Assembly: GCA_903927025.1 (NCBI GenBank)
Contig: CAIYLG010000013.1
Location: forward strand, 62,001-126,000
DNA: 64,000 bases
DNA from: an uncultured Armatimonadota bacterium
Lineage (GTDB): Bacteria > Armatimonadota > Fimbriimonadia > Fimbriimonadales > Fimbriimonadaceae
Reading direction: 5' to 3'
Position 1 is the first letter of the stretch. Each line of letters opens with the position of its first letter. The position numbers were made by a program, and so were the translations under genes. This document shows positions 1 through 64,000 of this stretch, in pieces. The notes under the pieces are model-generated. The model was not told the origin of the DNA. It searched no databases and saw nothing but the letters and a program-made list of their open reading frames with translations.

Positions 1-2184
1 CGCCGCCTGCCTGGCCACCTCAAGCATTCTGCCATCCAAGACCAAATCAGCAATCTTGTAGTCAAGATTGCCAGACTGCTGAGTTCCCATCATGCTTCCA
101 GGCCCCCTAAGTTCAAGATCGATTTCTGCGATCTTGAATCCATCATTGGTGTTGCACATTGCCTCAACCCGGGCTCGTGAGTCTTCACTCTTCGTGTCCG
201 CAATCAGCACGCAATAGCTCTGCTGATCCCCACGTCCTACTCGGCCCCGGAGCTGGTGAAGCTGTGACAATCCAAACCGGTTCGCGTCTTCGATCACCAT
301 TACCGAGCTGTTGGGGACGTCCACACCAACCTCGATAACGGTCGTGCTCACCAGGATATCGAGTTCATTGCGACGGAACTGCTCCATCACTTCCTCTTTC
401 TCTTTTGGCTTCATTTGACCATGAAGCAACCCGACACGCTGATTCAGAAACACTCCGTTCGATAGGCGATAGTGAAGGTCAGTCGCCGCCTGCGCCATCA
501 TCTTCTCGCTCTCGCTTACCATTGGACAAACGAAGTAAGCCTGCCTCCCCCCCTCAATAAGCTTCAGAACACCCTGATAAACAGACTCACGCTCCATCGG
601 CGATTTGGAATGGGTCTTCACGGGCTTTCTGCCGGGCGGCAACTCATCGATCACGGAGACATCCAAGTCTCCATACAAGGTCATTGTCAAAGTCCTTGGG
701 ATTGGAGTCGCAGTCATGACCAGGACATCCGGGTTCCCCAGACCCTTGTCGCGCAGCGCTTTTCGCTGAAGCACTCCGAAGCGATGCTGCTCATCGACGA
801 TCACCAGACCAAGATTGGAAAACTCGACCGATTCCTGAATCAGCGCATGGGTACCTATAGCCAAATTGACCTGTCCCGATCGAGTCCTTTCTGCTGCTCG
901 CTTCTTTTGGGATGCGGTTAATTTTCCAACTATCAAATCCACTTCAACTCCCAACGGTTCGAAGAGTCGATGAAGGTTGTTATAGTGCTGCTCCGCCAGA
1001 ATCTCAGTGGGTGCCATCAGTGCGGCCTGGTATCCACTCCGAATTGCGGCCAAGATGCAGCACGCAGCTACGGCAGTTTTTCCGGACCCTACGTCGCCCT
1101 GCACCAGTCGATTCATGGGACTGGCTAGTTCCATATCGCTCCAAATCTCTTGGATGACACGCTTCTGAGCACCTGTAAGCTCAAATGGGAGCATCCGATG
1201 GATCTGGTCCCAGAGCTTTTCTCCCTGATACTTCGCCTTCTGTTCTTCTACAAACAGGTGTGCCTGGTGCAGAGGAGCATCGACGACGACCGGACGCGAG
1301 GTCACTCCATTTAGGGCGGCGTCGTTCCCATCTCCCATCTGCTGTTTCGCGGCAGCTAGAGCGCCGGAAGACTTGATGCGCTTTGACTTCGGCGGTTCCG
1401 AGGGAGCTATTCCAGGATCAATTCCCTGAAGAAGCTTCGAAATGGGGAAAGATATTCCAAGTTCTTGCTGGGTCTCAGCGCGCCGCACCGCCATCGTCGT
1501 CTGCAGGTAGAAGAACTCCTCAAAGACCAATCGCTTTCGAGCTTGAAGCCGTAGCTCATCGGTGTCAGGGAGGTGAGTCTGTTTCAGAGCCCATTGAATA
1601 TCCCGCAGTCCCTCCTGCTTAAGAAGATAGCTCGGAAGGGGGTCTTCCACAAGATCCAAGTAGCCTTCAACTGCCGCCCTGGCAGCTCTTCTCACCGTCT
1701 TCTGCTGCAATCCCTCCGTGAGAGGGTAGACCGGAATAATCCTTGCAAAGTCATCTGGATCATCTTCCTCAGACAGCCACTCCCACTCGGGTGCAGCAAT
1801 CTCGTAGTTCCAGTTGCTCTCTTTGACTTGACCATAGGCAATGACGTCCCCCTGGACCTTTTCAAGCATTGCTTTTAGCCAAGGTTGGTTGAACCATGTA
1901 AGAGAAACGGCACCGCTGGCATCCTTGAGCGTTGCCTTCAGAATTACCATGCCTGCACGAGTTGGTCGAGCGTCTATGTGCGTAATTCGGCCGCGAACGG
2001 TGACCCATTCTCCGGGACGCAACAGAGCGATTGGAGGGATGTTTCGTCGGTCCTCATATCGCCGAGGCATGTGGTAGAGCACATCACCAACCGTATGGAG
2101 TCCCGCCTTGCGCATGGCAACAGCGGCTTTAGGGCCAACACCCTTGAGGAACTGAACCTCGGTCTCTAGAGTCTGCGGGAACAT
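1..2184 (-). CDS. recG: ATP-dependent DNA helicase RecG (3' end outside the window)
   Basis: RecG remodels stalled replication forks and Holliday junctions as a monomeric superfamily 2 dsDNA translocase. My minus-strand translation starts at the ATG at 2184-2182 (MFPQTLETEVQFLKGVGPK), which has the helix-hairpin-helix-like N-terminus usual for RecG. The frame stays open for 728 codons and runs off the window. An OB-fold wedge domain covers about residues 55-200. Walker A (GDVGSGKT) is at 363-370, the DEQH box at 464-467, followed by the TATPIPRT motif and the LRGRVGRGDQQSYC motif VI. About 50-100 C-terminal residues are probably missing. No strong Shine-Dalgarno sequence is visible. The identification is secure; only the 3' end is unknown. 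Confidence 0.96.
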   Translation of the reverse strand, partial: MFPQTLETEVQFLKGVGPKAAVAMRKAGLHTVGDVLYHMPRRYEDRRNIPPIALLRPGEWVTVRGRITHIDARPTRAGMVILKATLKDASGAVSLTWFNQPWLKAMLEKVQGDVIAYGQVKESNWNYEIAAPEWEWLSEEDDPDDFARIIPVYPLTEGLQQKTVRRAARAAVEGYLDLVEDPLPSYLLKQEGLRDIQWALKQTHLPDTDELRLQARKRLVFEEFFYLQTTMAVRRAETQQELGISFPISKLLQGIDPGIAPSEPPKSKRIKSSGALAAAKQQMGDGNDAALNGVTSRPVVVDAPLHQAHLFVEEQKAKYQGEKLWDQIHRMLPFELTGAQKRVIQEIWSDMELASPMNRLVQGDVGSGKTAVAACCILAAIRSGYQAALMAPTEILAEQHYNNLHRLFEPLGVEVDLIVGKLTASQKKRAAERTRSGQVNLAIGTHALIQESVEFSNLGLVIVDEQHRFGVLQRKALRDKGLGNPDVLVMTATPIPRTLTMTLYGDLDVSVIDELPPGRKPVKTHSKSPMERESVYQGVLKLIEGGRQAYFVCPMVSESEKMMAQAATDLHYRLSNGVFLNQRVGLLHGQMKPKEKEEVMEQFRRNELDILVSTTVIEVGVDVPNSSVMVIEDANRFGLSQLHQLRGRVGRGDQQSYCVLIADTKSEDSRARVEAMCNTNDGFKIAEIDLELRGPGSMMGTQQSGNLDYKIADLVLDGRMLEVARQAA

Positions 2185-2312
2185 CGGCTAGCAGTAAATA
2201 CGAACGGAGCCACCAAACTGGCGCACATAAGTCTACTTTCAGCAGAGCATATGAGCACAAGCCAGGTTCGCACAGAAACGCTGCATCGGTTTGAGCAACA
2301 ATAGCAGTGCCC

Positions 2313-3485
2313 ATGAATCCAAACAGCGACTATGGCTGGACAACCAAGCTCCAACATTTTGGAGAAGAAGAGAAAATTAATGGAGCGGTAGCGCCTCCGA
2401 TCTTCCAAAACTCTCTCTTTGTGTTTGAGACGATGGATGAGTTGATGAACGCAATGCTCGTTCACCCTGCCGGCCCCAATCATCACTACAGTCGTGTGAG
2501 CAATCCCACTGTTGATATCGCTGAGAAGAAAATTGCGATGCTGGAGGGCACCGACGCCTGCAAGCTCACGGGAAGCGGCATGGCCGCCATCACCGTTGCG
2601 GTTCTGAGCTGCGTGTCACAGGGTTCACACGTCGTCTGCGTGGATACTGCCTACGGTCCATTAAGAAGCCTACTCACGGACTATCTTCCCCGGTTTGGTG
2701 TCACCCATACGTTCGTGCAGGGAAACGAGGTTGAAGAAGTTGTGTCGGCGATCCGACCCGAAACGACGGTGATTTACCTAGAATCGCCCAGCAGTCTGCT
2801 CTTCCAGCTACAGGACATGGAAGCGATTGCCAAGGTAGCCAAGGATCGTGGGATCACCACAATCTGCGACAACACCTACAACACCGCGCTTCACATGAAG
2901 CCTCACACCATTGGGATCGACCTGATCTGTCACAGTGCGACTAAATATCTCGGTGGGCACAGCGACATTACAGCTGGAGCAGTCTGCGGATCCCAAGCTA
3001 GGATCGACAAAATCATTCGTCAGGAGATTAATCTAGTCGGCTCCATCCTTCACCCATTTCAGAGTTGGCTACTGAACCGAAGTCTTCGCACACTGGACCT
3101 GCGGCTGAAGCGCCATGAGTCCACTGCAAACATGGTCGCGGTCTGGCTGGAGGGGCAACCTGAGGTCTCCCAAGTTCTGCATATCAGCCTTCCTTCGTTT
3201 CCTCAGCGTGAGCTGTACCAAAAGATGATGTCTGGATCGGGCGGGCTCTTCTCTTTCATTCCCATGACCCAGGATCACAGGAAGGTCACCGCCTTCGTGG
3301 ATGCTCTTCAACTCTTCCAGCGAGGTGTCAGTTGGGGTGGCTTTGAGAGCCTCGCACTCTCGCTGAGAGTCAAACCAATGGGTTTTGAGAAGGAAACGTC
3401 TATCGTCCGCCTATTCTGCGGCCTTGAGGACCCCACGGACCTCCTCGCCGACCTGCAAAGGGCGCTTCCGCTGCTGTCCGATTAG
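2313..3485 (+). CDS. Trans-sulfuration family PLP-dependent enzyme (cystathionine beta-lyase/gamma-synthase type)
   Basis: This is a fold-type I PLP enzyme of the Cys/Met metabolism family, acting on cystathionine, homocysteine or a related sulfur amino acid in the cytoplasm. The internal aldimine lysine is K211 in the SATKYLGGHSD motif. Also present are the YSRVSNPT substrate motif near residue 55 and the GSGMAAI cofactor loop near residue 88. The 390-residue length is normal for the family. I chose the ATG at 2313; a GTG two codons upstream (2307) is also in frame. Sequence alone cannot separate beta-lyase, gamma-lyase and gamma-synthase activities. The gene diverges from recG. Its stop interleaves with that of the amidase on the other strand (TTAG at 3482-3485). 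Confidence 0.9.
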   Translation: MNPNSDYGWTTKLQHFGEEEKINGAVAPPIFQNSLFVFETMDELMNAMLVHPAGPNHHYSRVSNPTVDIAEKKIAMLEGTDACKLTGSGMAAITVAVLSCVSQGSHVVCVDTAYGPLRSLLTDYLPRFGVTHTFVQGNEVEEVVSAIRPETTVIYLESPSSLLFQLQDMEAIAKVAKDRGITTICDNTYNTALHMKPHTIGIDLICHSATKYLGGHSDITAGAVCGSQARIDKIIRQEINLVGSILHPFQSWLLNRSLRTLDLRLKRHESTANMVAVWLEGQPEVSQVLHISLPSFPQRELYQKMMSGSGGLFSFIPMTQDHRKVTAFVDALQLFQRGVSWGGFESLALSLRVKPMGFEKETSIVRLFCGLEDPTDLLADLQRALPLLSD

Positions 3486-4144
3486 GACTTATTCTGCCCG
3501 TAGTACATTGGCAGGCCAAAGTAGGCGAGGCGTTTCCAGGGAAACGCCGCAGGATCAATTTTCCTTCCAGGCGGTATGGCAATGAACTCGTGACTCACGA
3601 TCTGTTTGATCGGAAATCGCCGCCTCATTTCCGCAATGATTCCGCAGAGCGCCTGAAGCTGTGCTTCGGGATATCCATCCTTGCCATCATCCAGGTTGAC
3701 CAATTCAATCCCAATCGAGAAGTGGTTAACGCTTGTGCGACCGCCAGCATCTTTGCTGACACCAGCGTGCCATGCGCGATCAAACGTCGAGACGTTTTGA
3801 ACGATTGATCCATCCTTGCCAATTGTAAAGTGCGCACTGACAGGATTGGAACTTTCCCGCTGGAACACTTCGGTGGTCTTTTCTAAGGAATCGATTGCTG
3901 TCGAATGCACGACGATGGTATCGACTATGGATCCTGGCTTTCGCTGGTCACAGTTGGGCGACTGAATCCAAACTATTTTCAGATAGCCGGGATCTTTCCA
4001 GTCTTTCTCGGCAGGCATAGGGATCTTCGGATCCGAAACAATTGGCATGATGCCTTGACGAACGGTCGCATTAAAGCCACCGTTCGCAGGAACAGGCGAC
4101 GAAGCAACTTGCACAGCGGCGAGAATCAGCCAGACAGGAACCAC
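3482..4144 (-). CDS. Secreted N-acetylmuramoyl-L-alanine amidase (amidase_2/PGRP fold)
   Basis: A zinc amidase that should cleave the MurNAc-L-Ala bond of peptidoglycan or of muropeptides. The 220-residue protein starts at a GTG and opens with a hydrophobic export signal of roughly 20 residues. Likely zinc ligands by analogy with AmpD and T7 lysozyme are H80 (VVHSTA), H185 (SHEF) and D197 (KIDP). The conserved AWHAG motif (H126) and SIGIELVN strand are also present. A 108-bp divergent promoter region separates it from the M61 peptidase gene. The nearby MurNAc kinase and MurQ genes suggest a role in cell-wall turnover, but that link is inference from proximity. Confidence 0.88.
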   Translation of the reverse strand: MVPVWLILAAVQVASSPVPANGGFNATVRQGIMPIVSDPKIPMPAEKDWKDPGYLKIVWIQSPNCDQRKPGSIVDTIVVHSTAIDSLEKTTEVFQRESSNPVSAHFTIGKDGSIVQNVSTFDRAWHAGVSKDAGGRTSVNHFSIGIELVNLDDGKDGYPEAQLQALCGIIAEMRRRFPIKQIVSHEFIAIPPGRKIDPAAFPWKRLAYFGLPMYYGQNKS

Positions 4145-4252
4145 AGACGATGTTTACCCGAGCGGAAGCCCGAAGAATCGCTGCAATTTATCAAGAACGG
4201 ATCGACCAAGGAATCAGGCAACAGGTCGTGCTGCGCTAGAGTATTTGGATTC

Positions 4253-5779
4253 ATGAGCCGCCTTCTATTAGGACTTCCCCTGCTCGCAAGCTTCGCAAGT
4301 GCGACAGTTCACTACAAGCTGACTCCTCTCCCGAGTTCAAAGTCTTTGCTTGTGGCCATCACACTTGACTCCGCCAATGCTTCTGAAACCTTCAAAATTC
4401 CTGGCTGGTCGCCAGGCTACTACCAAATGGCCGACTACCAAAAGAAGGTTTACGACACCAAAGCAACGGATTCAGCGGGCAATTTACTGACCGTGCGCAA
4501 ACTTGACTCGCGTTCTTGGAATGTCGAAAGTGCAAACGGCGGCAAGGTGACGTTCAGCTACAAAGTTCAGGGGGATGATCCTGGTCTTGGCTTCTTTGCA
4601 GTCAAAGTTCAGGATGACAAGGCGTTCCTCAATGGTCCCGCAGCCTTTATGTATTCGGCAGACCGCAAGACGGAAGGGATCGACCTGAAGATCCAGACTC
4701 CCGCAGGCTGGGAGGTGGCAACGGCGATGGATCCGGTTGGAGACCACTCCTACTCTGCGAGCGGTTATGACGAGTTTGCGGACCATCCCATCCAACTCGG
4801 CAAGTTTCAAACAAAGGGATTCATGATCGACGGCATCCCTTTCAGCGTCGTCTTTGTCGCACCGAACAATACGGCAGCCTGCGACATGGATGCTGAGACG
4901 GAGCGACTACGAAAGGTGAGCGTTCCCGCTCTCCACATGTTCAGAGGCGCTTCGTTCAGGAGGTACCTGTATATCCTTCATCTCGAGGTTGGAAACTTCT
5001 CTGGGGGGCTGGAACACCGAGCCTGCAATGTGCAGGCGGTTGCGAATTCTGCCCAGCTTCATCTGGACGACCTTGCGGCCCATGAATATTTCCATGCCTG
5101 GAATGTGAAGCAGATTCGCCCCGCCAACTTGGGACCATTCGACTACACCCAACCCCAGCGAACGGGCAACTTGTGGTTTGCAGAAGGTGTGACGGACTAC
5201 TACTCCAAGCTGCACACGTATCAGAGCGGCATTCAATCTGAGGCGTGGCTGAAGGGGCAGCTGTTGGCCCAAATCCAAGAACTTCAAAACGGACAAACGC
5301 GAAAGGTCAAAACCGTAGAGGACTGTTCCAGAGAGTGTTGGGAAGGTGACGGATTCAGTGTAGGAGACCTCAGCTACTACACAAAGGGGCTCCTCGCCGG
5401 CTTCATCCTCGACGCGGCGATCCTTGATGCAACCAACGGAAGCAAAACCCTGGACGATCTCATGAGGCTTCTTTATCTCCAGCACAAGTTGCCCAACCCG
5501 GGTTATGGAGAGGATGAGCTTCGAAACGCGATCAACGACGTTGCGGGGGTTGATCTATCCGATGTCTACAATCGGATGATCCGATCGACCCAAGAATTGC
5601 CATACGCTCTGCTCAGCAAGATCGGACTTAAAGTCTCGGTCCCGGATTCCACTGCCAATCCTCTGCGCTTGGCTGGATCGCGCTCAGGCGCACCGCTTGG
5701 TTACTCACTTGAAGTCGACCCAAATGCAACTCCGCGCGCCAAGAAACTCTATCAAGCCTGGCTACACCGGCTGGATTGA
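4253..5779 (+). CDS. M61 family peptidase (glycyl aminopeptidase type), exported
   Basis: Zinc metalloaminopeptidase of the M61 family. The gluzincin motif HEYFHAWN is at residues 277-284, and the third ligand/active-site segment WFAEGVTDYY contains E311. The frame is open from 3905, but the ATG at 4253 begins a clean signal peptide (MSRLLLGLPLLASFASA) and the family-typical beta-domain follows, so I start there and get 508 residues. M61 proteins often carry a C-terminal PDZ domain. Here only about 60 residues follow the peptidase domain, so a complete PDZ domain looks absent. The last 18 bp overlap the convergent membrane-protein gene. Confidence 0.88.
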   Translation: MSRLLLGLPLLASFASATVHYKLTPLPSSKSLLVAITLDSANASETFKIPGWSPGYYQMADYQKKVYDTKATDSAGNLLTVRKLDSRSWNVESANGGKVTFSYKVQGDDPGLGFFAVKVQDDKAFLNGPAAFMYSADRKTEGIDLKIQTPAGWEVATAMDPVGDHSYSASGYDEFADHPIQLGKFQTKGFMIDGIPFSVVFVAPNNTAACDMDAETERLRKVSVPALHMFRGASFRRYLYILHLEVGNFSGGLEHRACNVQAVANSAQLHLDDLAAHEYFHAWNVKQIRPANLGPFDYTQPQRTGNLWFAEGVTDYYSKLHTYQSGIQSEAWLKGQLLAQIQELQNGQTRKVKTVEDCSRECWEGDGFSVGDLSYYTKGLLAGFILDAAILDATNGSKTLDDLMRLLYLQHKLPNPGYGEDELRNAINDVAGVDLSDVYNRMIRSTQELPYALLSKIGLKVSVPDSTANPLRLAGSRSGAPLGYSLEVDPNATPRAKKLYQAWLHRLD

Positions 5780-7552
5780 CTCCCAAAGCAGGAATGCCAA
5801 CGCGGCCACCAGCGAGGTGAGCGCCGCTGGCAGAAATTCCGGATTTAGGACACTAAAGGCGCCGGCGGCGGCGCCACCAAACGAAAGCGCGTTTCGCCTC
5901 GGGTCTGTATCAATCAGCCGCTTGAATTGATGAACGAGAAACTTCGAACCGAACACAAAGCACCACACGGCAACCATCGCAGAGACCCATGCGGCGGGAG
6001 CCATAAGGAATTCGATGTAACGAGCTGAATTCAGGGCGCCCGCTGTCTTTAGAGTCGAAAGCAGCCCCATCGGCGCCCAGGCAACACCAAATACCAAGCA
6101 GCGATATACCGAGAATGGCCACAGAGCAAACACGACCAGCCAGCGGGCATCCATCATCTGCTCCCCAATAAGAATTGCCGCCACACCGCTGAACAGCAGT
6201 GCACTTCGGTCTAGTCCCCACCATGGCTGGAGGGTCCACCCAATTGCCAATAGCGCACCGATAGCCAATCGCATGCCCCACACCCACCTTGATCCGCATC
6301 CGCGCACGGATGCCACGAGCCCTATTGCCGAGCAAGAAAAGGCACCAAACGCGGTGTAGCTCAAAAGATCCAACCGGCCAGCGAAAAGAGGACTCAGGAG
6401 ACCCCATTTCGGATCACCAAGTCCCAAGGTGGTGAGGGTGACAAGGCTCACAGACATCAGAGGGTGCCCCCGTGGTGCAATGCGTCGCTGAGCTGCCTGC
6501 ATCCCCGCCAGCACCATTAGTAGCGCGAAGCCGGACAGAGACACCCAAACCGCCCAAGCATCAGGGCCACCCCACCGAGTTAGGTTGCCTGCCAAAACGA
6601 TAATGCTTGGGCTAAGCAGCACCGCAGTCAACAACTTTGGCGCCACAAGGCTTGTTCTCTCGTGTGCGGCCAACCCAGCGCACCAAGTGAGCACAGCTCC
6701 AATCAGGACAACAGTCAGAATCGATAAGAGCCACCCCGTTCGATGAGAGAGCGACAGGTATCGATTTGCACCAGCAAACGAATTTGGCGTCAGCACGGCC
6801 CTCTGAAACTGACCCGGCCGCAGCAACAGTCGCCCCAAAGATCTGGCAGGAATTAATCCAGGAACTCCAACTTCTGGATCAGTAGGAGAAACCGCGTGCT
6901 CCGAATTTGCTTGAATCAGTCCAGATTGCTTCCACCCGCTCCCTCGCAACCAATAGCGCGTCCACGGAGCATCCTCACGAGGAGGGTATTCGACCACCAG
7001 CACTCTGCCGTCGGTCGAATGTTCAACTTCAGCAACCTCGTCCCAGCTGCTCGCCTCGCCAACCATCAGATTTCCCTCCTGCCAGTGCTTGTCAGCAAGC
7101 GTGCATGGAAAAACCTCGGGACCAGTGGAGTTTAAGGCGAGACGTAGGGCGTTTGGCGTCACTGCTCCGTGAAGCCCCATTAGCAGGCGTGTTTCTGTGG
7201 AGCCAAGATTGTCCCGCTTCGACACAAAGTAGCCTGAGGCGACCAGTTTGTCGAAACCGGAAGCGCTCCATCCAATACGGCCCGGTGTGGCACTAAAGCG
7301 GTAATCGTCTGGACGTCCTCGCCAATCTCTTCCGCTGAGTACCGACAGAAGTCGCCCTCCGGCAACGGGATTTCCCGCCGGCGGCCAAAGAATCCACTGG
7401 GGTTGCCAATAAGTGAGGGGATCAACACTTGGCCCGGCAATCGATGGCTGTATCAAGAGCAGGACATTATTGTGGTGGTCCTCACTCTTTATCGGCTGGC
7501 CGGGGCAACTGATGGCGGCAGCCGCCAACAAGCACCCCAAAACCCGCCTCAC
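5762..7552 (-). CDS. Large membrane protein of unknown function, co-transcribed with a GT9 glycosyltransferase
   Basis: I do not recognise the family. The 596-residue protein has an N-terminal export signal with a cysteine near residue 16, so a lipoprotein is possible. A soluble extracytoplasmic region of about 260 residues follows, rich in Trp, Pro and Gly. Roughly nine to ten transmembrane helices then run to the C-terminus (about residues 270-596). The layout resembles undecaprenyl-linked glycosyltransferases or ligases, but I see no diagnostic catalytic motif. It sits 2 bp after the glycosyltransferase gene on the same strand, so the two are surely co-transcribed. That suggests a role in surface glycan handling, by context only. 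Its 3' end overlaps the M61 gene by 18 bp. Confidence 0.75.
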   Translation of the reverse strand: MRRVLGCLLAAAAISCPGQPIKSEDHHNNVLLLIQPSIAGPSVDPLTYWQPQWILWPPAGNPVAGGRLLSVLSGRDWRGRPDDYRFSATPGRIGWSASGFDKLVASGYFVSKRDNLGSTETRLLMGLHGAVTPNALRLALNSTGPEVFPCTLADKHWQEGNLMVGEASSWDEVAEVEHSTDGRVLVVEYPPREDAPWTRYWLRGSGWKQSGLIQANSEHAVSPTDPEVGVPGLIPARSLGRLLLRPGQFQRAVLTPNSFAGANRYLSLSHRTGWLLSILTVVLIGAVLTWCAGLAAHERTSLVAPKLLTAVLLSPSIIVLAGNLTRWGGPDAWAVWVSLSGFALLMVLAGMQAAQRRIAPRGHPLMSVSLVTLTTLGLGDPKWGLLSPLFAGRLDLLSYTAFGAFSCSAIGLVASVRGCGSRWVWGMRLAIGALLAIGWTLQPWWGLDRSALLFSGVAAILIGEQMMDARWLVVFALWPFSVYRCLVFGVAWAPMGLLSTLKTAGALNSARYIEFLMAPAAWVSAMVAVWCFVFGSKFLVHQFKRLIDTDPRRNALSFGGAAAGAFSVLNPEFLPAALTSLVAALAFLLWESIQPV

Positions 7553-7554
7553 GG

Positions 7555-8574
7555 CTACCTTTGACCTAGTGCAGCCAGCGTCCCGTAGATAATCTGATCG
7601 CTCGAAATCGATGCCACAGACTCACCTTCACTTGGCTCGATCGGAAATACCGACGAGAAGGGTGGGGCCCACAGCGTGCTGTAGCCATATCGATACAGAC
7701 CAACAGTTTGTGTATTTACCGCGCCCGCAACGTGCAATATTCCACTATCTAGGGTTACGCACACCCTTGAACGGATGAGGGCGCCTGCTACTTCTGGCAG
7801 TGTCAGAGAACCGCGCAGATCAGTCGCATAACGATCGAGAACCAACTGATCCTCAACTTCCGACCCCTTCCAACGTCTCCGCTGCACATCGGGACTGGCA
7901 CCGATGATTCCCAAGCTGAATCCCAGCTGTTTAAATTGCCGCGCGAAATCGATCCATTTGCTCGGTGTCCACAGCTTTTCTCGCTGGCTGGCGCAGGTTG
8001 AAATCAGGATATCGGGGACACTGATTCGCACATCCCGATACGGCACATGGCATTGTGGAATCTCCCCCGTAAAGTAAGCCGTTCTGCAAAGGATTTCACC
8101 TATAAACGGGGTGGACAACAGTGACGGGTAGCGTGCCATCAAGTCTGGAGACATCCAATTTCTGTCGCCTGCCAGGTGACCAGCCTCATCGTCCGCAAAC
8201 GGAAGTTCCTCGCCCGTTGACAAAGATATACATCGGCCTACGACGGCAGAGTCAGCCGAGCAAAGTGTGCCCGCCAATTTGGCTGCCCACTCCTCGTCCT
8301 CAAGGTTGACGACCAGCCCATATCGTTTGGCGGAACGAATAGATGCCGGAAGCTGAAGTACATCCGAAGTTTGAAGTCCAAAATCGACTCGGTTGTCGAC
8401 TTCCCAAAAATCTTGGGTGATGGGACCTGAATACAGATCAAGTTTATGGCCCGGATGCCTTGAACGCAACAAGGTCATCAGGGGTGTTGAGACCACATAG
8501 TTGCCCAACGTATCATTTCCAATGATCGCAATCCTGGAGCCCTGAGCAAGATCCTCGCCTTGATAACGCCTCAC
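7555..8574 (-). CDS. Glycosyltransferase family 9 (heptosyltransferase-like)
   Basis: The 339-residue protein has the two-Rossmann GT-B layout of family 9. The N-terminal strand-loop (IAIIGNDTLGNYVVSTPL) matches the start of ADP-heptose:LPS heptosyltransferases. A C-terminal nucleotide-sugar motif (LDSGILHVAGAVNTQTVGLY) lies near residues 275-295. Family members transfer heptose or another sugar onto LPS core or other surface glycans at the cytoplasmic membrane; the donor cannot be read from sequence. It starts at a GTG. A -10-like TAAACT ends 7 nt before the start and there is no Shine-Dalgarno sequence, suggesting leaderless transcription. The large membrane protein follows 2 bp downstream. 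Confidence 0.85.
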   Translation of the reverse strand: MRRYQGEDLAQGSRIAIIGNDTLGNYVVSTPLMTLLRSRHPGHKLDLYSGPITQDFWEVDNRVDFGLQTSDVLQLPASIRSAKRYGLVVNLEDEEWAAKLAGTLCSADSAVVGRCISLSTGEELPFADDEAGHLAGDRNWMSPDLMARYPSLLSTPFIGEILCRTAYFTGEIPQCHVPYRDVRISVPDILISTCASQREKLWTPSKWIDFARQFKQLGFSLGIIGASPDVQRRRWKGSEVEDQLVLDRYATDLRGSLTLPEVAGALIRSRVCVTLDSGILHVAGAVNTQTVGLYRYGYSTLWAPPFSSVFPIEPSEGESVASISSDQIIYGTLAALGQR

Positions 8575-8706
8575 GCCCGCAAGTTTATCCGGTTAAACGA
8601 ACTCGCGACGCTCTAACGGACCGGAATCAAAATTGGCAAGCATTCATAAAGAAAACCCCGTATATACCTAAAGCCCGCTTGAATGCCCAATTTGGCTGGT
8701 AAATTA

Positions 8707-8721
8707 CGTCACGTGATGACG
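8707..8721. promoter_or_regulatory. Palindromic operator-like site upstream of the MurNAc kinase-murQ operon
   Basis: CGTCA-CGTGA-TGACG forms a 5-bp inverted repeat. It contains the perfect 8-bp palindrome TCACGTGA (8709-8716) and lies 18-32 bp before the kinase ATG. It also sits just downstream of a TAAATT sequence (8700-8705) that could be a -10 box. A repressor site controlling muropeptide catabolism is plausible, but no regulator gene is adjacent. Confidence 0.35.
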
Positions 8722-8738
8722 GGCGGCGCAACCCTCAG

Positions 8739-9635
8739 ATGAGTGTTTTTGTTGGTCTGGACTGCGGCGGCTCTTCGAGTCGCGTTCTTGCCGTCGACGA
8801 TGCAGGAAACGTCGTTTTTCAGGGCCAATCCGGTGCTGCAAATCTCGTTTCAACTCCCGAAGCAAGACTCAAGCGGAATCTCTTAAATGCTACGCGTGGT
8901 TGCGAGCCGGCAAACTTTGTGTGTGGCTGCTTCGCCGGTCTCCTGGGAGACGAAACGAGGCACCAGGCTGAAGATCTCCTAAGACAGATGTTTCCTGGGT
9001 CTCAGGTGCGAGCCGAACCGGACTATACGGCCGCCTACTACTCTTCTCCACCGGAAACCGATGTCTGCGTGATTGCCGGAACTGGCTCACTCGTATGCTC
9101 GCGAACCGAGCACGGCGTGGTTAAAACGGGAGGACGCGGGTTCATACTGGGAGACTACGGCTCGGGATTTCATTACGGACGAGATGCACTGGTGCATTTT
9201 CTGGACTACCCAAGGGAGGCGTCTCAACCATTGAAACAGATTGTTCACGAAGTTTTCGGAACGGAGGATGAAGCAACCATCGTCTCCGCCGTGTATCGGG
9301 GAGGCACTACCGCTCAAGTCCTAGCTCGGCTCGCAAAAGTGCTGGGATCGGATGCCGCCGCAGGCGAGGGTTATGCGCTTGCAAGCCTTGAACGGAACGG
9401 ATCAGCCCTTGCTGACGTGGTAACGGAACACGTGCATCGCTATATTCCGCCGTCAGATACTTTGAGCGTAAGCCTAGCTGGAGGCATTTGGAAAGCTGCG
9501 TCTATCTTCAAGAAGCGCTTTGAAGAGATCTTGGCAAGTCGCCTGCCAGATCGAACCGTCACCGTACATCGACTGTCAAAGCCGCCTCTTTACGGGGCGC
9601 TAGAGCTGGCAAAGGAGCTAAGCGTTGGCAACTGA
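8739..9635 (+). CDS. BadF/BadG/BcrA/BcrD-family sugar kinase, probable MurNAc/GlcNAc kinase
   Basis: A 298-residue ASKHA-fold kinase. The phosphate-1 loop is FVGLDCGGSSSRVLAVD near the N-terminus. The second phosphate motif is CVIAGTGSLVCSR near residue 110, followed by GRGFILGDYGSGFHYG. N-acetylglucosamine kinases and the clostridial MurNAc/GlcNAc kinase MurK belong to this family. The gene overlaps murQ by 11 bp, and MurQ consumes MurNAc-6-phosphate. A kinase making MurNAc-6-phosphate, and possibly GlcNAc-6-phosphate, is therefore the natural assignment. That substrate call rests on context plus family membership. No Shine-Dalgarno sequence is evident, and a palindromic site lies just upstream. 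Confidence 0.85.
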   Translation: MSVFVGLDCGGSSSRVLAVDDAGNVVFQGQSGAANLVSTPEARLKRNLLNATRGCEPANFVCGCFAGLLGDETRHQAEDLLRQMFPGSQVRAEPDYTAAYYSSPPETDVCVIAGTGSLVCSRTEHGVVKTGGRGFILGDYGSGFHYGRDALVHFLDYPREASQPLKQIVHEVFGTEDEATIVSAVYRGGTTAQVLARLAKVLGSDAAAGEGYALASLERNGSALADVVTEHVHRYIPPSDTLSVSLAGGIWKAASIFKKRFEEILASRLPDRTVTVHRLSKPPLYGALELAKELSVGN

Positions 9636-10446
9636 ATCTCGTAATCCCAGATCATATGGGCTCGATAAAATGAGCGCCCATGACATGATTCGACTGATGG
9701 ATGAGGAAGAATCCGTCGTCCTCAGAGCGTTGAAATCTGCAGAAACCAGCTTGGCACTTGCCGCTGAAAAGGCGGCAGAAGCCTTTCAGGCAGGGGGGCG
9801 AGTGATTTACATTGGAGCGGGCACAAGTGGCAGAATTGCCACCTCAGACGCCGCTGAAATGCCTCCCACGTTCGGCATTGAACCTGATCGGTTTGTCACC
9901 ATCGTCGCGGGTGGAACCGCAGCGCGGGATCAGGCAATCGAAGATGCAGAGGACGATATGTATGCAAGCATCACCGCTTTAAACGATATGGGTGTGAACC
10001 GCACTGATATCGTCATCGGCCTGGCGGCAAGCGGCACAACCCCATTCGTGGTCTCAGCAGTACGCCATGCCCGCCAAAAGGGCGTCTGGACCTGTGGAAT
10101 AGCCAACAATCGCGGAGCACCGCTCCTCAGCGCCGCCGACCATGCGATCTTGCTCGATACCGGCCCCGAAGTATTGACGGGTTCCACGCGTTTGAAGGCC
10201 GGAACTTCCCAAAAGCTTGCACTCAACCGAATTAGTACGGTGGCGATGGTGCTGAGCGGCAAAGTCATCGAAAACCTCATGGTAGATGTCAAAGCCAAGA
10301 ACCAGAAGCTTAAAGACAGATGCGTCCGAATCGTGTGTGAGCTGACACCTGCGACTCAAGACGAAGCTTGGCAGCTCCTTGAAGACAACAATTGGAGCAT
10401 CCGCCAAGTCCTAGAGGTTCAGCGTCATCCAGCCATTCGACACTAG
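9625..10446 (+). CDS. murQ: N-acetylmuramic acid 6-phosphate etherase MurQ
   Basis: MurQ cleaves the lactyl ether of MurNAc-6-phosphate to give GlcNAc-6-phosphate and D-lactate in peptidoglycan recycling. The 273-residue protein is one SIS domain with the family signatures TESRNPRSYGLDKMS at the start, YIGAGTSGRIATSDAAEMPPTF near residues 61-82, AGGTAARDQAIEDAEDD and IGLAASGTTPFVVSA. I start at the TTG at 9625, because AAAGGAG ends 8 nt upstream and the N-terminal family motif begins right there. It overlaps the kinase gene by 11 bp, implying translational coupling. A helical C-terminal tail (residues 230-273) matches the usual UBA-like end. Confidence 0.95.
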   Translation: MATESRNPRSYGLDKMSAHDMIRLMDEEESVVLRALKSAETSLALAAEKAAEAFQAGGRVIYIGAGTSGRIATSDAAEMPPTFGIEPDRFVTIVAGGTAARDQAIEDAEDDMYASITALNDMGVNRTDIVIGLAASGTTPFVVSAVRHARQKGVWTCGIANNRGAPLLSAADHAILLDTGPEVLTGSTRLKAGTSQKLALNRISTVAMVLSGKVIENLMVDVKAKNQKLKDRCVRIVCELTPATQDEAWQLLEDNNWSIRQVLEVQRHPAIRH

Positions 10447-10463
10447 ACGGATACAATAATTTT

Positions 10464-11135
10464 ATGATTCGAGCACGTGGACTTCTTTTAGGAACTCTCC
10501 TCCTCTCTGCGGCGGCTGCATCGGCACAAATGCCGAGCGGGGGCCAGATGCCGAGCCTCTGGTACAACCCGGCACTTATGATGGATCCCGCCGTCCAAAA
10601 GGAACTCAAAGTGAGCCCTGAGATTGCGCAAAAGGCCGTCCAGACCATGATGTCCGAGGCTATGAAAATTGGACCCGCCATGATGGGAGCACTTAATGGA
10701 AAGGCACCGTCACCTCAGCAAATGAAGCAGGCGTCAGAAGCTCTCAACAAAATGACGGAAGCGAGCACCAAGGATCTTAACCCGGCACAAAAAGCCCGCC
10801 TTCATCAGATTACGCTTCAGTCGTACGGGCCCAAGGCTCTGCTAGACCCAAAAATCGGGGCTCAGGTCGGCCTAACTCCCGCCCAGCATGACAAGCTCCA
10901 GTCCGCTCTGTATGCGGCCAGCAAGTCGGCTGCTGCCTCCATGAAGGGAGCTCCTGGTGCCCCTCAACCCGGTGGATTCGACATGCAGAGGATGCAGCAG
11001 GGCGCTTCAAAGAGCCGGGCCGCGGGAGAAGCGGCGATGGCACACATCCTCACCCCTAAGCAACTCGCTCGGTGGAAGTACATGCAGGGCAAACCAATCA
11101 AACTTGGCGGACTCGCCGCGCTGATGGGCGGCTAG
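10464..11135 (+). CDS. Secreted Met/Gln/Ala-rich helical protein, function unknown
   Basis: I do not recognise the family. I begin at the ATG at 10464, giving 223 residues with a clean signal peptide ending near ASAQ (residue 22). The rest is alpha-helical and rich in Met, Lys, Gln and Ala, with two short segments of the type DPKIGAQVGLTPAQHDKL and AHILTPKQLARWKYM. These resemble LTXXQ/Spy-like periplasmic helical proteins, but only weakly. A TACAAT hexamer ends 6 nt before the ATG with no Shine-Dalgarno sequence, so the transcript is probably leaderless and independent of murQ. The stop codon interleaves with that of the convergent carboxylase gene (CTAG at 11132-11135). Confidence 0.7.
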   Translation: MIRARGLLLGTLLLSAAAASAQMPSGGQMPSLWYNPALMMDPAVQKELKVSPEIAQKAVQTMMSEAMKIGPAMMGALNGKAPSPQQMKQASEALNKMTEASTKDLNPAQKARLHQITLQSYGPKALLDPKIGAQVGLTPAQHDKLQSALYAASKSAAASMKGAPGAPQPGGFDMQRMQQGASKSRAAGEAAMAHILTPKQLARWKYMQGKPIKLGGLAALMGG

Positions 11136-12637
11136 CCACTGTTTCGAAAGCCTTGAGCCGTTTCCCAAGCCGAACGCCTTGCTGGAGCCATTCCAGCTGC
11201 GCGTTCGATGCTTTGCCCTTCACCAAAGGTGACCAGATCACCCAACTCAGGAGCCGGAGCGGCAACCTGCCACTCTCCGAATTCTCGACCCAGGAATCCA
11301 GTATCCACTCTCCCTTCGCCATAGGCAGAATGACCGATCACATCGAGGAGGTAGCCAATATTCGTCTTAACGCCAATGATGTGAAAGTCAAGAAGGGCCA
11401 GACGAAGCTTTTCAATGGCTTCTGGGCGCGTTTCAGCATGAACAATGACTTTAGCGATGAGTGAATCGTAGAAGCCAGAGATCTCGCTTCCGGCACTAAA
11501 GCCGGTGTCCACTCGCACTCCTGGCGCCTGGGGTTCAGCCCACACTTCTATCCTTCCCGTGGAGGGCAGAAATCCGGTTTCTGGCGATTCCGCAACAATC
11601 CTAGCTTCGATGGAATGCCCGACGATGGCTCGTCTATCCCCACCTGAGAGCGCCTGATCAAATTCAATTGGCAACCCGTCCGCAATACGCAGCTGCCACT
11701 TCACTAGGTCAAGACCGGTGATGAACTCTGTAACCGGATGCTCAACTTGAAGCCGCGTGTTCACCTCTAAGAAGTAGAACTTACCGTCCGACTGATCAAG
11801 CATGAACTCGACAGTTCCCGCGCCTACATACCCCGAAGCCCTAGCCAGTCGCGCTGCGGCAATCTTGATTTCATCCCAAAGCTCGGGGTGCTGCGCCATG
11901 TAAGGCGAGGGTGCTTCTTCAACAAGCTTCTGGTGGCGGCGCTGCAGCGAGCACTCGCGCTCGAAGAGGCAGAAAACGTTGCCATGCGAATCAGCGAGGA
12001 GCTGAACCTCAATGTGTCTTGGGCGATCAACCAGCTTCTCGACCATCATAGCGCCATCACCGAAGCTTCGCAGCGCCTCGTCGGATGCCGTCGCCCACTC
12101 GTCGCGGAAATCCGATGGGTCCCGAACGACACGCATTCCACGTCCACCCCCTCCGGCAGAGGCCTTCAACATCACCGGATAGCCAATTTCAGCGGCGGCC
12201 CGTTCCAGTTCCTCGATTGAGGCATCGACCGTAAATAGACCCGGAACAATCGGAACATGCTCCTTCAGCGCAATCGTCTTTGCCGCAGATTTGGATCCCA
12301 GGAGAAGCATAGATTCCGGACTCGGGCCAACAAAAATGAAACCTGCGTCTCGACATGCTCGGCTGAACTCAGCGCGCTCGCTTAGGAACCCGTATCCGGG
12401 ATGAATCGCATCCGCGCCACTGATTCGAGCGGCTTCGAGGATTCTTTCAATATTGAGATAGCTTTCGGAGGCTTGTCCTGGACCGATGATGATCGTCTCA
12501 TCGGCGATCTTAGCGTGCATCGAAAGCCGATCTGGTTCGCTGGCAACGGCAACGGTTCGAATACCCATCTCTCTCGCGGCGCGAATAACGCGAACGGCGA
12601 TCTCGCCTCTATTCGCGACGAGAAGTTTCCCGATCAT
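11132..12637 (-). CDS. Acyl-CoA carboxylase biotin carboxylase subunit (AccC-like), no biotinyl domain
   Basis: ATP-grasp biotin carboxylase that carboxylates biotin with bicarbonate for an acyl-CoA carboxylase. In order it has the N-terminal Rossmann domain (KLLVANRGEIAVRVIRAA), the glycine-rich lid KASAGGGGRGMRVV near residues 160-173, the catalytic stretch LEVNTRLQVEHPVTE near 290, and the biotin carboxylase C-domain up to about residue 450. The last 50 residues are a divergent tail without the biotinyl-lysine motif. The 501-residue length and the preceding enoyl-CoA hydratase gene (ATGA overlap) recall methylcrotonyl- or propionyl-CoA carboxylase operons rather than housekeeping AccC. The carboxyltransferase and biotin carrier partners are not in this window. 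Confidence 0.88.
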   Translation of the reverse strand: MIGKLLVANRGEIAVRVIRAAREMGIRTVAVASEPDRLSMHAKIADETIIIGPGQASESYLNIERILEAARISGADAIHPGYGFLSERAEFSRACRDAGFIFVGPSPESMLLLGSKSAAKTIALKEHVPIVPGLFTVDASIEELERAAAEIGYPVMLKASAGGGGRGMRVVRDPSDFRDEWATASDEALRSFGDGAMMVEKLVDRPRHIEVQLLADSHGNVFCLFERECSLQRRHQKLVEEAPSPYMAQHPELWDEIKIAAARLARASGYVGAGTVEFMLDQSDGKFYFLEVNTRLQVEHPVTEFITGLDLVKWQLRIADGLPIEFDQALSGGDRRAIVGHSIEARIVAESPETGFLPSTGRIEVWAEPQAPGVRVDTGFSAGSEISGFYDSLIAKVIVHAETRPEAIEKLRLALLDFHIIGVKTNIGYLLDVIGHSAYGEGRVDTGFLGREFGEWQVAAPAPELGDLVTFGEGQSIERAAGMAPARRSAWETAQGFRNSG

Positions 12638-13389
12638 CGGTCAACCTTGTAGCTGGCGGTGCGCTTGGCTAAAAAGGCCGAGATTCCCTCAACTGCTTCC
12701 TCACCCGCCCGGGCATCCGCCAGGAGCTCCGCCGATGCCTGCGCGCTCAGAGGAGATTGCTGAGCCAGTCTTTTGGATGCGGCAACCGCGCCAGGTCCTG
12801 CAGCGAGCACAGCTTTCAGTTTTGACTCTACGACCTCGTTCAGGGCACTTTCTGCGACGGACTCGTGAATGAGCCCAATTCGCAGAGCACGGTCGGCGGT
12901 GAACGATTCGCCCGTCGTGAAAAGGGATCTGGCGTTGCCGTGGCCAATCTTGGCGATAACGAACGGCGATATGGTGGCAGGTACAAGCCCCAGCCTCACT
13001 TCGCTGAAGGCGAAAACAGTGTCAGATGAGGCAACACAAACGTCGCTGGCCGCAACAAGTCCACAGCCACCCCCAAAGACGGCACCATGAACTTTGGCAA
13101 TGACAAGGCCTGGGCAATCTGTGATGGCCTGAAACAAGCTCGCCAACTTGAGGGCGTCCTCAATGTTCTCTTCACGCGTGTAGAGGGCGGCTTTCTGCAT
13201 CCACTGCAGGTCCCCACCTGCACAAAAGCCTTTGCCTTCCCCGCTCAACACGACTGCACGAAAGGACTTGGCCCTGTTTTGGAACACATCTGTGAGAGCG
13301 GCAATCAGCTCGTCATTGAACGCATTTCTGGCCTCTGGTCTGTTCAGAGAAACATGCAATACCGGTCCATCCACTTTGACGAGCAGCAC
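12634..13389 (-). CDS. Enoyl-CoA hydratase/isomerase family protein
   Basis: Crotonase-fold enzyme of about 251 residues. The first oxyanion-hole loop is SGEGKGFCAGGDLQWM and the second is VHGAVFGGGCGLVAASDVC. I prefer the GTG at 13389, because the family N-terminus (VLLVKVDGPVLHVSLNRPEARNAF) begins there and a TATACT hexamer ends 6 nt upstream. An in-frame ATG at 13449 would add 20 atypical residues. The stop overlaps the ATG of the biotin carboxylase gene, as in leucine/isovalerate (liu) operons where methylglutaconyl-CoA hydratase precedes the carboxylase. The exact substrate is inferred. Confidence 0.88.
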   Translation of the reverse strand: MLLVKVDGPVLHVSLNRPEARNAFNDELIAALTDVFQNRAKSFRAVVLSGEGKGFCAGGDLQWMQKAALYTREENIEDALKLASLFQAITDCPGLVIAKVHGAVFGGGCGLVAASDVCVASSDTVFAFSEVRLGLVPATISPFVIAKIGHGNARSLFTTGESFTADRALRIGLIHESVAESALNEVVESKLKAVLAAGPGAVAASKRLAQQSPLSAQASAELLADARAGEEAVEGISAFLAKRTASYKVDR

Positions 13390-13450
13390 CCAGCAAGTAT
13401 AACCTTTGAACCTTATTGCTTCCGCTGGAGCGGCAAAACCGTGTGACACA

Positions 13451-13966
13451 ATGTCGTCTGTGAAGCCGCCTATTCAGTTAGAGACTTTTCGCCTTGAGCC
13501 GGACACTTGGCGGGCATTTATCTTCCGGATCAGCCTTCCGCGACTCGGGAGGTTGGTGGGCGTACTCGTGCTCCTTACACTCGCTGGCACTTTGTATGAT
13601 CCACGGTTTGGCATCCCAATCTTCGTGGGAGTTGTTGTTGCCGGACTCTCTCTGGTCGCCATCTTGTGGTCAAACTGCAACACGGTGATCAAGAGTCCGT
13701 TGAATCGATTTGTTTGGTCCAGTCGCCAGGTGGAATTCGACGAAGTTGGAATTCGAGTCGCGACATCTGAAGGTGCACGGTCAGACTTGCCCTGGCGCGT
13801 CATCGTGAAGGCAACAGACTATAAGGATTACATCCTGCTGTACATCAGCGCCGGACAGACGATTGCGCTACCTAAGACAGCCTTTCGAGAGCCACAGCAT
13901 CTAGCGGACTTCATGGGCATTCTTACGAGTCACAATCTGATCAAGCAAAAGCCCGCCAAGAAATGA
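13451..13966 (+). CDS. YcxB-like membrane protein
   Basis: A 171-residue protein with two transmembrane helices at about residues 32-49 and 53-72. A beta-rich cytosolic domain follows with the pattern FDEVGIRV, SDLPWRVI, YILLYISAGQTIALPKTAF, as in YcxB-like proteins. That family has no firm function. The gene diverges from the enoyl-CoA hydratase gene across about 60 bp and overlaps the next, similar gene by ATGA, so the two are translationally coupled paralogues. Confidence 0.65.
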   Translation: MSSVKPPIQLETFRLEPDTWRAFIFRISLPRLGRLVGVLVLLTLAGTLYDPRFGIPIFVGVVVAGLSLVAILWSNCNTVIKSPLNRFVWSSRQVEFDEVGIRVATSEGARSDLPWRVIVKATDYKDYILLYISAGQTIALPKTAFREPQHLADFMGILTSHNLIKQKPAKK

Positions 13967-14469
13967 TCAAGAGCAACGTCTATCACCTCTCCCGAACCGA
14001 GATGGCCCAGTTGGCCAGCGAAGAGTACGCCCGCAGCTACTGGTTCATCATTGCTCCGGTGCCAATCTTCGGCGTGTTGGCCGTCATCTTCGGCACCGGA
14101 GCGCTCCAGGTTCTTGGGATGCTTGCGGTCGTATGGCCACTCTCGATTCCGGCGAGGTCGGTTCTTACAACCACCAAATCGAGCCGTCTCTTCTCGGGGG
14201 GATGCCACGTGGAAGCAGACGACGAAGCAGTGACGTTTCTAGGTGAATATGTCAATGAAAAGCGGCTTCGATACGTGATTCAAATCTCACAAATCAAGGA
14301 AGTGATCGTCCGCCGCGACCTACTCCTGATTCGCCTGCGTCTCCCCGGAATCGCTCCGATTCGGATGAACGCCTTTGAAACCGAGGAAGACGCCAAGGCG
14401 TTTGTTGACTTCGTGAATGGAGCCGTGGCCAAGCGGATCGCGTCCGCAGAACAAGCATCCAGTGACTAG
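13963..14469 (+). CDS. Second YcxB-like membrane protein
   Basis: A 168-residue protein with the plan of its upstream neighbour: two transmembrane helices at about residues 27-43 and 45-62, then a beta-domain (VTFLGEYVNEKRLRYVIQISQIKEVIVRRDLLLIRL). The predicted PH-like surface ends with a helix (EEDAKAFVDFVNGAVAKRI). The residue-level similarity to the upstream gene is low, so the duplication is old or the pair works as a heterodimer. Function unknown. A perfect hairpin downstream ends the unit. Confidence 0.6.
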   Translation: MIKSNVYHLSRTEMAQLASEEYARSYWFIIAPVPIFGVLAVIFGTGALQVLGMLAVVWPLSIPARSVLTTTKSSRLFSGGCHVEADDEAVTFLGEYVNEKRLRYVIQISQIKEVIVRRDLLLIRLRLPGIAPIRMNAFETEEDAKAFVDFVNGAVAKRIASAEQASSD

Positions 14470-14552
14470 GATCTAGCTCCGTCGGATTCACCTAAGGTTC
14501 GGCCTAACGCAATCCAGCCTAATAATTGTTCGAAGCGTTGTGCCAATGACAA

Positions 14553-14578
14553 GAGCGTCCCGGCCAGTCGGGACGCTC
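14553..14578. terminator. Bidirectional terminator hairpin
   Basis: GAGCGTCCCG and CGGGACGCTC form a perfect 10-bp stem around a 6-nt loop (GCCAGT). It lies between the convergent YcxB-like gene and the S9 peptidase gene. There is no U-tract on either strand, so it may need Rho or act only as a 3' stabilising stem. Confidence 0.65.
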
Positions 14579-14598
14579 CGACCGAAGCTCAAATTCGA

Positions 14599-17295
14599 CT
14601 ATGGCTCAATCTGCTTAAGGTACGGCACATCTTCGGTTACCCAAGGCTCTGGCTTGGCTCCCTTGAGGTAGACGTCCAGGTAGTGGCGCACTTTGTGCGC
14701 GTAGTCCAGCTGGTTTGGTCGCCTTGCGAGGCCGTGATTTTCGCCTGCGTACACAAGCATCACGGCGTTCTTGCCCATTCTTCGAAGCGTGTTGTACAGG
14801 TACTGCCCCTGATGCCAGTCGACGGCTCCGTCCTGGTCGCCAAAGGCGAAGAGGATGGGTGCAACGCGCTTTTGGGACTGCCAAACCGGGCTGTTGTCGA
14901 AGTAGACCTTTGGATCCTCCCAGAACGGAACACCCATCCGGCCCTGACTCGTTTCAAAGATCTGCTGATCGGTAATGCCAGCGTTCCAGTAGTAGGTGTT
15001 GTACATGCTGGTGAGCTCGGTCAGAGGTGCACCGGCAACACCAACCGCGAATATCTTGCTCACGGTGGTCACGAACGCCGTTTGGTAGGCACCCCAACTG
15101 TGGCCCATCAGACCCACTTTGGTTGAGTCGACGCCAACGTGCAGATTGAGGACTGCCTCAACTGCAGGCTCGAGACAATCCACAGCAGAAAGACCCGGGT
15201 TCCTAGGCTTGTAAGTGATATCTGGCATGTAGACGAAGTAGCCATTCTGGCTGAGAACTTGCGGGTTGTAGGAACTCCAGTCAATCGGAGCCATATAGGC
15301 GTGCAGGTTCTGACTCATCTTTTCGTAGATGTAGGTAACCATGGGATAGCTTCTTCCCTTCACGTAGTCAGCCGGGTAGATCAGCATGCCCTGGAGATCG
15401 GCGCCCCAGCGACTCTTGTACTTCACCAATTCGGTGTGGCCCCACTTGTACTTTGACTGCTGCGGATTGGTCTTGCTCTCCGGCTTGCTCGCTGTCATCT
15501 CGGTGTTGGTCAGGTAAAGGTTCGGAGACTCCTCGAAGGACCCCATGACGAACAGCATTCGGTCGACATCCTTTGCCTGAGTCAATCCTCCAAATGCTTT
15601 ATTGTCGGCTACCAGCAGCTTGCCTTTGCCTGTCGCATCGGATTTGTAGAATCCGGATGACTTCTCAATTTCATCAAAGACGGAATAGTAGAACGGCTTC
15701 TGGATGCTGGGGCCGTCCTCGCTGAACTGCGGCTGAATCAAGCGATATATCTGCTTATCCTTTCTGCCGTTCGTCAATGCAGTTACTGAGAAGGTGCCAT
15801 TCCGAACTAGATAGCAGTCGAACTTGTCTTCCAGCACGATTCCATCATCGTTGGCTAGCCACTGCGGAACCCCGACCGGTGCCTTTTCTGGCACGGTGTG
15901 GTCGTCGTCCACTTGGTCAAAGGGAGCCTTGATGTCACCGGTGAGGTTGCGCTTCTTGTCCTGCGCAATGTCATAAAGCCACCAGTTTCGTCTCTCGAAA
16001 TAGGCCAAGAATTTGCCTGTTCGAGATGGAACAGGGGTCCATTGAGTGTGCTCCAGAAACTTCGTTTTGAGTCCAGTCATGGTGTCGACCAGATACACGT
16101 CGTGATAGAACACTCCGTTTGTCACTGGGCTCTGGTATGGCTTTGGATCGAGCACAACAGCCTGCTGAAACTTTGGAACAAGGTAGGCAGACTGGATATC
16201 TCCATCAGAAATCAGGGCAAAGGCGTTGTTTGCGGGGTGCCAAACGCACAGGGCTGTCTTCAAGCGATCACGGGCCGATTCCACTTTCTGCTCTGGCACC
16301 ACACGAATGTCTTTGGTATTCCAAACCTCGACCGCAGGCTTGTCTAGCGGCTTTAGGTCTGGCTTCTTTTTGTCCTTCCAGGGTGCAGCCCCGAAGGCGA
16401 CAATGGTTCCGTCGTCGCTGAGAACAAAGGAGCCGTACTCGGCAATTCGATCACCTTTTGGAAAGCCCTTTTCTTTCGACGGATCAAAGATCTTTGCCGT
16501 GAACATCGGCTTGCGAAGATCGCTCAACACAAATGCCGTGTTAAGGTCGCCTTCCTTCTTCTCATCGGCCGTTCCTACCAAGAAGCCAACCACATCCGCC
16601 TTACCCGCCCAACCGAGGTCGTAGACATTCTCCTTGCCCCACTTCAGCGTCCGAAGCGAATTTGTTGCCGGATCAAGAAGCTGCACCCCTTTCTGTCCAC
16701 TGTCGCTCGCGATGGAAAGGGCGACAAGATCGCCAGCATAGTTGGCCGTCGCCGAAACCACATTGCCGATGGTCAGAGGCTCTCCAGTGCCAAGGTTAAT
16801 TGACACGAGGTCACTTCCACCCTCAACCTTTCCGATTCCTCGAAATCGTTGGAGCAGGAGCGTTTTCGATCCTTTCAAGAAAGTGAAGCTCTGAACTCCC
16901 TCGTAGGTGATTTCCTTTCCAGTGCTCAGACTGCGGAGGGCAAACTTAGTCTCGATAGGCTTATGCTCGTCCCGCAGCTTATCTGCGACAACTTTCGTTG
17001 GCCCGACTAGGTAACCGCACCACCGAGAATCATCCGAGAACTTTGCCCCAACCGCGTCGAGGATCTCCGCCTTCTCTGGGTTGTCGCTGTTGCGAATCAC
17101 CAGGAAGCCGTCGCCATCCACTAGTGAGATCTGATAGGAGATCCAGTGGCCGTCGTTGGAGATCAGACTTTGGCCGAGGCTTTGCCACTGTTTATAATCT
17201 TCCGGCTTTAGTGTGGTCTTCACCTGACTGAAAGCGCTTCCTAAACTGATGGATATCAGAGCAAATGCGAGAATCGAGGTTCGTGCTGGCAACAT
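14599..17295 (-). CDS. Exported S9 family (prolyl oligopeptidase-type) serine peptidase
   Basis: An 898-residue protein with a signal peptide (cut near SAFSQ, residue 24). A long N-terminal beta-propeller-like region rich in WD-type strands is followed by a C-terminal alpha/beta hydrolase domain. The nucleophile is S733 in GHSWGAYQTAF. A charge-relay Asp candidate is in FAFGDQDGAVDW, and the catalytic His is H854 in YAGENHGL. The family usually has GxSxGG; here the last position is Ala. Likely role: peptide degradation outside the cytoplasmic membrane. It diverges from the metalloprotease gene with about 40 bp between starts, so the two peptidases may share control. Confidence 0.87.
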   Translation of the reverse strand: MLPARTSILAFALISISLGSAFSQVKTTLKPEDYKQWQSLGQSLISNDGHWISYQISLVDGDGFLVIRNSDNPEKAEILDAVGAKFSDDSRWCGYLVGPTKVVADKLRDEHKPIETKFALRSLSTGKEITYEGVQSFTFLKGSKTLLLQRFRGIGKVEGGSDLVSINLGTGEPLTIGNVVSATANYAGDLVALSIASDSGQKGVQLLDPATNSLRTLKWGKENVYDLGWAGKADVVGFLVGTADEKKEGDLNTAFVLSDLRKPMFTAKIFDPSKEKGFPKGDRIAEYGSFVLSDDGTIVAFGAAPWKDKKKPDLKPLDKPAVEVWNTKDIRVVPEQKVESARDRLKTALCVWHPANNAFALISDGDIQSAYLVPKFQQAVVLDPKPYQSPVTNGVFYHDVYLVDTMTGLKTKFLEHTQWTPVPSRTGKFLAYFERRNWWLYDIAQDKKRNLTGDIKAPFDQVDDDHTVPEKAPVGVPQWLANDDGIVLEDKFDCYLVRNGTFSVTALTNGRKDKQIYRLIQPQFSEDGPSIQKPFYYSVFDEIEKSSGFYKSDATGKGKLLVADNKAFGGLTQAKDVDRMLFVMGSFEESPNLYLTNTEMTASKPESKTNPQQSKYKWGHTELVKYKSRWGADLQGMLIYPADYVKGRSYPMVTYIYEKMSQNLHAYMAPIDWSSYNPQVLSQNGYFVYMPDITYKPRNPGLSAVDCLEPAVEAVLNLHVGVDSTKVGLMGHSWGAYQTAFVTTVSKIFAVGVAGAPLTELTSMYNTYYWNAGITDQQIFETSQGRMGVPFWEDPKVYFDNSPVWQSQKRVAPILFAFGDQDGAVDWHQGQYLYNTLRRMGKNAVMLVYAGENHGLARRPNQLDYAHKVRHYLDVYLKGAKPEPWVTEDVPYLKQIEP

Positions 17296-17335
17296 GACGG
17301 TTTGGTTACGCTACCATATCGCAAAGCCATCTACC

Positions 17336-19837
17336 ATGACTAACCCGCTTCGCCTTCTTTCCCTGATCGTTCTGTTGGGCTCGCTGTGCGCCGTTGGTGC
17401 AGCGCAGGAACCCCCCAAGCCTGACGCCCTGCGCAAATACTCAGACGTCGTCACTAAAGAGGCCACTTCTCAAACCGGCATGTTCAAGGTGCATCGGATC
17501 GGAGAGAAGATGCTGTTTGAAATCCCTGAGGCGATGCTCGGAAAGGAAATCCTGTGGCAGATTGAAGTCGCGGAACTACCTTCCGGCAACGGTTATCCTG
17601 GCACGGCGGCTGGAACGCGAGTCGTGCGGTTTACACGCCGCAACAACAAAATCTACATGCGCAACGTTGACTTCAGCGTTCGCACTGCCGCGAGCGGGGC
17701 ACGAAAAATCGGAATCGATGCGAATACCGTCGAGCCGATTCTAATGGCCTTTGATGTGCTCACTGAAAACGGAGACAAGGCGGTCGTCATCGACGTGACC
17801 AGTCTGTTCCTTACCGATCCACCCGACTTCTCGGTACATGACTCGATCAATGCTGGCGGAGCAGACCCAACCCGGAGCTACATCGATCGTGTAAAGGCCT
17901 ATCCAGACAATATCGAGACGAGATCCTTTATCACGTTTAGCGCGGGCATGCCTCGGTTCAGCTTCTTTGGTGGGGCCCCAGCCGCGAACGGTGGGACCAG
18001 CGCCGTCAGCGCCACAGTTCACTATAGCCTGGTTGCGCTCCCGGACAAGCCCATGATGGGTCGCCTTAAGGACAGCCGAATCGGCTTCTTCACAAACGGC
18101 TTCACTGAGTACGGAACGGCCCAAAACCGACCAATCGATCGGCAGTTTATCAACCGGTTCCGTTTGGAAAAGAAGTTCCCGGATCGGACTGTGTCTGACC
18201 CGGTCAAGCCGATCGTTTTCTACCTCAGCCGCGAGGTGCCCGAAAAATGGCGACCTTATCTCAAGAAGGGAATCGAGGATTGGCGGCAGGCATTTGAAGC
18301 GGCAGGTTTCAGCAACGCCATCTCCTGCCTTGATGCGCCTTCTCGCGATGATGACCCCAACTGGGATCCCGAGGACGTTCGCTACTCCGTAATTCGGTGG
18401 GCTCCGAGCACCACTCAGAACGCGATGGGGCCATCCGTTCAGGACCCGCGAAGTGCAGAGACCCTTTCTGCGCACGTAATTGTTTGGGACAACGTGGTTG
18501 AGCTGGCAGAAACTTGGTACTACTCCCAGACAGCGGCGGCGAACCCAACCGTCCGACACCTTCCCCTTCCGGACTCAACGATTGGCGAACTTTTGCGATA
18601 CATCCTTTCCCATGAAGTTGGCCACACGCTCGGGCTGGAGCACAACTTCAAGGCAAGCGCCAGCTACTCGGTCGCCCAACTCCGTGACCCCAAGTTCACT
18701 TCCGAGTACGGCGACAACTCATCGATCATGAGCTACGGAAGATTCAACTATGTGGCTCAGCCTGGTGACGGCGTCACAAGATTCATACCTGTCATCGGTC
18801 CCTATGATCGATTCGCCATCCACTACGGCTATGCACCGATTTCTGCCGCAAAATCTCCGGACGACGAAAAGCCGCTCCTGGATAAGTGGCTCTCGGAACA
18901 GGCCACCAATCCTTGGGTTCGGTTCGGAAACTATCGGTACCAGGAAGATCCAACTACTCAGTCGGAGAGAATCGGTGATGACTCCGTGGAAGCAACTCGA
19001 CTCGGTCTGCAAAACCTTGACCGCATCGCCAAGACCTATCTCCTGGACTCCGCCACGAAGTACGGTGAGGACTACTCCCGATTAACCCGTCTTTATTCTG
19101 CGCTTCAGAACCAGCGCCTGACCGAATTGATCCATGTCGGCCAGCTGGTGGGTGGAGTGGTTGAGACGGACTACCACTACGGACACGGTACAGCTGTGTT
19201 TAAGCCAGTTCCTGCTCAGCAACAGCGAAAGGCAGTTCAGTTCCTACTGGACAAGGCGTTCCACCTGAGTCCCGCGCTTTTTAACCCTGAGTTGCTCAAC
19301 CGAATCGAGCCGGACGGAGGCCTTGACATGTTCGCCGGCACCGAAGACCTGTTCCTCGGTTTCCTGCTTTCACCATCACGTGCATCCAGACTCCTCGACA
19401 ATGAGGCGCTCAACGGCTCGAAGGCGTATACCGTTTCTCAGTTAGTGGGGGACGTCACGGACGGAGTTTGGTCGGAGCTTGCCGCACCGAAGCCACAAGT
19501 GGAGATGTTCCGCAGAATCGTTCAGCGGTCGTATCTGCGAACCATGGATGGAAAGGTGAACTCCTCCAACCATGACGAACTGAGACTGTATGCCAAGAAC
19601 GCACTGAAGCAATTGGCCAGAAAGCTGGACCTCGCGATCCCGAAAGCAAAGGACACCGTAACCGCGCTGCACCTGGCTGACTGCAGGAAGGACATCGAAA
19701 CCATCCTGAGCGGCAAATCGATTAAGCCGTCCTCTTCCGGTATGTCGTTCAGCCCCTTCGGATTGACAAGCGACCCCAAGCAGTGCCAGCTCTTCCCCCC
19801 AATCCCAGACTTGCCGGCGCAGACGAAGCGGAATTAG
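17336..19837 (+). CDS. Exported zinc-dependent metalloprotease (DUF5117/DUF4953 type)
   Basis: An 833-residue secreted protein starting MTNPLRLLSLIVLLGSLCAVGAAQ (here given in two parts: MTNPLRLLSLIV, then LLGSLCAVGAAQ), a clear signal peptide. The zinc motif HEVGHTLGLEH is at residues 426-436 and is followed by a Met-turn (SSIMSYGRF), so the catalytic core is metzincin-like. The long N-terminal beta-domain and helical C-terminus match zinc-dependent metalloproteases annotated with DUF5117, DUF5118 and DUF4953. An in-frame ATG at 17249 would destroy the signal peptide, so I reject it. Physiological substrate unknown. A strong hairpin lies 60 bp past the stop. Confidence 0.88.
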   Translation: MTNPLRLLSLIVLLGSLCAVGAAQEPPKPDALRKYSDVVTKEATSQTGMFKVHRIGEKMLFEIPEAMLGKEILWQIEVAELPSGNGYPGTAAGTRVVRFTRRNNKIYMRNVDFSVRTAASGARKIGIDANTVEPILMAFDVLTENGDKAVVIDVTSLFLTDPPDFSVHDSINAGGADPTRSYIDRVKAYPDNIETRSFITFSAGMPRFSFFGGAPAANGGTSAVSATVHYSLVALPDKPMMGRLKDSRIGFFTNGFTEYGTAQNRPIDRQFINRFRLEKKFPDRTVSDPVKPIVFYLSREVPEKWRPYLKKGIEDWRQAFEAAGFSNAISCLDAPSRDDDPNWDPEDVRYSVIRWAPSTTQNAMGPSVQDPRSAETLSAHVIVWDNVVELAETWYYSQTAAANPTVRHLPLPDSTIGELLRYILSHEVGHTLGLEHNFKASASYSVAQLRDPKFTSEYGDNSSIMSYGRFNYVAQPGDGVTRFIPVIGPYDRFAIHYGYAPISAAKSPDDEKPLLDKWLSEQATNPWVRFGNYRYQEDPTTQSERIGDDSVEATRLGLQNLDRIAKTYLLDSATKYGEDYSRLTRLYSALQNQRLTELIHVGQLVGGVVETDYHYGHGTAVFKPVPAQQQRKAVQFLLDKAFHLSPALFNPELLNRIEPDGGLDMFAGTEDLFLGFLLSPSRASRLLDNEALNGSKAYTVSQLVGDVTDGVWSELAAPKPQVEMFRRIVQRSYLRTMDGKVNSSNHDELRLYAKNALKQLARKLDLAIPKAKDTVTALHLADCRKDIETILSGKSIKPSSSGMSFSPFGLTSDPKQCQLFPPIPDLPAQTKRN

Positions 19838-19898
19838 GGACTCTGTTCTCGGCTCAGAAATCCTCCGGATAGCCCGGAAGGCTTACCTGATCCAGCGA

Positions 19899-19926
19899 AG
19901 GGTAGGTCGCTCCCGCGACCTACCCT
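19899..19926. terminator. Terminator-like hairpin after the metalloprotease gene
   Basis: A 12-bp perfect stem (AGGGTAGGTCGC with GCGACCTACCCT) closes a TCCC tetraloop. A smaller GAGCCC-GGAG-GGGCTC hairpin follows at 20085-20100, facing the end of nadE. The 287 bp between the two convergent genes holds nothing else that I can recognise. Confidence 0.65.
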
Positions 19927-20124
19927 GGTACCCACCGGCCCGCCACGGATCCGCCGCAACGCGGTTGTTTACTTATGAGGCGTTTGAGGCCTTACCTACG
20001 CGCTGTAAAATTCACCACTGCTCAATTCGCGGGCTAAAGCACCGCTTCGCGCGCCGGGTAATCCCAGCGGTCCATCCATCCGGAGAGCCCGGAGGGGCTC
20101 GTCTGACCTGCTGGCTCCCACGGT

Positions 20125-20988
20125 TCAAAAATCGACCGGCCGCAGGTAGTACTCGCCAATTGCGGAGGAGCTCAGCATCGCGACCGTCGGCAGCCGCCGC
20201 TTCCAGTGCGTCGAGTCAACGCGCTTCCACACGAGCTCAACTTCGGAAGCTTCAAACCCCATCTCCACGAGCTTCGACTTGGTGAACCCTTGGGTCATGA
20301 AGTGGAGGATGCGGTCAGCTTTGGCGTAGGTGATGCCAAAGTCGGATTCATCCGTCTGTCCTTTAATGAGGTCGGCGGAAGCCGGCTTGTGGATGATGGC
20401 ATCGGGAACTCCAAGCTCCTCTGCCAGTTGCCAAACCTGAGTTTTGAAGAGGTCTCCGATACAGTTGATGGGAGGAGAGTCGTCTGCGTGCCAAGTGTAG
20501 TAGCCGAACAGCCGCTCACTCTTGTTTCCGGTGCCCATGGGAAGTCCGCCAACCTTTGCGCTTTGATCGAACACCACGATCATTCGTGTTCTGGCGCAGA
20601 CGTTCCCCAGCCGGCTCGGACTGATATCACCTTCGTGGGTATTGATATAGCCATCGACCATCGGCGTGATCTCGATGGTTCTTACGTTGATCCCCAAATC
20701 GTCCACAACGAGGTTGGCGTGATCGATGCTCTCCTGTGAAGAAATCTTGTACGGCATCCGGTAGGCAAATACGTTTTCCGGGCCAAAGGCACGGGCGCAC
20801 AGGTAGGCAACTACGGCAGAATCCACGCCACCTGAGAGGCCCAAAACGGCCTTGGTCACGCCTCTTCGCCGAATACACTCGTCCTTCAGAAAGCGCACGA
20901 GCCAATCCGCCACCAGCGGGCCATTGATCTTCAACGGTTCGTCGGAATTCGCATCAAAAGCCTGAGCTCGCAGGACCGGTAGCGCCAT
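20125..20988 (-). CDS. nadE: NAD+ synthetase, ammonia-dependent form
   Basis: NadE adenylates and amidates deamido-NAD to NAD+. The ATP pyrophosphatase P-loop SGGVDSAVVAYL is present, as are the deamido-NAD-binding region CARTRMIVVFDQSA, GTGNKSERLFGYYTWHADDSPPINCIGDLFKT (cited in parts: GTGNKSERLFGYYT, ADDSPPINCIGDLFKT) and the C-terminal KADRILHFM segment. Only the synthetase domain is encoded, about 287 residues with no nitrilase/glutaminase domain, so ammonia is the likely nitrogen donor. I start at MALPVLRAQAF (20988); the frame is open up to a start at 21057, which would add 23 atypical residues. Confidence 0.92.
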   Translation of the reverse strand: MALPVLRAQAFDANSDEPLKINGPLVADWLVRFLKDECIRRRGVTKAVLGLSGGVDSAVVAYLCARAFGPENVFAYRMPYKISSQESIDHANLVVDDLGINVRTIEITPMVDGYINTHEGDISPSRLGNVCARTRMIVVFDQSAKVGGLPMGTGNKSERLFGYYTWHADDSPPINCIGDLFKTQVWQLAEELGVPDAIIHKPASADLIKGQTDESDFGITYAKADRILHFMTQGFTKSKLVEMGFEASEVELVWKRVDSTHWKRRLPTVAMLSSSAIGEYYLRPVDF

Positions 20989-21119
20989 GCCCAAAAGGTT
21001 ACTCCGAACTCGATGGCTTACGCCTGAAAGAGTGTTACCAACTCGCGGTAGGTCCAATGGCTAAATTTTGCATCCTCTTTGCCACTCGGCCCGTTAGTGG
21101 GTTAGAGGACAAAGCAACC

Positions 21120-21320
21120 ATGTCGACTCACTCAAAGAACATTTTCACCCTTCTCATCGTCGCTGTCGTAGGATTCCTGGCTCTGCGATGGGCGCTTCAC
21201 TTAGCCATCAGCCTCATCATCGGCCTCATCCCCCTCGCGATCGTGGTCGGCGGTGTGTACGTGCTGTACCAAGTCTTCGGCAAGAAAGCCCTTGGCGGCG
21301 GTCGCCGCACCCTCCCGTAA
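21120..21320 (+). CDS. Small membrane protein, unknown
   Basis: A 66-residue protein from the ATG at 21120. It has one or two closely spaced hydrophobic helices (about residues 9-24 and 28-48) and a basic, glycine-rich tail (FGKKALGGGRRTLP). The frame continues up to 21057, but the upstream part lacks character. No known family. It diverges from nadE. Confidence 0.5.
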   Translation: MSTHSKNIFTLLIVAVVGFLALRWALHLAISLIIGLIPLAIVVGGVYVLYQVFGKKALGGGRRTLP

Positions 21321-21349
21321 TCGAACTTGTCTGGATCACAATGTGTCAC

Positions 21350-21367
21350 ATGAGCCGTAAGGCTCAT
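21350..21367. terminator. Hairpin between the small membrane protein and penicillin acylase genes
   Basis: ATGAGCC-GTAA-GGCTCAT is a perfect 7-bp stem with a GTAA tetraloop, ending 5 nt before the acylase ATG at 21373. It could be a weak terminator for the upstream gene, or a structure that limits ribosome access to the acylase start. The sequence does not say which. Confidence 0.4.
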
Positions 21368-21372
21368 TAACC

Positions 21373-23541
21373 ATGATCGTCCCGTTTCTGATTCTGTTGT
21401 GCGCCCACCAAAAGCCCGCTATTTCTCGGGATGAATATGGTGTGCCGCACATTCAGGCTAGCACGGTGTCAGACGCATTTTTCCAGGCTGGGTACGCGGT
21501 GGCCCAGGACCGGCTTTGGCAGATGGAATCCAGCCGCCGCCTAGCCAGGGGACGGCTCTCCGAAGTTTTTGGCAAGGCGTTCGTCAACTCAGACCGAGAA
21601 ATCCTGAGCACGGGCTATACGGATGAGGAGCTCCAGCAGCAGTTCGACCAACTCCCGGCCCCCGCCCAGCAGATCATCAATTCATACGTTGCCGGCATCA
21701 ACGAATGGATTGCCGAACCAGGAGACGCCGGTCTCCCCGCCGGCTTCGCCCAGAACGGATTCAAGCCTCAACCTTGGACCCGCCTAGATTCCGTGGCGAT
21801 CACCATCCACCTGCTCCAACAGTTTGGTCGCGGAGGTGCAGGCGAGCTGCGCAACATGGCAGCCCTTGCCTACCTGCAGGGACAGAAGGCGCTCGGCACC
21901 CACACGCTCGACGTTTGGGACGATCTCGCTTGGTTCAATGACCCGGACGCGATCCCGACCGTAAGCCCTGGCGACGATCCCCTCAACGGCTCTCACCCTA
22001 GTTTCTACCTGCCGGATCGCAAGACCACCCTCGCTCACCTCGCCAAGCTCCCCAAACTGTCTCTGATGCAGCTCCTGGGTGGAATCAGGATGGCAGAGCG
22101 GCAACAGTCCACCCTTGTCGCCGAGAATCTGAACACCCCCTTCCGAAGCGGCAGCTACTGCGTGGTCGTTAATTCGTCCAAGTCGGCAACTGGTCATTCG
22201 CTCCTCTTATCCGGACCGCAAATGGGGATGCGCGCTCCGAGTATCGCCCATGAAATGTCGATTGAGGCACCTGGACTCTCGACGGTGGGAATGGACATCC
22301 CGGGCGTGCCTGGAGTCATCATTGGCCACACCAAGAACTTCGCCTGGGGCCTGACAACCGGCGAGGCGGACACCGAAGACATCTTCGCGTCTCCGACCGA
22401 CGCCACCGGATACCGCGTCGGCCAACAGGCGAAGACCTTTCAGAAGATTCATCAAATCCTCCCAGTTAAGGGAGGAGACAGCATTGAGCTCGATCAGACG
22501 AGAACCGTTTTCGGGCCTGTGGTCCTCAATGCGGGCGGTGCAGTGTTTAGCAGACGCTCCAGCTTCTGGATGCGGGAGATGAGCACATTTGGTGCTTGGG
22601 TCGACCTTTGGTCAGCTGATAGCCCATCCTCTATCGACGCCGCGATCGACAAGGCAACCCTGAACTTCAACTTCTTTTACGCCACCGCAGTTGGCGATAT
22701 CGGCTGGCGATACACCGGGCTGGTACCTAAGCGTGCGCCTGGAATCGATCCCCGCTTCCCTACCCCCGGCGAACCTCAATACGACTGGCGCGGATTCTTG
22801 TCCACCCACGAAATGCCGCATGTGAGAAATCCACGAAGCGGATTTCTTGCCAATTGGAACAACAAGCCATCCAACTGGTGGCCAAACCTCGACACTCCTG
22901 CTTGGGGAAAGATATTCCACAACCGAGTTCTGCTGGACGCTCTGCAGAAGCCATTGTTGACGGCCCAAGATCTTGAGCGGGCAGCCTGGTTCATCGCAAG
23001 GACCGACGACACCTGGAGCTCGATTCAGCCGTATGTAGATCGCGAAAGATCTGCCCCTGGTTACGAGCTGCTCAAAGGGTTCGATGGGTCGGTGCTTGAT
23101 GGCTCGAGGCAAGCCTCCTCCTACCTGGCCTTCCTCTCGTATCTTCGCCAGGAACTGTTTCTCAAATCCACCGGCAACTTCCTCAACCCGGACTATTTCA
23201 ACACCGTCCTCCAGCCGTCCCTAATCCTCAAGGTGCTGGAGGGTCATACGAAGTTTGACTATCTCGGCAAAGGGACCACCGGCCAAGCCGTCCGCGCCGC
23301 CCTGGCCCGACTCGCCTCCGCACCTCCAGCGCCCTACCGAGCCTCCAGCTTCCCCAGCCTGGAGTCCACCCCCATTCCCTATTCCAACCGAGGCACCTAC
23401 CTCCAGATCGTAGAATCCAACGGCAAAGACCTCTTCGGCCGCAGTGTCCTGCCACCAGGTATCGCCGAGTCCGGTCCCCACAGCCACGACCAATCTCCCC
23501 TAGCCCGCGCCTGGCTCTACAAACCAATGCGCTTCCGCTGA
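21373..23541 (+). CDS. Penicillin acylase family N-terminal nucleophile hydrolase
   Basis: A 722-residue amidase of the penicillin/cephalosporin/AHL acylase family. The N-terminal signature ISRDEYGVPHIQASTVSDAFFQAGYAVAQDRLWQME (in pieces: ISRDEYGVPHIQ, AGYAVAQDRLWQME) is typical. Autoprocessing should occur before S261 in RSGSYCVVV, giving an alpha chain of up to 260 residues and a beta chain of about 460. The conserved beta-chain segment GHTKNFAWGLTTGEAD is present near residue 320. It probably has a short export signal. The natural substrate may be a quorum lactone, peptide or other N-acyl amide. A hairpin sits directly upstream of the start. Confidence 0.88.
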   Translation: MIVPFLILLCAHQKPAISRDEYGVPHIQASTVSDAFFQAGYAVAQDRLWQMESSRRLARGRLSEVFGKAFVNSDREILSTGYTDEELQQQFDQLPAPAQQIINSYVAGINEWIAEPGDAGLPAGFAQNGFKPQPWTRLDSVAITIHLLQQFGRGGAGELRNMAALAYLQGQKALGTHTLDVWDDLAWFNDPDAIPTVSPGDDPLNGSHPSFYLPDRKTTLAHLAKLPKLSLMQLLGGIRMAERQQSTLVAENLNTPFRSGSYCVVVNSSKSATGHSLLLSGPQMGMRAPSIAHEMSIEAPGLSTVGMDIPGVPGVIIGHTKNFAWGLTTGEADTEDIFASPTDATGYRVGQQAKTFQKIHQILPVKGGDSIELDQTRTVFGPVVLNAGGAVFSRRSSFWMREMSTFGAWVDLWSADSPSSIDAAIDKATLNFNFFYATAVGDIGWRYTGLVPKRAPGIDPRFPTPGEPQYDWRGFLSTHEMPHVRNPRSGFLANWNNKPSNWWPNLDTPAWGKIFHNRVLLDALQKPLLTAQDLERAAWFIARTDDTWSSIQPYVDRERSAPGYELLKGFDGSVLDGSRQASSYLAFLSYLRQELFLKSTGNFLNPDYFNTVLQPSLILKVLEGHTKFDYLGKGTTGQAVRAALARLASAPPAPYRASSFPSLESTPIPYSNRGTYLQIVESNGKDLFGRSVLPPGIAESGPHSHDQSPLARAWLYKPMRFR

Positions 23542-23615
23542 AATTGGATCAAACCCCTTCATATCTTCCTCATCTCCGTGATCAATAATCCGCTCCACAA
23601 CCCAAGGAGCAATCA

Positions 23616-24182
23616 ATGACCCGATCCCTCAACATCCTCGCCCTTGCCCTTGCTGCAACGTCACCGGTCGCCTGCCTTGCGAACATTTCTGAGGAGCACT
23701 TGGCGCTCTCCTTCTCCGGCGGACACCTAACCGACCCGCGCGACCACGGCCGCCCCGTCGTTCTAATCGCCGCTGCCCTGGGCGTACCGACCGACGTGTT
23801 TCGCAAAGCCTTTTCCGGCGTGACTCCTGCCAGAAACCACGCCCCTTCCGGTGATGAACAGCGCCAAAACAAGCAAGCCCTCCTCGCTGTTCTTGGGCCC
23901 TACGGAATCACAAACGAACAAATTGATTCAGTGAGCGACAACTACCGCTACCGCCCAGAGGATGGCGACCTTTGGCGGCATCAAAGTGCCGAAGGTTACG
24001 CTATCGTCATCAAAAGCAGGGTCAAGGCGATCAAACTTACGAACCCTGGATACGGCTACACCTCCGCCCCCAACGTCCGAATCCTTGGCCTCAACGGAAC
24101 CGCTCCCATCGTCAAGCTGAAGTTCTCTCGAGACCTCAGCACAAACGGCTCCATCGCCTCAATCACACTTCCTACCCACTAA
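23616..24182 (+). CDS. Secreted hypothetical protein
   Basis: A 188-residue protein with a signal peptide ending near CLANIS. A good Shine-Dalgarno sequence (AAGGAG, 5-6 nt before the ATG) supports the start. The mature part holds a segment like (SFSGGHLTDPRDHGRPVVLIAAALGVPTDVFRKAF) given in parts: SGGHLTDPRDHGRPVVLIA and LGVPTDVFRKAFSGV. A C-terminal beta-region (LTNPGYGYTSAPNVRI) recalls a recurrent GYGYTSxPxV motif in secreted repeat proteins. No function is evident. Confidence 0.6.
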   Translation: MTRSLNILALALAATSPVACLANISEEHLALSFSGGHLTDPRDHGRPVVLIAAALGVPTDVFRKAFSGVTPARNHAPSGDEQRQNKQALLAVLGPYGITNEQIDSVSDNYRYRPEDGDLWRHQSAEGYAIVIKSRVKAIKLTNPGYGYTSAPNVRILGLNGTAPIVKLKFSRDLSTNGSIASITLPTH

Positions 24183-24227
24183 CCGCCGACATTTGAGCAA
24201 ACCCTGAGGTATCATCTCTGACCGTCT

Positions 24228-24304
24228 GCTCCGGTCGTCTAGCGGTTTAGGACATCGCCCTCTCACGGCGAAGATCGCGGGTTCGAATCCCGTTCGGAGT
24301 ACCA
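24228..24304 (+). tRNA. tRNA-Glu (anticodon CTC), CCA encoded
   Basis: A 77-nt cloverleaf can be folded. The acceptor strand GCTCCGG pairs with TCGGAGT, with G-U pairs at both ends. The anticodon stem closes the loop CTCTCAC (anticodon CTC, reading GAG). The T arm is GCGGG-TTCGAAT-CCCGT. The discriminator A and a genomic CCA end at 24304. A strong terminator follows at once. Partial, decayed copies of the 3' end recur at 27.1 and 28.5 kb. Confidence 0.95.
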
Positions 24305-24480
24305 AAAAGTCTGATTCGCCAAAGGCGGGTCAGACTTTTTGGCATTTCGGGCTGGGTGAGAACCCCTGCGCCCGCGGCTGAACGAAGTGAAGTCCCGGCG
24401 AGGTCCCGCCGATTGAAATGAGCGAACCGAACCGGGAAGCAGAGCGAATCGGGAGTTCGAATCTGGAGGCGCAGCCGGCA
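24279..24480 (+). repeat. Copy A of a tRNA-Glu 3'-end plus downstream-flank repeat (intact copy)
   Basis: The segment runs from the T arm of tRNA-Glu through the terminator and about 140 bp further. The same order of sequence blocks returns in decayed form at 27078-27290 and 28518-28590. The reverse strand can be read as an open frame, but its N-terminal-like WYSERDSNPR string is only the antisense of a tRNA 3' end. I see no gene in 24305-24640. Confidence 0.6.
24304..24340 (+). terminator. Rho-independent terminator of tRNA-Glu
   Basis: AAAAAGTCTGA (24304-24314) pairs perfectly with TCAGACTTTTT (24330-24340). Inside, CGCC-AAA-GGCG extends the stem with two G-U pairs, and the descending arm supplies a five-T tract. 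This is the native end of the tRNA transcript. Confidence 0.88.
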
Positions 24481-24640
24481 TCCCGTAAGCCGGGACTACA
24501 AACTTTGTGAACCACTCGGGCTTGTCGAAAGCCTCTCATCTAAATCAAGCGCTGGTTCAATCAACGCATCCAATTGAAGCCGGCTGTTTGCAGAAGATCG
24601 ATAATTTATATACAGAATCGGTCTTGTATATACTCCCCTA

Positions 24641-25675
24641 ATGCTCCTCGCAGTCGCTGCCTTCCTCACCCATTCAGCGTTGGGCAACTTTGCCGAGACT
24701 CCAGTCGCAGGGGACGCGCCGGCCACAGTGATCGGACTGTTCAAGAGCTGCGACGTCGTTTGCATTCCGGAGAGGCACGGGGATAAGGTCGTTCATGACT
24801 TCCTGAGGGATCTTGTCACTGACACTGCTCTGATCGAAGCGGGGGTAAGGGACATTGTTGTCGAGTTTGGAAGCGCCAGATATCAAAGGGTCATGGATCG
24901 CTATATCGCGGGAGAAACCGTAAGGAAAAGCGAGCTTCAGAAAGCATGGCGAGACACGACCCAGTTCTTGGTATGGGATTCACCGGTGTACGAATCCTTC
25001 TTCCGGATGGTGAGGGAGGTCAACTCCAAGCTTCCGGCAAAGAAGCGGCTTAGGGTACTCCTGGGTGATCCGCCTATCGAATGGGAACGGGTGGGCAAGA
25101 AGGAGGACTACGTGAAGTTCGCCGATCGGGATCTCTCGATGGCCAGCGTAGTTCAACGTGAGGTCCTGACCAAGAAGAGAAAAGCCCTGCTCATTGCAGG
25201 CGGCATGCACCTCATTCGTGAGCGAGACCCAGCGGAGGTGATCACTGACGATTATCGGAGCGTCGGTGACCTGCTTCGGCGGCGGCACGGCAATCGAGTT
25301 TTCCTATTTTGGTACACGACCGGTCCGATACCCGGGCAGTCTGGACTGGGAGTTCATGCATTAACCCTCAAGGGGTCTGCGCTCGAGAACTCATCATTCG
25401 CGCCATTCGCCCCGAAAGGGTTCCAGATCAAAAAGATCGTGGACGGAAAAACGACGTGGGTGCCAGCCGAGGCGAAAGATTGGCCCAATACCGCAGTTAT
25501 GACTGACGGGCTCATCGACTACGGCCAAGCCCGCAAAGAGATTCTCGCGCCCCCGAGTGTCTACGAGGACGCCGAGTACGTGAAGGAACTCCATCGTCGG
25601 GCGGGGATCATGAAATCCGTTTTTGGCTTTGACTTTGAGTCCTGGATAAAGGAAGCGATCAACGGCAAGGAGTAA
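24641..25675 (+). CDS. Secreted ChaN/EreA/TraB-like conserved protein
   Basis: A 344-residue protein with a short signal peptide (cut near LGNFAE). The order of blocks is VVCIPERHGDKVVHDFLRDLV, DIVVEFGSARYQRVMDRYI, WRDTTQFLVWDSPVYESFF, RLRVLLGDPPIEWE and KALLIAGGMHLI. The early xExHG motif and late GGMHL recall the metal-binding pattern of the ChaN, erythromycin-esterase-like and TraB/Tiki group. I infer a hydrolase or heme/metal-binding protein without being able to choose. TATACT ends 6 nt before the ATG and there is no Shine-Dalgarno sequence, so transcription is probably leaderless. It lies between repeat copies A and B. Confidence 0.6.
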   Translation: MLLAVAAFLTHSALGNFAETPVAGDAPATVIGLFKSCDVVCIPERHGDKVVHDFLRDLVTDTALIEAGVRDIVVEFGSARYQRVMDRYIAGETVRKSELQKAWRDTTQFLVWDSPVYESFFRMVREVNSKLPAKKRLRVLLGDPPIEWERVGKKEDYVKFADRDLSMASVVQREVLTKKRKALLIAGGMHLIRERDPAEVITDDYRSVGDLLRRRHGNRVFLFWYTTGPIPGQSGLGVHALTLKGSALENSSFAPFAPKGFQIKKIVDGKTTWVPAEAKDWPNTAVMTDGLIDYGQARKEILAPPSVYEDAEYVKELHRRAGIMKSVFGFDFESWIKEAINGKE

Positions 25676-25898
25676 ACATCGGTATCCAAACCATCTGGAG
25701 GGTGAGGCGGCTTGAATAATTCCTATATGCGGGCCTATCACCCACATAGTGCCTTCAGGAACTCGCGTCAGTGCCTCTCTTCACGAATCGCCAGCTGCTG
25801 CTGGATTCTCAACAAGGGATCGCAGCAGTTGAAGCGCTTTAACGATACGTGATTTGGGGCTTTGCGATCGTACTTGCTACTCAAACTGACCCGGACCA

Positions 25899-25916
25899 GT
25901 GCTCGAACACGAGCAC
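25899..25916. terminator. Hairpin between convergent genes
   Basis: GTGCTCG-AACA-CGAGCAC is a perfect 7-bp stem with a 4-nt loop. It lies in the 293-bp gap between the ChaN/EreA-like gene and the GH74-like gene, which converge. No U-tract follows. Nothing else is recognisable in 25676-25968. Confidence 0.45.
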
Positions 25917-25968
25917 GAGTCGAATTATCCTGAATGCGGCCACCCGCCGAAGGCAGCTCTGCAGCTTC

Positions 25969-26970
25969 CTAGTTCGGGTCGCCGTAAAGGATTCCGCGGT
26001 CTTTCGTTCCTAGATAGACTCTTCCGTAGATCCGAGAATCGCCGGTGACGACTCCGTGGACTTCGAAGTCGCTAGAAGGATCGGAGATCCGGGTCCAGGT
26101 TAGGCCCTTGTCGTCGGATCGGTACAGCCCGAAGATGCCTGATTTCTTTCCATTTACAAAAAGGGTTGGATACCTTTCTCCCGTCGGTGACTTACCGAAG
26201 CCGATACTCTCGACAGACTCAAAATTCGGCAGCTTTCGAAAGACCTTGCCGGCATCCACGCTGTGAAACAGTCCGGTCTGTGCAGGGATCCAAAGGTCAC
26301 CCACTAGAAATGAGGTGGCTCGCATTCGTCCATGGGCGGCGGGCAGACCGATGGAATCTACGGGTTGGAAGCTGCTCGCGGTATCGTCGCTCGAATAGAG
26401 TTTGTCGCCGGAAAGAGCGTAGGTGCGGGTTGGGGTGACTCCGTCAGCAACCAATTCCATGTTCCCTGTCAGCCCCTCAGATTTCCCCCAGGTCTTGCCA
26501 AAGTCAAAACTCCTCCAAGTTGAGCCTCCCGTGGACCATACGATCACCTGGGCCGTCGAGTTGAATACGATCGATCCGGCAAGGGCGCCGGGAGGTTCGG
26601 TCGCAAATTCCCTCCAAATAACTCCGCCATCATAGGTGTAGCTCCCACTCTTTGACGAACTCCGTCCTGCGCGGACCACGAGAAGGGGACAATCCACCGC
26701 CCACGACAATCTTTCGGTGTCCGTAAGCTGGCCGTTCGAGGACGTTCTGATTGGTGCTCTGTCCAAGCGCCAGTGGGCGAATCCGCCCGAACCTTGAAGT
26801 GCCGAGATTAAGTGCGCTCCCTCGCCTGGACTCACCAAATCGACAACCGGCGCTTCGGATTCCCCTTTGTGATCTGCGATCACCACACGCTTCCAATGAT
26901 AACTTTGAACGTCCTGGTGAGCCATCGGTCGAATCAGGCCCATGGATATTATCGGTATTAGGCAGAGCAC
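25969..26970 (-). CDS. Half-length GH74-like beta-propeller protein (xyloglucanase C-terminal half)
   Basis: GH74 endo-xyloglucanases have two seven-bladed propellers (about 700+ residues). This 333-residue protein matches only the second half. It starts near the family segment PVVDLVSPGEGAHLISALQGSGGFAH (in parts: PVVDLVSPGEGAHLIS, ALQGSGGFAH) and ends with the family-typical SRIYGRVYLGTKDRGILYGDP. BNR-type YRSDDKGLTWTRI blades are visible. The missing first propeller carries one catalytic Asp in known enzymes, so it is probably inactive or a remnant. However, it starts with GTG preceded by TAGAAT ending 6 nt upstream, and has a hydrophobic N-terminus, so it may still be expressed as a binding protein. 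Confidence 0.6.
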   Translation of the reverse strand: MLCLIPIISMGLIRPMAHQDVQSYHWKRVVIADHKGESEAPVVDLVSPGEGAHLISALQGSGGFAHWRLDRAPIRTSSNGQLTDTERLSWAVDCPLLVVRAGRSSSKSGSYTYDGGVIWREFATEPPGALAGSIVFNSTAQVIVWSTGGSTWRSFDFGKTWGKSEGLTGNMELVADGVTPTRTYALSGDKLYSSDDTASSFQPVDSIGLPAAHGRMRATSFLVGDLWIPAQTGLFHSVDAGKVFRKLPNFESVESIGFGKSPTGERYPTLFVNGKKSGIFGLYRSDDKGLTWTRISDPSSDFEVHGVVTGDSRIYGRVYLGTKDRGILYGDPN

Positions 26971-27435
26971 GCAGTGATTCTACTACCGGCGGCAAAACGG
27001 TGATGAAGCGCAGACCAACCGGATAACTGCAATGCCCAGTGGCGGGTTACCCTGCCATCACCTAAGCACCCCCACCCGGGAAAGTTCGAACAGCATCCCG
27101 TGCGGTGTACTAAAAGAACTGATTCGCTTTAATGTGGGTCAGCTCTAATGGAGTTTCGGGATGGTGAGAGATCGCTCGCGTGCGGAGCGAAGCGAAGTGC
27201 CGCCGAAGGGAAATGTCGATGATCCCGCCGTTGGGCAGTGAGCGATGGCGAATCGGAAAACGAAGCGAATTCTAACGGCGATACGAACAGTGGTTCTGAT
27301 CGTTCGAGCAAAGCGAAGATGGTTAGCTGCTGTCGAGTCCTATTGCACCAGGCAACATTCCGAGCAGCGGTATAGAACTCCTCCAAAAAAGCAGTGAACC
27401 ACCATCATGTCCCCGTGAGACTATGTTAATTAAGG
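26971..27435. other. Gene-poor stretch with a decayed tRNA-Glu-flank repeat
   Basis: No credible gene lies in these 465 bp. Short frames on both strands have no family character. The interval is mostly filled by repeat copy B (27078-27290). The last 100 bp should carry the promoter of the ECF sigma factor gene. Confidence 0.6.
27078..27290 (+). repeat. Copy B: decayed tRNA-Glu 3'-end and flank repeat
   Basis: The block GTTCGAA...ATCCCGT.CGGTGTACTA mirrors the tRNA-Glu T arm and acceptor end (TTCGAATCCCGTTCGGAGTACCA, compared in two parts). Next come CTGATTCGC...GGGTCAG from the terminator stem, then TTTCGGG.TGGTGAGA, then AGCGAAGTG, then TCCCGCCG..TG...AGTGAGCGA and CGAAGCGAAT. All are in the order found after the intact tRNA. 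The terminator stem is broken and its T-tract lost. By eye, identity is about two thirds. Confidence 0.5.
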
Positions 27436-27951
27436 ATGGACGATCTCTTTAGGGCCCGGAGTGAGTTGTACGTTTTGCGAGCCCAGCGGGGAGACGTAGA
27501 TGCGATGAACCTACTCATCTCACTGTGGTTACCTCCGCTTAGTTCGATGTTAAGCCGTTGGTTGCCTCCTTCACTGGTAGGTGAGGCAGTTCAGCAGGTA
27601 TGGCTGGACGTTTTTGGCAGCCTCGCAAGCTTGAATGATCCAGCACTCTTCCCAGCTTGGATACGCAGGATCGCCTTCCGATCGGCGGCCACGTTACTGC
27701 GTCAACGGCGAATGTGCGATCCGATCGCTCAGGAAGAATCGAGTTACGAACTCGCACCAAGTTGGCTTCCCATTCTGGTTGGCCTCCTCGGCCCAACGCA
27801 TCGCCGGGTCTTCACGATGCATTACTTGGAGGGCTACTCTGTAGAAGAGATCGGGGAATGCCTAGGACTTCCGGTCGGCACGATCAAGAGCCGACTTCAC
27901 ACTTCTCGGCGTCTTCTACGCCGACGGTTAAGCAATGCCTTGGAGAACTGA
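27436..27951 (+). CDS. ECF-type RNA polymerase sigma factor
   Basis: A 171-residue sigma-70 family protein with region 2 (AVQQVWLDVFGSLASLNDPALFPAWIRRIA in parts: AVQQVWLDVFGSLASL, LFPAWIRRIAFRSA). Region 4 is RRVFTMHYLEGYSVEEIGECLGLPVGTIKSRLHTSRRLLRRRL (in parts: RVFTMHYLEGYSVEEIGECL, GLPVGTIKSRLHTSRR). The AAGG four bases before the ATG supports the start, although a TATGTT hexamer 8 nt upstream is also possible as a -10. The next gene, a four-helix membrane protein, begins 2 bp after the stop. No zinc anti-sigma domain is visible in it. Target promoters are unknown. Confidence 0.88.
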   Translation: MDDLFRARSELYVLRAQRGDVDAMNLLISLWLPPLSSMLSRWLPPSLVGEAVQQVWLDVFGSLASLNDPALFPAWIRRIAFRSAATLLRQRRMCDPIAQEESSYELAPSWLPILVGLLGPTHRRVFTMHYLEGYSVEEIGECLGLPVGTIKSRLHTSRRLLRRRLSNALEN

Positions 27952-27953
27952 CC

Positions 27954-28442
27954 ATGACTCAAATTAATACTGCTTTAGACAAAACGATGGCTCGCGAACG
28001 GCTTAAGCATGCCCTATTTTCTGTCTTCTGTTTGCTGGCCGGCGGGGGGATTGTTATCTCGATGATCTTCGGACGAGTTAATCCAGCTTCCGCAAATTGG
28101 GTCTGCACGATCACGGCCATAGCATTCTCCGCGCTCGGCATCTTTTACGGAATTGGGGCCAAGATGGGGCGACTTGAGCCGACCCGTGATCAGAGATTCT
28201 TCGCAAATGTCTTCTGGATTACCGCTATCTGCTCATTCCCCGCCCTCATCATCGTGGGCATCGATGTGAACTCGCAAGCAAACGGAACCGTTGATGCTCT
28301 CCTACACGGAATCGTGGGGCTCGCGTTCATTGCGGTCGCTGGAGTCTGCAAAGTGCTCGTCTCGATAAGAGAAGCAGAGCTAAGACTGCGAGAGAGGCTC
28401 CTTTCGCTTCGCGTTAAAGGCGATAACGACACTCTTGAGTAA
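27954..28442 (+). CDS. Four-helix membrane protein coupled to an ECF sigma factor
   Basis: 162 residues from the ATG at 27954, 2 bp after the sigma factor stop. Four hydrophobic helices lie at about residues 20-39, 46-66, 78-99 and 110-131. A basic, charged cytosolic tail follows (REAELRLRERLLSLRVKGDNDTLE in two parts: REAELRLRERLL, SLRVKGDNDTLE). The position is that of an anti-sigma factor, but the HxxxCxxC zinc motif is absent and most of the protein is membrane-embedded. It could be a non-canonical membrane anti-sigma factor or just a co-expressed effector. Confidence 0.65.
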   Translation: MTQINTALDKTMARERLKHALFSVFCLLAGGGIVISMIFGRVNPASANWVCTITAIAFSALGIFYGIGAKMGRLEPTRDQRFFANVFWITAICSFPALIIVGIDVNSQANGTVDALLHGIVGLAFIAVAGVCKVLVSIREAELRLRERLLSLRVKGDNDTLE

Positions 28443-28830
28443 CGCCCGAAGCCCATTCTCCGCCAACGCACGGAGTCTGAACTCCTTCGAAATCAATGAT
28501 TCACACACTGTCCAAAGCGGAGTACGATAAAGGATAAGTCGAAATCAGCCGGTCAGGCTTTTGGCAATTTTGGCTGGGTGGGAACCACCTACGATGCTCC
28601 TAAGCGAAACAAAAGCTCACCGGGAATTACTATTGCGCTGCTGGATGCCCCACGGAGGAAGGTCTTTGATGGATTGTCTTCGTCATTCTCTCTAAGGACT
28701 TGATCCCAAGGTCTGGAGGAGCTCCTCAAGTTGACCGAGCCCACACAGGCATCGTCTCGCGGAGACTTTTTAGGGCTTAACGGTCGTCAGCAACTAACGC
28801 TTTGTTCCCGGTCCTTTCTGCATTTGAAGA
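28443..28830. other. Gene-poor stretch holding repeat copy C
   Basis: No supported gene. The interval contains the third decayed tRNA-Glu-flank copy (28518-28590). The remaining ~240 bp before the end of the DinB-like gene show no recognisable element. Confidence 0.55.
28518..28590 (+). repeat. Copy C: decayed tRNA-Glu 3'-end and terminator-flank repeat
   Basis: CGGAGTACGA matches the acceptor end (CGGAGTACCA). GGTCAGGCTTTTGGCA and TTTGGCTGGGTGGGAACC then match GGTCAGACTTTTTGGCA and TTCGGGCTGGGTGAGAACC downstream of the intact tRNA-Glu. The ascending terminator arm is degraded. Confidence 0.5.
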
Positions 28831-29328
28831 CTAGTGGTCCCGAGTTGCGCGCCAATCGACATCAAGGCCCGTTGCAATGCGAAGTTCGTGCATTTGGCCA
28901 ACGTGCTCGCTGATGTGCCGGACGTTGAGAATCAGAAGTTCTGCGCGGGGCAGCCCTGCGTACCAGGGAAATCCACAATCGTCTTCATCCAAATCGAGAG
29001 CATCGATGCGGTCGTCCACTTTGCTTTGGATCAGCCGTATGTACTCCATGACTTGCTCGGTGGTGTACGGCTCGATTTCCGGGATCTGGGAACCATCTTC
29101 AGCGAAAGTCCAGGCAGCTTCGCGGCGATGGTGGGGCCACCTTTCCCACGAATCGAAACTTGGGGAAAGGAAGCAGTCTGCAAACGTCGTGGCGTGGTAG
29201 GCGATCTTCCAATAGGGTCTTGGGTGCGAGCCACTAAGCCAAAGCGACTCCGGACATCCATCCACACACTCAGTGAGCATCATCATCGCCGCATGAGTTT
29301 GATTCTTGATGGCGGTGCGAAAATCCAT
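28831..29328 (-). CDS. DinB-family four-helix metal-binding protein
   Basis: A 165-residue DinB/YfiT-like protein. These are usually thiol- or metal-dependent transferases, or proteins of unknown role. Candidate metal ligands are the His in IAYHATTFAD (about residue 45) and the two in VRHISEHVGQMHELR near residue 140. The C-terminal HISEHVGQ helix is the most typical feature. TAAACT ends 7 nt before the ATG without a Shine-Dalgarno sequence. It is monocistronic. Confidence 0.75.
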   Translation of the reverse strand: MDFRTAIKNQTHAAMMMLTECVDGCPESLWLSGSHPRPYWKIAYHATTFADCFLSPSFDSWERWPHHRREAAWTFAEDGSQIPEIEPYTTEQVMEYIRLIQSKVDDRIDALDLDEDDCGFPWYAGLPRAELLILNVRHISEHVGQMHELRIATGLDVDWRATRDH

Positions 29329-29498
29329 GAGTGGTAGTTTAGCCGCACGCTTGTGTCCGGGCCGACGAGCGAGGAGCTATACGTGGCCGTCCTGTTCCAG
29401 CGATAGTCAGGCGGCACCTTGTCAAAGTGGAGAAATCGTAAATCGTAGACTAGGGAGTTCCTCCACGGCGGGAATCGAGGTTGCATCTAGCCACCGCT

Positions 29499-30125
29499 CT
29501 ACGGACGGACTTCGTACCTTGCCATGATCGCATGGACTGCGGACTGGGCTGAGTGCTTCACATCTCGCTTCCGCGAACTGAAGTTCTTCTCGATATGAGG
29601 AATCGCGTCCATCGACCCGATCGTGCCCAGCGTTGAGTTGCAGTAAGTAAGGTCGTAGGGGTCAGTGGCTGAATTCAGAACGGCGATAATTTCCGCCTCA
29701 GCTTCAGGCGAGTCAGAATTCTTAACTGCCCCAATCGCGGAATGCCTTACCAACCAGCGTGAATCCTTCAGGAAAGGAAACACTGGGCTCAAATCAACCT
29801 CGCGAGGTTTTTCAATATCAGCGATTCTGTCAAGCATCGCGGAAAGGATGTACTTGTCCTTTTCGCGATGAAGTGAGCCGATGAGAATCCTGGCACAGTC
29901 AACGCTCCTACATTTGAGACCCAGTTTTCCAATGATAAAGTAGGCGGCGTCTCGCTTCTTCTTGTCACGTTCGGTCGCAACGTAATCACCCAATTCGTCG
30001 ACCATGCTCCTATCCGAAAGCTGTTCAGCTTCCCGATGGGCGTGCCAAGATACTGAATCGGCCGAATTGACGAACTGCACGGGGAGCGACATTCGATCCA
30101 CAAGCTCAGTTAACGTTTTCCTCAT
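29499..30125 (-). CDS. HEAT-repeat-like protein
   Basis: A 208-residue alpha-solenoid with repeated helix pairs: KKRDAAYFIIGKLG, DKYILSAMLDRIADI, DSRWLVRHSAIGAVKNS, TLGTIGSMDAIPHIEK, VKHSAQSAVHAIM. HEAT/PBS-lyase-type repeats serve as protein-binding scaffolds; the partner is unknown. The start is uncertain: a GTG at 30128 directly precedes the ATG at 30125. The neighbouring gene diverges with only 17 bp between starts. Confidence 0.65.
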   Translation of the reverse strand: MRKTLTELVDRMSLPVQFVNSADSVSWHAHREAEQLSDRSMVDELGDYVATERDKKKRDAAYFIIGKLGLKCRSVDCARILIGSLHREKDKYILSAMLDRIADIEKPREVDLSPVFPFLKDSRWLVRHSAIGAVKNSDSPEAEAEIIAVLNSATDPYDLTYCNSTLGTIGSMDAIPHIEKNFSSRKRDVKHSAQSAVHAIMARYEVRP

Positions 30126-30142
30126 CACCTTCGATCATTACG

Positions 30143-30766
30143 ATGGCATACAGAACCGAACCCGTTCCATATGATAAGCCCAATGAAGATATGACTCCAA
30201 GTGCATTGAAGAAGGCATTTGCATCTGCCATGGTGTCTCTGCCCCAAAGGGTCGATAGGATTTCCCACTATCTTCATGAGTCAGCTGGTGCGATGATCAC
30301 GGCTCAATCCTCTGATGACGAGATTGACCAGCTGCCGAAATTCATTGCTCAGCTCGGGGGCTTGTGGAACCCAAGGAAGCTGCTGATTGGAAATGGGGAA
30401 AGTGGAGCCAGTGAAAAGCTTGCTCGCGAGATCCTCGGCCATGAACCGGGTTTAACGCTGAACCCGGAAACGGTTGAGATGGTATTTGACGCTTCCCTAC
30501 TCTGGGGCGAGGCATTTCGGCACCGGTACCCTGAAGCCAGATGGGCGGTGGGAAGTCCGCCAAAGTCTTCCGTCGACTATGGCGATCCGGTTCTTATCGG
30601 CCCTTACAAGTACCTATCTGAGTTTGGCGTTCGACGTGAATTGTTCGGCTTTGTTGAAGGCCCTCTGAATGGCGAACCCTCACAGTGGACCCTGACTGAG
30701 ATCATGAAACTTCGCGCCTTCAGTTTGGGCCTCGCCCCGGACCCGAGAAGACGAGTGATGCCTTGA
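30143..30766 (+). CDS. Conserved-looking hypothetical protein
   Basis: A 207-residue soluble, acidic protein with no recognised family. Visible features are an N-terminal helix (ALKKAFASAMVSLPQRVDRISHYL), shown in parts ALKKAFASAMVS and LPQRVDRISHYL, and a central block FDASLLWGEAFRHRYPEARW. The latter resembles proteins that measure occupancy or age of an immunity-type protein (SMI1-like or DUF-type), but the similarity is too weak to assign. It is followed 10 bp later by a GNAT gene. Confidence 0.5.
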   Translation: MAYRTEPVPYDKPNEDMTPSALKKAFASAMVSLPQRVDRISHYLHESAGAMITAQSSDDEIDQLPKFIAQLGGLWNPRKLLIGNGESGASEKLAREILGHEPGLTLNPETVEMVFDASLLWGEAFRHRYPEARWAVGSPPKSSVDYGDPVLIGPYKYLSEFGVRRELFGFVEGPLNGEPSQWTLTEIMKLRAFSLGLAPDPRRRVMP

Positions 30767-30776
30767 GGTGCCCGTC

Positions 30777-31208
30777 ATGAAGCTGGAAATTGAATACACC
30801 AGTGATCTATCCGATGTGACCGCTTTGTCCCTTCAAGGATTTTTCGTTGGCTGGCCGTTTCCGCCAACTCCGGAAAATCTCCTGCTGCTGCTGAGAGGGA
30901 GCACGCATCGTGTTCTGGCGGTCAACGTGGCAGACGAACGCAGGTGCGTCGGCTATATCACTGGTTTAAGTGATGGTGTCCTCTTTGGCTACATTTCATC
31001 GCTAGAGGTATTGCCTGAGTTTCAAGGCCACGGAATCGGGAAAGAGCTCGTTTGCCGGATGCTCAGCGAGCTCGCGGACGTCTATGCGGTCGATTTAGTT
31101 TGCGATGCCGATGTTCAGCCGTTTTACGAAAAGTGCGGCCTAAGCAGGTATTCGGCGATGGTTATTCGGCGTCGCGACCTTCTCCAAAGCCGAAACGCGC
31201 CCGGTTGA
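30777..31208 (+). CDS. GNAT family N-acetyltransferase
   Basis: A 143-residue GNAT fold. The acetyl-CoA motif A is ISSLEVLPEFQGHGIGKELVCRML near residues 75-98, preceded by the strand RRCVGYITGLSDG. A C-terminal PFYEKCGL motif completes the fold. I start at the ATG at 30777 (MKLEIEYT); an in-frame GTG at 30768 is possible. Substrate unknown. Confidence 0.8.
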   Translation: MKLEIEYTSDLSDVTALSLQGFFVGWPFPPTPENLLLLLRGSTHRVLAVNVADERRCVGYITGLSDGVLFGYISSLEVLPEFQGHGIGKELVCRMLSELADVYAVDLVCDADVQPFYEKCGLSRYSAMVIRRRDLLQSRNAPG

Positions 31209-31214
31209 GCCGCG

Positions 31215-31745
31215 TCATTGAAGCCTGATGTGCTGTTCCAATTCTTGGATCGCGGTGGTGCTGGTGTCCAACTCGGCTCGGGCTTCCCGCAGACTGGAGA
31301 GTGGGTCGGAAAAACCGCCTTGCCTGGCGGTCAAGGCATACTCCGCAAGCGATTGGTCGAGCAGCCGCATCTCTTCAAGGATGGGCTGAGTCCATGTTAG
31401 GGATTGCTCTTGAGCAACTCGGTCTTTGAGCAGCCCGACTTCCAAGAGTTTGGACATGGCGTCCTCCATCGCCCGCATCGCTTTGTCTGGCGCGCCAGTT
31501 AAAGGGTTTCCCTCGGCGAGGCTATGCTGAAGATAGATCTTGGCGGCTTCATCCAGCACTGTCGCAAATGGCTCGGAGAGCGACCCTTCACCTAAGATGA
31601 CGTTTCCGAAACTGGCATACCTCTTCGAGAATTTCAGGATCAAATCCCGCAAGCGTCGCTTGGAGGGTGGAACCGCCCGATAGAGCCGATAGAACGTAAA
31701 CCAAGCGCCGGCAGCCAGGATCGCGGTCGCCAGAGTCCCGAGCAC
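31215..31745 (-). CDS. Membrane-anchored hypothetical protein, 5' end unclear
   Basis: The annotated 176 residues start at a GTG. The frame remains open upstream to about 31900 and encodes another hydrophobic helix (LFILSCAIPAGIGTCGG, VFFAWVSG) with no ATG, GTG or TTG before the TAA at about 31903. The protein therefore probably has two N-terminal membrane helices and a helical, coiled-coil-like cytosolic tail (LREARAELDTSTTAIQELEQHI). Its original 5' end may have been lost when the adjacent island boundary near 32.0 kb formed. The remaining ~110 bp up to the att-like repeat show nothing clear. Confidence 0.45.
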   Translation of the reverse strand: MLGTLATAILAAGAWFTFYRLYRAVPPSKRRLRDLILKFSKRYASFGNVILGEGSLSEPFATVLDEAAKIYLQHSLAEGNPLTGAPDKAMRAMEDAMSKLLEVGLLKDRVAQEQSLTWTQPILEEMRLLDQSLAEYALTARQGGFSDPLSSLREARAELDTSTTAIQELEQHIRLQ

Positions 31746-32003
31746 CAGCGGTAGACCCTTGTTACCTGAAACCCAGGCGAAGAAGACGCTTAGACCACCA
31801 CAGGTTCCAATCCCGGCAGGGATTGCGCAGCTCAGAATGAACAGATTGTATGAAGGCTGACGCCTTTCTTCGGCATCGATCAGCGCCTCAAGGTTGATGA
31901 GTTAGTGCTGACGCACAACTCCCGGCAACCGCCGAGAAAGCCGAACCCATGATAATGCACCCATAGTTTCACTTAGGACGGGTTCAAGCCGGAGGGGTTG
32001 CGA

Positions 32004-32022
32004 ATTTGGGGACCGTGTTGGC
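32004..32022 (+). repeat. Candidate left attachment-site remnant of the defence island
   Basis: ATTTGGGGACCGTGTTGGC matches 15 of 19 bases of the tRNA-Lys acceptor end at 43899-43917 (ATTGGTGGACCGTGTAGGG) in the same orientation, with GGACCGTGT identical. It falls between a gene without a proper start and the island's first (decayed) gene. The similarity is short, so this is tentative. Confidence 0.25.
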
Positions 32023-32052
32023 GGAGCGGCGCTATCTGAATCGCCCTCGTGA

Positions 32053-32571
32053 ATGTTGGGTCGGTCTAGCTATAACCCTAGAACTTCCAAATTCTTCACC
32101 AGCACTGAAGAGGAAGCTATCGGTGGACTGCTTCATGACGCCGCCGAAGATTCAGGCGGAGAGGTAACCCACGCCCATATCCCCGAATCCTTCGGCCCGG
32201 ACGTCGAGCGAATGGTCAGAGGGATCAGTGATTCGATCACCGGTTCCAAAGACGACAAAGCCCCGTGGCAGGAGCGCAAAGAGCAGTGCATTGCGACGAT
32301 CAGCCACTTGTCGGAATCTGCCCTGATCGTCCCGCTCTGCGACAAGATTCATAGCGCCCGGTCACTCATCACCGAGACGCAAAACCTGCGGCCGAGCCAT
32401 TGGGACAGATTCAATGCAAGCCGGGAAGATAGCCTCTGCTAATACCAATCTCTGGTCAAGGTGTTTCAAAGGCGAGCCCTGGATTTCCCAGGCATTGAAC
32501 CAGCGGTCTGCGAACTTGAAACCGCTATTAGTACTCTTAGCGAACTCGCCGCGTCCGATACCATTTCGTGA
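32053..32571 (+). pseudogene. HD-domain phosphohydrolase remnant with in-frame stop
   Basis: The visible part resembles RelA/SpoT-like HD hydrolases: EEEAIGGLLHDAAEDSGG (HD motif), then MVRGISDSITGSKDDKAPWQERKEQCI, cited in parts (VRGISDSITGSKDDKAPW, QERKEQCI), then VPLCDKIHSARSLI and HWDRFNASRED. The TAA at 32440-32442 interrupts the frame. It continues in phase with a family-like C-terminus (YQSLVKVFQRRALDFPG ... ELAAS) to the TGA at 32569-32571. The N-terminal helices expected before the HD motif are also missing. It is broken at both ends and in the middle, typical of island decay. Confidence 0.65.
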
Positions 32572-32701
32572 TCGCAACGGTGTAAACTCAGCCACTGGCG
32601 TCCGCCCCGTATCGCTCACTCACCAGAATGGTCCGGATCGGTCTGAAAGGCCGCCATGACTCCCCAAGCATTGTAGTGGATTGAGTCGGAGCTGAGCGAA
32701 C

Positions 32702-35700
32702 TTGAAGGAGAACCTCTTTACCCAAGCTGGTGAGACCATAGCCAAGTCGGCCCCACGCCCGAGAACTCTTGATTCCGGCCTGCGAGACAACCACAGTCGT
32801 GGCACGGTGGTTGAGTTCCTTCGAGAAAAGATCACGGTTGGAAGCGACCTCTCGATCGTTTCGGCTTACTTCACGATCTACGCCTATGCATGCCTCATGG
32901 ATGAGTTGGACCAAATCGGTTCGCTTCGCTTTCTTTTTGGTGAGCCGAGGTTTGTTACTTCGCTCGATCCCGAGAAGACGGACAAGAAAGCGTTCCAGAT
33001 CGAAGATAGCCAAATCCGGCTAGCGAACCGGTTGGAGCAGAAGCAGATCGCACTTGAGTGCGCTCAGTGGCTAGAAAGCAAGGTCGAGATTCGCTCGGTC
33101 AAAAAGAGCCAGCTCCTCCATGGCAAGATGTATCACATCGACAATGGCGCGACACAGGATGCAATCCTGGGAAGCTCCAACTTCACCCAAAGTGGCATCG
33201 GTGCAGCTGTAAACCCAAACATCGAACTGAACATTGAGGTCGATAGCAAACGCGAACTCCAGGATCTGAAGCACTGGTTTGATGAGCTCTGGGACGACCA
33301 ATCCCTGGTAGAGGATGTCAAGGGCGAGGTGCTGCGCTACCTCCAACAAATCTATGTAGATCACTCCCCGGAGTTCATCTACTTCAAGACGCTCTATCAC
33401 GTCTTCGAAAAGTTTCTCCAAGATCATCAGAGTGAAGAGCTTCGATTCCGCAACCTGGAAATCGTTGAGACAGATATTTGGAAGGCACTGTTCGACTTCC
33501 AGAGGGACGGGGTCAAGGGAGCGATCAACAAGATCAACGCTCACAACGGGTGCATCCTGGCCGACAGCGTCGGACTTGGCAAGACATACACTGCACTAGC
33601 GGTGATCAAGTATTTCGAGCTTAGGAACCACCGAGTCCTCGTGCTCTGCCCGAAAAAGCTTCGAGACAACTGGACGGTCTATCACGCTCAAAATGCGAGC
33701 GAGCTGAACCCATTTGTGCGAGACCGGTTCAACTACACCGTCCTTTCGCACACGGACCTCTCCCGGGAATCGGGGAAGACCGGGGATATCGATCTCACGA
33801 GCCTCAACTGGAGCAACTTCGATCTGATCGTCATCGATGAGTCGCACAACTTCCGCAACAACACCAAGGGCAAACGTGACGAAGATGGAAACGTCATTCG
33901 TAAAAGTCGCTACGAGAGGCTGATGGAGGACATCATCCAAAAAGGCGTCAAGACCAAGGTGCTACTGCTCTCGGCTACGCCCGTGAATAACGATCTCAAG
34001 GATCTCCGAAACCAGATTTACTTCGTGACTGAGGGTCAGGACGGGAGCTTTGCCGAGAGCTACTCGATTGCAAGCATCAAGGACACGTTGACCGCCGCCC
34101 AGCGGACCTTCATGGACTGGGCAACGCATGCGCACGACAAAGACACAAAAAGCCTGATGGAAAGGCTTCCAGCGGGATTCTTCACCCTGCTCGACGAGCT
34201 TACGATCGCCAGATCACGAAAGCACATCAAACGATATTACGGCGAGTCGGTGAAGAGTTTAGGGGACTTCCCGAAGCGAAAGAAGCCAGCCGCTATCTTC
34301 TCCGAAATCGACGCCCGAGGGCAGTTCTTGTCCTACGACGCCCTCAATGACGAGATCGACAAGTACCAACTCTCGCTCTTCAGCCCCTTCACCTACGTGA
34401 AGCCGGAGTTCCGAGCTCAATACGAGTTCAAGGTCGGCAACTTCACGCAAGCCAATCGAGAACGGTTCTTGGTTGGAATGATGAAGGTGAACTTCCTCAA
34501 ACGCCTCGAAAGTTCGATCAAGTCGTTCGAGATCACCATGGACCGCACGGTCACCAAGATCGAGAAGCTCGAAAAGCGCCTCGCCGCCTTCAAGCGATAC
34601 CAAACGCAATCGGAAGAAGTATCAAGCGAGCTTCCGGAGGACATCGAGCTAGATGATCAGGAAATGGCCGATGCATTTGAAGTCGGCAAAGTTGGCTATC
34701 AGATGGCCCATCTCGATGTCGATCAGTGGATGGATGATCTAGAACGGGACCGCCTACAGCTTGTCAACCTGCGTGATCATGCGCGAGAAGTCACGGCTGA
34801 CCGCGATGCGAAGCTTCGCGAGCTCAAGAAACGAATCGAGCAGAAAGTCATGAAGCCATCGACAAACAAGGATGGCGAGCCGGTCCGGAAGGTTCTAGTC
34901 TTCACGGCGTTTGCCGACACGGCTGAATACCTCTACGAAAACCTGATCCAATGGGCGCGAAAGGAGCTGGGAGTTCACATCGCCATGGTTTCCGGTGGAT
35001 CGAAGGAAAATCAGACCACCTTCGGTAAACCTGACTTCAACCACATCCTGATCAACTTTTCACCGAGGGCCAAGAAGCGTAATAAGATGCCGTCCATGCC
35101 CAAGGACGACGAGATCACGATCCTCATCGCCACGGATTGCATTTCGGAGGGACAAAACCTCCAAGACTGCGATCTCCTCGTCAACTACGATATCCATTGG
35201 AATCCCGTTCGGATCATCCAGCGGTTTGGACGCATCGACCGAATCGGCAGTATCAACCCCGAAATCAGCCTGGTCAACTTTTGGCCGACCCCCGACCTCA
35301 ACAAGTACATCAACCTCAAGAACCGGGTCGAGGCGCGAATGGCGTTAGTGGATCTCTCGGCTACCGCCGAAGACAACCTTCTCGATCCGAAGCAGATCGA
35401 AGAGCTGATCGAATCCGATCTGAAGTACCGAGACAAGCAGCTCCTAAGGCTACAAGAAGAGATCCTCGACCTTGAAGACTTCCAAGAAACGCCTTCGCTG
35501 AATGAGTTCACTCTCGACGATTTCCGCATGGAGTTGGCGCACTACATCGAAGCGAACAAGAAGCTGCTTCAAGACGCGCCGCTTGGCCTATATGCCGTTG
35601 TCCCGGTCGCGGAAGACCACCTCTGGCTTCGACCTGGCGTGATCTTCTGCCTTCGGCAAACGGGGAGCACCGATGGCACGGAGACTGTGAACCCTCTTCA

Positions 35701-36046
35701 GCCTTACTACTTGGTCTATGTCCACGATACAGGCGATGTGCGCTTCACCTTCTCCCAGCCGAAGCAAATCCTCGAACTGATGCGGGATCTCTGTGCTGGG
35801 CAAACCGAAGCCAACCGCAAGCTCTGTGACCTATTCAACGAGCAGACGCAAAACGGCAAGGACATGACGCACCACTCGCACCTGCTCAAGCGGTCGATCC
35901 AAGCGATCCTTGACCAGTTCGCCAAGCGTAGCGTTGCGGGGCTATTCTCTGGACGAGGTGGCACGTTGCCCAGTGCATCGGTCAGAGCAAAGTCTGCTGA
36001 CGACTTCGAACTCATCACCTGGCTCGTGATCACGAGGCAACCATGA
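32702..36046 (+). CDS. PLD-nuclease/SNF2-type helicase fusion, first gene of the defence operon
   Basis: A 1114-residue protein starting at TTG (GGAG lies 10 nt upstream). Residues ~30-200 form a phospholipase D-like nuclease domain with one HKD-type motif, H140-x-K142 and G157-S-S-N160. One motif per chain implies dimerisation for catalysis. A superfamily 2 helicase follows: Walker A SVGLGKT (K294), DESH box at 379-382, SATPVNND, and motif VI QRFGRIDRIG at 840-849. A coiled, charged insertion sits at about 600-720. Family knowledge: such helicases translocate DNA in restriction and DISARM/BREX-like systems. The ATGA overlap with the methyltransferase gene shows they act together. Confidence 0.85.
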   Translation: MKENLFTQAGETIAKSAPRPRTLDSGLRDNHSRGTVVEFLREKITVGSDLSIVSAYFTIYAYACLMDELDQIGSLRFLFGEPRFVTSLDPEKTDKKAFQIEDSQIRLANRLEQKQIALECAQWLESKVEIRSVKKSQLLHGKMYHIDNGATQDAILGSSNFTQSGIGAAVNPNIELNIEVDSKRELQDLKHWFDELWDDQSLVEDVKGEVLRYLQQIYVDHSPEFIYFKTLYHVFEKFLQDHQSEELRFRNLEIVETDIWKALFDFQRDGVKGAINKINAHNGCILADSVGLGKTYTALAVIKYFELRNHRVLVLCPKKLRDNWTVYHAQNASELNPFVRDRFNYTVLSHTDLSRESGKTGDIDLTSLNWSNFDLIVIDESHNFRNNTKGKRDEDGNVIRKSRYERLMEDIIQKGVKTKVLLLSATPVNNDLKDLRNQIYFVTEGQDGSFAESYSIASIKDTLTAAQRTFMDWATHAHDKDTKSLMERLPAGFFTLLDELTIARSRKHIKRYYGESVKSLGDFPKRKKPAAIFSEIDARGQFLSYDALNDEIDKYQLSLFSPFTYVKPEFRAQYEFKVGNFTQANRERFLVGMMKVNFLKRLESSIKSFEITMDRTVTKIEKLEKRLAAFKRYQTQSEEVSSELPEDIELDDQEMADAFEVGKVGYQMAHLDVDQWMDDLERDRLQLVNLRDHAREVTADRDAKLRELKKRIEQKVMKPSTNKDGEPVRKVLVFTAFADTAEYLYENLIQWARKELGVHIAMVSGGSKENQTTFGKPDFNHILINFSPRAKKRNKMPSMPKDDEITILIATDCISEGQNLQDCDLLVNYDIHWNPVRIIQRFGRIDRIGSINPEISLVNFWPTPDLNKYINLKNRVEARMALVDLSATAEDNLLDPKQIEELIESDLKYRDKQLLRLQEEILDLEDFQETPSLNEFTLDDFRMELAHYIEANKKLLQDAPLGLYAVVPVAEDHLWLRPGVIFCLRQTGSTDGTETVNPLQPYYLVYVHDTGDVRFTFSQPKQILELMRDLCAGQTEANRKLCDLFNEQTQNGKDMTHHSHLLKRSIQAILDQFAKRSVAGLFSGRGGTLPSASVRAKSADDFELITWLVITRQP

Positions 36047-39000
36047 ACATCCAGGCCGCGCTTTCTCGGTTCCTCAAACAGCCTCTCGCGGATGCTTCGG
36101 GCCAACTATTGAACGAGTTGGGCTACAAGTCAGATCGAACGGTCGATTTACCGTCTTCGAAGCCAGAGGATTTCCTCAGCATCGTCACCCAAATCGTGCC
36201 CGGAGCGACCTTCGACCGAACAAAGGCCCTGTTCGATGAGTGGTCGTCGGCAAATCTGCTTTTTCAGCTGACTGACGAAGACTTATCAGGGCAGAACACC
36301 CTCTTTAAGGAAACCTCCGTCGCGCCGGGGCTTCTTCGCTCCTACCTCTTCTTCGCCGTCGAACTAAAGGGCGGTGAGTACTCGCGAACAAAGCTAACGG
36401 GCATCGTTCGGCAGCTCAATCGCCTCTTCCCGATGCCGGTGATGGTTCTCATCAAGCATCTGGAGAAGGATAAGCCCGCGCTAAGCATTGCCGTCATCAA
36501 TAGGTTCCAAAACAAGCGGGAGGCGAGCAAAGACGTTCTCGGCAAGGTCACGATCATCCGGGGGATCGCTCTGGAAAGCACCCACAGAGGGCATCTCGAC
36601 ATCCTAGACTCTCTGCGGGTCGAAAACCTCAAGCACCCGCAACGATTCCCGATCAACAACTTCGATTCGCTCCACGCCGCCTGGGAAGAGATATTCAACG
36701 TCGAGCTGCTCAATCAGCGGTTCTATAGGGAGTTGTCAAACTGGTTCTTCTGGGCCATGCCGCAGGTCGATTTCCCTGCCGACGTCGATTCAGACTCCGA
36801 ACGGCGGCGTGCAACGTCCCTGATCCGCCTTCTCACCCGCCTCATCTTCTGCTGGTTCCTCAAGGAGAAGCACCTCATTCCAGAGGACATTTTTGTCGAG
36901 GCGGAGCTCAAGAAGATCCTGAAGAAGCTCGACGATGAAAGCTCCTCGTTCCACGAAGCGATCCTTCAGAACCTGTTCTTCGCGACACTAAACCAGCGAA
37001 TGGGCACTATTCCCGAAGGCCAACCTCACCGGGCCTTCGCCAAAGACGAGGGTTTTCAAAAGAACAAGGCCACGTACGGCGTGGACACGCTCTTTCGGTA
37101 CGAGGATCACTTTCAGGACCCCGATGAGATCCTGAGCCGATTCGCCGATGTTCCGTTCCTCAACGGCGGCTTGTTCGAGTGCCTGGACCGAACGGAGGAG
37201 GAGACCCAGAAGAAGGCGTACGTCGATGGCTTCTCGCGCAACCCCAAGAAGCGGCCCGTCCTTCCCAACCGCCTTTTCTTTTCGCCAGAGCTCAAGGTCG
37301 ATCTTTCGGACGCCTACGGAGAACCCAAGCGCAAGAACGAGACCGTCCGTGGCCTTATCCGACTGCTGAACTCCTACAAGTTCACGATCGTGGAGAACAC
37401 GCCCCTTGACCAAGAAATCGCCCTGGACCCAGAGCTTCTTGGCAAAGTCTTCGAGAACCTCCTCGCCTCCTACAATAGCGAAACAAAGACCACGGCACGG
37501 AAGCAAACGGGTTCGTTTTACACCCCGCGACCGATTGTCGATTACATCGTCGATGAGTCTCTCAAGTCATACCTAACTCACGCGCTAGTCCAACACGGCT
37601 CAAACGAACGGCGGGCGATGGACGGCTTGACCAACCTCCTTGGTTACGGAGAGGAATCGCACCCATTCACCGCGCGGGAAGAGGATCTCCTCCTTGAGGC
37701 GATCCATAAGTGCAAGATCCTTGACCCCGCGTGCGGTTCGGGCGCATTCCCTATGGGCATGCTGCACAAGCTGGTCCACCTGGTCCACAAACTCGACCCT
37801 CAGAACCAGAAGTGGAAGCAGCTTCAGATCGATGCGGCCCAAAGCATTCCCGACTCGAACGCCCGCGAGGCCGCCATCGCCGCCATCGAAGAGGCGTTCA
37901 ACGAGAACGATGCCGACTACGGTCGCAAGCTCTACCTGATCGAGAACTGCCTCTACGGGGCCGATATTCAGCCGATCGCGATCCAGATCAGCAAGCTCCG
38001 GTTCTTTGTCTCGCTCATCTGTGATCAGCGGGAAGCTCCGCACAAAGAGAACCGAGGAATACGGCCCCTTCCGAACTTGGAAACGAAGTTCGTCGCCGCG
38101 AACACCTTGCTTGCGTTGGAGTCAAAGGTGCCCGAAGGTGACCTTTTTGCCGACGATGTTCGCGCCATCGAAAAGCAGATCGCCGCAAAGTATCACGATC
38201 ACTTCAACGTTCGAAGTCGCAAAGAGAAGCTCGAACTCCAAAGGAGCATTCGGAACCTCAGAAAGGAACTCGGCAAAATGCTTGGTAGCATCGCGGGCGA
38301 TGAATCCAAGCTCATCGCCGCGTGGGACCCGTTCGATCAGCAAGTCACCGCAGGCTTTTTCGACCCCCACTGGATGTTTGGCCAATCGCTGACCGAAGGC
38401 TTCGACATCGTCTTCGGCAACCCGCCTTACGTGCAGATTCAGAAACTGCCAAACGACGTGAAGGAGCAGCTCAAATCGTTCCCGGTCAAGAAAGGGAAAG
38501 GCAAAGCGGAAGTACGCCCCCGTTTCGAAACCTTCGACTCGATGGGTGATATCTACTGCCTCTTTTACGAGCGCGGCGCGCAACTGCTCAAGCCGGGCGG
38601 AACCCTCAGCTACATCACCTCCAACAAGTGGATGAGGACCGGCTACGGCGAGTCGCTCCGCAAGTTTTTGGCTGAGAAGGTGGACACGCTGGCCGTGCTC
38701 GACTTTGGCATGGCGCAAAACTTTGGGGCCGCCACGACTTACACCTGTATCACCACGCTGGTCAAAGGGGAATCGGACAAGACGATTGAGTCGTGCTATG
38801 CCAGCGATGACCGACTCGCCATGGCCGATCCCGCCGCCTACTTCGAATCGAACAAGGTCGAGTTGGAAGTAGGGCCGTCTCCGTGGGTAATCCTTTCGCC
38901 GGAGCGGCAAAGGATCAAGGAGATGGTCGAAGTCCAGGGCGTTCCGCTGGAGAAATGGGATATCAGCATCTATCGCGGTGTCTTGACCGGCTTCAACGAA

Positions 39001-39924
39001 GCGTTTTACATCACGAACGATCAGAAAGAGGCGTTCTGCCGAGAGGACCCGCGTTGCGAGGAGGTGCTTGTGCCGTTGCTCACCGGGGCGGACATCAAGC
39101 GGTACGGGGCCGATTGGGACGGGACGTGGATGATCTCAACCTTCCCTTCCAAAGACTTGAGATTTGACGCTCTGCCAAAGCCGATTCAAAGTCGCTTGGG
39201 AACTTTCCGAACGCAGCTCACTCCGAAGCCAAAAGACTGGATCGGCGGCACTTGGAAAGGTCGGAAGTCGGGCTCGTACGAGTGGTTCGAAGTTCAGGAT
39301 TCCATTGCCTACGCCGCCGAGTTCGCCAAGCCCAAGATCATCTATCAGGAGATCGCAGTCGCCCTACCTTTTGTTCTCGACGACTCAGGGAAGATGTTCA
39401 TGGACACGACCTGTTTCATGATTACGAGCCCAACTGAGTCACTCGCGTACTTGATTTCGCTTCTCAACTCGGCGCTTTTTCGGTGTTGCTTCCGAGGAAA
39501 CTTCCCTGAATACTCGGGGAACGCATGTCGGGTAAAGAAGATATTTGTCGACAAGATTCCGATCCGCAAGCCCGGTGACGGCGACGCCGAACGCTTCGAA
39601 CCACTGGTTGGCCTTGTCCAGTTCGCCCGTAAGTCGGGCGACGAGATGCGTGCGACCTTTCTAGAGGACCTGATTGACTCATGCGTCATGGAATGCTACT
39701 TCCGCGACCACATGGCCGATCGCGACCTCCTCTTCCACGACCAGCTCCGCCCTCTGCTCGAAGGTTATGATTCGAAATCAAGCAAGGAAGCCCAAACCAG
39801 CTTCCTGCATAAGTTTTACGAGACGGTCAACGCCCCCGCCCACCCGATCCGCAACCAACTCATCCGCCTCACCGCCGACAGCCCGGACCTCCTAGCCGTG
39901 ATCAAACGCGAGGGTGCGGTGTGA
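36043..39924 (+). CDS. Eco57I-type N6-adenine DNA methyltransferase with TaqI-like specificity domain
   Basis: A 1293-residue protein. The SAM-binding motif I DPACGSGAFP is at 561-570 and the catalytic NPPY at 793-796, so the product is N6-methyladenine. A target-recognition region like the TaqI C-terminal domain spans about 980-1160 (YRGVLTGFNEAFYI, GADIKRYGADWDGTWMI). The ~450-residue N-terminus is helical with a segment GEYSRTKLTGIVRQLNR. No PD-(D/E)XK nuclease motif is obvious there, so nuclease activity may come from the helicase-fused PLD domain or the HNH gene. It overlaps both neighbours by 4 bp (ATGA upstream, GTGA downstream). Confidence 0.88.
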   Translation: MNIQAALSRFLKQPLADASGQLLNELGYKSDRTVDLPSSKPEDFLSIVTQIVPGATFDRTKALFDEWSSANLLFQLTDEDLSGQNTLFKETSVAPGLLRSYLFFAVELKGGEYSRTKLTGIVRQLNRLFPMPVMVLIKHLEKDKPALSIAVINRFQNKREASKDVLGKVTIIRGIALESTHRGHLDILDSLRVENLKHPQRFPINNFDSLHAAWEEIFNVELLNQRFYRELSNWFFWAMPQVDFPADVDSDSERRRATSLIRLLTRLIFCWFLKEKHLIPEDIFVEAELKKILKKLDDESSSFHEAILQNLFFATLNQRMGTIPEGQPHRAFAKDEGFQKNKATYGVDTLFRYEDHFQDPDEILSRFADVPFLNGGLFECLDRTEEETQKKAYVDGFSRNPKKRPVLPNRLFFSPELKVDLSDAYGEPKRKNETVRGLIRLLNSYKFTIVENTPLDQEIALDPELLGKVFENLLASYNSETKTTARKQTGSFYTPRPIVDYIVDESLKSYLTHALVQHGSNERRAMDGLTNLLGYGEESHPFTAREEDLLLEAIHKCKILDPACGSGAFPMGMLHKLVHLVHKLDPQNQKWKQLQIDAAQSIPDSNAREAAIAAIEEAFNENDADYGRKLYLIENCLYGADIQPIAIQISKLRFFVSLICDQREAPHKENRGIRPLPNLETKFVAANTLLALESKVPEGDLFADDVRAIEKQIAAKYHDHFNVRSRKEKLELQRSIRNLRKELGKMLGSIAGDESKLIAAWDPFDQQVTAGFFDPHWMFGQSLTEGFDIVFGNPPYVQIQKLPNDVKEQLKSFPVKKGKGKAEVRPRFETFDSMGDIYCLFYERGAQLLKPGGTLSYITSNKWMRTGYGESLRKFLAEKVDTLAVLDFGMAQNFGAATTYTCITTLVKGESDKTIESCYASDDRLAMADPAAYFESNKVELEVGPSPWVILSPERQRIKEMVEVQGVPLEKWDISIYRGVLTGFNEAFYITNDQKEAFCREDPRCEEVLVPLLTGADIKRYGADWDGTWMISTFPSKDLRFDALPKPIQSRLGTFRTQLTPKPKDWIGGTWKGRKSGSYEWFEVQDSIAYAAEFAKPKIIYQEIAVALPFVLDDSGKMFMDTTCFMITSPTESLAYLISLLNSALFRCCFRGNFPEYSGNACRVKKIFVDKIPIRKPGDGDAERFEPLVGLVQFARKSGDEMRATFLEDLIDSCVMECYFRDHMADRDLLFHDQLRPLLEGYDSKSSKEAQTSFLHKFYETVNAPAHPIRNQLIRLTADSPDLLAVIKREGAV

Positions 39925-41591
39925 AAACGCGCCTGCAACGCATCGAGATCCGAAACTTCAAAGCGTTTCGTGACTTCAGCCTCAACCTTGAGGGCCGACA
40001 CTTGCTGGTCTACGGGGATAACGGGGCGGGAAAATCCTCCCTTTACTGGGCACTCTACACCTTTCTGCAAAGTGCCCGTAAACCCCGGAACTCGATCTCG
40101 AAATACTTTGACCCCGGTCATCAAGAGAACCTGCTCAATATCCATGAGCAGACGGAAGCCGCTCCACAGCTAGGACAAATAGCCGTCACGCTTCTAGACA
40201 CCGAGACCAGCGCGGAGACGACGTACAGGATCAGCCAGGCGGACCACGAAACCTTCAATGTCCCAGCTATCGCCCGAGGGGACCTCGCCAGCGACTTCAT
40301 CACCTACCGGTTTTTCTTCGGTTTCTCCGACTTCAAGAACTCGGAAAAGTTTGATCTATGGCCGCTCTTTGAACAGGAGATCCTTCCATTTTGCGTTTCA
40401 ACGGGCGGCCTAAATCCACAAATGGCGTGGGATCGAATCAAGCACGAGAACCCGAACCCGGGCAACCATTCCGGGATTGCCGGAACCGCCGCCTTCGACA
40501 CCTTTCACGAAAACACTGCCGCGTTTGCGGCCATTGTGCCCGGGATCGTTGATTCGATCAGCACCGAGGCCCAGAAGTTCTACGACCGCCACTTCGCAGA
40601 AAATGATCCTGCAAAGGTAACGCTCAAGCTTGGGGTCACGACGCCACCTGCATCCTCGGGAAAGAACCTGGGTGAGTTCCAGTTCACCAAGCCCGTTTTG
40701 GAGTTTGGGATTATGGTCGCGGGAAAGGTCGTTTATCGCCCCCAGGCATTTTTGAACGAGGCGAAGCTAACTCAGTTGGCCCTTTCGGTCCGCTTTGCCG
40801 CGTCGGTGGTGAATCTCCACACGTCTGATCTCAAGCTGTTGGTCTTGGATGACCTATTGGTTAGCCTCGACATGAGCAATCGCATTAAGGTCGTTGAAAT
40901 ACTTCTTTCGGCCCCGTCCCTAGCGAACTATCAAAAGGTGATCCTCACCCATGATTTGGGATTCTTCCGCGAGTTCCGGCGCACTATAGGCTCGAACCAC
41001 ACGGACTGGGCTTTTGTCCGTCTGGTCGGAAAGCCCTCGACCCAGATCGACTGTCAGAGGGAAAAGACCGAGTTACAGAGGGCTGAGGACTATCTAAGAG
41101 GGCATTGCCTGGATGAAGCCGCGATCTGTTTGCGAAAGGCCGCCGACGACATGGCAAAAAGATATCGCGAATGGGCCACGCGCACAAAGATTCCCCCGGG
41201 CGACTTCTTCACGCTGACAGAGAACCTCCGCGCGGCCAGAAACAAGTTGCTTGAGAAGATTCCGATGCACGTCTATGAGAAGGTCATTCAGGGCACGGCG
41301 GTCGCGCAGTTGGATCACATTGTCCCGAATACCGAGACGGATATTGACTCACTGCCGGGGCTTGCACTCGATGAGAAAGGAAAGCTCAAGACTTCGAGGA
41401 GACGGTTGCGTGAACTGATCACCAACGAGCACTGGCTAGAGTTGGAAAACGTGAAGCTTATCGACGAAGTACTCAAGACTACCGAGCGTGTTCTGAACCC
41501 CGGTGCCCACGGCGGGGACGCCCCGCTTTACGAGCACGAAGTTCAAAAAGCCCTGGACCTTCTCAATCAACTCGAACTGGTCGTGCCATGA
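39921..41591 (+). CDS. RecF/SMC-like AAA family ATPase
   Basis: A 556-residue ABC-type ATPase. The N-terminal strand is IEIRNFKAFRDFSL and Walker A is YGDNGAGKSSLYWAL (K38). A coiled middle follows. The signature region is AKLTQLALSVRFA, Walker B is LKLLVLDDLLVSLD (D310, D311) and the H-loop is VILTHD. The C-terminal 180 residues are helical (LRKAADDMAKRYREWA), as in ATPases attached to nuclease effectors. No TOPRIM nuclease domain follows, so it is not OLD-like. It starts with GTG inside GTGA shared with the methyltransferase stop. Likely role: DNA-end or invader sensing in the system. Confidence 0.82.
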   Translation: MKTRLQRIEIRNFKAFRDFSLNLEGRHLLVYGDNGAGKSSLYWALYTFLQSARKPRNSISKYFDPGHQENLLNIHEQTEAAPQLGQIAVTLLDTETSAETTYRISQADHETFNVPAIARGDLASDFITYRFFFGFSDFKNSEKFDLWPLFEQEILPFCVSTGGLNPQMAWDRIKHENPNPGNHSGIAGTAAFDTFHENTAAFAAIVPGIVDSISTEAQKFYDRHFAENDPAKVTLKLGVTTPPASSGKNLGEFQFTKPVLEFGIMVAGKVVYRPQAFLNEAKLTQLALSVRFAASVVNLHTSDLKLLVLDDLLVSLDMSNRIKVVEILLSAPSLANYQKVILTHDLGFFREFRRTIGSNHTDWAFVRLVGKPSTQIDCQREKTELQRAEDYLRGHCLDEAAICLRKAADDMAKRYREWATRTKIPPGDFFTLTENLRAARNKLLEKIPMHVYEKVIQGTAVAQLDHIVPNTETDIDSLPGLALDEKGKLKTSRRRLRELITNEHWLELENVKLIDEVLKTTERVLNPGAHGGDAPLYEHEVQKALDLLNQLELVVP

Positions 41592-42208
41592 AAGACTCCA
41601 TCCCCGAAATCGAAGCCCTCCGTTTGCTCCTGGAGCAGTGCCGCCACTTGGTCGTCTCGCAGGGGCAGGACGCTTTCAAGCAGGTCAACGCGAAGGAGGC
41701 TCGCCGCCAGGCCGATCGCCTCGATCTCCTAGAGAAGGCGGAAGACTCTCTTGATGCTTTCGAGAGTGCTCTGGAAGCATTCCCCGAGCTATTTCTCGAA
41801 CCCGAAAGCCCTACCGATGCCGAGCCTCCAACGGCCTACCGGGAGGTGAAGAACGAGTCGGTGATCAGTCAGGAGTCGTTGGGACAGAGAGTGACGATCG
41901 CTTCCGGCGTCGCGAGCGCGACGGGATACTGGGACGGTCGCCGGTTCACCATCGAGGCGGGATCGCAAATGCGGACCGACGAGGTTCCCTCGATCCATGG
42001 GTGGCTAAAGGAGCACCGAGCCTCGCTCCTCGCAAGCGGCGTGGTGGTCAAGCAGGGCACGGGCTACGTTTTCGCCCAGAATGCGGTCTTTACGTCCCCT
42101 TCCGCCGCCGCTGGAGTCGTGCTTGGCCGGTCTGCCAACGGCCCCCAAGAGTGGAAGCTCCCCGATGGCTCGTCCCTCGGCAAGATGACGCCCAAGGAGC
42201 TTGCATGA
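41588..42208 (+). CDS. DUF4357-domain protein
   Basis: A 206-residue protein with an N-terminal coiled-coil-like helix (IEALRLLLEQCRHLV ... RQADRLDLLEKAEDSLDAFESAL, in parts). The C-terminal DUF4357 domain holds the signature TSPSAAAGVVLGRSANGPQEWKL followed by PDGSSLG (quoted in two parts: TSPSAAAGVVLGRSANG, PQEWKL). DUF4357 is common beside restriction-modification genes and in GIY-YIG-linked proteins, with no established activity. It overlaps the ATPase gene by ATGA and the next gene by ATGA. Confidence 0.7.
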   Translation: MKDSIPEIEALRLLLEQCRHLVVSQGQDAFKQVNAKEARRQADRLDLLEKAEDSLDAFESALEAFPELFLEPESPTDAEPPTAYREVKNESVISQESLGQRVTIASGVASATGYWDGRRFTIEAGSQMRTDEVPSIHGWLKEHRASLLASGVVVKQGTGYVFAQNAVFTSPSAAAGVVLGRSANGPQEWKLPDGSSLGKMTPKELA

Positions 42209-42516
42209 GCAACACTGACCTCTCCGGCGCATTCCATGCCCTGATGCGGTCGGTTTACGACCGAGCACGTACCGAGTGCAACTACAACGCCACCCGGTTC
42301 AAGAAGATGCTCGAAGAGAAGGGTGGTGTCGAAACCGCTAAGGCACTCTTGAAGGCCCCTACGGTCTCGGATGGCTTTGTTGAGCTCTACATGCGCAAGC
42401 GGCTCGACCTAACCCTCGAAGCCCAACTCCTGGAGAACCCGCAGTTCTGGCCGCTCTTCACGGAAGCTGAACTTGACACGGCTCGTCGCTGGCTCAAGGA
42501 GTACCGGGAAAAGTAA
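42205..42516 (+). CDS. Small operon-encoded helical protein
   Basis: 103 residues from the ATG at 42205, with AAGGAG 5 nt upstream and the ATGA overlap fixing the start. The frame is open further upstream only as an overlap of the DUF4357 gene. It is mostly helical: SGAFHALMRSVYDRA, CNYNATRFKKMLEEKGGVETAKALL (in parts), FVELYMRKRLDLTLEAQLL, TARRWLKEYREK. It resembles small proteins found beside nucleases and DUF262 genes; function unknown. Confidence 0.7.
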   Translation: MSNTDLSGAFHALMRSVYDRARTECNYNATRFKKMLEEKGGVETAKALLKAPTVSDGFVELYMRKRLDLTLEAQLLENPQFWPLFTEAELDTARRWLKEYREK

Positions 42517-42518
42517 GC

Positions 42519-43760
42519 ATGGAAGTAAACAAACAAGCTTGGCCGATTGGATCGGCATTCGGCAGAAAGAATCGGATCGACACTAACCCCGACTTCCAGC
42601 GTCCCGCCGTTTGGAGTCGCGCACAAAAGCAGCTGCTGATTGACACGATTCTTCGCGGCTATGACATACCCAAGTTCTATTGGCGGAAGACGGGAACCAA
42701 GCCCGACACCTACGATGTGGTTGATGGCCAACAACGCCTCAGGGCAATCTGGGAGTTCAAAACTGGAGACTATCGCACGGCCAAGGACGCCGAACCGATA
42801 GATGGCGAGCCGATTGCGAACCTCAAGTTTGATGAGTTGCCGGATGACCTAACCATCCGCTTCGATACCTATAACCTCGACGTCATCGTCCTGACGGACA
42901 CTGATGAGGAAGAGGTCCGGGAGATGTTCCTCCGGCTTCAGAATGGGACGTCGCTCAAAGCCCAAGAAAAGCGGAACGCCATGCCCGGACAGATGCGGGA
43001 GTTCGTCAAGGCGACGGCGGAGCACCCATTCTTCTCGAACTGCGCCTTTGCCAACTCGCGCTTCACGTTTGACCTGGTGGCGGCCCAGATGGTCCTCATT
43101 GAGCTCTCAGGCGGGCCCTGCAACATCAAGAACGGCAATCTGAACAAGATGTACGAGGATCACCGGGAGTTCGATCCGACTGGAGCAAAAGCAAAGAAGG
43201 TCAAGCGCGTCCTGGACTACCTTTTCAGGGCATTTCCCGAGAAGACACCGGAGCTCGAACGATACAGCGCAGTTTCGCTCTATGCGCTCGTGTCCTACCT
43301 CCTGGAGACGTTTAGCATCCAAGGTCGAGAAACCAAGATTTCCCAGTGGTTCATTGATTTCGAAACCCATCGACGAGGGCAGGACCACCTTTCCGAAGAC
43401 GAGACGATGGTGGACCCGTTTCTCCTCACGTATCGCGAGAAGACTTCACATAGCACAGACGCCCTTGACTCTCTGCAATGGCGACATGAGTTTTTGCTCG
43501 ATCGCCTCTTCGAATCTGTCCCGAACATAATGCCGAAGGACCCTAAGCGGGCCTTTACGCGAGAACAGCGCATGGCGATCTTTCGAAGGGACGGCATGAC
43601 ATGTCAGTTGAAACTGAAGTGCGACGGCGTGAAGTGCGAGTGGGACAACTGGCACGCCGATCACATCACCCCTCACTCGAAGGGTGGCCAGACGACGGTC
43701 GAAAACGGACGTGTTGCCTGTCCAAGCTGCAATACCGCCCTCGGTAACAGCGGAAGCTAA
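42519..43760 (+). CDS. DUF262 (GmrS-like) plus HNH endonuclease
   Basis: A 413-residue protein. The DUF262 NTPase/ParB-like domain has PDFQRPAVWSRAQKQLLIDTI near residue 24 (in parts PDFQRPAVWSR, AQKQLLIDTI) and the nucleotide-binding DGQQR at 69-73. A helical middle follows. The C-terminal HNH nuclease has H379, D381 and H382 in WHADHITPHSKGGQ, then ACPSCN. DUF262-DUF1524/HNH proteins include the type IV modification-dependent enzyme GmrSD, which cuts modified phage DNA. It starts 2 bp after the 103-aa gene. Probably the dedicated nuclease, or a second effector, of the operon. Confidence 0.82.
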   Translation: MEVNKQAWPIGSAFGRKNRIDTNPDFQRPAVWSRAQKQLLIDTILRGYDIPKFYWRKTGTKPDTYDVVDGQQRLRAIWEFKTGDYRTAKDAEPIDGEPIANLKFDELPDDLTIRFDTYNLDVIVLTDTDEEEVREMFLRLQNGTSLKAQEKRNAMPGQMREFVKATAEHPFFSNCAFANSRFTFDLVAAQMVLIELSGGPCNIKNGNLNKMYEDHREFDPTGAKAKKVKRVLDYLFRAFPEKTPELERYSAVSLYALVSYLLETFSIQGRETKISQWFIDFETHRRGQDHLSEDETMVDPFLLTYREKTSHSTDALDSLQWRHEFLLDRLFESVPNIMPKDPKRAFTREQRMAIFRRDGMTCQLKLKCDGVKCEWDNWHADHITPHSKGGQTTVENGRVACPSCNTALGNSGS

Positions 43761-43780
43761 TGCTCATTGAGCCTTCGGAC

Positions 43781-43847
43781 TGACACCACTTCGTTCGGGA
43801 AGGTTCAGGCTTGTTCGTCTTCTATGGTGTCAAAAGTGGTGTCAAAA
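43781..43847. repeat. Inverted and direct repeats beside the half tRNA-Lys (integrase arm-type-like sites)
   Basis: TGACACCACTT (43781-43791) and AAGTGGTGTCA (43834-43844) form a perfect 11-bp inverted repeat 42 nt apart. GGTGTCAAAA occurs twice in direct repeat (43826-43835 and 43838-43847) with 12-nt spacing. Repeats of this kind next to an att core are what tyrosine integrases bind with their arm-binding domain. No integrase gene is in the window. Confidence 0.45.
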
Positions 43848-43862
43848 TCGACCTCCGACAAC

Positions 43863-43888
43863 AAAAAAGCCCCTCGAAAGGGGCTTTT
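43863..43888 (-). terminator. Rho-independent terminator for the (half) tRNA-Lys
   Basis: AAAAGCCCCT-CGAA-AGGGGCTTTT is a perfect 10-bp stem with a CGAA tetraloop. On the minus strand it ends in a run of six T. It sits 12 nt past the CCA end of the tRNA-Lys 3' half, so it is the native tRNA terminator or one brought by the element. It also caps the defence operon from the plus side. Confidence 0.85.
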
Positions 43889-43900
43889 GAACCTAAACAT

Positions 43901-43945
<45 letters not shown>

Positions 43946-44398
43946 ATGGCTGGCGAGCGACGATTCCTTTGATGTCGATCCAATCTTGGTCTCTTCCTGC
44001 AAAAGCTTTCATCACGATTAGGTCCTCGGCAGAGCAGACTCGAAGCCAAACCGACGGCGCAAGTTCGACCTCCACTGATCGCAACACTATTTTTTCCTCG
44101 TAGGCAAAGCCACCGATACCGATGTCTACTGATATATTGCCATCGACAAATCCAAGAAGAACACGGTTCTGCAGCCCAAGGCCAGAGCATCAGATCGCCG
44201 CGGCGTTACCAGTTGCAAGATCGCTTGTGCCTTGGCTTCCTCGTCAATGAATCTCGTGAGGACCGTGAAATCGGCATCACGAGTTAGCCGGACCTCACCC
44301 CATGCCTGAAGAGCCAATCCTCAGATAACGCAGTTAGGCAGATCAAGATTGTCCAGGTCCTTCTGAAGCTTGGCAGCAGCGACCACTAGATCTAGCAC
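43946..44398 (-). pseudogene. AbiEii/AbiGii-like nucleotidyltransferase gene, broken three ways
   Basis: Starting from GTG at 44398, the translation reads VLDLVVAAAKLQKDLDNL...NCVI, then a TGA where the family has Gly, then GLALQAWGEVRLTRDADFTVL (the GGxALxxWGxxRxTxDxDxxxL hallmark, shown in parts: GLALQAWGEV, RLTRDADFTVL). A 1-nt shift at about 44170 is needed to continue LLGFVDGNISVDIGIGGFAYEE and SAEDLIVMKAFAGRDQDWIDI (in parts). The frame then runs into the half tRNA at GIVARQPS, losing the C-terminus. The upstream 75-aa gene overlaps its GTG, as in a two-gene toxin-antitoxin-like unit. Confidence 0.7.
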
Positions 44399-44619
44399 GG
44401 TTTGTCGCCACGTGCAAGCGCCTCGTAGAACTTTGTAAATCCACTCTCCATCCGAGGCGACAATGTCCGAGCGTAAGCGTAAGAAGATTGCAAGGATGGC
44501 AAAACATCCTTCGTGACAGTACCGGATAGATTTACGAGGCGCTCAGCTTCAAGGTAGTCCCAGCCGAGCCGCTGTTGCATCAGGATCTTCCGTGCAAATT
44601 CCTTCTCCGCGTTAGTCAC
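44392..44619 (-). CDS. Small protein upstream of the nucleotidyltransferase remnant (antitoxin-like position)
   Basis: 75 residues, GTG start, with a helical, charged sequence (EFARKILMQQRLGWDYLEAERLV, in parts EFARKILMQQ and RLGWDYLEAERLV). CATAAT ends 5 nt before the GTG. Its stop overlaps the nucleotidyltransferase start (GTGCTAG). By position it would be the partner of that gene. No DNA-binding motif is clear. The 240 bp upstream, to 44858, hold only an unconvincing 80-codon frame. Confidence 0.5.
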   Translation of the reverse strand: MTNAEKEFARKILMQQRLGWDYLEAERLVNLSGTVTKDVLPSLQSSYAYARTLSPRMESGFTKFYEALARGDKPC

Positions 44620-44858
44620 AAGTCATTATGGACCGCGCTACGAAACATCAATTTACAAAAATGCGATAGATCGAAACTTGCCCATCGCGATATTTGAACC
44701 TAGAACACAACCACACAGCGGACGGAGCAAAACTGCCCAGTGCAACAGCCCTCGCAAAATTGGCATTTGAATATGACAGCCAAGGCGATGTGTGCAATAG
44801 GGGGACGACCCGCGCAGTTGTTTGATCCATTCGGATTACCAGAGGGTATTGGGACGAC

Positions 44859-45386
44859 TCATTCATTCGGTGTTCTAAAGCGGACATCAAGTTCGTCTTC
44901 GCTACCCATCACTCTCAATCTTCGGGTCACCGGATTGAGGACGTGCTCAACAAACTCATCCTGTGTGAAAGCCATAGGTAGAGGCGTTTCTAGGGCAAAG
45001 ATGTGGCCGCCATCAATGAGCGGGCGCATGTGCTTGAAGAAGAAGCGTAAGACTTCCCCGCTGCCACTGCGCTCTATCTCCCCTGGCTGGGTTACAACGA
45101 TGATCTTTCCGTACCGAAGCTTCGTGACGTCGAAGAGGGGTTCTGACGACGCGTAGGAGCCGCCGAACTGGATCCCAACACCTATTGCCGCATTCAGCGA
45201 TTGACAATCGTCGTTAACGAGAAAATTCGCCAACTCATCCTCAAGGACAAAGGATGAGATAATCGGCAGCACAGCTTGGGCCATGCGGTCTCTGAGGTCC
45301 CTTGCCGCTTCGTGAGCATCCTCTGAGAAAACGATCAGCAGCTCGACATGAGACGAGTCCTTGCTTACGCAGTCAGCTAGGTGCAT
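44859..45386 (-). CDS. Stand-alone, catalytically dead GyrB/ParE-type TOPRIM domain protein
   Basis: The 175-residue protein aligns by eye along the whole TOPRIM region of DNA gyrase B. HLADCVSKD matches KLADCSSKD; ELLIVFSEDAHEAARDLRDR matches ELFxVEGDSAGGSAKQGRDR; then QAVLPI; FDVTKLRYGKIIVVT matches FDxxKLRYHKIIIMT; RFFFKHMRPLIDGGHIF matches TFFxRxMxxLIxxGHVY. The catalytic Glu of EGDSAGG is replaced (FSEDAHE) and the metal-binding DADVDG is replaced (QPGEIER). There is no ATPase, transducer or tail domain. It cannot cleave DNA but could mimic or bind gyrase. TAGAGT ends 6 nt before the ATG, so expression is plausible. Confidence 0.7.
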   Translation of the reverse strand: MHLADCVSKDSSHVELLIVFSEDAHEAARDLRDRMAQAVLPIISSFVLEDELANFLVNDDCQSLNAAIGVGIQFGGSYASSEPLFDVTKLRYGKIIVVTQPGEIERSGSGEVLRFFFKHMRPLIDGGHIFALETPLPMAFTQDEFVEHVLNPVTRRLRVMGSEDELDVRFRTPNE

Positions 45387-45451
45387 GGCGGGACTCTACC
45401 ATCACGCACCCCAGCAATACTCACGGAAAAACGGCGCGAGCCGCAGCACAG

Positions 45452-46294
45452 CTACGGCTTGGCGTCCAGGAAGTCGTTGATCATCGGGACGATGATCGAC
45501 ATGCGCTGCATCAGGGTTACGTGAGTGGTGTCGGGCAGGATGGCTAATCGCGATGCGGAGCGCGACTGCATGTCGCCGTGAATCTCGCCGCCCTTTAGGC
45601 GAAACATCTCCGCGACGTGGGCCAGGCGCACGCCGTCGGCGTCACCGTGGATGAAGAACATCGGGGCAGTCGTGGCTTTTAGCTTATCGGCTCCGAAGTC
45701 GTACGGTTTAGAGGCGGTGGACACCATTCGCTGAACGAATTTCGGAAAGTCGTTCGGAGTCGGACTGAGCTTCTTGTACTCGGTCTCAAGGGGCGATCCT
45801 TTGAAATCGTCCGCCCTGAGTTTCGAGATCGATTCGAACGCTCCATCCACCATGCCGTCGCTCCGGAACGTAGACGAAATGATGACTGCCTTTCGCACAT
45901 TGTCAGGGTGGCGGATTGCACACTGCATCGCCACTTCCCCGCCCATGCTATAGCCGATAAGGTCTGCTCGCGGGATCTTGAGATACTTGAGCAGGGCAGC
46001 CACGTCGTCGGCAAGATTTTCGGACGTGAAATCCCGCGAGATATCCGCCGTTCGTCCGTGACCCTGCATTTCGACGGCAATCACTTTCCGAGTTTTGGAG
46101 AGGTCGCCGATCCATCCGTCCCAGTTGTTGGTGATGGTCATGAAGGCGCCATGAAGCAGCACCACCGGTTGGCCCGCACCGTGGACTTCGTAGTACATCG
46201 TCAAGCCATTGACCGGCGCGTAGCCCTTGATTGGATTCTGCCGCGCCGGCGCTGCCCCGAAAAGCAGCGCCACCGAAATCAAAGCGCTCACCAT
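45452..46294 (-). CDS. Exported alpha/beta hydrolase
   Basis: A 280-residue alpha/beta hydrolase with a signal peptide (cut near PARQ). The oxyanion HG is in VVLLHGAFM, the nucleophile elbow is GYSMGG, the acid is in [11 protein letters not shown] and the catalytic His is in DTTHVTLM. Esterase, haloperoxidase-like or lipase activity is possible. The start ATG shares its A with the TGA of the upstream SRPBCC gene, so it is the third gene of an ArsR operon. Confidence 0.85.
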
Positions 46295-46792
46295 CAGGAT
46301 TCGGCACCCGATCCCAATGAGGCGAGAAGCTCCTCAAGTTGGCCGAGGACCTCGGGCATCGCGCCGCTCGATCCAGTCTCAACCGCTTCCTTCGCCGGAT
46401 AGAGATCATGGATAGACAACAACGTTTGGCCATCGATTTCATCGAAGGTCACCGTGGTGATCGTTTGGCCAGCGTCACCTTCATCATTGGTCCAAACGAT
46501 GCGAGAGGGCGGAGTCACTTCGAGGTAAGTGCCGAAGAACTCCATCGTCGAACCTTCATGGAGAAAGGTCAAACGGTACTGCCCCCCAACCTGAATATCC
46601 ATTTCGCACCCAACCAGGTTCAGCCCATAAGACTTCGGCACCCACCATCTCCTGAATAGGTCCGGATTCGTCCAAGCTTCGAATACCAGGCGCGTTGACG
46701 GTGCGGGTGACGACGACTTCGCAATCGGACTTCCGCTCCACCTTCGTGTCGTTCTTCGTCGGGGTGCTCTCAATATCCTTAGTTTCTTCCAT
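46294..46792 (-). pseudogene. SRPBCC (AHSA1-like) domain gene with a frameshift
   Basis: The N-terminus (MEETKDIESTPTKNDTK ... CEVVVTRTVNAP, 46792 to ~46690) and the body (TRLVFEAWTNPDLFRRWWVPKSYGLNL ... [13 protein letters not shown]) are in different frames. Joined, they make a normal ~160-residue AHSA1/START-like protein with the family pattern VTRTxNAPxxLVFEAWTxPxLFxRWW. The break is around AACGCGCCTGG, where a few bases seem lost in a GCGCC run. It could be a recent mutation or a sequencing error. ArsR-SRPBCC pairs are common; the ArsR gene overlaps its start. Confidence 0.7.
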
Positions 46793-47135
46793 CTGCTTTC
46801 TCCTTCCTTTTCATTTCCTCGACAACAATGTCCAACTCATCGAAGCGCGTGGCCCAGAGCTGGCGATAGCTCTCGATCCATGCTGCCTCTTCCTCCAGTG
46901 CCCGCTTCCCGAGTCTGCAGGTCCGCACGCGACCCACTTTCTCGGTGATAACGAGCCCTGCTCGCTCCAAGATGCCCACGTGCTTCTGCATGCCAGCAAG
47001 CGTCATATGGAACCGTTCGGCAAGGGCCGTGATCGAAGCGTCCGCACGCCCGAGCTGCTCCAGAACGCCACGTCGGGTGGCATCTGACAGCGCTCCGAAC
47101 GATGCATCGTATTGGGCTTGGCTATACTTTACCAT
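46779..47135 (-). CDS. ArsR-family transcriptional regulator
   Basis: A winged-helix repressor of 118 residues from the ATG at 47135 (MVKYSQAQYDASFGALSDATRRGVLEQL in parts: MVKYSQAQYDASF, GALSDATRRGVLEQL). The recognition helix is in ITALAERFHMTLAGMQKHVGIL and the wing in VITEKVGRVRTCRL. There are no obvious metal-binding cysteines; this is the subgroup paired with SRPBCC proteins. AATACT ends 7 nt before the ATG. It likely autoregulates the ArsR-SRPBCC-hydrolase operon, perhaps through the palindromes at 47243-47277. Confidence 0.85.
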   Translation of the reverse strand: MVKYSQAQYDASFGALSDATRRGVLEQLGRADASITALAERFHMTLAGMQKHVGILERAGLVITEKVGRVRTCRLGKRALEEEAAWIESYRQLWATRFDELDIVVEEMKRKEKADGRN

Positions 47136-47242
47136 TCGGTTTAGTATTGCACGCCACTGGCGAAAATGCAAGGGGATGCTGGCATCCCATTTGAGAGCTC
47201 AAATGAAGTTCAAAGTGTCGGTCCACCAAACCATCGATGGAA

Positions 47243-47277
47243 GCCTTTCCGCCATGGAAAGGCCGTTTCTAGAAACG
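47243..47277. promoter_or_regulatory. Two abutting perfect inverted repeats upstream of the ArsR gene
   Basis: GCCTTTCC-GCCAT-GGAAAGGC (47243-47263) is followed directly by CGTTTC-TA-GAAACG (47264-47277). They lie about 108-142 bp upstream of the ArsR start. Operator use is possible, or tandem hairpins. The rest of 47136-47457 holds only a 40-codon frame (47202-47324) of doubtful reality. Confidence 0.4.
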
Positions 47278-47418
47278 AAGGAACACGTCGATGGATTCTG
47301 GGTACTCGACGTTCCAACGATATAAGGGGCGGTGGAATGGGGAAAGAAAGCGGCTACCGCCTGTGGTGGCTCGGTAGAAGTGCGGCCGTTCCACGCGACG
47401 CATTCGTAAGGTGCTCAG

Positions 47419-47446
47419 AAGGGCGCTGAAAGCGATTCGCGCCCTT
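47419..47446. terminator. Hairpin after the GloVer-repeat gene
   Basis: AAGGGCGC and GCGCCCTT pair over 8 bp around a 12-nt loop, 12 nt beyond the stop of the minus-strand propeller gene. No U-tract follows. Confidence 0.5.
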
Positions 47447-47457
47447 CGAGAGCAAGT

Positions 47458-49404
47458 TTACGGAGTGATCGTCATCTGTACGGAACGAGTCACCGAGTTG
47501 AGAACCGCCGATATCGTAGCCACCACGTTGGCGCTCACCTTGGACGTGGTAATGCTGAACGTTGCGACCTTTGCCCCAGGAGCAACCCTCACGGTGAGGG
47601 GCGTCTTCACGTTCGAATCGCCCGATGACAGGTGGATGGTAAGTCCTCCCGCAGGGGCTGGGCTGGAAATTGCTACGCCGCCTTTTACCGTCCTTCCACC
47701 AACAAACTTGGTTGGAAATACGGTGACAGCGGTTAGAGTTGGGGCTGTGACCTGAAACTTCGCGGTGGCAGATTCCCCATTCAATACCGCCGTTATCGTC
47801 GGCGTGATGTCAGACGGTACCGCTAACGTTGGAATCGTGACCGTAATCAGCTCACGTCCTGGAGGCAGCATGAATTTTGCAGGCGGCTTTACATAAGGAC
47901 TGTTCGAAATCATCGTGAAGACGGCACCGCCATTGGGTGCCGGGGCGCTAAATTCAATGGTGCAGGTGGTAGGTGTACCACCCACCACCTTCGCGGGCTT
48001 GATAAACAGCTTTTGAGGGATCGGATTGGAGAAGACCTTCCAGATCATTCCGACCTTGTTCGCTCCGCCCGCAACGCTTGCGCCGTAGAGATTGCCGAGG
48101 GTGTCAAATGCAACCCCACCTTGGACATTCACCCCGTCCGACCCCTTGACGTTATTGGCGTTTGGCACGGTGCCTCCAAAATCATGAAGGTCTCGATACT
48201 CTAACCAGCGCGAGAGTTCCCAAACAATGCCGCCTAAGCTATTCGGACCCGCGTTGAGTCCACCAGTTGAAGTGGTTCCGAACAGGTTGCCCTGCACGTC
48301 AAAAGTGACTCCGCTGGTGGGATTGGCTCCGTCTGGACCGAAGGTTCCGGTGCTGTTCATGACTTCAACGACACCGAAATCGTAAAGATCTTTATAACCT
48401 CCATCGTTCGTGAACTCCCACACGATTCCCTGTCCATTGGGTCCGCCGAACTGAGCCGTCCCGTAGATGTTCCCCAAATCATCAATCGATACGCCAGACA
48501 CTGGCTGAGTGCCATCGTCGCCCACGGTTAAGTTGGCATTGGTGACTTTCCCGCCAAAGTCGTGGACGTTCCGGTACGACCCCGCCGGCGTGAGCCTCCA
48601 CAGGGTGCCGGCACCATTTGCACCCCCAAACTGGGTCGTGCCGTAAATATTGCCCGCAGAATCAAAATCAACATACACGACCACAGGGCCAAACCCATCT
48701 GCAGCACTTTGTCCGGCGGCATCGATCGCTATCCCTCCAAAATCGTGGAGATCTTTAAACGCTCCAGCGCTTGTTATCTCCCAAAGGATGCCCCCGAAAT
48801 CGTTGGGCTTGGAGTATGGGCCGCCCGCCGTGGTTGTGCCAAAAAGGTTGCCGGCAGCATCAATTGTGATGCCGGATTGCGGCGTCAAACCGTCGGGTCC
48901 GAGAGTTCCGTCCGCGTTTGTAACGCTTGCTCCGCCAAATTCGTGAAGACTCTTATAGTCACCGGAAGGCTTGAGTCGCCATACGATTCCTCCGCCGTAA
49001 GGTCCACCATTTTGGGCGGTCCCGTAGATGTTGCCCGCTTTGTCCAGGGTGACGCCCTGGTGTGGATGGGTGCCATCAATTCCAAGCTTTCCATTTGAGA
49101 GGCTTATGGTTCCGCCGAAAGTGTGAAGCACTCGGTACACGCCACTCTTAGAGATTCTCCACACCGTACCGGTGCCGTTTGAGGTCGCGGAGCCGCCGCT
49201 CGCCGTGGTTCCGTACATGTTTCCAGCAGCGTCAAAGACTACATTTGAGTATGAGTTTTGGCCGTCCGGCCCCATCGTCCCAGCGGGGGCTCCGAAGTCG
49301 TGCAAGTCTGCGTATTTGGGTGCGGTTTGCGCCGGCAGAAGTGTGAAGGCGGCCGCAAAGAGCACTGAAACTGATGACAAGTAAGCTTTTCTAAGTTGTG
49401 GCAC
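47458..49404 (-). CDS. Secreted GloVer-repeat propeller protein with two beta-sandwich repeats
   Basis: A 648-residue secreted protein; GTG start with AGAGGT 5 nt upstream, and a signal peptide cut near PAQTA. Residues ~35-470 hold seven Gloeobacter/Verrucomicrobium-type repeats of the form GNxYGTxxxGGxxGxGxxWxxxxxGxYxxLHDFGG. Seven copies suggest a closed seven-bladed beta-propeller. Two ~93-residue beta-sandwich modules follow (FIKPAKVVGGTPTT..., VFPTKFVGGRTVKG...). The same module type occurs 8 times in the 1160-aa protein and 3 times in the DUF4434-like protein nearby. Probably a surface or extracellular binding protein; no anchor motif is visible. Confidence 0.8.
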   Translation of the reverse strand: MPQLRKAYLSSVSVLFAAAFTLLPAQTAPKYADLHDFGAPAGTMGPDGQNSYSNVVFDAAGNMYGTTASGGSATSNGTGTVWRISKSGVYRVLHTFGGTISLSNGKLGIDGTHPHQGVTLDKAGNIYGTAQNGGPYGGGIVWRLKPSGDYKSLHEFGGASVTNADGTLGPDGLTPQSGITIDAAGNLFGTTTAGGPYSKPNDFGGILWEITSAGAFKDLHDFGGIAIDAAGQSAADGFGPVVVYVDFDSAGNIYGTTQFGGANGAGTLWRLTPAGSYRNVHDFGGKVTNANLTVGDDGTQPVSGVSIDDLGNIYGTAQFGGPNGQGIVWEFTNDGGYKDLYDFGVVEVMNSTGTFGPDGANPTSGVTFDVQGNLFGTTSTGGLNAGPNSLGGIVWELSRWLEYRDLHDFGGTVPNANNVKGSDGVNVQGGVAFDTLGNLYGASVAGGANKVGMIWKVFSNPIPQKLFIKPAKVVGGTPTTCTIEFSAPAPNGGAVFTMISNSPYVKPPAKFMLPPGRELITVTIPTLAVPSDITPTITAVLNGESATAKFQVTAPTLTAVTVFPTKFVGGRTVKGGVAISSPAPAGGLTIHLSSGDSNVKTPLTVRVAPGAKVATFSITTSKVSANVVATISAVLNSVTRSVQMTITP

Positions 49405-49937
49405 TGTTGACCTCTTGAAACAATAGGAACAGGATAGACCGAGCGTGCCCCCGTTTTGCGACTAGTAGTCCAATTGATCCATTAGCAATGTTGCTAGCTA
49501 AGGAGGTTCTAACTTCCACGCCTTCCCCAGGCGTCAGTTTTGCGAGATTTGCATGAGTTTGTTCGCTCATGGACCTACCAGATAATGAATGCCTATTCCT
49601 TCGTCATCGCTTTCCCCGACGAGACAAGCCACTCTTCACTAAGCTGGTCAAGCGTTCGCCCACTCAACTCCTGGCAAATCCTCTTTCTAGGTATTGAATT
49701 GGAACGCCTTGCTTAGCTTTGGCACCAAATTGAGTTTGTAGAGACAGCTTGCCCATTAGAGAAATGCACCCTGACGTCTGATAGCTGTGACGAGCGTGGG
49801 CACGGGCAGAATTTGGATGGGGACGCTTTACGACCGGCTCATAGAATAGCCATCTGACTTATTCGGCGATAACGAGAAGGAGTCAGGATCACCTAAAAGC
49901 ACGGAACGTAGTGACGCTGGCGACTGTTGCTTGCCAA
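49405..49937. other. Non-coding stretch with a palindrome
   Basis: These 533 bp between divergent genes hold no supported gene. TAGCAA-TG-TTGCTA at 49483-49496 is a perfect 14-bp palindrome, about 80 bp upstream of the GloVer gene start. It is a possible operator. No riboswitch or RNA gene is recognisable. Confidence 0.4.
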
Positions 49938-51014
49938 ATGGAAAGGATCCGAATCGCCTCCCTTCTGCTTGTTGCTGGCTTGTTGGGATCCTGTGTTGGC
50001 ACTACGAAGCCGATTGAACAAGTTCGGCGGGTCGCTGTGCGGCCCATTAAAGCGAAGTTGACCCGGAGCCAAGACTCCACTCAGTTCGACGAGGTCAAGT
50101 GTGGAGTCCAAGATGCCGAAGGCAACTTATGGTTTGGCACAACTCGTGAAGGCGTCTACCGCTACGATGGCAAGGGGTTTTCGCAGTTCACCGTCAAAGA
50201 TGGACTGACCAACAACACCGTGTGGTCGATTCTTGCGGACAGAAATGGAAGTGTTTGGTTCGGGACGGACTCGGGCCTATCTCGATGGGATGGAAAATCG
50301 ATCCTGCGGATCCCCATCTCACTGAGACCGCAGAAGGAGCACTCTCCTAGCCATGCTCCTCCGACAGATCCAGCAGTTTGGAGCTCGCGAGAGGACAAAA
50401 ACGGAACCATCTGGATTGGAACTGCAGGTGGGATGCTGTGCCTCAAACATGGAGTGTTATCCATCTTCTTGGACGACACTAAGGTCAAGAATCCCGGTCA
50501 TTTGACCCTAAAGATGGTTGAGGACGTTCATGAAGACGGTAACGGCATTCTCTGGTTTGCATCTGGCATGCCTCCGGGAGAAGAGGGACTTTGTCGTTTC
50601 GATGGCACCACGCTGACCCAGTTGAAACCAGGTGGCGAACGCTGGATACGCACGATCACTGAGAACCCCGAGGGCGTTCTTTGGCTGGGAACTCGTCATG
50701 TGGGAACATGGAAACTCACCGGTTCTCACTTCTCGCAATACTCAAAAGATGCCCATCTAGGAGTGCCCCGACTTGTGGACCGGTCTGGCAATATCTGGTT
50801 TTCGGGCGAGGAGTCCGAGAACGTGATCAACAGCTACACCGGCATATGGCGCTACGACGGAAATACTCTCAAAAACTACACGGTGAAAGATGGCATGGAT
50901 GAGTTATTTGTCTGGTGCATGGTCGAAGACCGGTCCGGCAACATCTGGTTAGGTACCCGGAACATGGGCTTGTACCGGTTCGACGGAAAGTCGTTCAAAT
51001 CTTTCTCAAAATAG
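49938..51014 (+). CDS. Lipoprotein with two-component-regulator-type propeller repeats
   Basis: 358 residues from the ATG at 49938, chosen because it gives a lipoprotein signal with lipobox LLGSC (Cys about residue 19). The rest is a beta-propeller of Reg_prop-type blades: DAEGNLWFGTTREGVYRYDGKGF, DRNGSVWFGTDSGLSRWDGKS, DKNGTIWIGTAGGML, PEGVLWLGT, DRSGNIWLGTRNMGLYRFDGKSF (each under the usual D-xGNxWxGT-xGLxRxDG pattern). These blades are typical of hybrid sensor kinases, but no kinase domain is attached. Probably a membrane-anchored ligand-binding protein of the cell envelope. Confidence 0.8.
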   Translation: MERIRIASLLLVAGLLGSCVGTTKPIEQVRRVAVRPIKAKLTRSQDSTQFDEVKCGVQDAEGNLWFGTTREGVYRYDGKGFSQFTVKDGLTNNTVWSILADRNGSVWFGTDSGLSRWDGKSILRIPISLRPQKEHSPSHAPPTDPAVWSSREDKNGTIWIGTAGGMLCLKHGVLSIFLDDTKVKNPGHLTLKMVEDVHEDGNGILWFASGMPPGEEGLCRFDGTTLTQLKPGGERWIRTITENPEGVLWLGTRHVGTWKLTGSHFSQYSKDAHLGVPRLVDRSGNIWFSGEESENVINSYTGIWRYDGNTLKNYTVKDGMDELFVWCMVEDRSGNIWLGTRNMGLYRFDGKSFKSFSK

Positions 51015-51080
51015 GCAGTGTCAAAGAAGGCGCCCCAAGATCTGGCACGGATGGTCGGGGCCAGTAAAATCGAGCAAGCC

Positions 51081-51305
51081 ATGTCCAAGCCCGAACAAAT
51101 CACCACGCTCGACGCATCTGGTTTCATCTTCTGCCTGGCGAAGGCTCCAGCTGGCCATGAGATGTCGCTGGAAGGAATCGAGCGACATTCAAGCAGGGTC
51201 GGCAAGGTCGTCTACTATCGGATGCACGGAGCAAGGTGGCCCTATGTGATGGTCTACTTGACGTCTGAGGGTCTTGTTACGGATCAAGACGTTATGAGCC
51301 GCTAA
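51081..51305 (+). CDS. Small hypothetical protein
   Basis: A 74-residue soluble protein from the ATG at 51081. An in-frame GTG at 51018 would give 95 residues. The sequence (SGFIFCLAKAPAGHEMSL, VGKVVYYRMHGARWPYVMVYLT) has no recognised family. TAAAAT lies 10 nt before the ATG. It directly follows the propeller lipoprotein gene and may be co-transcribed. Confidence 0.4.
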   Translation: MSKPEQITTLDASGFIFCLAKAPAGHEMSLEGIERHSSRVGKVVYYRMHGARWPYVMVYLTSEGLVTDQDVMSR

Positions 51306-51323
51306 GGACCCAAAAACGCTGAA

Positions 51324-52355
51324 TCACTTTCCGATCTTTAGAAACGGGGGTGCAAGCGGCATTCGTCGGATTCCGCCACCGCCAACTGACACCACCGAAT
51401 TGTTGTCCACGATGGCCAAGTTGGTGATCATCGACATCAGCTCATCCCGATAGCTTCCACTGTTGAACCCGATAGGCGTTCCGTACTTCTGCTGAACTTC
51501 TTCCTGCACTCCAACTTCGGCGCACAAATCGTAGTGATCCCAGCCGGAGTCATCTGAGATGTACGCTCCATAGTCTTGGAGCACATGAAAGAGCTTCTTC
51601 CCGAGTTCAGACCGTATTCCGAGACTGGCGGTCGTCAAATTTGGTTGAAGGGCCAACAGTGCCCCCATCACGAGTTTGGGGTTCTTACCGTGGTAACCGC
51701 TAGGCGCACCGCTATCGGAGCGATCAGCGGGCCATCGGAATCCCTTTACGTCGGCACCGTAATAGAGCTGATCTCCCCAGACGTTTAGCTTTATGGCGTG
51801 TCTGATGGGTCGATTCCCAACCAATTCTCCCTTTCGAATCGATCCACCCAATGTCGAAAGCCCGGACCCCCAGTGAGTGCCGTAGATTCCGGGTCCAAAA
51901 ATATCTTGATCCTCACGCAGCCAGCCTACGAGATGGCCTCCCTCGGCCAACCGGCATGTCGGTTCGAGTTGCTTCACCGTTCTGCCATCTGGCATTAAGA
52001 AGGCAGAACACCCATTCGGTGTCGATCCCTCCTTTGCGTCTGGAATCACCAGAGCGGCAGGCACGTGGAGCTCGCCCAATTTACGCTTAGTGTCACCGGG
52101 CCAACGTTTGTTCCAACTTGATGGCGGAAACACCGGCTCCACGGGATCTGTTGACTTCGTGACGACCAGGTATTCAACGTCCAATCCGATATGCGGGGCT
52201 CCATTCAACCGTGCCGGAACGAAGCGAGCCTCAGACCCAATCGGCGTATTCCAGATCGAATCCACCGCGAAGGGCCACGTCCATGGGTCCCTCTGTGCTT
52301 CCGTACCGGCCCCGGCTGGACTCATCAAACAAAGGCAAATGGCTTGGAGAATCAT
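51324..52355 (-). CDS. Secreted conserved hypothetical protein
   Basis: 343 residues. I place the start at the ATG at 52355 because it forms an ATGA overlap with the preceding 94-codon frame and begins a signal peptide (MILQAICLCLMSPAGAG). In-frame starts at 52367 and 52382 are possible. The mature protein begins DPWTWPFAVDSIWNTPIGS, a recurrent opening in secreted bacterial proteins of unknown role. It has a GGHLVGWL ... GIYGTHWGSGLSTLGGSIRKGEL core (in parts). A glycan-related function is possible but unproven. Confidence 0.6.
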   Translation of the reverse strand: MILQAICLCLMSPAGAGTEAQRDPWTWPFAVDSIWNTPIGSEARFVPARLNGAPHIGLDVEYLVVTKSTDPVEPVFPPSSWNKRWPGDTKRKLGELHVPAALVIPDAKEGSTPNGCSAFLMPDGRTVKQLEPTCRLAEGGHLVGWLREDQDIFGPGIYGTHWGSGLSTLGGSIRKGELVGNRPIRHAIKLNVWGDQLYYGADVKGFRWPADRSDSGAPSGYHGKNPKLVMGALLALQPNLTTASLGIRSELGKKLFHVLQDYGAYISDDSGWDHYDLCAEVGVQEEVQQKYGTPIGFNSGSYRDELMSMITNLAIVDNNSVVSVGGGGIRRMPLAPPFLKIGK

Positions 52356-52636
52356 GATTTCACCCATCGGGCTAGGTCCCACGAGTCGTCGATCACAAAG
52401 ATGAGATCTCTCCGGACACTGGGGTGTAACTCAAAAACTCCTTGAACTGGATCTTTTCCGAAAAGACTTGCCTCGGTCATTAGCCCGCGAGTTGGAGGCA
52501 CAGCAGCGTAGCTGCAGGCGTAGACCTGGATGTTCCAGGTGCAAAAGTAATCGGGAGTCGCGGAGGCGCGATTAGGCACCAGGTTGGGCGCTGATCCCGT
52601 CATCGCGGCACCGACTAAGAATGCTAATCCAATCAT
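52352..52636 (-). CDS. Short secreted protein or truncated glycosidase N-terminus
   Basis: 94 residues with a signal-like N-terminus and the segment ATPDYFCTWNIQVYACSY ... DLIFVIDDSWDL. That pattern resembles the opening of large TIM-barrel glycosidase-like proteins, which continue for several hundred residues after the DDSWD stretch. Here the frame ends shortly after with RWVKS and overlaps the next gene by ATGA. TAGGAT ends 5 nt before the ATG. Either a remnant whose 3' part was lost, or a short coupled gene. The family resemblance is from memory and weak. Confidence 0.4.
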   Translation of the reverse strand: MIGLAFLVGAAMTGSAPNLVPNRASATPDYFCTWNIQVYACSYAAVPPTRGLMTEASLFGKDPVQGVFELHPSVRRDLIFVIDDSWDLARWVKS

Positions 52637-52773
52637 GCCGTATCCTACCCACGCTTCTCCAATTCACCTGAAGACAGCTTTTGATTCTATATCCAGCGGT
52701 CAGGCTGTACGATTTTCTTGCAGCATCGCCCGTACACCAGGCCGCACGCGCAAAAAGATGACAGACGCGAGAT

Positions 52774-53466
52774 CTACGAGGCTCTCATCTTAGTCGGGCC
52801 GTAGAGGTTCCAGTAACTTGCGCAGGCGACGAGCCCCAGTTTCTGGGCGACTGCGAGAGAAGGAGTATTGCTCCAAGATGTGGAGTAGATGGGTGTGCGG
52901 CCAGAAGCTCGGATTGCCGATGCCCATGCGCCGGTGACCAATCCGGCATAGCCGCGACCGCGAAAAACTGTGGCTGTTTCCACTCCTGCCTCTGCACACA
53001 AATCAGACACACGCGCGCAGAAGCAGATGCTTTTCGGCACTCCATCCTCGACAACCGCCATGATCGGCGACCTTTCAGGAAGCTCATCCGCTGTCCAGCC
53101 GTTGAACGAACCTTGGAGGCGTTCGACATTTTCGATCTGGACAGCCGCCTCCAATAGCGGGATGCATGCGGGAAATTCAAATGCAGGCCCCGCATCGAAC
53201 TCGCCGCCGACGATGTTCAAGTACTCCTGAATGTGTTTTGGAGGCCGCCGAAAATCGGAGGTCGGCTCTTCGTCAAGCGCCAATCTCGATACTTCCCTTG
53301 CCTGCTCGTTCCCTAACGCAGAGCCCATGCCCCAAGCACAGCTGTCGGCACGGCGAATGAGAACAAATTCAGGTCCCTGGCTCGGATGAGGTTCACGCGT
53401 CGAGACAATGCGACGTCCATCCAATACGAACAGAGTTTCCAGATGGTCCTGCGCTTGAAGTCTCAT
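52774..53466 (-). CDS. GNAT-like acetyltransferase
   Basis: A 230-residue protein. The C-terminal half carries a GNAT fold: KSICFCARVSDLCAEAGVETA, the acetyl-CoA loop FRGRGYAGLVTGAWASAI (about 170-188), and STSWSNTPSLAVAQKLGL. The N-terminal ~100 residues are less typical, as in two-domain FR47-like proteins. Substrate unknown. The 137-bp region on the far side, 52637-52773, shows nothing certain. Confidence 0.7.
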   Translation of the reverse strand: MRLQAQDHLETLFVLDGRRIVSTREPHPSQGPEFVLIRRADSCAWGMGSALGNEQAREVSRLALDEEPTSDFRRPPKHIQEYLNIVGGEFDAGPAFEFPACIPLLEAAVQIENVERLQGSFNGWTADELPERSPIMAVVEDGVPKSICFCARVSDLCAEAGVETATVFRGRGYAGLVTGAWASAIRASGRTPIYSTSWSNTPSLAVAQKLGLVACASYWNLYGPTKMRAS

Positions 53467-53544
53467 AGTGGATATGTGGACTTAAGCACGATCCACCGTT
53501 CCACACCAACGATTCTGACGTCATCCGAAAACATCTCCCACTTC

Positions 53545-56500
53545 TTAGTTGATCGTCAATACTGCAGATTTGGACGTGCTTTGTAGGGTTGCTGAGATGT
53601 TGGCTGACGTCTTGGCGGTGACCCCAACTGTCTTCACCTTGAAAGTTCCCCGTGTCTTACCGGCAGGAATCGAAACGGTAGCGGGCACGCTCACGGCGGA
53701 CTGGCTACCGGAAAGCGACACCGTCAACCCTCCTGCTGGCGCGACCGAACTTAGCTCCACCACGGCGGTGCCAGACTGGCCGCCCTTCAGCGAGCTTGGG
53801 ATTAGCGTTAGCGAACTCAATTTTGGTGAGGTCACCGAAAGGGCCGCCTGCAGAGATTGACCATTTGCATTCGCCGAGATGGTCGCCGTTGTATCAACAG
53901 CCGTACCTGCCGTCTCAATCTTGAAAGTCGCACTGCTCTGACCCGCCCGAATGGTCACCGATGCGGGAACCGCGGCAGCGGCTGAATTGCTGGATAGTTT
54001 TACGACGAGACCGCCAGCTCCAGCTGGGCCAGATAATTGCACGGTTCCAACTGACGATGTGCCACCAGCCACGGTACTTGGAGCGAGACTGAGCTTCGAC
54101 AGAACAGGGGGCAATACCGTCAGCGTGGTCGACGCCGAATTGGCGCCAAATTTCGCAGTCACGCGAACCGCCTCTTGCGCCGATACCGCGGTCGTTTTAG
54201 CCGCAAAACTCGCGCTTGTCTTGCCGGCCGCAATCGTCACCGAGGCAGGTAGCCGGACGCTTGGTGAGTTGGCGGATAGATTAACGACCAAACCTCTGGT
54301 TGGCGCAGGGGCATTTAGGGTGACGGTTCCCGTAGTGTTTGAGCCACCCGGAACGGTGGCTGGTGCGAGGCTAATCGATGCAAGCCCGACAGGGACAACG
54401 GTGAGAACCGTTGTGACCGGCTTCCCACTCAGACTTGCTGTGATCGTTGACGGTGTCGGAGAGGTAACCGCGGACGTTGTCACCATAAAGGAAGCGCTTG
54501 ACTGGCCCGATGAGATCAACACGGAATTCGGAAGTGAAGCGATTGAATTGCTGGAGCTGAGCCCTATGATCAGTCCGTTGGGGCCGGCAACGCCGCTGAG
54601 CTGGATCGTTCCCGTCGAGGAGGCACCACCAACCACTGAGGACGGGCTAAAATTGACCGACACAAGCGCTGGGGCAGTTATCGTAAGGCTCGCCTGTACG
54701 GAAGCACCGCTCAATGACGCCGTGATCATCGCATTCCTCTGGACAGGAACGCCGACCGTGGCGATCGTAAATGTCGCTGAGACTTGATGCGGAGCAATGG
54801 TCACCGACACCGGTGGAACCGCGGCCGAATTGCTCGCTGACAGGGAAATGATCGTTCCGCTCGCGCCTGCTGGCGCAGTGATCGTGACCGTTCCCGTAGA
54901 CGAGCTGCCCCCACCGACCCTGGTCGGGTTTAGGGTCAGACCTACCAGGGAAAGCGGCGAAAGGATGAGCGTGGCCGCCTGCGAAGTTCCGTTCAAAGTT
55001 GCCGTGATCGCAACCTGCGTCGCTGCCCCAACTACAGTCGTGCTTACGACAAACGTGGCAGACGAAGAACCCGACGCCACAGTGACCGATGATGGGACAG
55101 TTGCCGAGGAGTTATCGCTAGTCAACGAGACAACAACACCACCGGATCCTGCGGCCTTGGTCAACTTAACCGTTCCCGTCGTACTGAGCCCGCCGATCAC
55201 CGTCGATGGATTAAGGGTTATCGCCGCGGTCTGATCTGAAGTGATCACCAGTGCTGTCGACACCGTGGTTCCTGATGCCGCTGCGCTTATCGTGACCGTT
55301 ACGGCTGAAGTAACTTTGGATGTGCCAGCGCGGAACGTTGCCGAAGTTGAGCCCTCAGCAACGGTGACTGATGCAGGTAGGGTGGCAGACGAGGAACTGG
55401 ACCCCAGCGTCACCACCGTACCACCAGCTGGAGCAGGTCGATTGAAGGTGACAGTGCCTGTCGAGCTATTTCCACCGACCACGTTGGAGGGATTTAGACT
55501 CACGCCTGCCAATAGTGGCGCGTTAACGGTTAGGGTCACACTCTGGGATGAAGTACCCAGCGACGCGGTGATCGTCGCGGTCGTAGTTGTGGACACCGAT
55601 GCAGTCTTGGCGAGAAATGTTGCTGACTTTGCGCCGGCCGCCACCGTGACAGACCCAGGCAAGGACACGCTGGCGCTGCTGGAGTTCAGCGCAATCGGAA
55701 TCCCGCCACTTGGAGCGGCGCCGCTGATCGTTATGGTGCCCGTTGCTGAAGCGCCGCCGAGCAGCGTAGTTGGAGTGATTGTCAGGTGGCCAAGAGTCAC
55801 GCCAACAATCCCCCAAATCATCCCACAGTTGGGACCATTCGCTCCCCCATGATAAGTGCAGCCAAACAAGTTTCCAGCCGCATCGATCGTTACCCCGGCC
55901 AACGGATAGGTTCCGTCAGCGCCAGAACCAAATGAGTGCAGGACGGAGTAGTTTCCGTTGGAAAAGGACCACAAAACGCCGCCACTGTTCGCCCCTCCTT
56001 TTGTTGCTGTGCCGTACAGCTTTCCAGAAGGATCGATGGAGACACCTGCATTGGGCTGGCTGCCATCGCCAGACGAGCCGAAGGTGTGGACGAGTTGGTA
56101 GGTGCCAGTTGCCGTAATCTCCCACAACGTGCCTGGACCAGATTCTGATTGCGAACTCGACAAAGTGGTACCGAACAGGTTCCCTGAGCTGTCGAGTGTC
56201 ACGCCTCCAATGGGTCGCGTCCCGTCAGAACCTGCTCCAAAATCGTGCAGATCCAGGTACTTGCCGGACGAAGTAATCTCCCAGACGATTCCCCAGCCAT
56301 TGGCACCTCCGCCATAGGTGGTTCCGTACAGGTTTCCCGAGCCATCGATTGTCACATTAGCCTGGGAACCCGCTCCGTCAGCGCCTGAGCCAAAATCGTG
56401 CAGATCCCGGTACTGGCCCGAGGCAGTAATTTCCCAGACGTTTCCCCCGCCCAAGTTCGCTCCCCAGAAGCCGGTCGTACCATACAGATTCCCATATCGG

Positions 56501-57027
56501 TCGATCGTGACTCCCGCTTCGGGGCCAAGTCCGTCGTTACCGTTATAGAAACTATGGAGAATGAGGTAATTCCCTGACGCAGTGATCTCCCAAACAATGC
56601 CGCCACCGTATGCGCCGCCACCTACGGTTGCACCATACAGGTTCCCAGAACTATCGAGCGTCACTCCCCCCTTGGGATCGTTTCCGTCAGGGATCGTGCC
56701 GTCGTAAGTGCCACCAAATACGTGAAGAACTTGGTAATCACCTGATGCGGAGAGTTTCCAAACTTGGCCAGCTATGTCCGACCCACCGTATAAGGTTGTG
56801 CCGTACATGTTGCCGGCATTGTCCAGGGTCACTCCGGCGTACGGCAGCGTGCCGTCAGTGCCATATCCAAAATCGTGGATGTCTACGTAAGTCTGTCCGA
56901 AGGCAGAGTGTGCCGCAGTCATGGACATTGCCAGCACGAGCAGGCAAAGCCTCAACCTCCTCCGGATTGAAAAATGGACTAAGCGAATTAACCGAACAGA
57001 TGAAAAAAGCATTTTGGAATGACTCAC
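53545..57027 (-). CDS. Large secreted GloVer propeller protein with eight beta-sandwich repeats
   Basis: An 1160-residue secreted protein; GTG start, signal peptide cut near SAFGQ. Residues ~45-405 hold seven GloVer repeats (GNLYGTTYGGGANGWGIVWEIT type), again matching a seven-bladed propeller. From ~408 to the end there are eight ~93-residue repeats of the form LxPSxVxGGxSSTGTVxLxxPAxxGGxVVxLSSxS...PxSVTVAxGxxSATFxxxT...ITAxxxGxSxxAxLTV. They are Ser/Thr/Val/Gly-rich and probably form a stalk of Ig-like domains. The DNA is internally repetitive as a result. No C-terminal anchor is visible. Confidence 0.82.
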   Translation of the reverse strand: MSHSKMLFSSVRLIRLVHFSIRRRLRLCLLVLAMSMTAAHSAFGQTYVDIHDFGYGTDGTLPYAGVTLDNAGNMYGTTLYGGSDIAGQVWKLSASGDYQVLHVFGGTYDGTIPDGNDPKGGVTLDSSGNLYGATVGGGAYGGGIVWEITASGNYLILHSFYNGNDGLGPEAGVTIDRYGNLYGTTGFWGANLGGGNVWEITASGQYRDLHDFGSGADGAGSQANVTIDGSGNLYGTTYGGGANGWGIVWEITSSGKYLDLHDFGAGSDGTRPIGGVTLDSSGNLFGTTLSSSQSESGPGTLWEITATGTYQLVHTFGSSGDGSQPNAGVSIDPSGKLYGTATKGGANSGGVLWSFSNGNYSVLHSFGSGADGTYPLAGVTIDAAGNLFGCTYHGGANGPNCGMIWGIVGVTLGHLTITPTTLLGGASATGTITISGAAPSGGIPIALNSSSASVSLPGSVTVAAGAKSATFLAKTASVSTTTTATITASLGTSSQSVTLTVNAPLLAGVSLNPSNVVGGNSSTGTVTFNRPAPAGGTVVTLGSSSSSATLPASVTVAEGSTSATFRAGTSKVTSAVTVTISAAASGTTVSTALVITSDQTAAITLNPSTVIGGLSTTGTVKLTKAAGSGGVVVSLTSDNSSATVPSSVTVASGSSSATFVVSTTVVGAATQVAITATLNGTSQAATLILSPLSLVGLTLNPTRVGGGSSSTGTVTITAPAGASGTIISLSASNSAAVPPVSVTIAPHQVSATFTIATVGVPVQRNAMITASLSGASVQASLTITAPALVSVNFSPSSVVGGASSTGTIQLSGVAGPNGLIIGLSSSNSIASLPNSVLISSGQSSASFMVTTSAVTSPTPSTITASLSGKPVTTVLTVVPVGLASISLAPATVPGGSNTTGTVTLNAPAPTRGLVVNLSANSPSVRLPASVTIAAGKTSASFAAKTTAVSAQEAVRVTAKFGANSASTTLTVLPPVLSKLSLAPSTVAGGTSSVGTVQLSGPAGAGGLVVKLSSNSAAAAVPASVTIRAGQSSATFKIETAGTAVDTTATISANANGQSLQAALSVTSPKLSSLTLIPSSLKGGQSGTAVVELSSVAPAGGLTVSLSGSQSAVSVPATVSIPAGKTRGTFKVKTVGVTAKTSANISATLQSTSKSAVLTIN

Positions 57028-57457
57028 TGTGGCAAGAGGGATAGTTCAGCTAGCCCACTCCTCGGAGTGTAACACGGGTTTATTGCAATCCCAAATAGTG
57101 AAATTTGGCGCGGACAACAAGCGGACTTTCGCCCCTGTTCTTGACTCTTAAGCAGGATTTATGGCGCAACGGTGATAGCAGCTCCTACAAAAGCATACGT
57201 AAGCCAAGCAATTTCCAGCAGGTGTCCAAGAGTTCCGATTACTTCTCGTGCTTGGTCGATTCCCCATCATCCTCGACAATCGGGCACAAAACAGCCGAGA
57301 TGCTTTCTGAGAAGATCGGGACTCTAGACACAATTCCGCTACCCTGAAACCTTTACCAGGTTTATGTACAGTGCCATTTCGAATTCGGACCAACCGACCA
57401 ACGAAGTAGTGACGGTCCCAGGGCGAACAAGCCTACGGATCACTTCGGTTGGGTCCA
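57028..57457. other. Divergent promoter region
   Basis: These 430 bp lie between two divergent secreted-protein genes. AAACCT-TTACC-AGGTTT (57347-57363) is a short perfect hairpin about 95 bp before the start of the plus-strand gene. I looked for a c-di-GMP or other riboswitch and saw none. Confidence 0.35.
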
Positions 57458-60124
57458 ATGGTAACTCTCCTTTCATCTCTCCTCCTCGGAGCCTCCCTTG
57501 CAGCCTCGTCTGGAGACATGAACGCCACTTCGGTCCCCACCAAGGTGGCTCAGCAAACTCACGGAAAGCGGTCAGTACCACGGTTGCCGGGAGCGAATCA
57601 GCACGTTCGCCAGTGGCCAGGAACATCCGGCGATGGTCGAGTGGGCACACTGAACAGACCGGAAGTCGGAGGGCATCGCAAAGGCTCGGGCAACTCGATC
57701 CCACCTGTCTCAACCGTAACACTCTTGCAGGGTTGGACCGTTCAAAACTACACCGACGCCCAGTGGCAGTCACTGTTCCAGGGACTTGCCAATCAGGGAA
57801 TCAAGAGCGTGGTCTTCGCGTCGTCGGTCGACGAGAACGAAGGAGCCGGTCAAGTTCTCGGAACACCTAACGCTTACCCCGCCGCGACAGCGACAGCTTG
57901 GTACCCAGTCTCCAGCCTCGTCACCACGAGCTATCCCAACGTCTCGTATTCTGGAAATGCGACTGGAGCATCAAGGTCGCCGGTCGATGAGTGTCTCTAC
58001 TACGCCCAACACAACGGTGTGAACAACAGCATGACCGTTTACGTTGGACTCAACTTCTATGCAGACGAATGGGGTTTCCGATCAGGCAACATAAACGGAT
58101 CCGGCTACATTGACCCCATTACCGACTCAAGCTTCTGTGCAAGCGAAGCCAAGTTGGCAACACTGGTCGCCTCGGATCTCAATAACCAATTTGGTGGATA
58201 TTCCAGCTTTGCCGGCTGGTATTGGCCATGGGAAGTTGACAATATCTACTTCGACAAGAACATTGGCGACAGTCAGAACTCTTTCCTGCCAACAGGCTAC
58301 GCCGCATCGGCTTACGCCAATCTGATTTCGATGCTTGAGACGAGCTACTTCCCTCTGTCCGCAAAGCCTCGTCTCATTTCGCCGTTCTTCAATCCGTACT
58401 ATCAGAACACAGTGGCTGAGCTGCCGTATCAAGCCTACACGGCATCGGAATATGGAACGCTGTGGCAACAGATCTTCTCGACGGTGTACCAAGGCTCAAG
58501 CCTCTTCACAAGCAAGGACATTTTCGCACCGCAGGATGGAGCAGGCGACTATCTGCCCCAGATCTCTGGCAGCAGCTCGTTGCAGGGTCCACCTTCCGCT
58601 GCCGCTGTTCAGTCGATCATCAACACCTGGTATCCGCCTCTTCTTCAAGCCGCTGCAAATATATACGGCATGCAGGTTTGGGCCAATGCCGATACGTATC
58701 AAATTGACGTCGAGGCAATTGGAGCTCCGGCAGTTTATGTAGAGAACGATCCCGCATATCCAACTTCTCCGTGGGTCGACGGAGCATTTGTCAGTGCAGG
58801 CATCAGCCGAATCGCCGCCCAGTTTCAGGCGGAAGCATCCGTAACCTATGCAGGGACTTATCGAGTGAGTCAGATCATGAACTGCTCGAACGCATACTAC
58901 GACGATCCAATCGCTGTCTGGTCCAATTCCGCTTGGGGCAGTGCCTGGAAGACTTGGCAGGTCAATCAGTCGGTGGGCCTATCTGGCGCTCCGAGTATCC
59001 CAACTTCCACTGGGCCAACCAATGCCAACGGGCATTGCGCTCTGACGTTAACGGTTGCCTCCAGTCCGAACGGGGTTTGCGGATTCAACATATGGCGAGA
59101 CAGCTACACGGCGGGAACCACGCCCTACGTATGTTGCGAGATCCCCATCTCGTCAGGTTCAGCAACAACGTTCACAGATCCGGACGCCAATTCCAATGTG
59201 GGCAATCACACGTACTACGTTGTTGCTTACGATGTCTTCGGGAATCAATCATCAGTCGCTCAGTTCGCGCATAGCGGAAGCGTTCGCGTCTCGCTGAATA
59301 AGTCTTCAGTTGCCGGCGGTACTTCTCTCACCGGCACAGTGACTCTGGCTTCAGCGGCACCTTCCGGTGGAACCACCTTCTCACTTTCTGCGGATAGCGT
59401 GAACGTAAGCGTGCCGACGACGGTGACAGTTGCACCTGGCTCGACTAAGGTGTCTTTCTCGGTCACCACGACTAGTGTCAGCGCCTCAACGACGGCGAAC
59501 GTGATCGCCTCGACCGGAAATAACACGCAATCGGCGACCTTCACCATCACTGCCGATACGGTTTCGAGCATATCGGTTTCGCCTTCGACAATTTATGGCG
59601 GATCGAACGCAACGGGTTCGGTAACTCTTGGAACGGTTGCCGGTCCACAGGGGATCGTGGTCCACCTGTCGTCAAATACAGCATGCGCCAAAGTGTCTTC
59701 TACCGTCACGGTCGCATCTGGCGCCACCTCCACCACTTTCGTCATCACCACTACCGGCGTCTCTGGCTACACCACAGTTGCCATCGCGGCATCTATCGGC
59801 AGCAGCATCCAGACCCAATACATTGGCGTCGTTCCCGCTGGAGTGTTGAGCGTTTCCCTTTCATCAAATTCGGTCGTGGGTGGAACATCATCAACTGGAA
59901 CGGTAACCCTGAACGGTCTGGCCGGTCCCGGAGGAGAGGTTGTCACCCTGGTATCGAACAGCGGTTTGGCCACCGTCCAAACAACGGTGACGGTTCCTGG
60001 CGGATCCAAGTCCGCCACGTTTAGCCTCAAGACAAATTCTGTCGCGACAACAACGTCCGCGACCATAACGGCAGGAGCCGACTATGTCTATGCCTCTGCT
60101 GTCCTGACGATTCGGCATTCCTAA
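57458..60124 (+). CDS. Secreted DUF4434-like TIM-barrel protein with three beta-sandwich repeats
   Basis: 888 residues from the ATG at 57458 (signal peptide MVTLLSSLLLGASLAASSG). Residues ~85-480 look like a glycoside hydrolase-type barrel of the DUF4434 group (STVTLLQGWTVQNYTDAQWQ, GLANQGIKSVVFASSVDENEG in parts, FAGWYWPWEVDNIYFDKNIG in parts, with acidic residues E and D at the GWYWPWEVD strand as catalytic candidates). A FN3-like link (GFNIWRDSYTAGTTPYVC) covers ~530-600. Three ~93-residue modules, the same type as in the neighbouring GloVer proteins, end the protein. Likely polysaccharide-related; this is inference. Confidence 0.65.
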   Translation: MVTLLSSLLLGASLAASSGDMNATSVPTKVAQQTHGKRSVPRLPGANQHVRQWPGTSGDGRVGTLNRPEVGGHRKGSGNSIPPVSTVTLLQGWTVQNYTDAQWQSLFQGLANQGIKSVVFASSVDENEGAGQVLGTPNAYPAATATAWYPVSSLVTTSYPNVSYSGNATGASRSPVDECLYYAQHNGVNNSMTVYVGLNFYADEWGFRSGNINGSGYIDPITDSSFCASEAKLATLVASDLNNQFGGYSSFAGWYWPWEVDNIYFDKNIGDSQNSFLPTGYAASAYANLISMLETSYFPLSAKPRLISPFFNPYYQNTVAELPYQAYTASEYGTLWQQIFSTVYQGSSLFTSKDIFAPQDGAGDYLPQISGSSSLQGPPSAAAVQSIINTWYPPLLQAAANIYGMQVWANADTYQIDVEAIGAPAVYVENDPAYPTSPWVDGAFVSAGISRIAAQFQAEASVTYAGTYRVSQIMNCSNAYYDDPIAVWSNSAWGSAWKTWQVNQSVGLSGAPSIPTSTGPTNANGHCALTLTVASSPNGVCGFNIWRDSYTAGTTPYVCCEIPISSGSATTFTDPDANSNVGNHTYYVVAYDVFGNQSSVAQFAHSGSVRVSLNKSSVAGGTSLTGTVTLASAAPSGGTTFSLSADSVNVSVPTTVTVAPGSTKVSFSVTTTSVSASTTANVIASTGNNTQSATFTITADTVSSISVSPSTIYGGSNATGSVTLGTVAGPQGIVVHLSSNTACAKVSSTVTVASGATSTTFVITTTGVSGYTTVAIAASIGSSIQTQYIGVVPAGVLSVSLSSNSVVGGTSSTGTVTLNGLAGPGGEVVTLVSNSGLATVQTTVTVPGGSKSATFSLKTNSVATTTSATITAGADYVYASAVLTIRHS

Positions 60125-60190
60125 ATTTGGGACGACAGTTGCTTCAAATGAGTGGAGACCTGCTCAATGGAAATGCAAAGCGAGGAACTC

Positions 60191-61684
60191 CTAATCGACG
60201 CCTTTAGCGGATGCACCACGGAGTGACGGTGGGGACAGTGGAATCGTAAAGGAGAAACTGCTTCCATGCCCCAATACGCTCTCCACAACAATGTGGCCTC
60301 CATGCGCTTCAACGGCGAATTTGCAGAAAGTCAGTCCGAGTCCGGTGCTCATCGATCGACCTCCCTTTCGCGAGTCTACTTGGCCGAATTTCTCGAAGAT
60401 GCGACCAAACTCCTCGGGAGGAATGCCCTCACCTGTGTCTTGCACGCAGAATCGGATAGCCTGGTTGTCATCGGACCCACTCACTTTGAGCGTCACTGAC
60501 CCACCTGGCGGGGTGAACTTGAGCGCGTTCCCCAAGAGATTGACAAGGACACGCTGCAGCTTGTTTTCATCTGCATTAAGCCACGGCAAACCCGGAGAGA
60601 TCTCGGGAACGAGAGTTATTCCCTTCTCATTCGCGAGCGACGCGACTTGCCCTATTGCCGAAGTAATAATTTCCGTGGGGGAAAGCAATGAGTAATCAAC
60701 ACTCATCTCGCCGGATTCAAATTTATCCACATCGAGGAGGCTGTTGATCGTATTCAAGAGAGCTTCGGATCCACTCCCAGCAATTTCAATGATTTCGCGT
60801 TGTCCCTCGTTAACTGGACCGACCACATCGAGGGTCTGGATCGCTGCGATGACGGAGGTCAACGGAGTTCGGAGGTCATGGATGATCATGTTGGTCAGGT
60901 CATCCCTAAGCTTTTCTAGTTCCTGGAGCCTCAAATAGTTTTGCTGAAGCTGATCAAACAGTTTCATCTCGCGATCCCTACCGCGCTTTTTCTCAAGGCA
61001 AGCACCCAGACGCGCCTTCAACAGCACGGCATTGAAGGGCTTGGTGAGATAATCCTCTGCCCCCAACTCGATACAGCGCACCACCGAATCCAACTCGCTT
61101 AACGCAGAAACCATGATGACGGGCACGTTCTTCAACTCATGATTCGCCTTTAGCCGTCTCAGCACTTCGTACCCATCCATTTCGGGCATCATGATGTCCA
61201 GCAACACTAGGTCATAAGCTTCTGCCTGAAGCATTTCAAGCGCCTGATGGCCATTTTCCGCTGTTGCCACCGAATAACCCTGCTTTTTTAACCGCTGAGT
61301 TAACACATCGCGGTTGCCTTGGTCGTCGTCAACGACAAGTAGACGGCCCTCTATATGGTTCATTGGCGCCTCATTCACTTGTGGCAACACATGCGAGCTC
61401 GCCCTCGGGGATTCTTCTAGTGGGACCTTGTTGGCTTGAAGTGGGGCGACGGAGGTCTGAGTCGTGCTGTCAAAGTTCCCAGCGATAATCCCCAGAAGGC
61501 GTTGTCCGGCCAGAGAAACCTTCTCCAAATCCGATACAAACTCATTCGGCCCCGCTTCCCTCGCCCGCTCAGTGAGCATCTCGGAATAACCGATGATTAG
61601 GTTCAAGGGCGTGCGGAGGTCATGGATCAAGGCTTGGGGTATCGAGTACCGAGTTGGTCCGCTCGCGATGGTTTCCTGTTGCAT
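60191..61684 (-). CDS. Hybrid histidine kinase: DHp - receiver - DHp - ATPase
   Basis: 497 residues. An isolated DHp helix pair comes first (H21 in LIHDLRTPLNLIIGYSEML). A receiver domain spans ~113-235 (VVDDDQGN, phospho-Asp in LVLLDIMMPEMDG, KPF). A second DHp follows (IIHDLRTPLTSVIAAI, ~265-330). The HATPase_c domain ends it (N box NLLGNALKF, G1 DTGEGIP, G2 GLGLTFCK). No membrane helix, so it is cytosolic. Its ATG overlaps the TAA of the receiver gene (TAATG). Last gene of the three-gene signalling operon. Confidence 0.9.
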   Translation of the reverse strand: MQQETIASGPTRYSIPQALIHDLRTPLNLIIGYSEMLTERAREAGPNEFVSDLEKVSLAGQRLLGIIAGNFDSTTQTSVAPLQANKVPLEESPRASSHVLPQVNEAPMNHIEGRLLVVDDDQGNRDVLTQRLKKQGYSVATAENGHQALEMLQAEAYDLVLLDIMMPEMDGYEVLRRLKANHELKNVPVIMVSALSELDSVVRCIELGAEDYLTKPFNAVLLKARLGACLEKKRGRDREMKLFDQLQQNYLRLQELEKLRDDLTNMIIHDLRTPLTSVIAAIQTLDVVGPVNEGQREIIEIAGSGSEALLNTINSLLDVDKFESGEMSVDYSLLSPTEIITSAIGQVASLANEKGITLVPEISPGLPWLNADENKLQRVLVNLLGNALKFTPPGGSVTLKVSGSDDNQAIRFCVQDTGEGIPPEEFGRIFEKFGQVDSRKGGRSMSTGLGLTFCKFAVEAHGGHIVVESVLGHGSSFSFTIPLSPPSLRGASAKGVD

Positions 61685-62088
61685 TAGAATTCGGATCCTC
61701 CTGGATTGGGGCGATGGCCCGCGCTTTGGCCTAGTAAAGTCTCAATCTTTCCGAGCAGCCGCGCCAAGTCGACCGGTTTAGTATCGTAATCGTCACAACC
61801 TGCCTCAATAGCACGGTCCCGATCACCCGCCATGGCGTGTGCCGTTAGTGCGATGACAGGAATATGCCTTGTCGCTAGGTCTGCCTTCAGCCGCTTCGTA
61901 GCCTCCCAGCCATCAAGCACTGGCAAACTCATGTCCATGAGAACTAGGTCCGGCGAAGCCGCAGACGCCAACTGGATTCCAGAGGACCCATCGACCGCAA
62001 GAATCACGTCGTAACCCTTGCGCTCAAGCCTGCGCGAAAGCATGTCTCGGTTCATTTCATTGTCTTCAACCAACAGAATTTTGGTCAT
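61684..62088 (-). CDS. Single-domain response regulator
   Basis: 134 residues from the ATG at 62088 (MTKILLVEDNEMNRDML). The phospho-Asp is in LVLMDMSLPVLDGW, with the conserved Thr in IALTAHAM and Lys in DTKPVD. A DivK/CheY-like shuttle without output domain. The frame is open upstream to 62172, but that overlaps the preceding kinase. It lies 4 bp after the kinase stop and overlaps the next gene by 1 bp, so it probably relays phosphate between the two hybrid kinases. Confidence 0.9.
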   Translation of the reverse strand: MTKILLVEDNEMNRDMLSRRLERKGYDVILAVDGSSGIQLASAASPDLVLMDMSLPVLDGWEATKRLKADLATRHIPVIALTAHAMAGDRDRAIEAGCDDYDTKPVDLARLLGKIETLLGQSAGHRPNPGGSEF

Positions 62089-62092
62089 GATC

Positions 62093-64000
62093 TTAATTTG
62101 AGATTGTTTGACTCTTGCCATGAGCGGCGCAGCCAGCAACGGCGATCCGCACTTGATCGAGAAGAGATTCACGCGAGTTCGTAGCCTTGTGGAGGATTGT
62201 CTCTACCAACCCGCTAAGCCTGTTGCGGTCCTGTGCACTCAAATCTTTAGCAGTTACGACGATCAGTGGGATTGAGCGCCACTCGGAGTGCAGCTGCATA
62301 TGTTCCACAAAGGCGAAGCCATCCAAGTCGGGCATCATGAGGTCCAGCAGAATCAAGGTCGGTCGCTCTCGCTCGAGCGCCTTAAGCGCAAGTTCTACGT
62401 TGTCGACTTCCGTGACCTTCCAACCTTCCCTTTCCAACATGCTCCGAGTCATATCTCGCGCAGTCGGGTCATTCTCGATAACTAGAACTGAAGGATTTGC
62501 TGCAACGTACTTATTCAGAATCTGAGACAGGCGCTTCCGATTCACTGGTTTCGTGGCATATTCGGCCGCTCCCAGTGTAAAACCTCGGGCGGGGTCATCA
62601 ACCATGGTCAGCATGATCACCGGAATCTCCCTCAAAGATTCATCCGCCATCAACGCCGACAACACGCTCCATCCGTCCATGCCTGGCATCATCACGTCAA
62701 GCGTTATGGCAACGGGTCGAAGTTCACGGGCCAACTGCAAACCCACCTCTCCTCCAGAAGCGGTGCGAACGCAAAACCCGTCTTTAGAGAGGAACCGCTC
62801 CAGCAAGTCCCTTTGTGCGGGATCGTCGTCGATCACGAGAACACAGCTTTCGCCGATTGGTACCGGTGCCGGCGCGTCTGCCGTTTGAAATTGCGCCGTT
62901 CCCTCTGATGTGGAACTGCCTGAGGAGTTCTCTGGCTTTGAATCGATGACAACGGCAGGAAGCTTGATTGTAAATACACTGCCTTCGCCGAGGTGACTGC
63001 TGACGGTCACGTCACCACCCATCATCTGGCAGAATCGACGTGAGAGAGCGAGTCCCAGCCCGGTTCCTCCAAATTTTCGGGTCGTCGAAGCATCTGCCTG
63101 GCTAAAGTCCTTGAAGAGTTTTACGATCTGCTCCGAACTCAATCCAATTCCCGTGTCCGTCACACGAAACACGATCCACTCAACGCCATCCATTTGCTCG
63201 CGGGTTGCGTCCAGAGTGATCTCGCCCTCTTGCGTGAACTTCACGGCATTCGACAACAAGTTCGCAACCGCTTGCCGAACTTTTATTTGATCGGCATGCA
63301 TCGAACCAAGATTGTCTGACCGCCGAAGCTGGAGTGTATTTGCGTTTTTCTCGACCATGGGCTGGATCGTGGAGGCGATCTCGTCCAGCATCTTTCCAAC
63401 CTCGAATGTCTCGGTGAACAGCTCCATCTTTCCCGCTTCAATCTTGGAAAGATCGAGAATATCGTTGATGAGGTTGAGCAAATGCTTGCCCGCTCCCGTG
63501 ATCTTTTGGAGGTCGACACTAAAATCGTCAAGTTGCCGCTCATGAGCGTCTTCCTGGAGCATCTCCGAATATCCAAGGATGGCGTTCAGCGGAGTTCTAA
63601 GCTCGTGGCTCATGTTCGCAAGGAATAGGCTCTTCGTTTTGTTCGCGGTTTCGGCAGCTTCCTTCGCCTTGGCTGCTTCCTCTTGAACTCGCTTGCGCTC
63701 GGTAACATCTCGCGCCGCAGCGAAAACCCCGAGCACCTTTCCAGCTTCATTCCGATAGAGGCTCCCGTTGTAGAGCACGTCTGTTATTCGGCCGGAAACG
63801 TGTCGAATCGCCAAAGGATAATCGCGAACAAACCCCTCTAAGAACACTTGCTGGTATCCCGTGCGAGCCTGCTCGGGTTCTGTGAAGTAGTCCGAAAAGT
63901 CAGTGCCGATCAAATGCTGGCGCGCGATTCCCGTGACCAGTTCAGTTGCCTGATTGGCATCTGTGATTTTTCCTTCCGGGCTAATCGTGACAAGAGGGTC
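62093..64000 (-). CDS. PAS hybrid histidine kinase with two receivers (5' end outside the window)
   Basis: The open frame runs off the right edge; 636 codons are visible. The order is PAS/PAC (DPLVTISPEGKITDANQATE at the edge, NEAGKVLGVFAAARDVTERK), a coiled linker, then DHp with the H-box FLANMSHELRTPLNAILGYSEML (in parts). HATPase_c follows (NLLSNAVKF, DTGIGLS, GTGLGLALS), then receiver 1 (VIDDDPAQRD, TLDVMMPGMDGW) and receiver 2 (VIENDPTARD, LLDLMMPDLDGF). Upstream sensor or further PAS domains probably lie beyond 64000. First visible gene of the signalling operon. Confidence 0.92.
   Translation of the reverse strand, partial: DPLVTISPEGKITDANQATELVTGIARQHLIGTDFSDYFTEPEQARTGYQQVFLEGFVRDYPLAIRHVSGRITDVLYNGSLYRNEAGKVLGVFAAARDVTERKRVQEEAAKAKEAAETANKTKSLFLANMSHELRTPLNAILGYSEMLQEDAHERQLDDFSVDLQKITGAGKHLLNLINDILDLSKIEAGKMELFTETFEVGKMLDEIASTIQPMVEKNANTLQLRRSDNLGSMHADQIKVRQAVANLLSNAVKFTQEGEITLDATREQMDGVEWIVFRVTDTGIGLSSEQIVKLFKDFSQADASTTRKFGGTGLGLALSRRFCQMMGGDVTVSSHLGEGSVFTIKLPAVVIDSKPENSSGSSTSEGTAQFQTADAPAPVPIGESCVLVIDDDPAQRDLLERFLSKDGFCVRTASGGEVGLQLARELRPVAITLDVMMPGMDGWSVLSALMADESLREIPVIMLTMVDDPARGFTLGAAEYATKPVNRKRLSQILNKYVAANPSVLVIENDPTARDMTRSMLEREGWKVTEVDNVELALKALERERPTLILLDLMMPDLDGFAFVEHMQLHSEWRSIPLIVVTAKDLSAQDRNRLSGLVETILHKATNSRESLLDQVRIAVAGCAAHGKSQTISN

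Follow-up and report, generated by a model that had tools for sequence, protein, structure and literature searches.

Predicted seven-bladed GloVer propellers share a commonly basic-ended Ig-like stalk module with other heads in Armatimonadota

Introduction

Tandem Ig-like stalks, as in the invasins, and propeller heads, as in the integrins, are each well known. In invasin, intimin and FdeC, Ig-like domains of the Big_1 type are stacked into a rod, and the ectodomain of integrin alpha consists of a seven-bladed propeller followed by sandwich domains. A propeller is also joined to a sandwich domain in the archaeal surface-layer protein 1l0q (E 4.6e-10), which combines a tandem YVTN propeller with PKD.

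Here, we describe three neighbouring proteins, A, B and C, encoded in a stretch of 64,000 nucleotides (the window) from an uncultured Armatimonadota bacterium of the family Fimbriimonadaceae, which we take to be a congener of Fimbriimonas ginsengisoli and whose assembly comprises 5.25 Mb in 66 contigs. A and B have seven repeats above the cut-off in common with the GloVer repeat proteins (TIGR03803), but differ from them in the tandem Ig-like stalk that is attached; their propeller fold comes from the model described below. The stalk modules have the predicted fold of the invasin, intimin and FdeC modules and the same stacking into a rod. Unlike in these proteins, no match to Big_1 above the cut-off and no outer-membrane barrel was found, and in most cases the stalk follows the head on its C-terminal side and has a basic end. 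As in integrin alpha, a propeller is followed by sandwich domains, and integrin headpieces match the model of the B head; at about 9% identity this is a resemblance of fold, and common descent is not claimed. From 1l0q the proteins differ in the stalk, which is built from an invasin-type module and not from PKD, and in the propeller family.

Results

The features of the locus are as follows.

47458 to 49404, minus strand: protein A, GloVer head and two modules, 648 residues (open frame, TIGR03803 match, module count)
48031 to 49314, minus strand: predicted propeller head of A, seven GloVer repeats (TIGR03803, 223.3 bits, seven stretches; the profile of B's repeats also gives seven)
47461 to 48015, minus strand: stalk of A, modules A1 and A2, the last one basic with net +7 (module comparison, charge count)
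53545 to 57027, minus strand: protein B, GloVer head and eight modules, 1160 residues (open frame, TIGR03803 match, module count)
55807 to 56889, minus strand: predicted propeller head of B, seven GloVer repeats (TIGR03803, model compared with seven-bladed propellers, repeat profile)
53548 to 55791, minus strand: stalk of B, modules B1 to B8, 94-residue period (module comparison; fold predicted for B2 to B4)
53548 to 53817, minus strand: module B8, basic end module, net +6 (charge count)
57449 to 60124, plus strand: protein C, DUF4434 head and three modules, 891 residues (open frame, Pfam match)
57740 to 58882, plus strand: DUF4434 domain of C (79.1 bits, cut-off 30)
59282 to 60121, plus strand: stalk of C, modules C1 to C3, net +1 each, no basic end (module comparison, charge count)

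The first-pass annotation, made from the DNA letters, had placed the three proteins at these coordinates with two, eight and three module copies, and this was correct. It had put the length of the module at about 93 residues; the spacing is exactly 94 residues throughout. In a whole-genome profile search the module copies of A, B and C had E values of about 1e-26 to 1e-32, which excludes chance. Since copies inside one protein are only 31-48% identical, the window holds no recent module duplicate. In C, DUF4434 (PF14488) lies at residues 98 to 478, and an in-frame ATG at 57458 is a likelier start of this protein than 57449. An inverse autotransporter barrel domain was found in none of the three proteins with Pfam or NCBIfam. 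A phage origin of B and C was rejected, because neither has a match in PHROGs; plasmid records gave a single match, from Gemmatirosa kalamazoonensis, with 37.7% identity over 37% of the query. Between both GloVer genes (49911-51014, plus strand) lies a gene for a lipoprotein-like protein with five Reg_prop propeller stretches (E 4e-28) and without a kinase.

TIGR03803 (GloVer, NCBIfam; cut-off 44) matches A with 223.3 and B with 184.3 bits, in seven stretches each, and the exactly seven repeats that had been read in both proteins are thus confirmed. From this number a closed seven-bladed propeller had been proposed. The B head with two modules was modelled from an alignment of six window sequences (mean pLDDT 79.6); the GloVer protein L053 from Acidobacteria was left out of this alignment due to its misaligned tail. 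The realigned PDB matches of the model were led by CylK (Z 31), with virginiamycin B lyase (Z 30) and the headpieces of integrin alpha (Z 28-30) close behind; all of these are seven-bladed propellers. Judged by these matches (Z 28-31), the GloVer head is predicted to be a seven-bladed propeller, in line with the proposal. Its sequence has no match among PDB sequences. A profile built from the seven repeats of B found seven repeats in all 11 GloVer proteins from the searched stretches, three from this genome and eight from the congener G012, with a weak first repeat in two of the 11.

The model of three stalk modules (B2-B4; alignment of four window sequences) has a pLDDT of 92.5 and consists of separate eight-stranded sandwiches. 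The first Foldseek list was headed by axoneme Ig-like proteins with a large rmsd, and the realigned list (978 chains) was used instead; in this list, FdeC (Z 12.9, 261 residues aligned), intimin (Z 11.5) and invasin (Z 11.0) match the stalk best. According to the model, the module is a bacterial Ig-like sandwich of the invasin/intimin/FdeC type, and its fold is not new. No family in Pfam or NCBIfam matches the module above cut-off, Big_1 (PF02369) stays below it (best match one of 17 modules, E 0.19), and PDB chain sequences gave no match either. Taken together with the predicted fold, this makes the module a sequence family without a model but of known fold. The suggestion that it could be an undescribed domain family therefore holds for the sequence, which no known Ig-like Pfam family covers above cut-off, but not for the fold.

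The family is much larger than the three proteins from which it had been recognised. We counted at least 344 modules in at least 49 ORFs of the genome, 1 to 22 per ORF and mostly spaced by 93-97 residues, in 33 stretches (572 kb) that include the window; this is a lower bound, because the best 150 of 466 candidates from the genome search were scored. Among 20 congeners, the module matches range from 2 to at least 126, and four reach at least 126 (260 to 498 candidates at first look). GloVer is present in 4 of the 20 genomes of the genus, and these are the same four. In a sample of genomes spread over the phylum, module matches were found in 41 of 121. Genome size as the driver of copy number within the genus was rejected (Spearman 0.38, p 0.096, not significant, four of the counts being lower bounds).

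That one module is common to different heads in variable copy number, as had been noted for the three neighbours, holds genome-wide. Grouping of the non-module parts by single-linkage BLAST gave a cluster of 14 ORFs, a cluster of 13 ORFs and the GloVer trio. In the first, four of five scanned members have PQQ-type propellers and the fifth, in L056, matched nothing by itself; in the second, all three scanned members have WD40 propellers. Two ORFs have a sortilin-type and two a kelch propeller. By cluster or by own match, at least 34 of 49 module ORFs carry propeller heads (PQQ-like, WD40, GloVer, kelch, sortilin). Non-propeller heads are a pro-kumamolisin domain (twice), DUF4434, a beta-helix and an RHS-type protein, and 10 of the 49 ORFs are headless or have no assigned head. 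The RHS-type protein, L084:7929-14969 (plus strand, 2347 residues), has nine modules first and the RHS repeat later.

How do such stalks evolve? A protein of the PQQ cluster (L070:11578-14562) and a protein with a kelch head (L071:5557-9567) share two modules with 97% and 94% identity, within a stretch of 1.7 kb with 77.7% DNA identity. Near-identical modules under different heads indicate that stalk blocks move between heads. L070:11578-14562 ends just before the position of the basic last module of L071. On contig C8, four modules of two neighbours, one with and one without a GloVer head, match block by block with 55-67% identity. Of all modules, 14% have their nearest neighbour within their own protein, compared to 2.5% in shuffles. 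Of the two routes raised at the outset, expansion within genes and movement between them, both are thus seen. A headless protein occurs in three congeners with 17 (L083:6372-11351), 20 (L105:2651-8530) and 21 modules (L085:3357-9425) and is possibly a fibre. Between this genome and G012, its first two and its last two modules pair up as reciprocal best matches and keep their order, and most of the middle is scrambled; less module order is left in the comparison with F. ginsengisoli. A C-terminal set of three modules, spaced by 97 and 96 instead of 94 residues, recurs in L059:5167-8436, L066:1791-4628, L071:5557-9567, L086:7671-11357 and others, and is common to proteins with different heads and to several species.

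The stalk reaches the C terminus in most proteins: in 43 of 49 ORFs the last module ends 15 residues or less before the end of the ORF. These 43 terminal modules contain 4.28 lysines and have a net charge of 4.47, as opposed to 1.78 lysines and a net charge of 0.99 in 301 others, and the charge declines over about three modules. The same pattern was seen in G012 (33 terminal modules, net 4.67 versus 0.77 in the others). In F. ginsengisoli it was seen in net charge (nine terminal modules, 3.22 versus 0.45), but the lysines at particular columns that mark the terminal modules of this genome were missing. Among N-terminal-head proteins that have at least three modules, 56 of 61 from four congeners (G000, G012, G004, G019) and 5 of 5 from F. 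ginsengisoli have a last module that is more basic than the average of their other modules. Outside the genus this holds for 14 of 14 proteins from eight genomes, a set in which two pairs look like orthologues from related genomes and from which 8 of 22 frames with modules were left out, because they extend beyond the stalk at the C terminus, show no clear head or have only one or two modules. Heads are acidic, with a mean of -14.8 in 71 proteins. In proteins with a C-terminal head the polarity is reversed: the first modules are the basic ones in 4 of the 5 such proteins that G000 and G012 have (p 0.005) and in 3 of 5 of F. ginsengisoli, the latter not significant (p 0.22). In the window, the stalks end with +6 in B and +7 in A, and C has +1 throughout. 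A basic end is also missing in the reversed RHS-type protein L084 and in several headless proteins, including those with 17, 20 and 21 modules. First modules as a distinct class were tried and rejected (nearest neighbour also a first module in 6%, base 14%). A confinement of basic residues to the module pole that faces the free end has p 0.015 in G000, G012, G004 and G019. In F. ginsengisoli p is 1.0 and 0.71, and as we chose the poles when the positions were already known to us, the confinement is only suggestive.

Discussion

Judged by sequences and models, A, B and most of their relatives are head-on-stalk proteins with a charge polarity, and we suggest the following function. The proteins would first be exported, which is likely from their signal-like N termini (crude signal-peptide patterns in 73% of module ORFs and 40% of other ORFs). 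The N-terminal part would be the working head, the GloVer propeller in A and B and the DUF4434 domain in C, presumably with a ligand of its own. The remainder would form a rod of invasin-type Ig-like 94-residue modules, with a reach that depends on how many there are. The lysine- and arginine-rich modules that most members have at the rod end away from the head would act as an electrostatic foot, which retains the protein on the anionic envelope, with lipopolysaccharide as the probable partner, and the acidic head would be held outward at a distance set by the number of modules. The F. ginsengisoli type strain has type II secretion genes and lipopolysaccharide genes, and no sortase (PMC4072686). 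We give secretion with a basic foot on the envelope an even chance, not more, because of the proteins that do not conform: C, the reversed proteins of F. ginsengisoli, L084 and several headless ones.

Alternatively, the terminal module could be a sorting or secretion signal for an export machine, with its lysines as recognition residues, comparable to the C-terminal domain of type IX substrates. Such a signal would be expected where the stalk reaches the very C terminus, as it does in the 43 ORFs, and it would account for lysines fixed at particular columns of many terminal modules, for example column 9 (the 'VKGG' position), which has lysine in 44% of the terminal modules and in 0% of the others. 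However, proteins with a C-terminal head carry their basic modules at the N terminus and with the lysines at other columns, and in F. ginsengisoli the favoured columns differ as well. This reversal and the shift of the lysines speak for charge rather than for a recognition motif of fixed sequence. Moreover, no known C-terminal sorting family was found above cut-off in eight terminal modules, and none in A, B and C (NCBIfam). The type IX translocon protein SprA had no match in the genome, but control genomes gave none either. We consider a sorting signal unlikely.

The polarity might also be without function and reflect no more than a common ancestry of the terminal modules and a general tendency of proteins to end basic. 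In 41% of cases a terminal module has another terminal module as its nearest neighbour (base 14%), and on the module tree 33 state changes suffice for the 43 terminal modules, compared to a mean of 41 and a minimum of 37 with shuffled labels; terminal modules are therefore partly related by descent and sequence counts are not independent. In non-module proteins, the C-terminal 90 residues have a charge about +1 higher than the 90 before them. But terminal modules remain scattered across the tree, with at least 33 changes for 43 modules (a weak tree of 82 columns), and the effect exceeds that of control proteins: the last 90 residues have a mean of +4.33 in 48 module ORFs and +1.19 in 64 other proteins with a crude signal peptide from the same stretches (p 3e-6). 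Other families of the phylum show it too (14 of 14 proteins), and it turns round in proteins with a C-terminal head. A polarity devoid of function is thus quite improbable. Equally improbable are head-to-foot fibres or a matrix, formed by binding of acidic heads to basic feet in place of single anchoring, for which it would speak that the two ends are oppositely charged whichever of head and stalk comes first, and that fibre-like headless members with 17 to 21 modules exist, but the long headless members lack the basic end and no sequence feature of assembly was found.

If the electrostatic foot is retained as the preferred reading, it is tempting to speculate that Armatimonadota possess a surface anchor that is general and flexible in sequence. 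It would consist of basic Ig-like modules stacked at the free stalk end, C- or N-terminal as the head requires, onto which many heads, mostly propellers, can be swapped, with the kit amplified to hundreds of modules in some lineages and charge replacing anchoring by sortase, lipid or barrel. This generalisation is tentative and, in our estimate, rather doubtful than probable.

In the open-licence literature searched, we recognised no paper on GloVer (TIGR03803) or on the module family. As far as this literature goes, three points are apparently new: that GloVer can be read as a propeller, how large the module family is in Armatimonadota, and that the stalk has a charge polarity. The GloVer repeat gains a predicted fold, that of a seven-bladed propeller, and a large family of Ig-like modules, for which neither Pfam nor NCBIfam has a model, comes into view, with extreme swings in copy number between close relatives. 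The rule of charge polarity suggests a way in which large stalked proteins may be kept on the surface of diderm bacteria that lack sortase, and a cultured type strain, F. ginsengisoli, has the same system.
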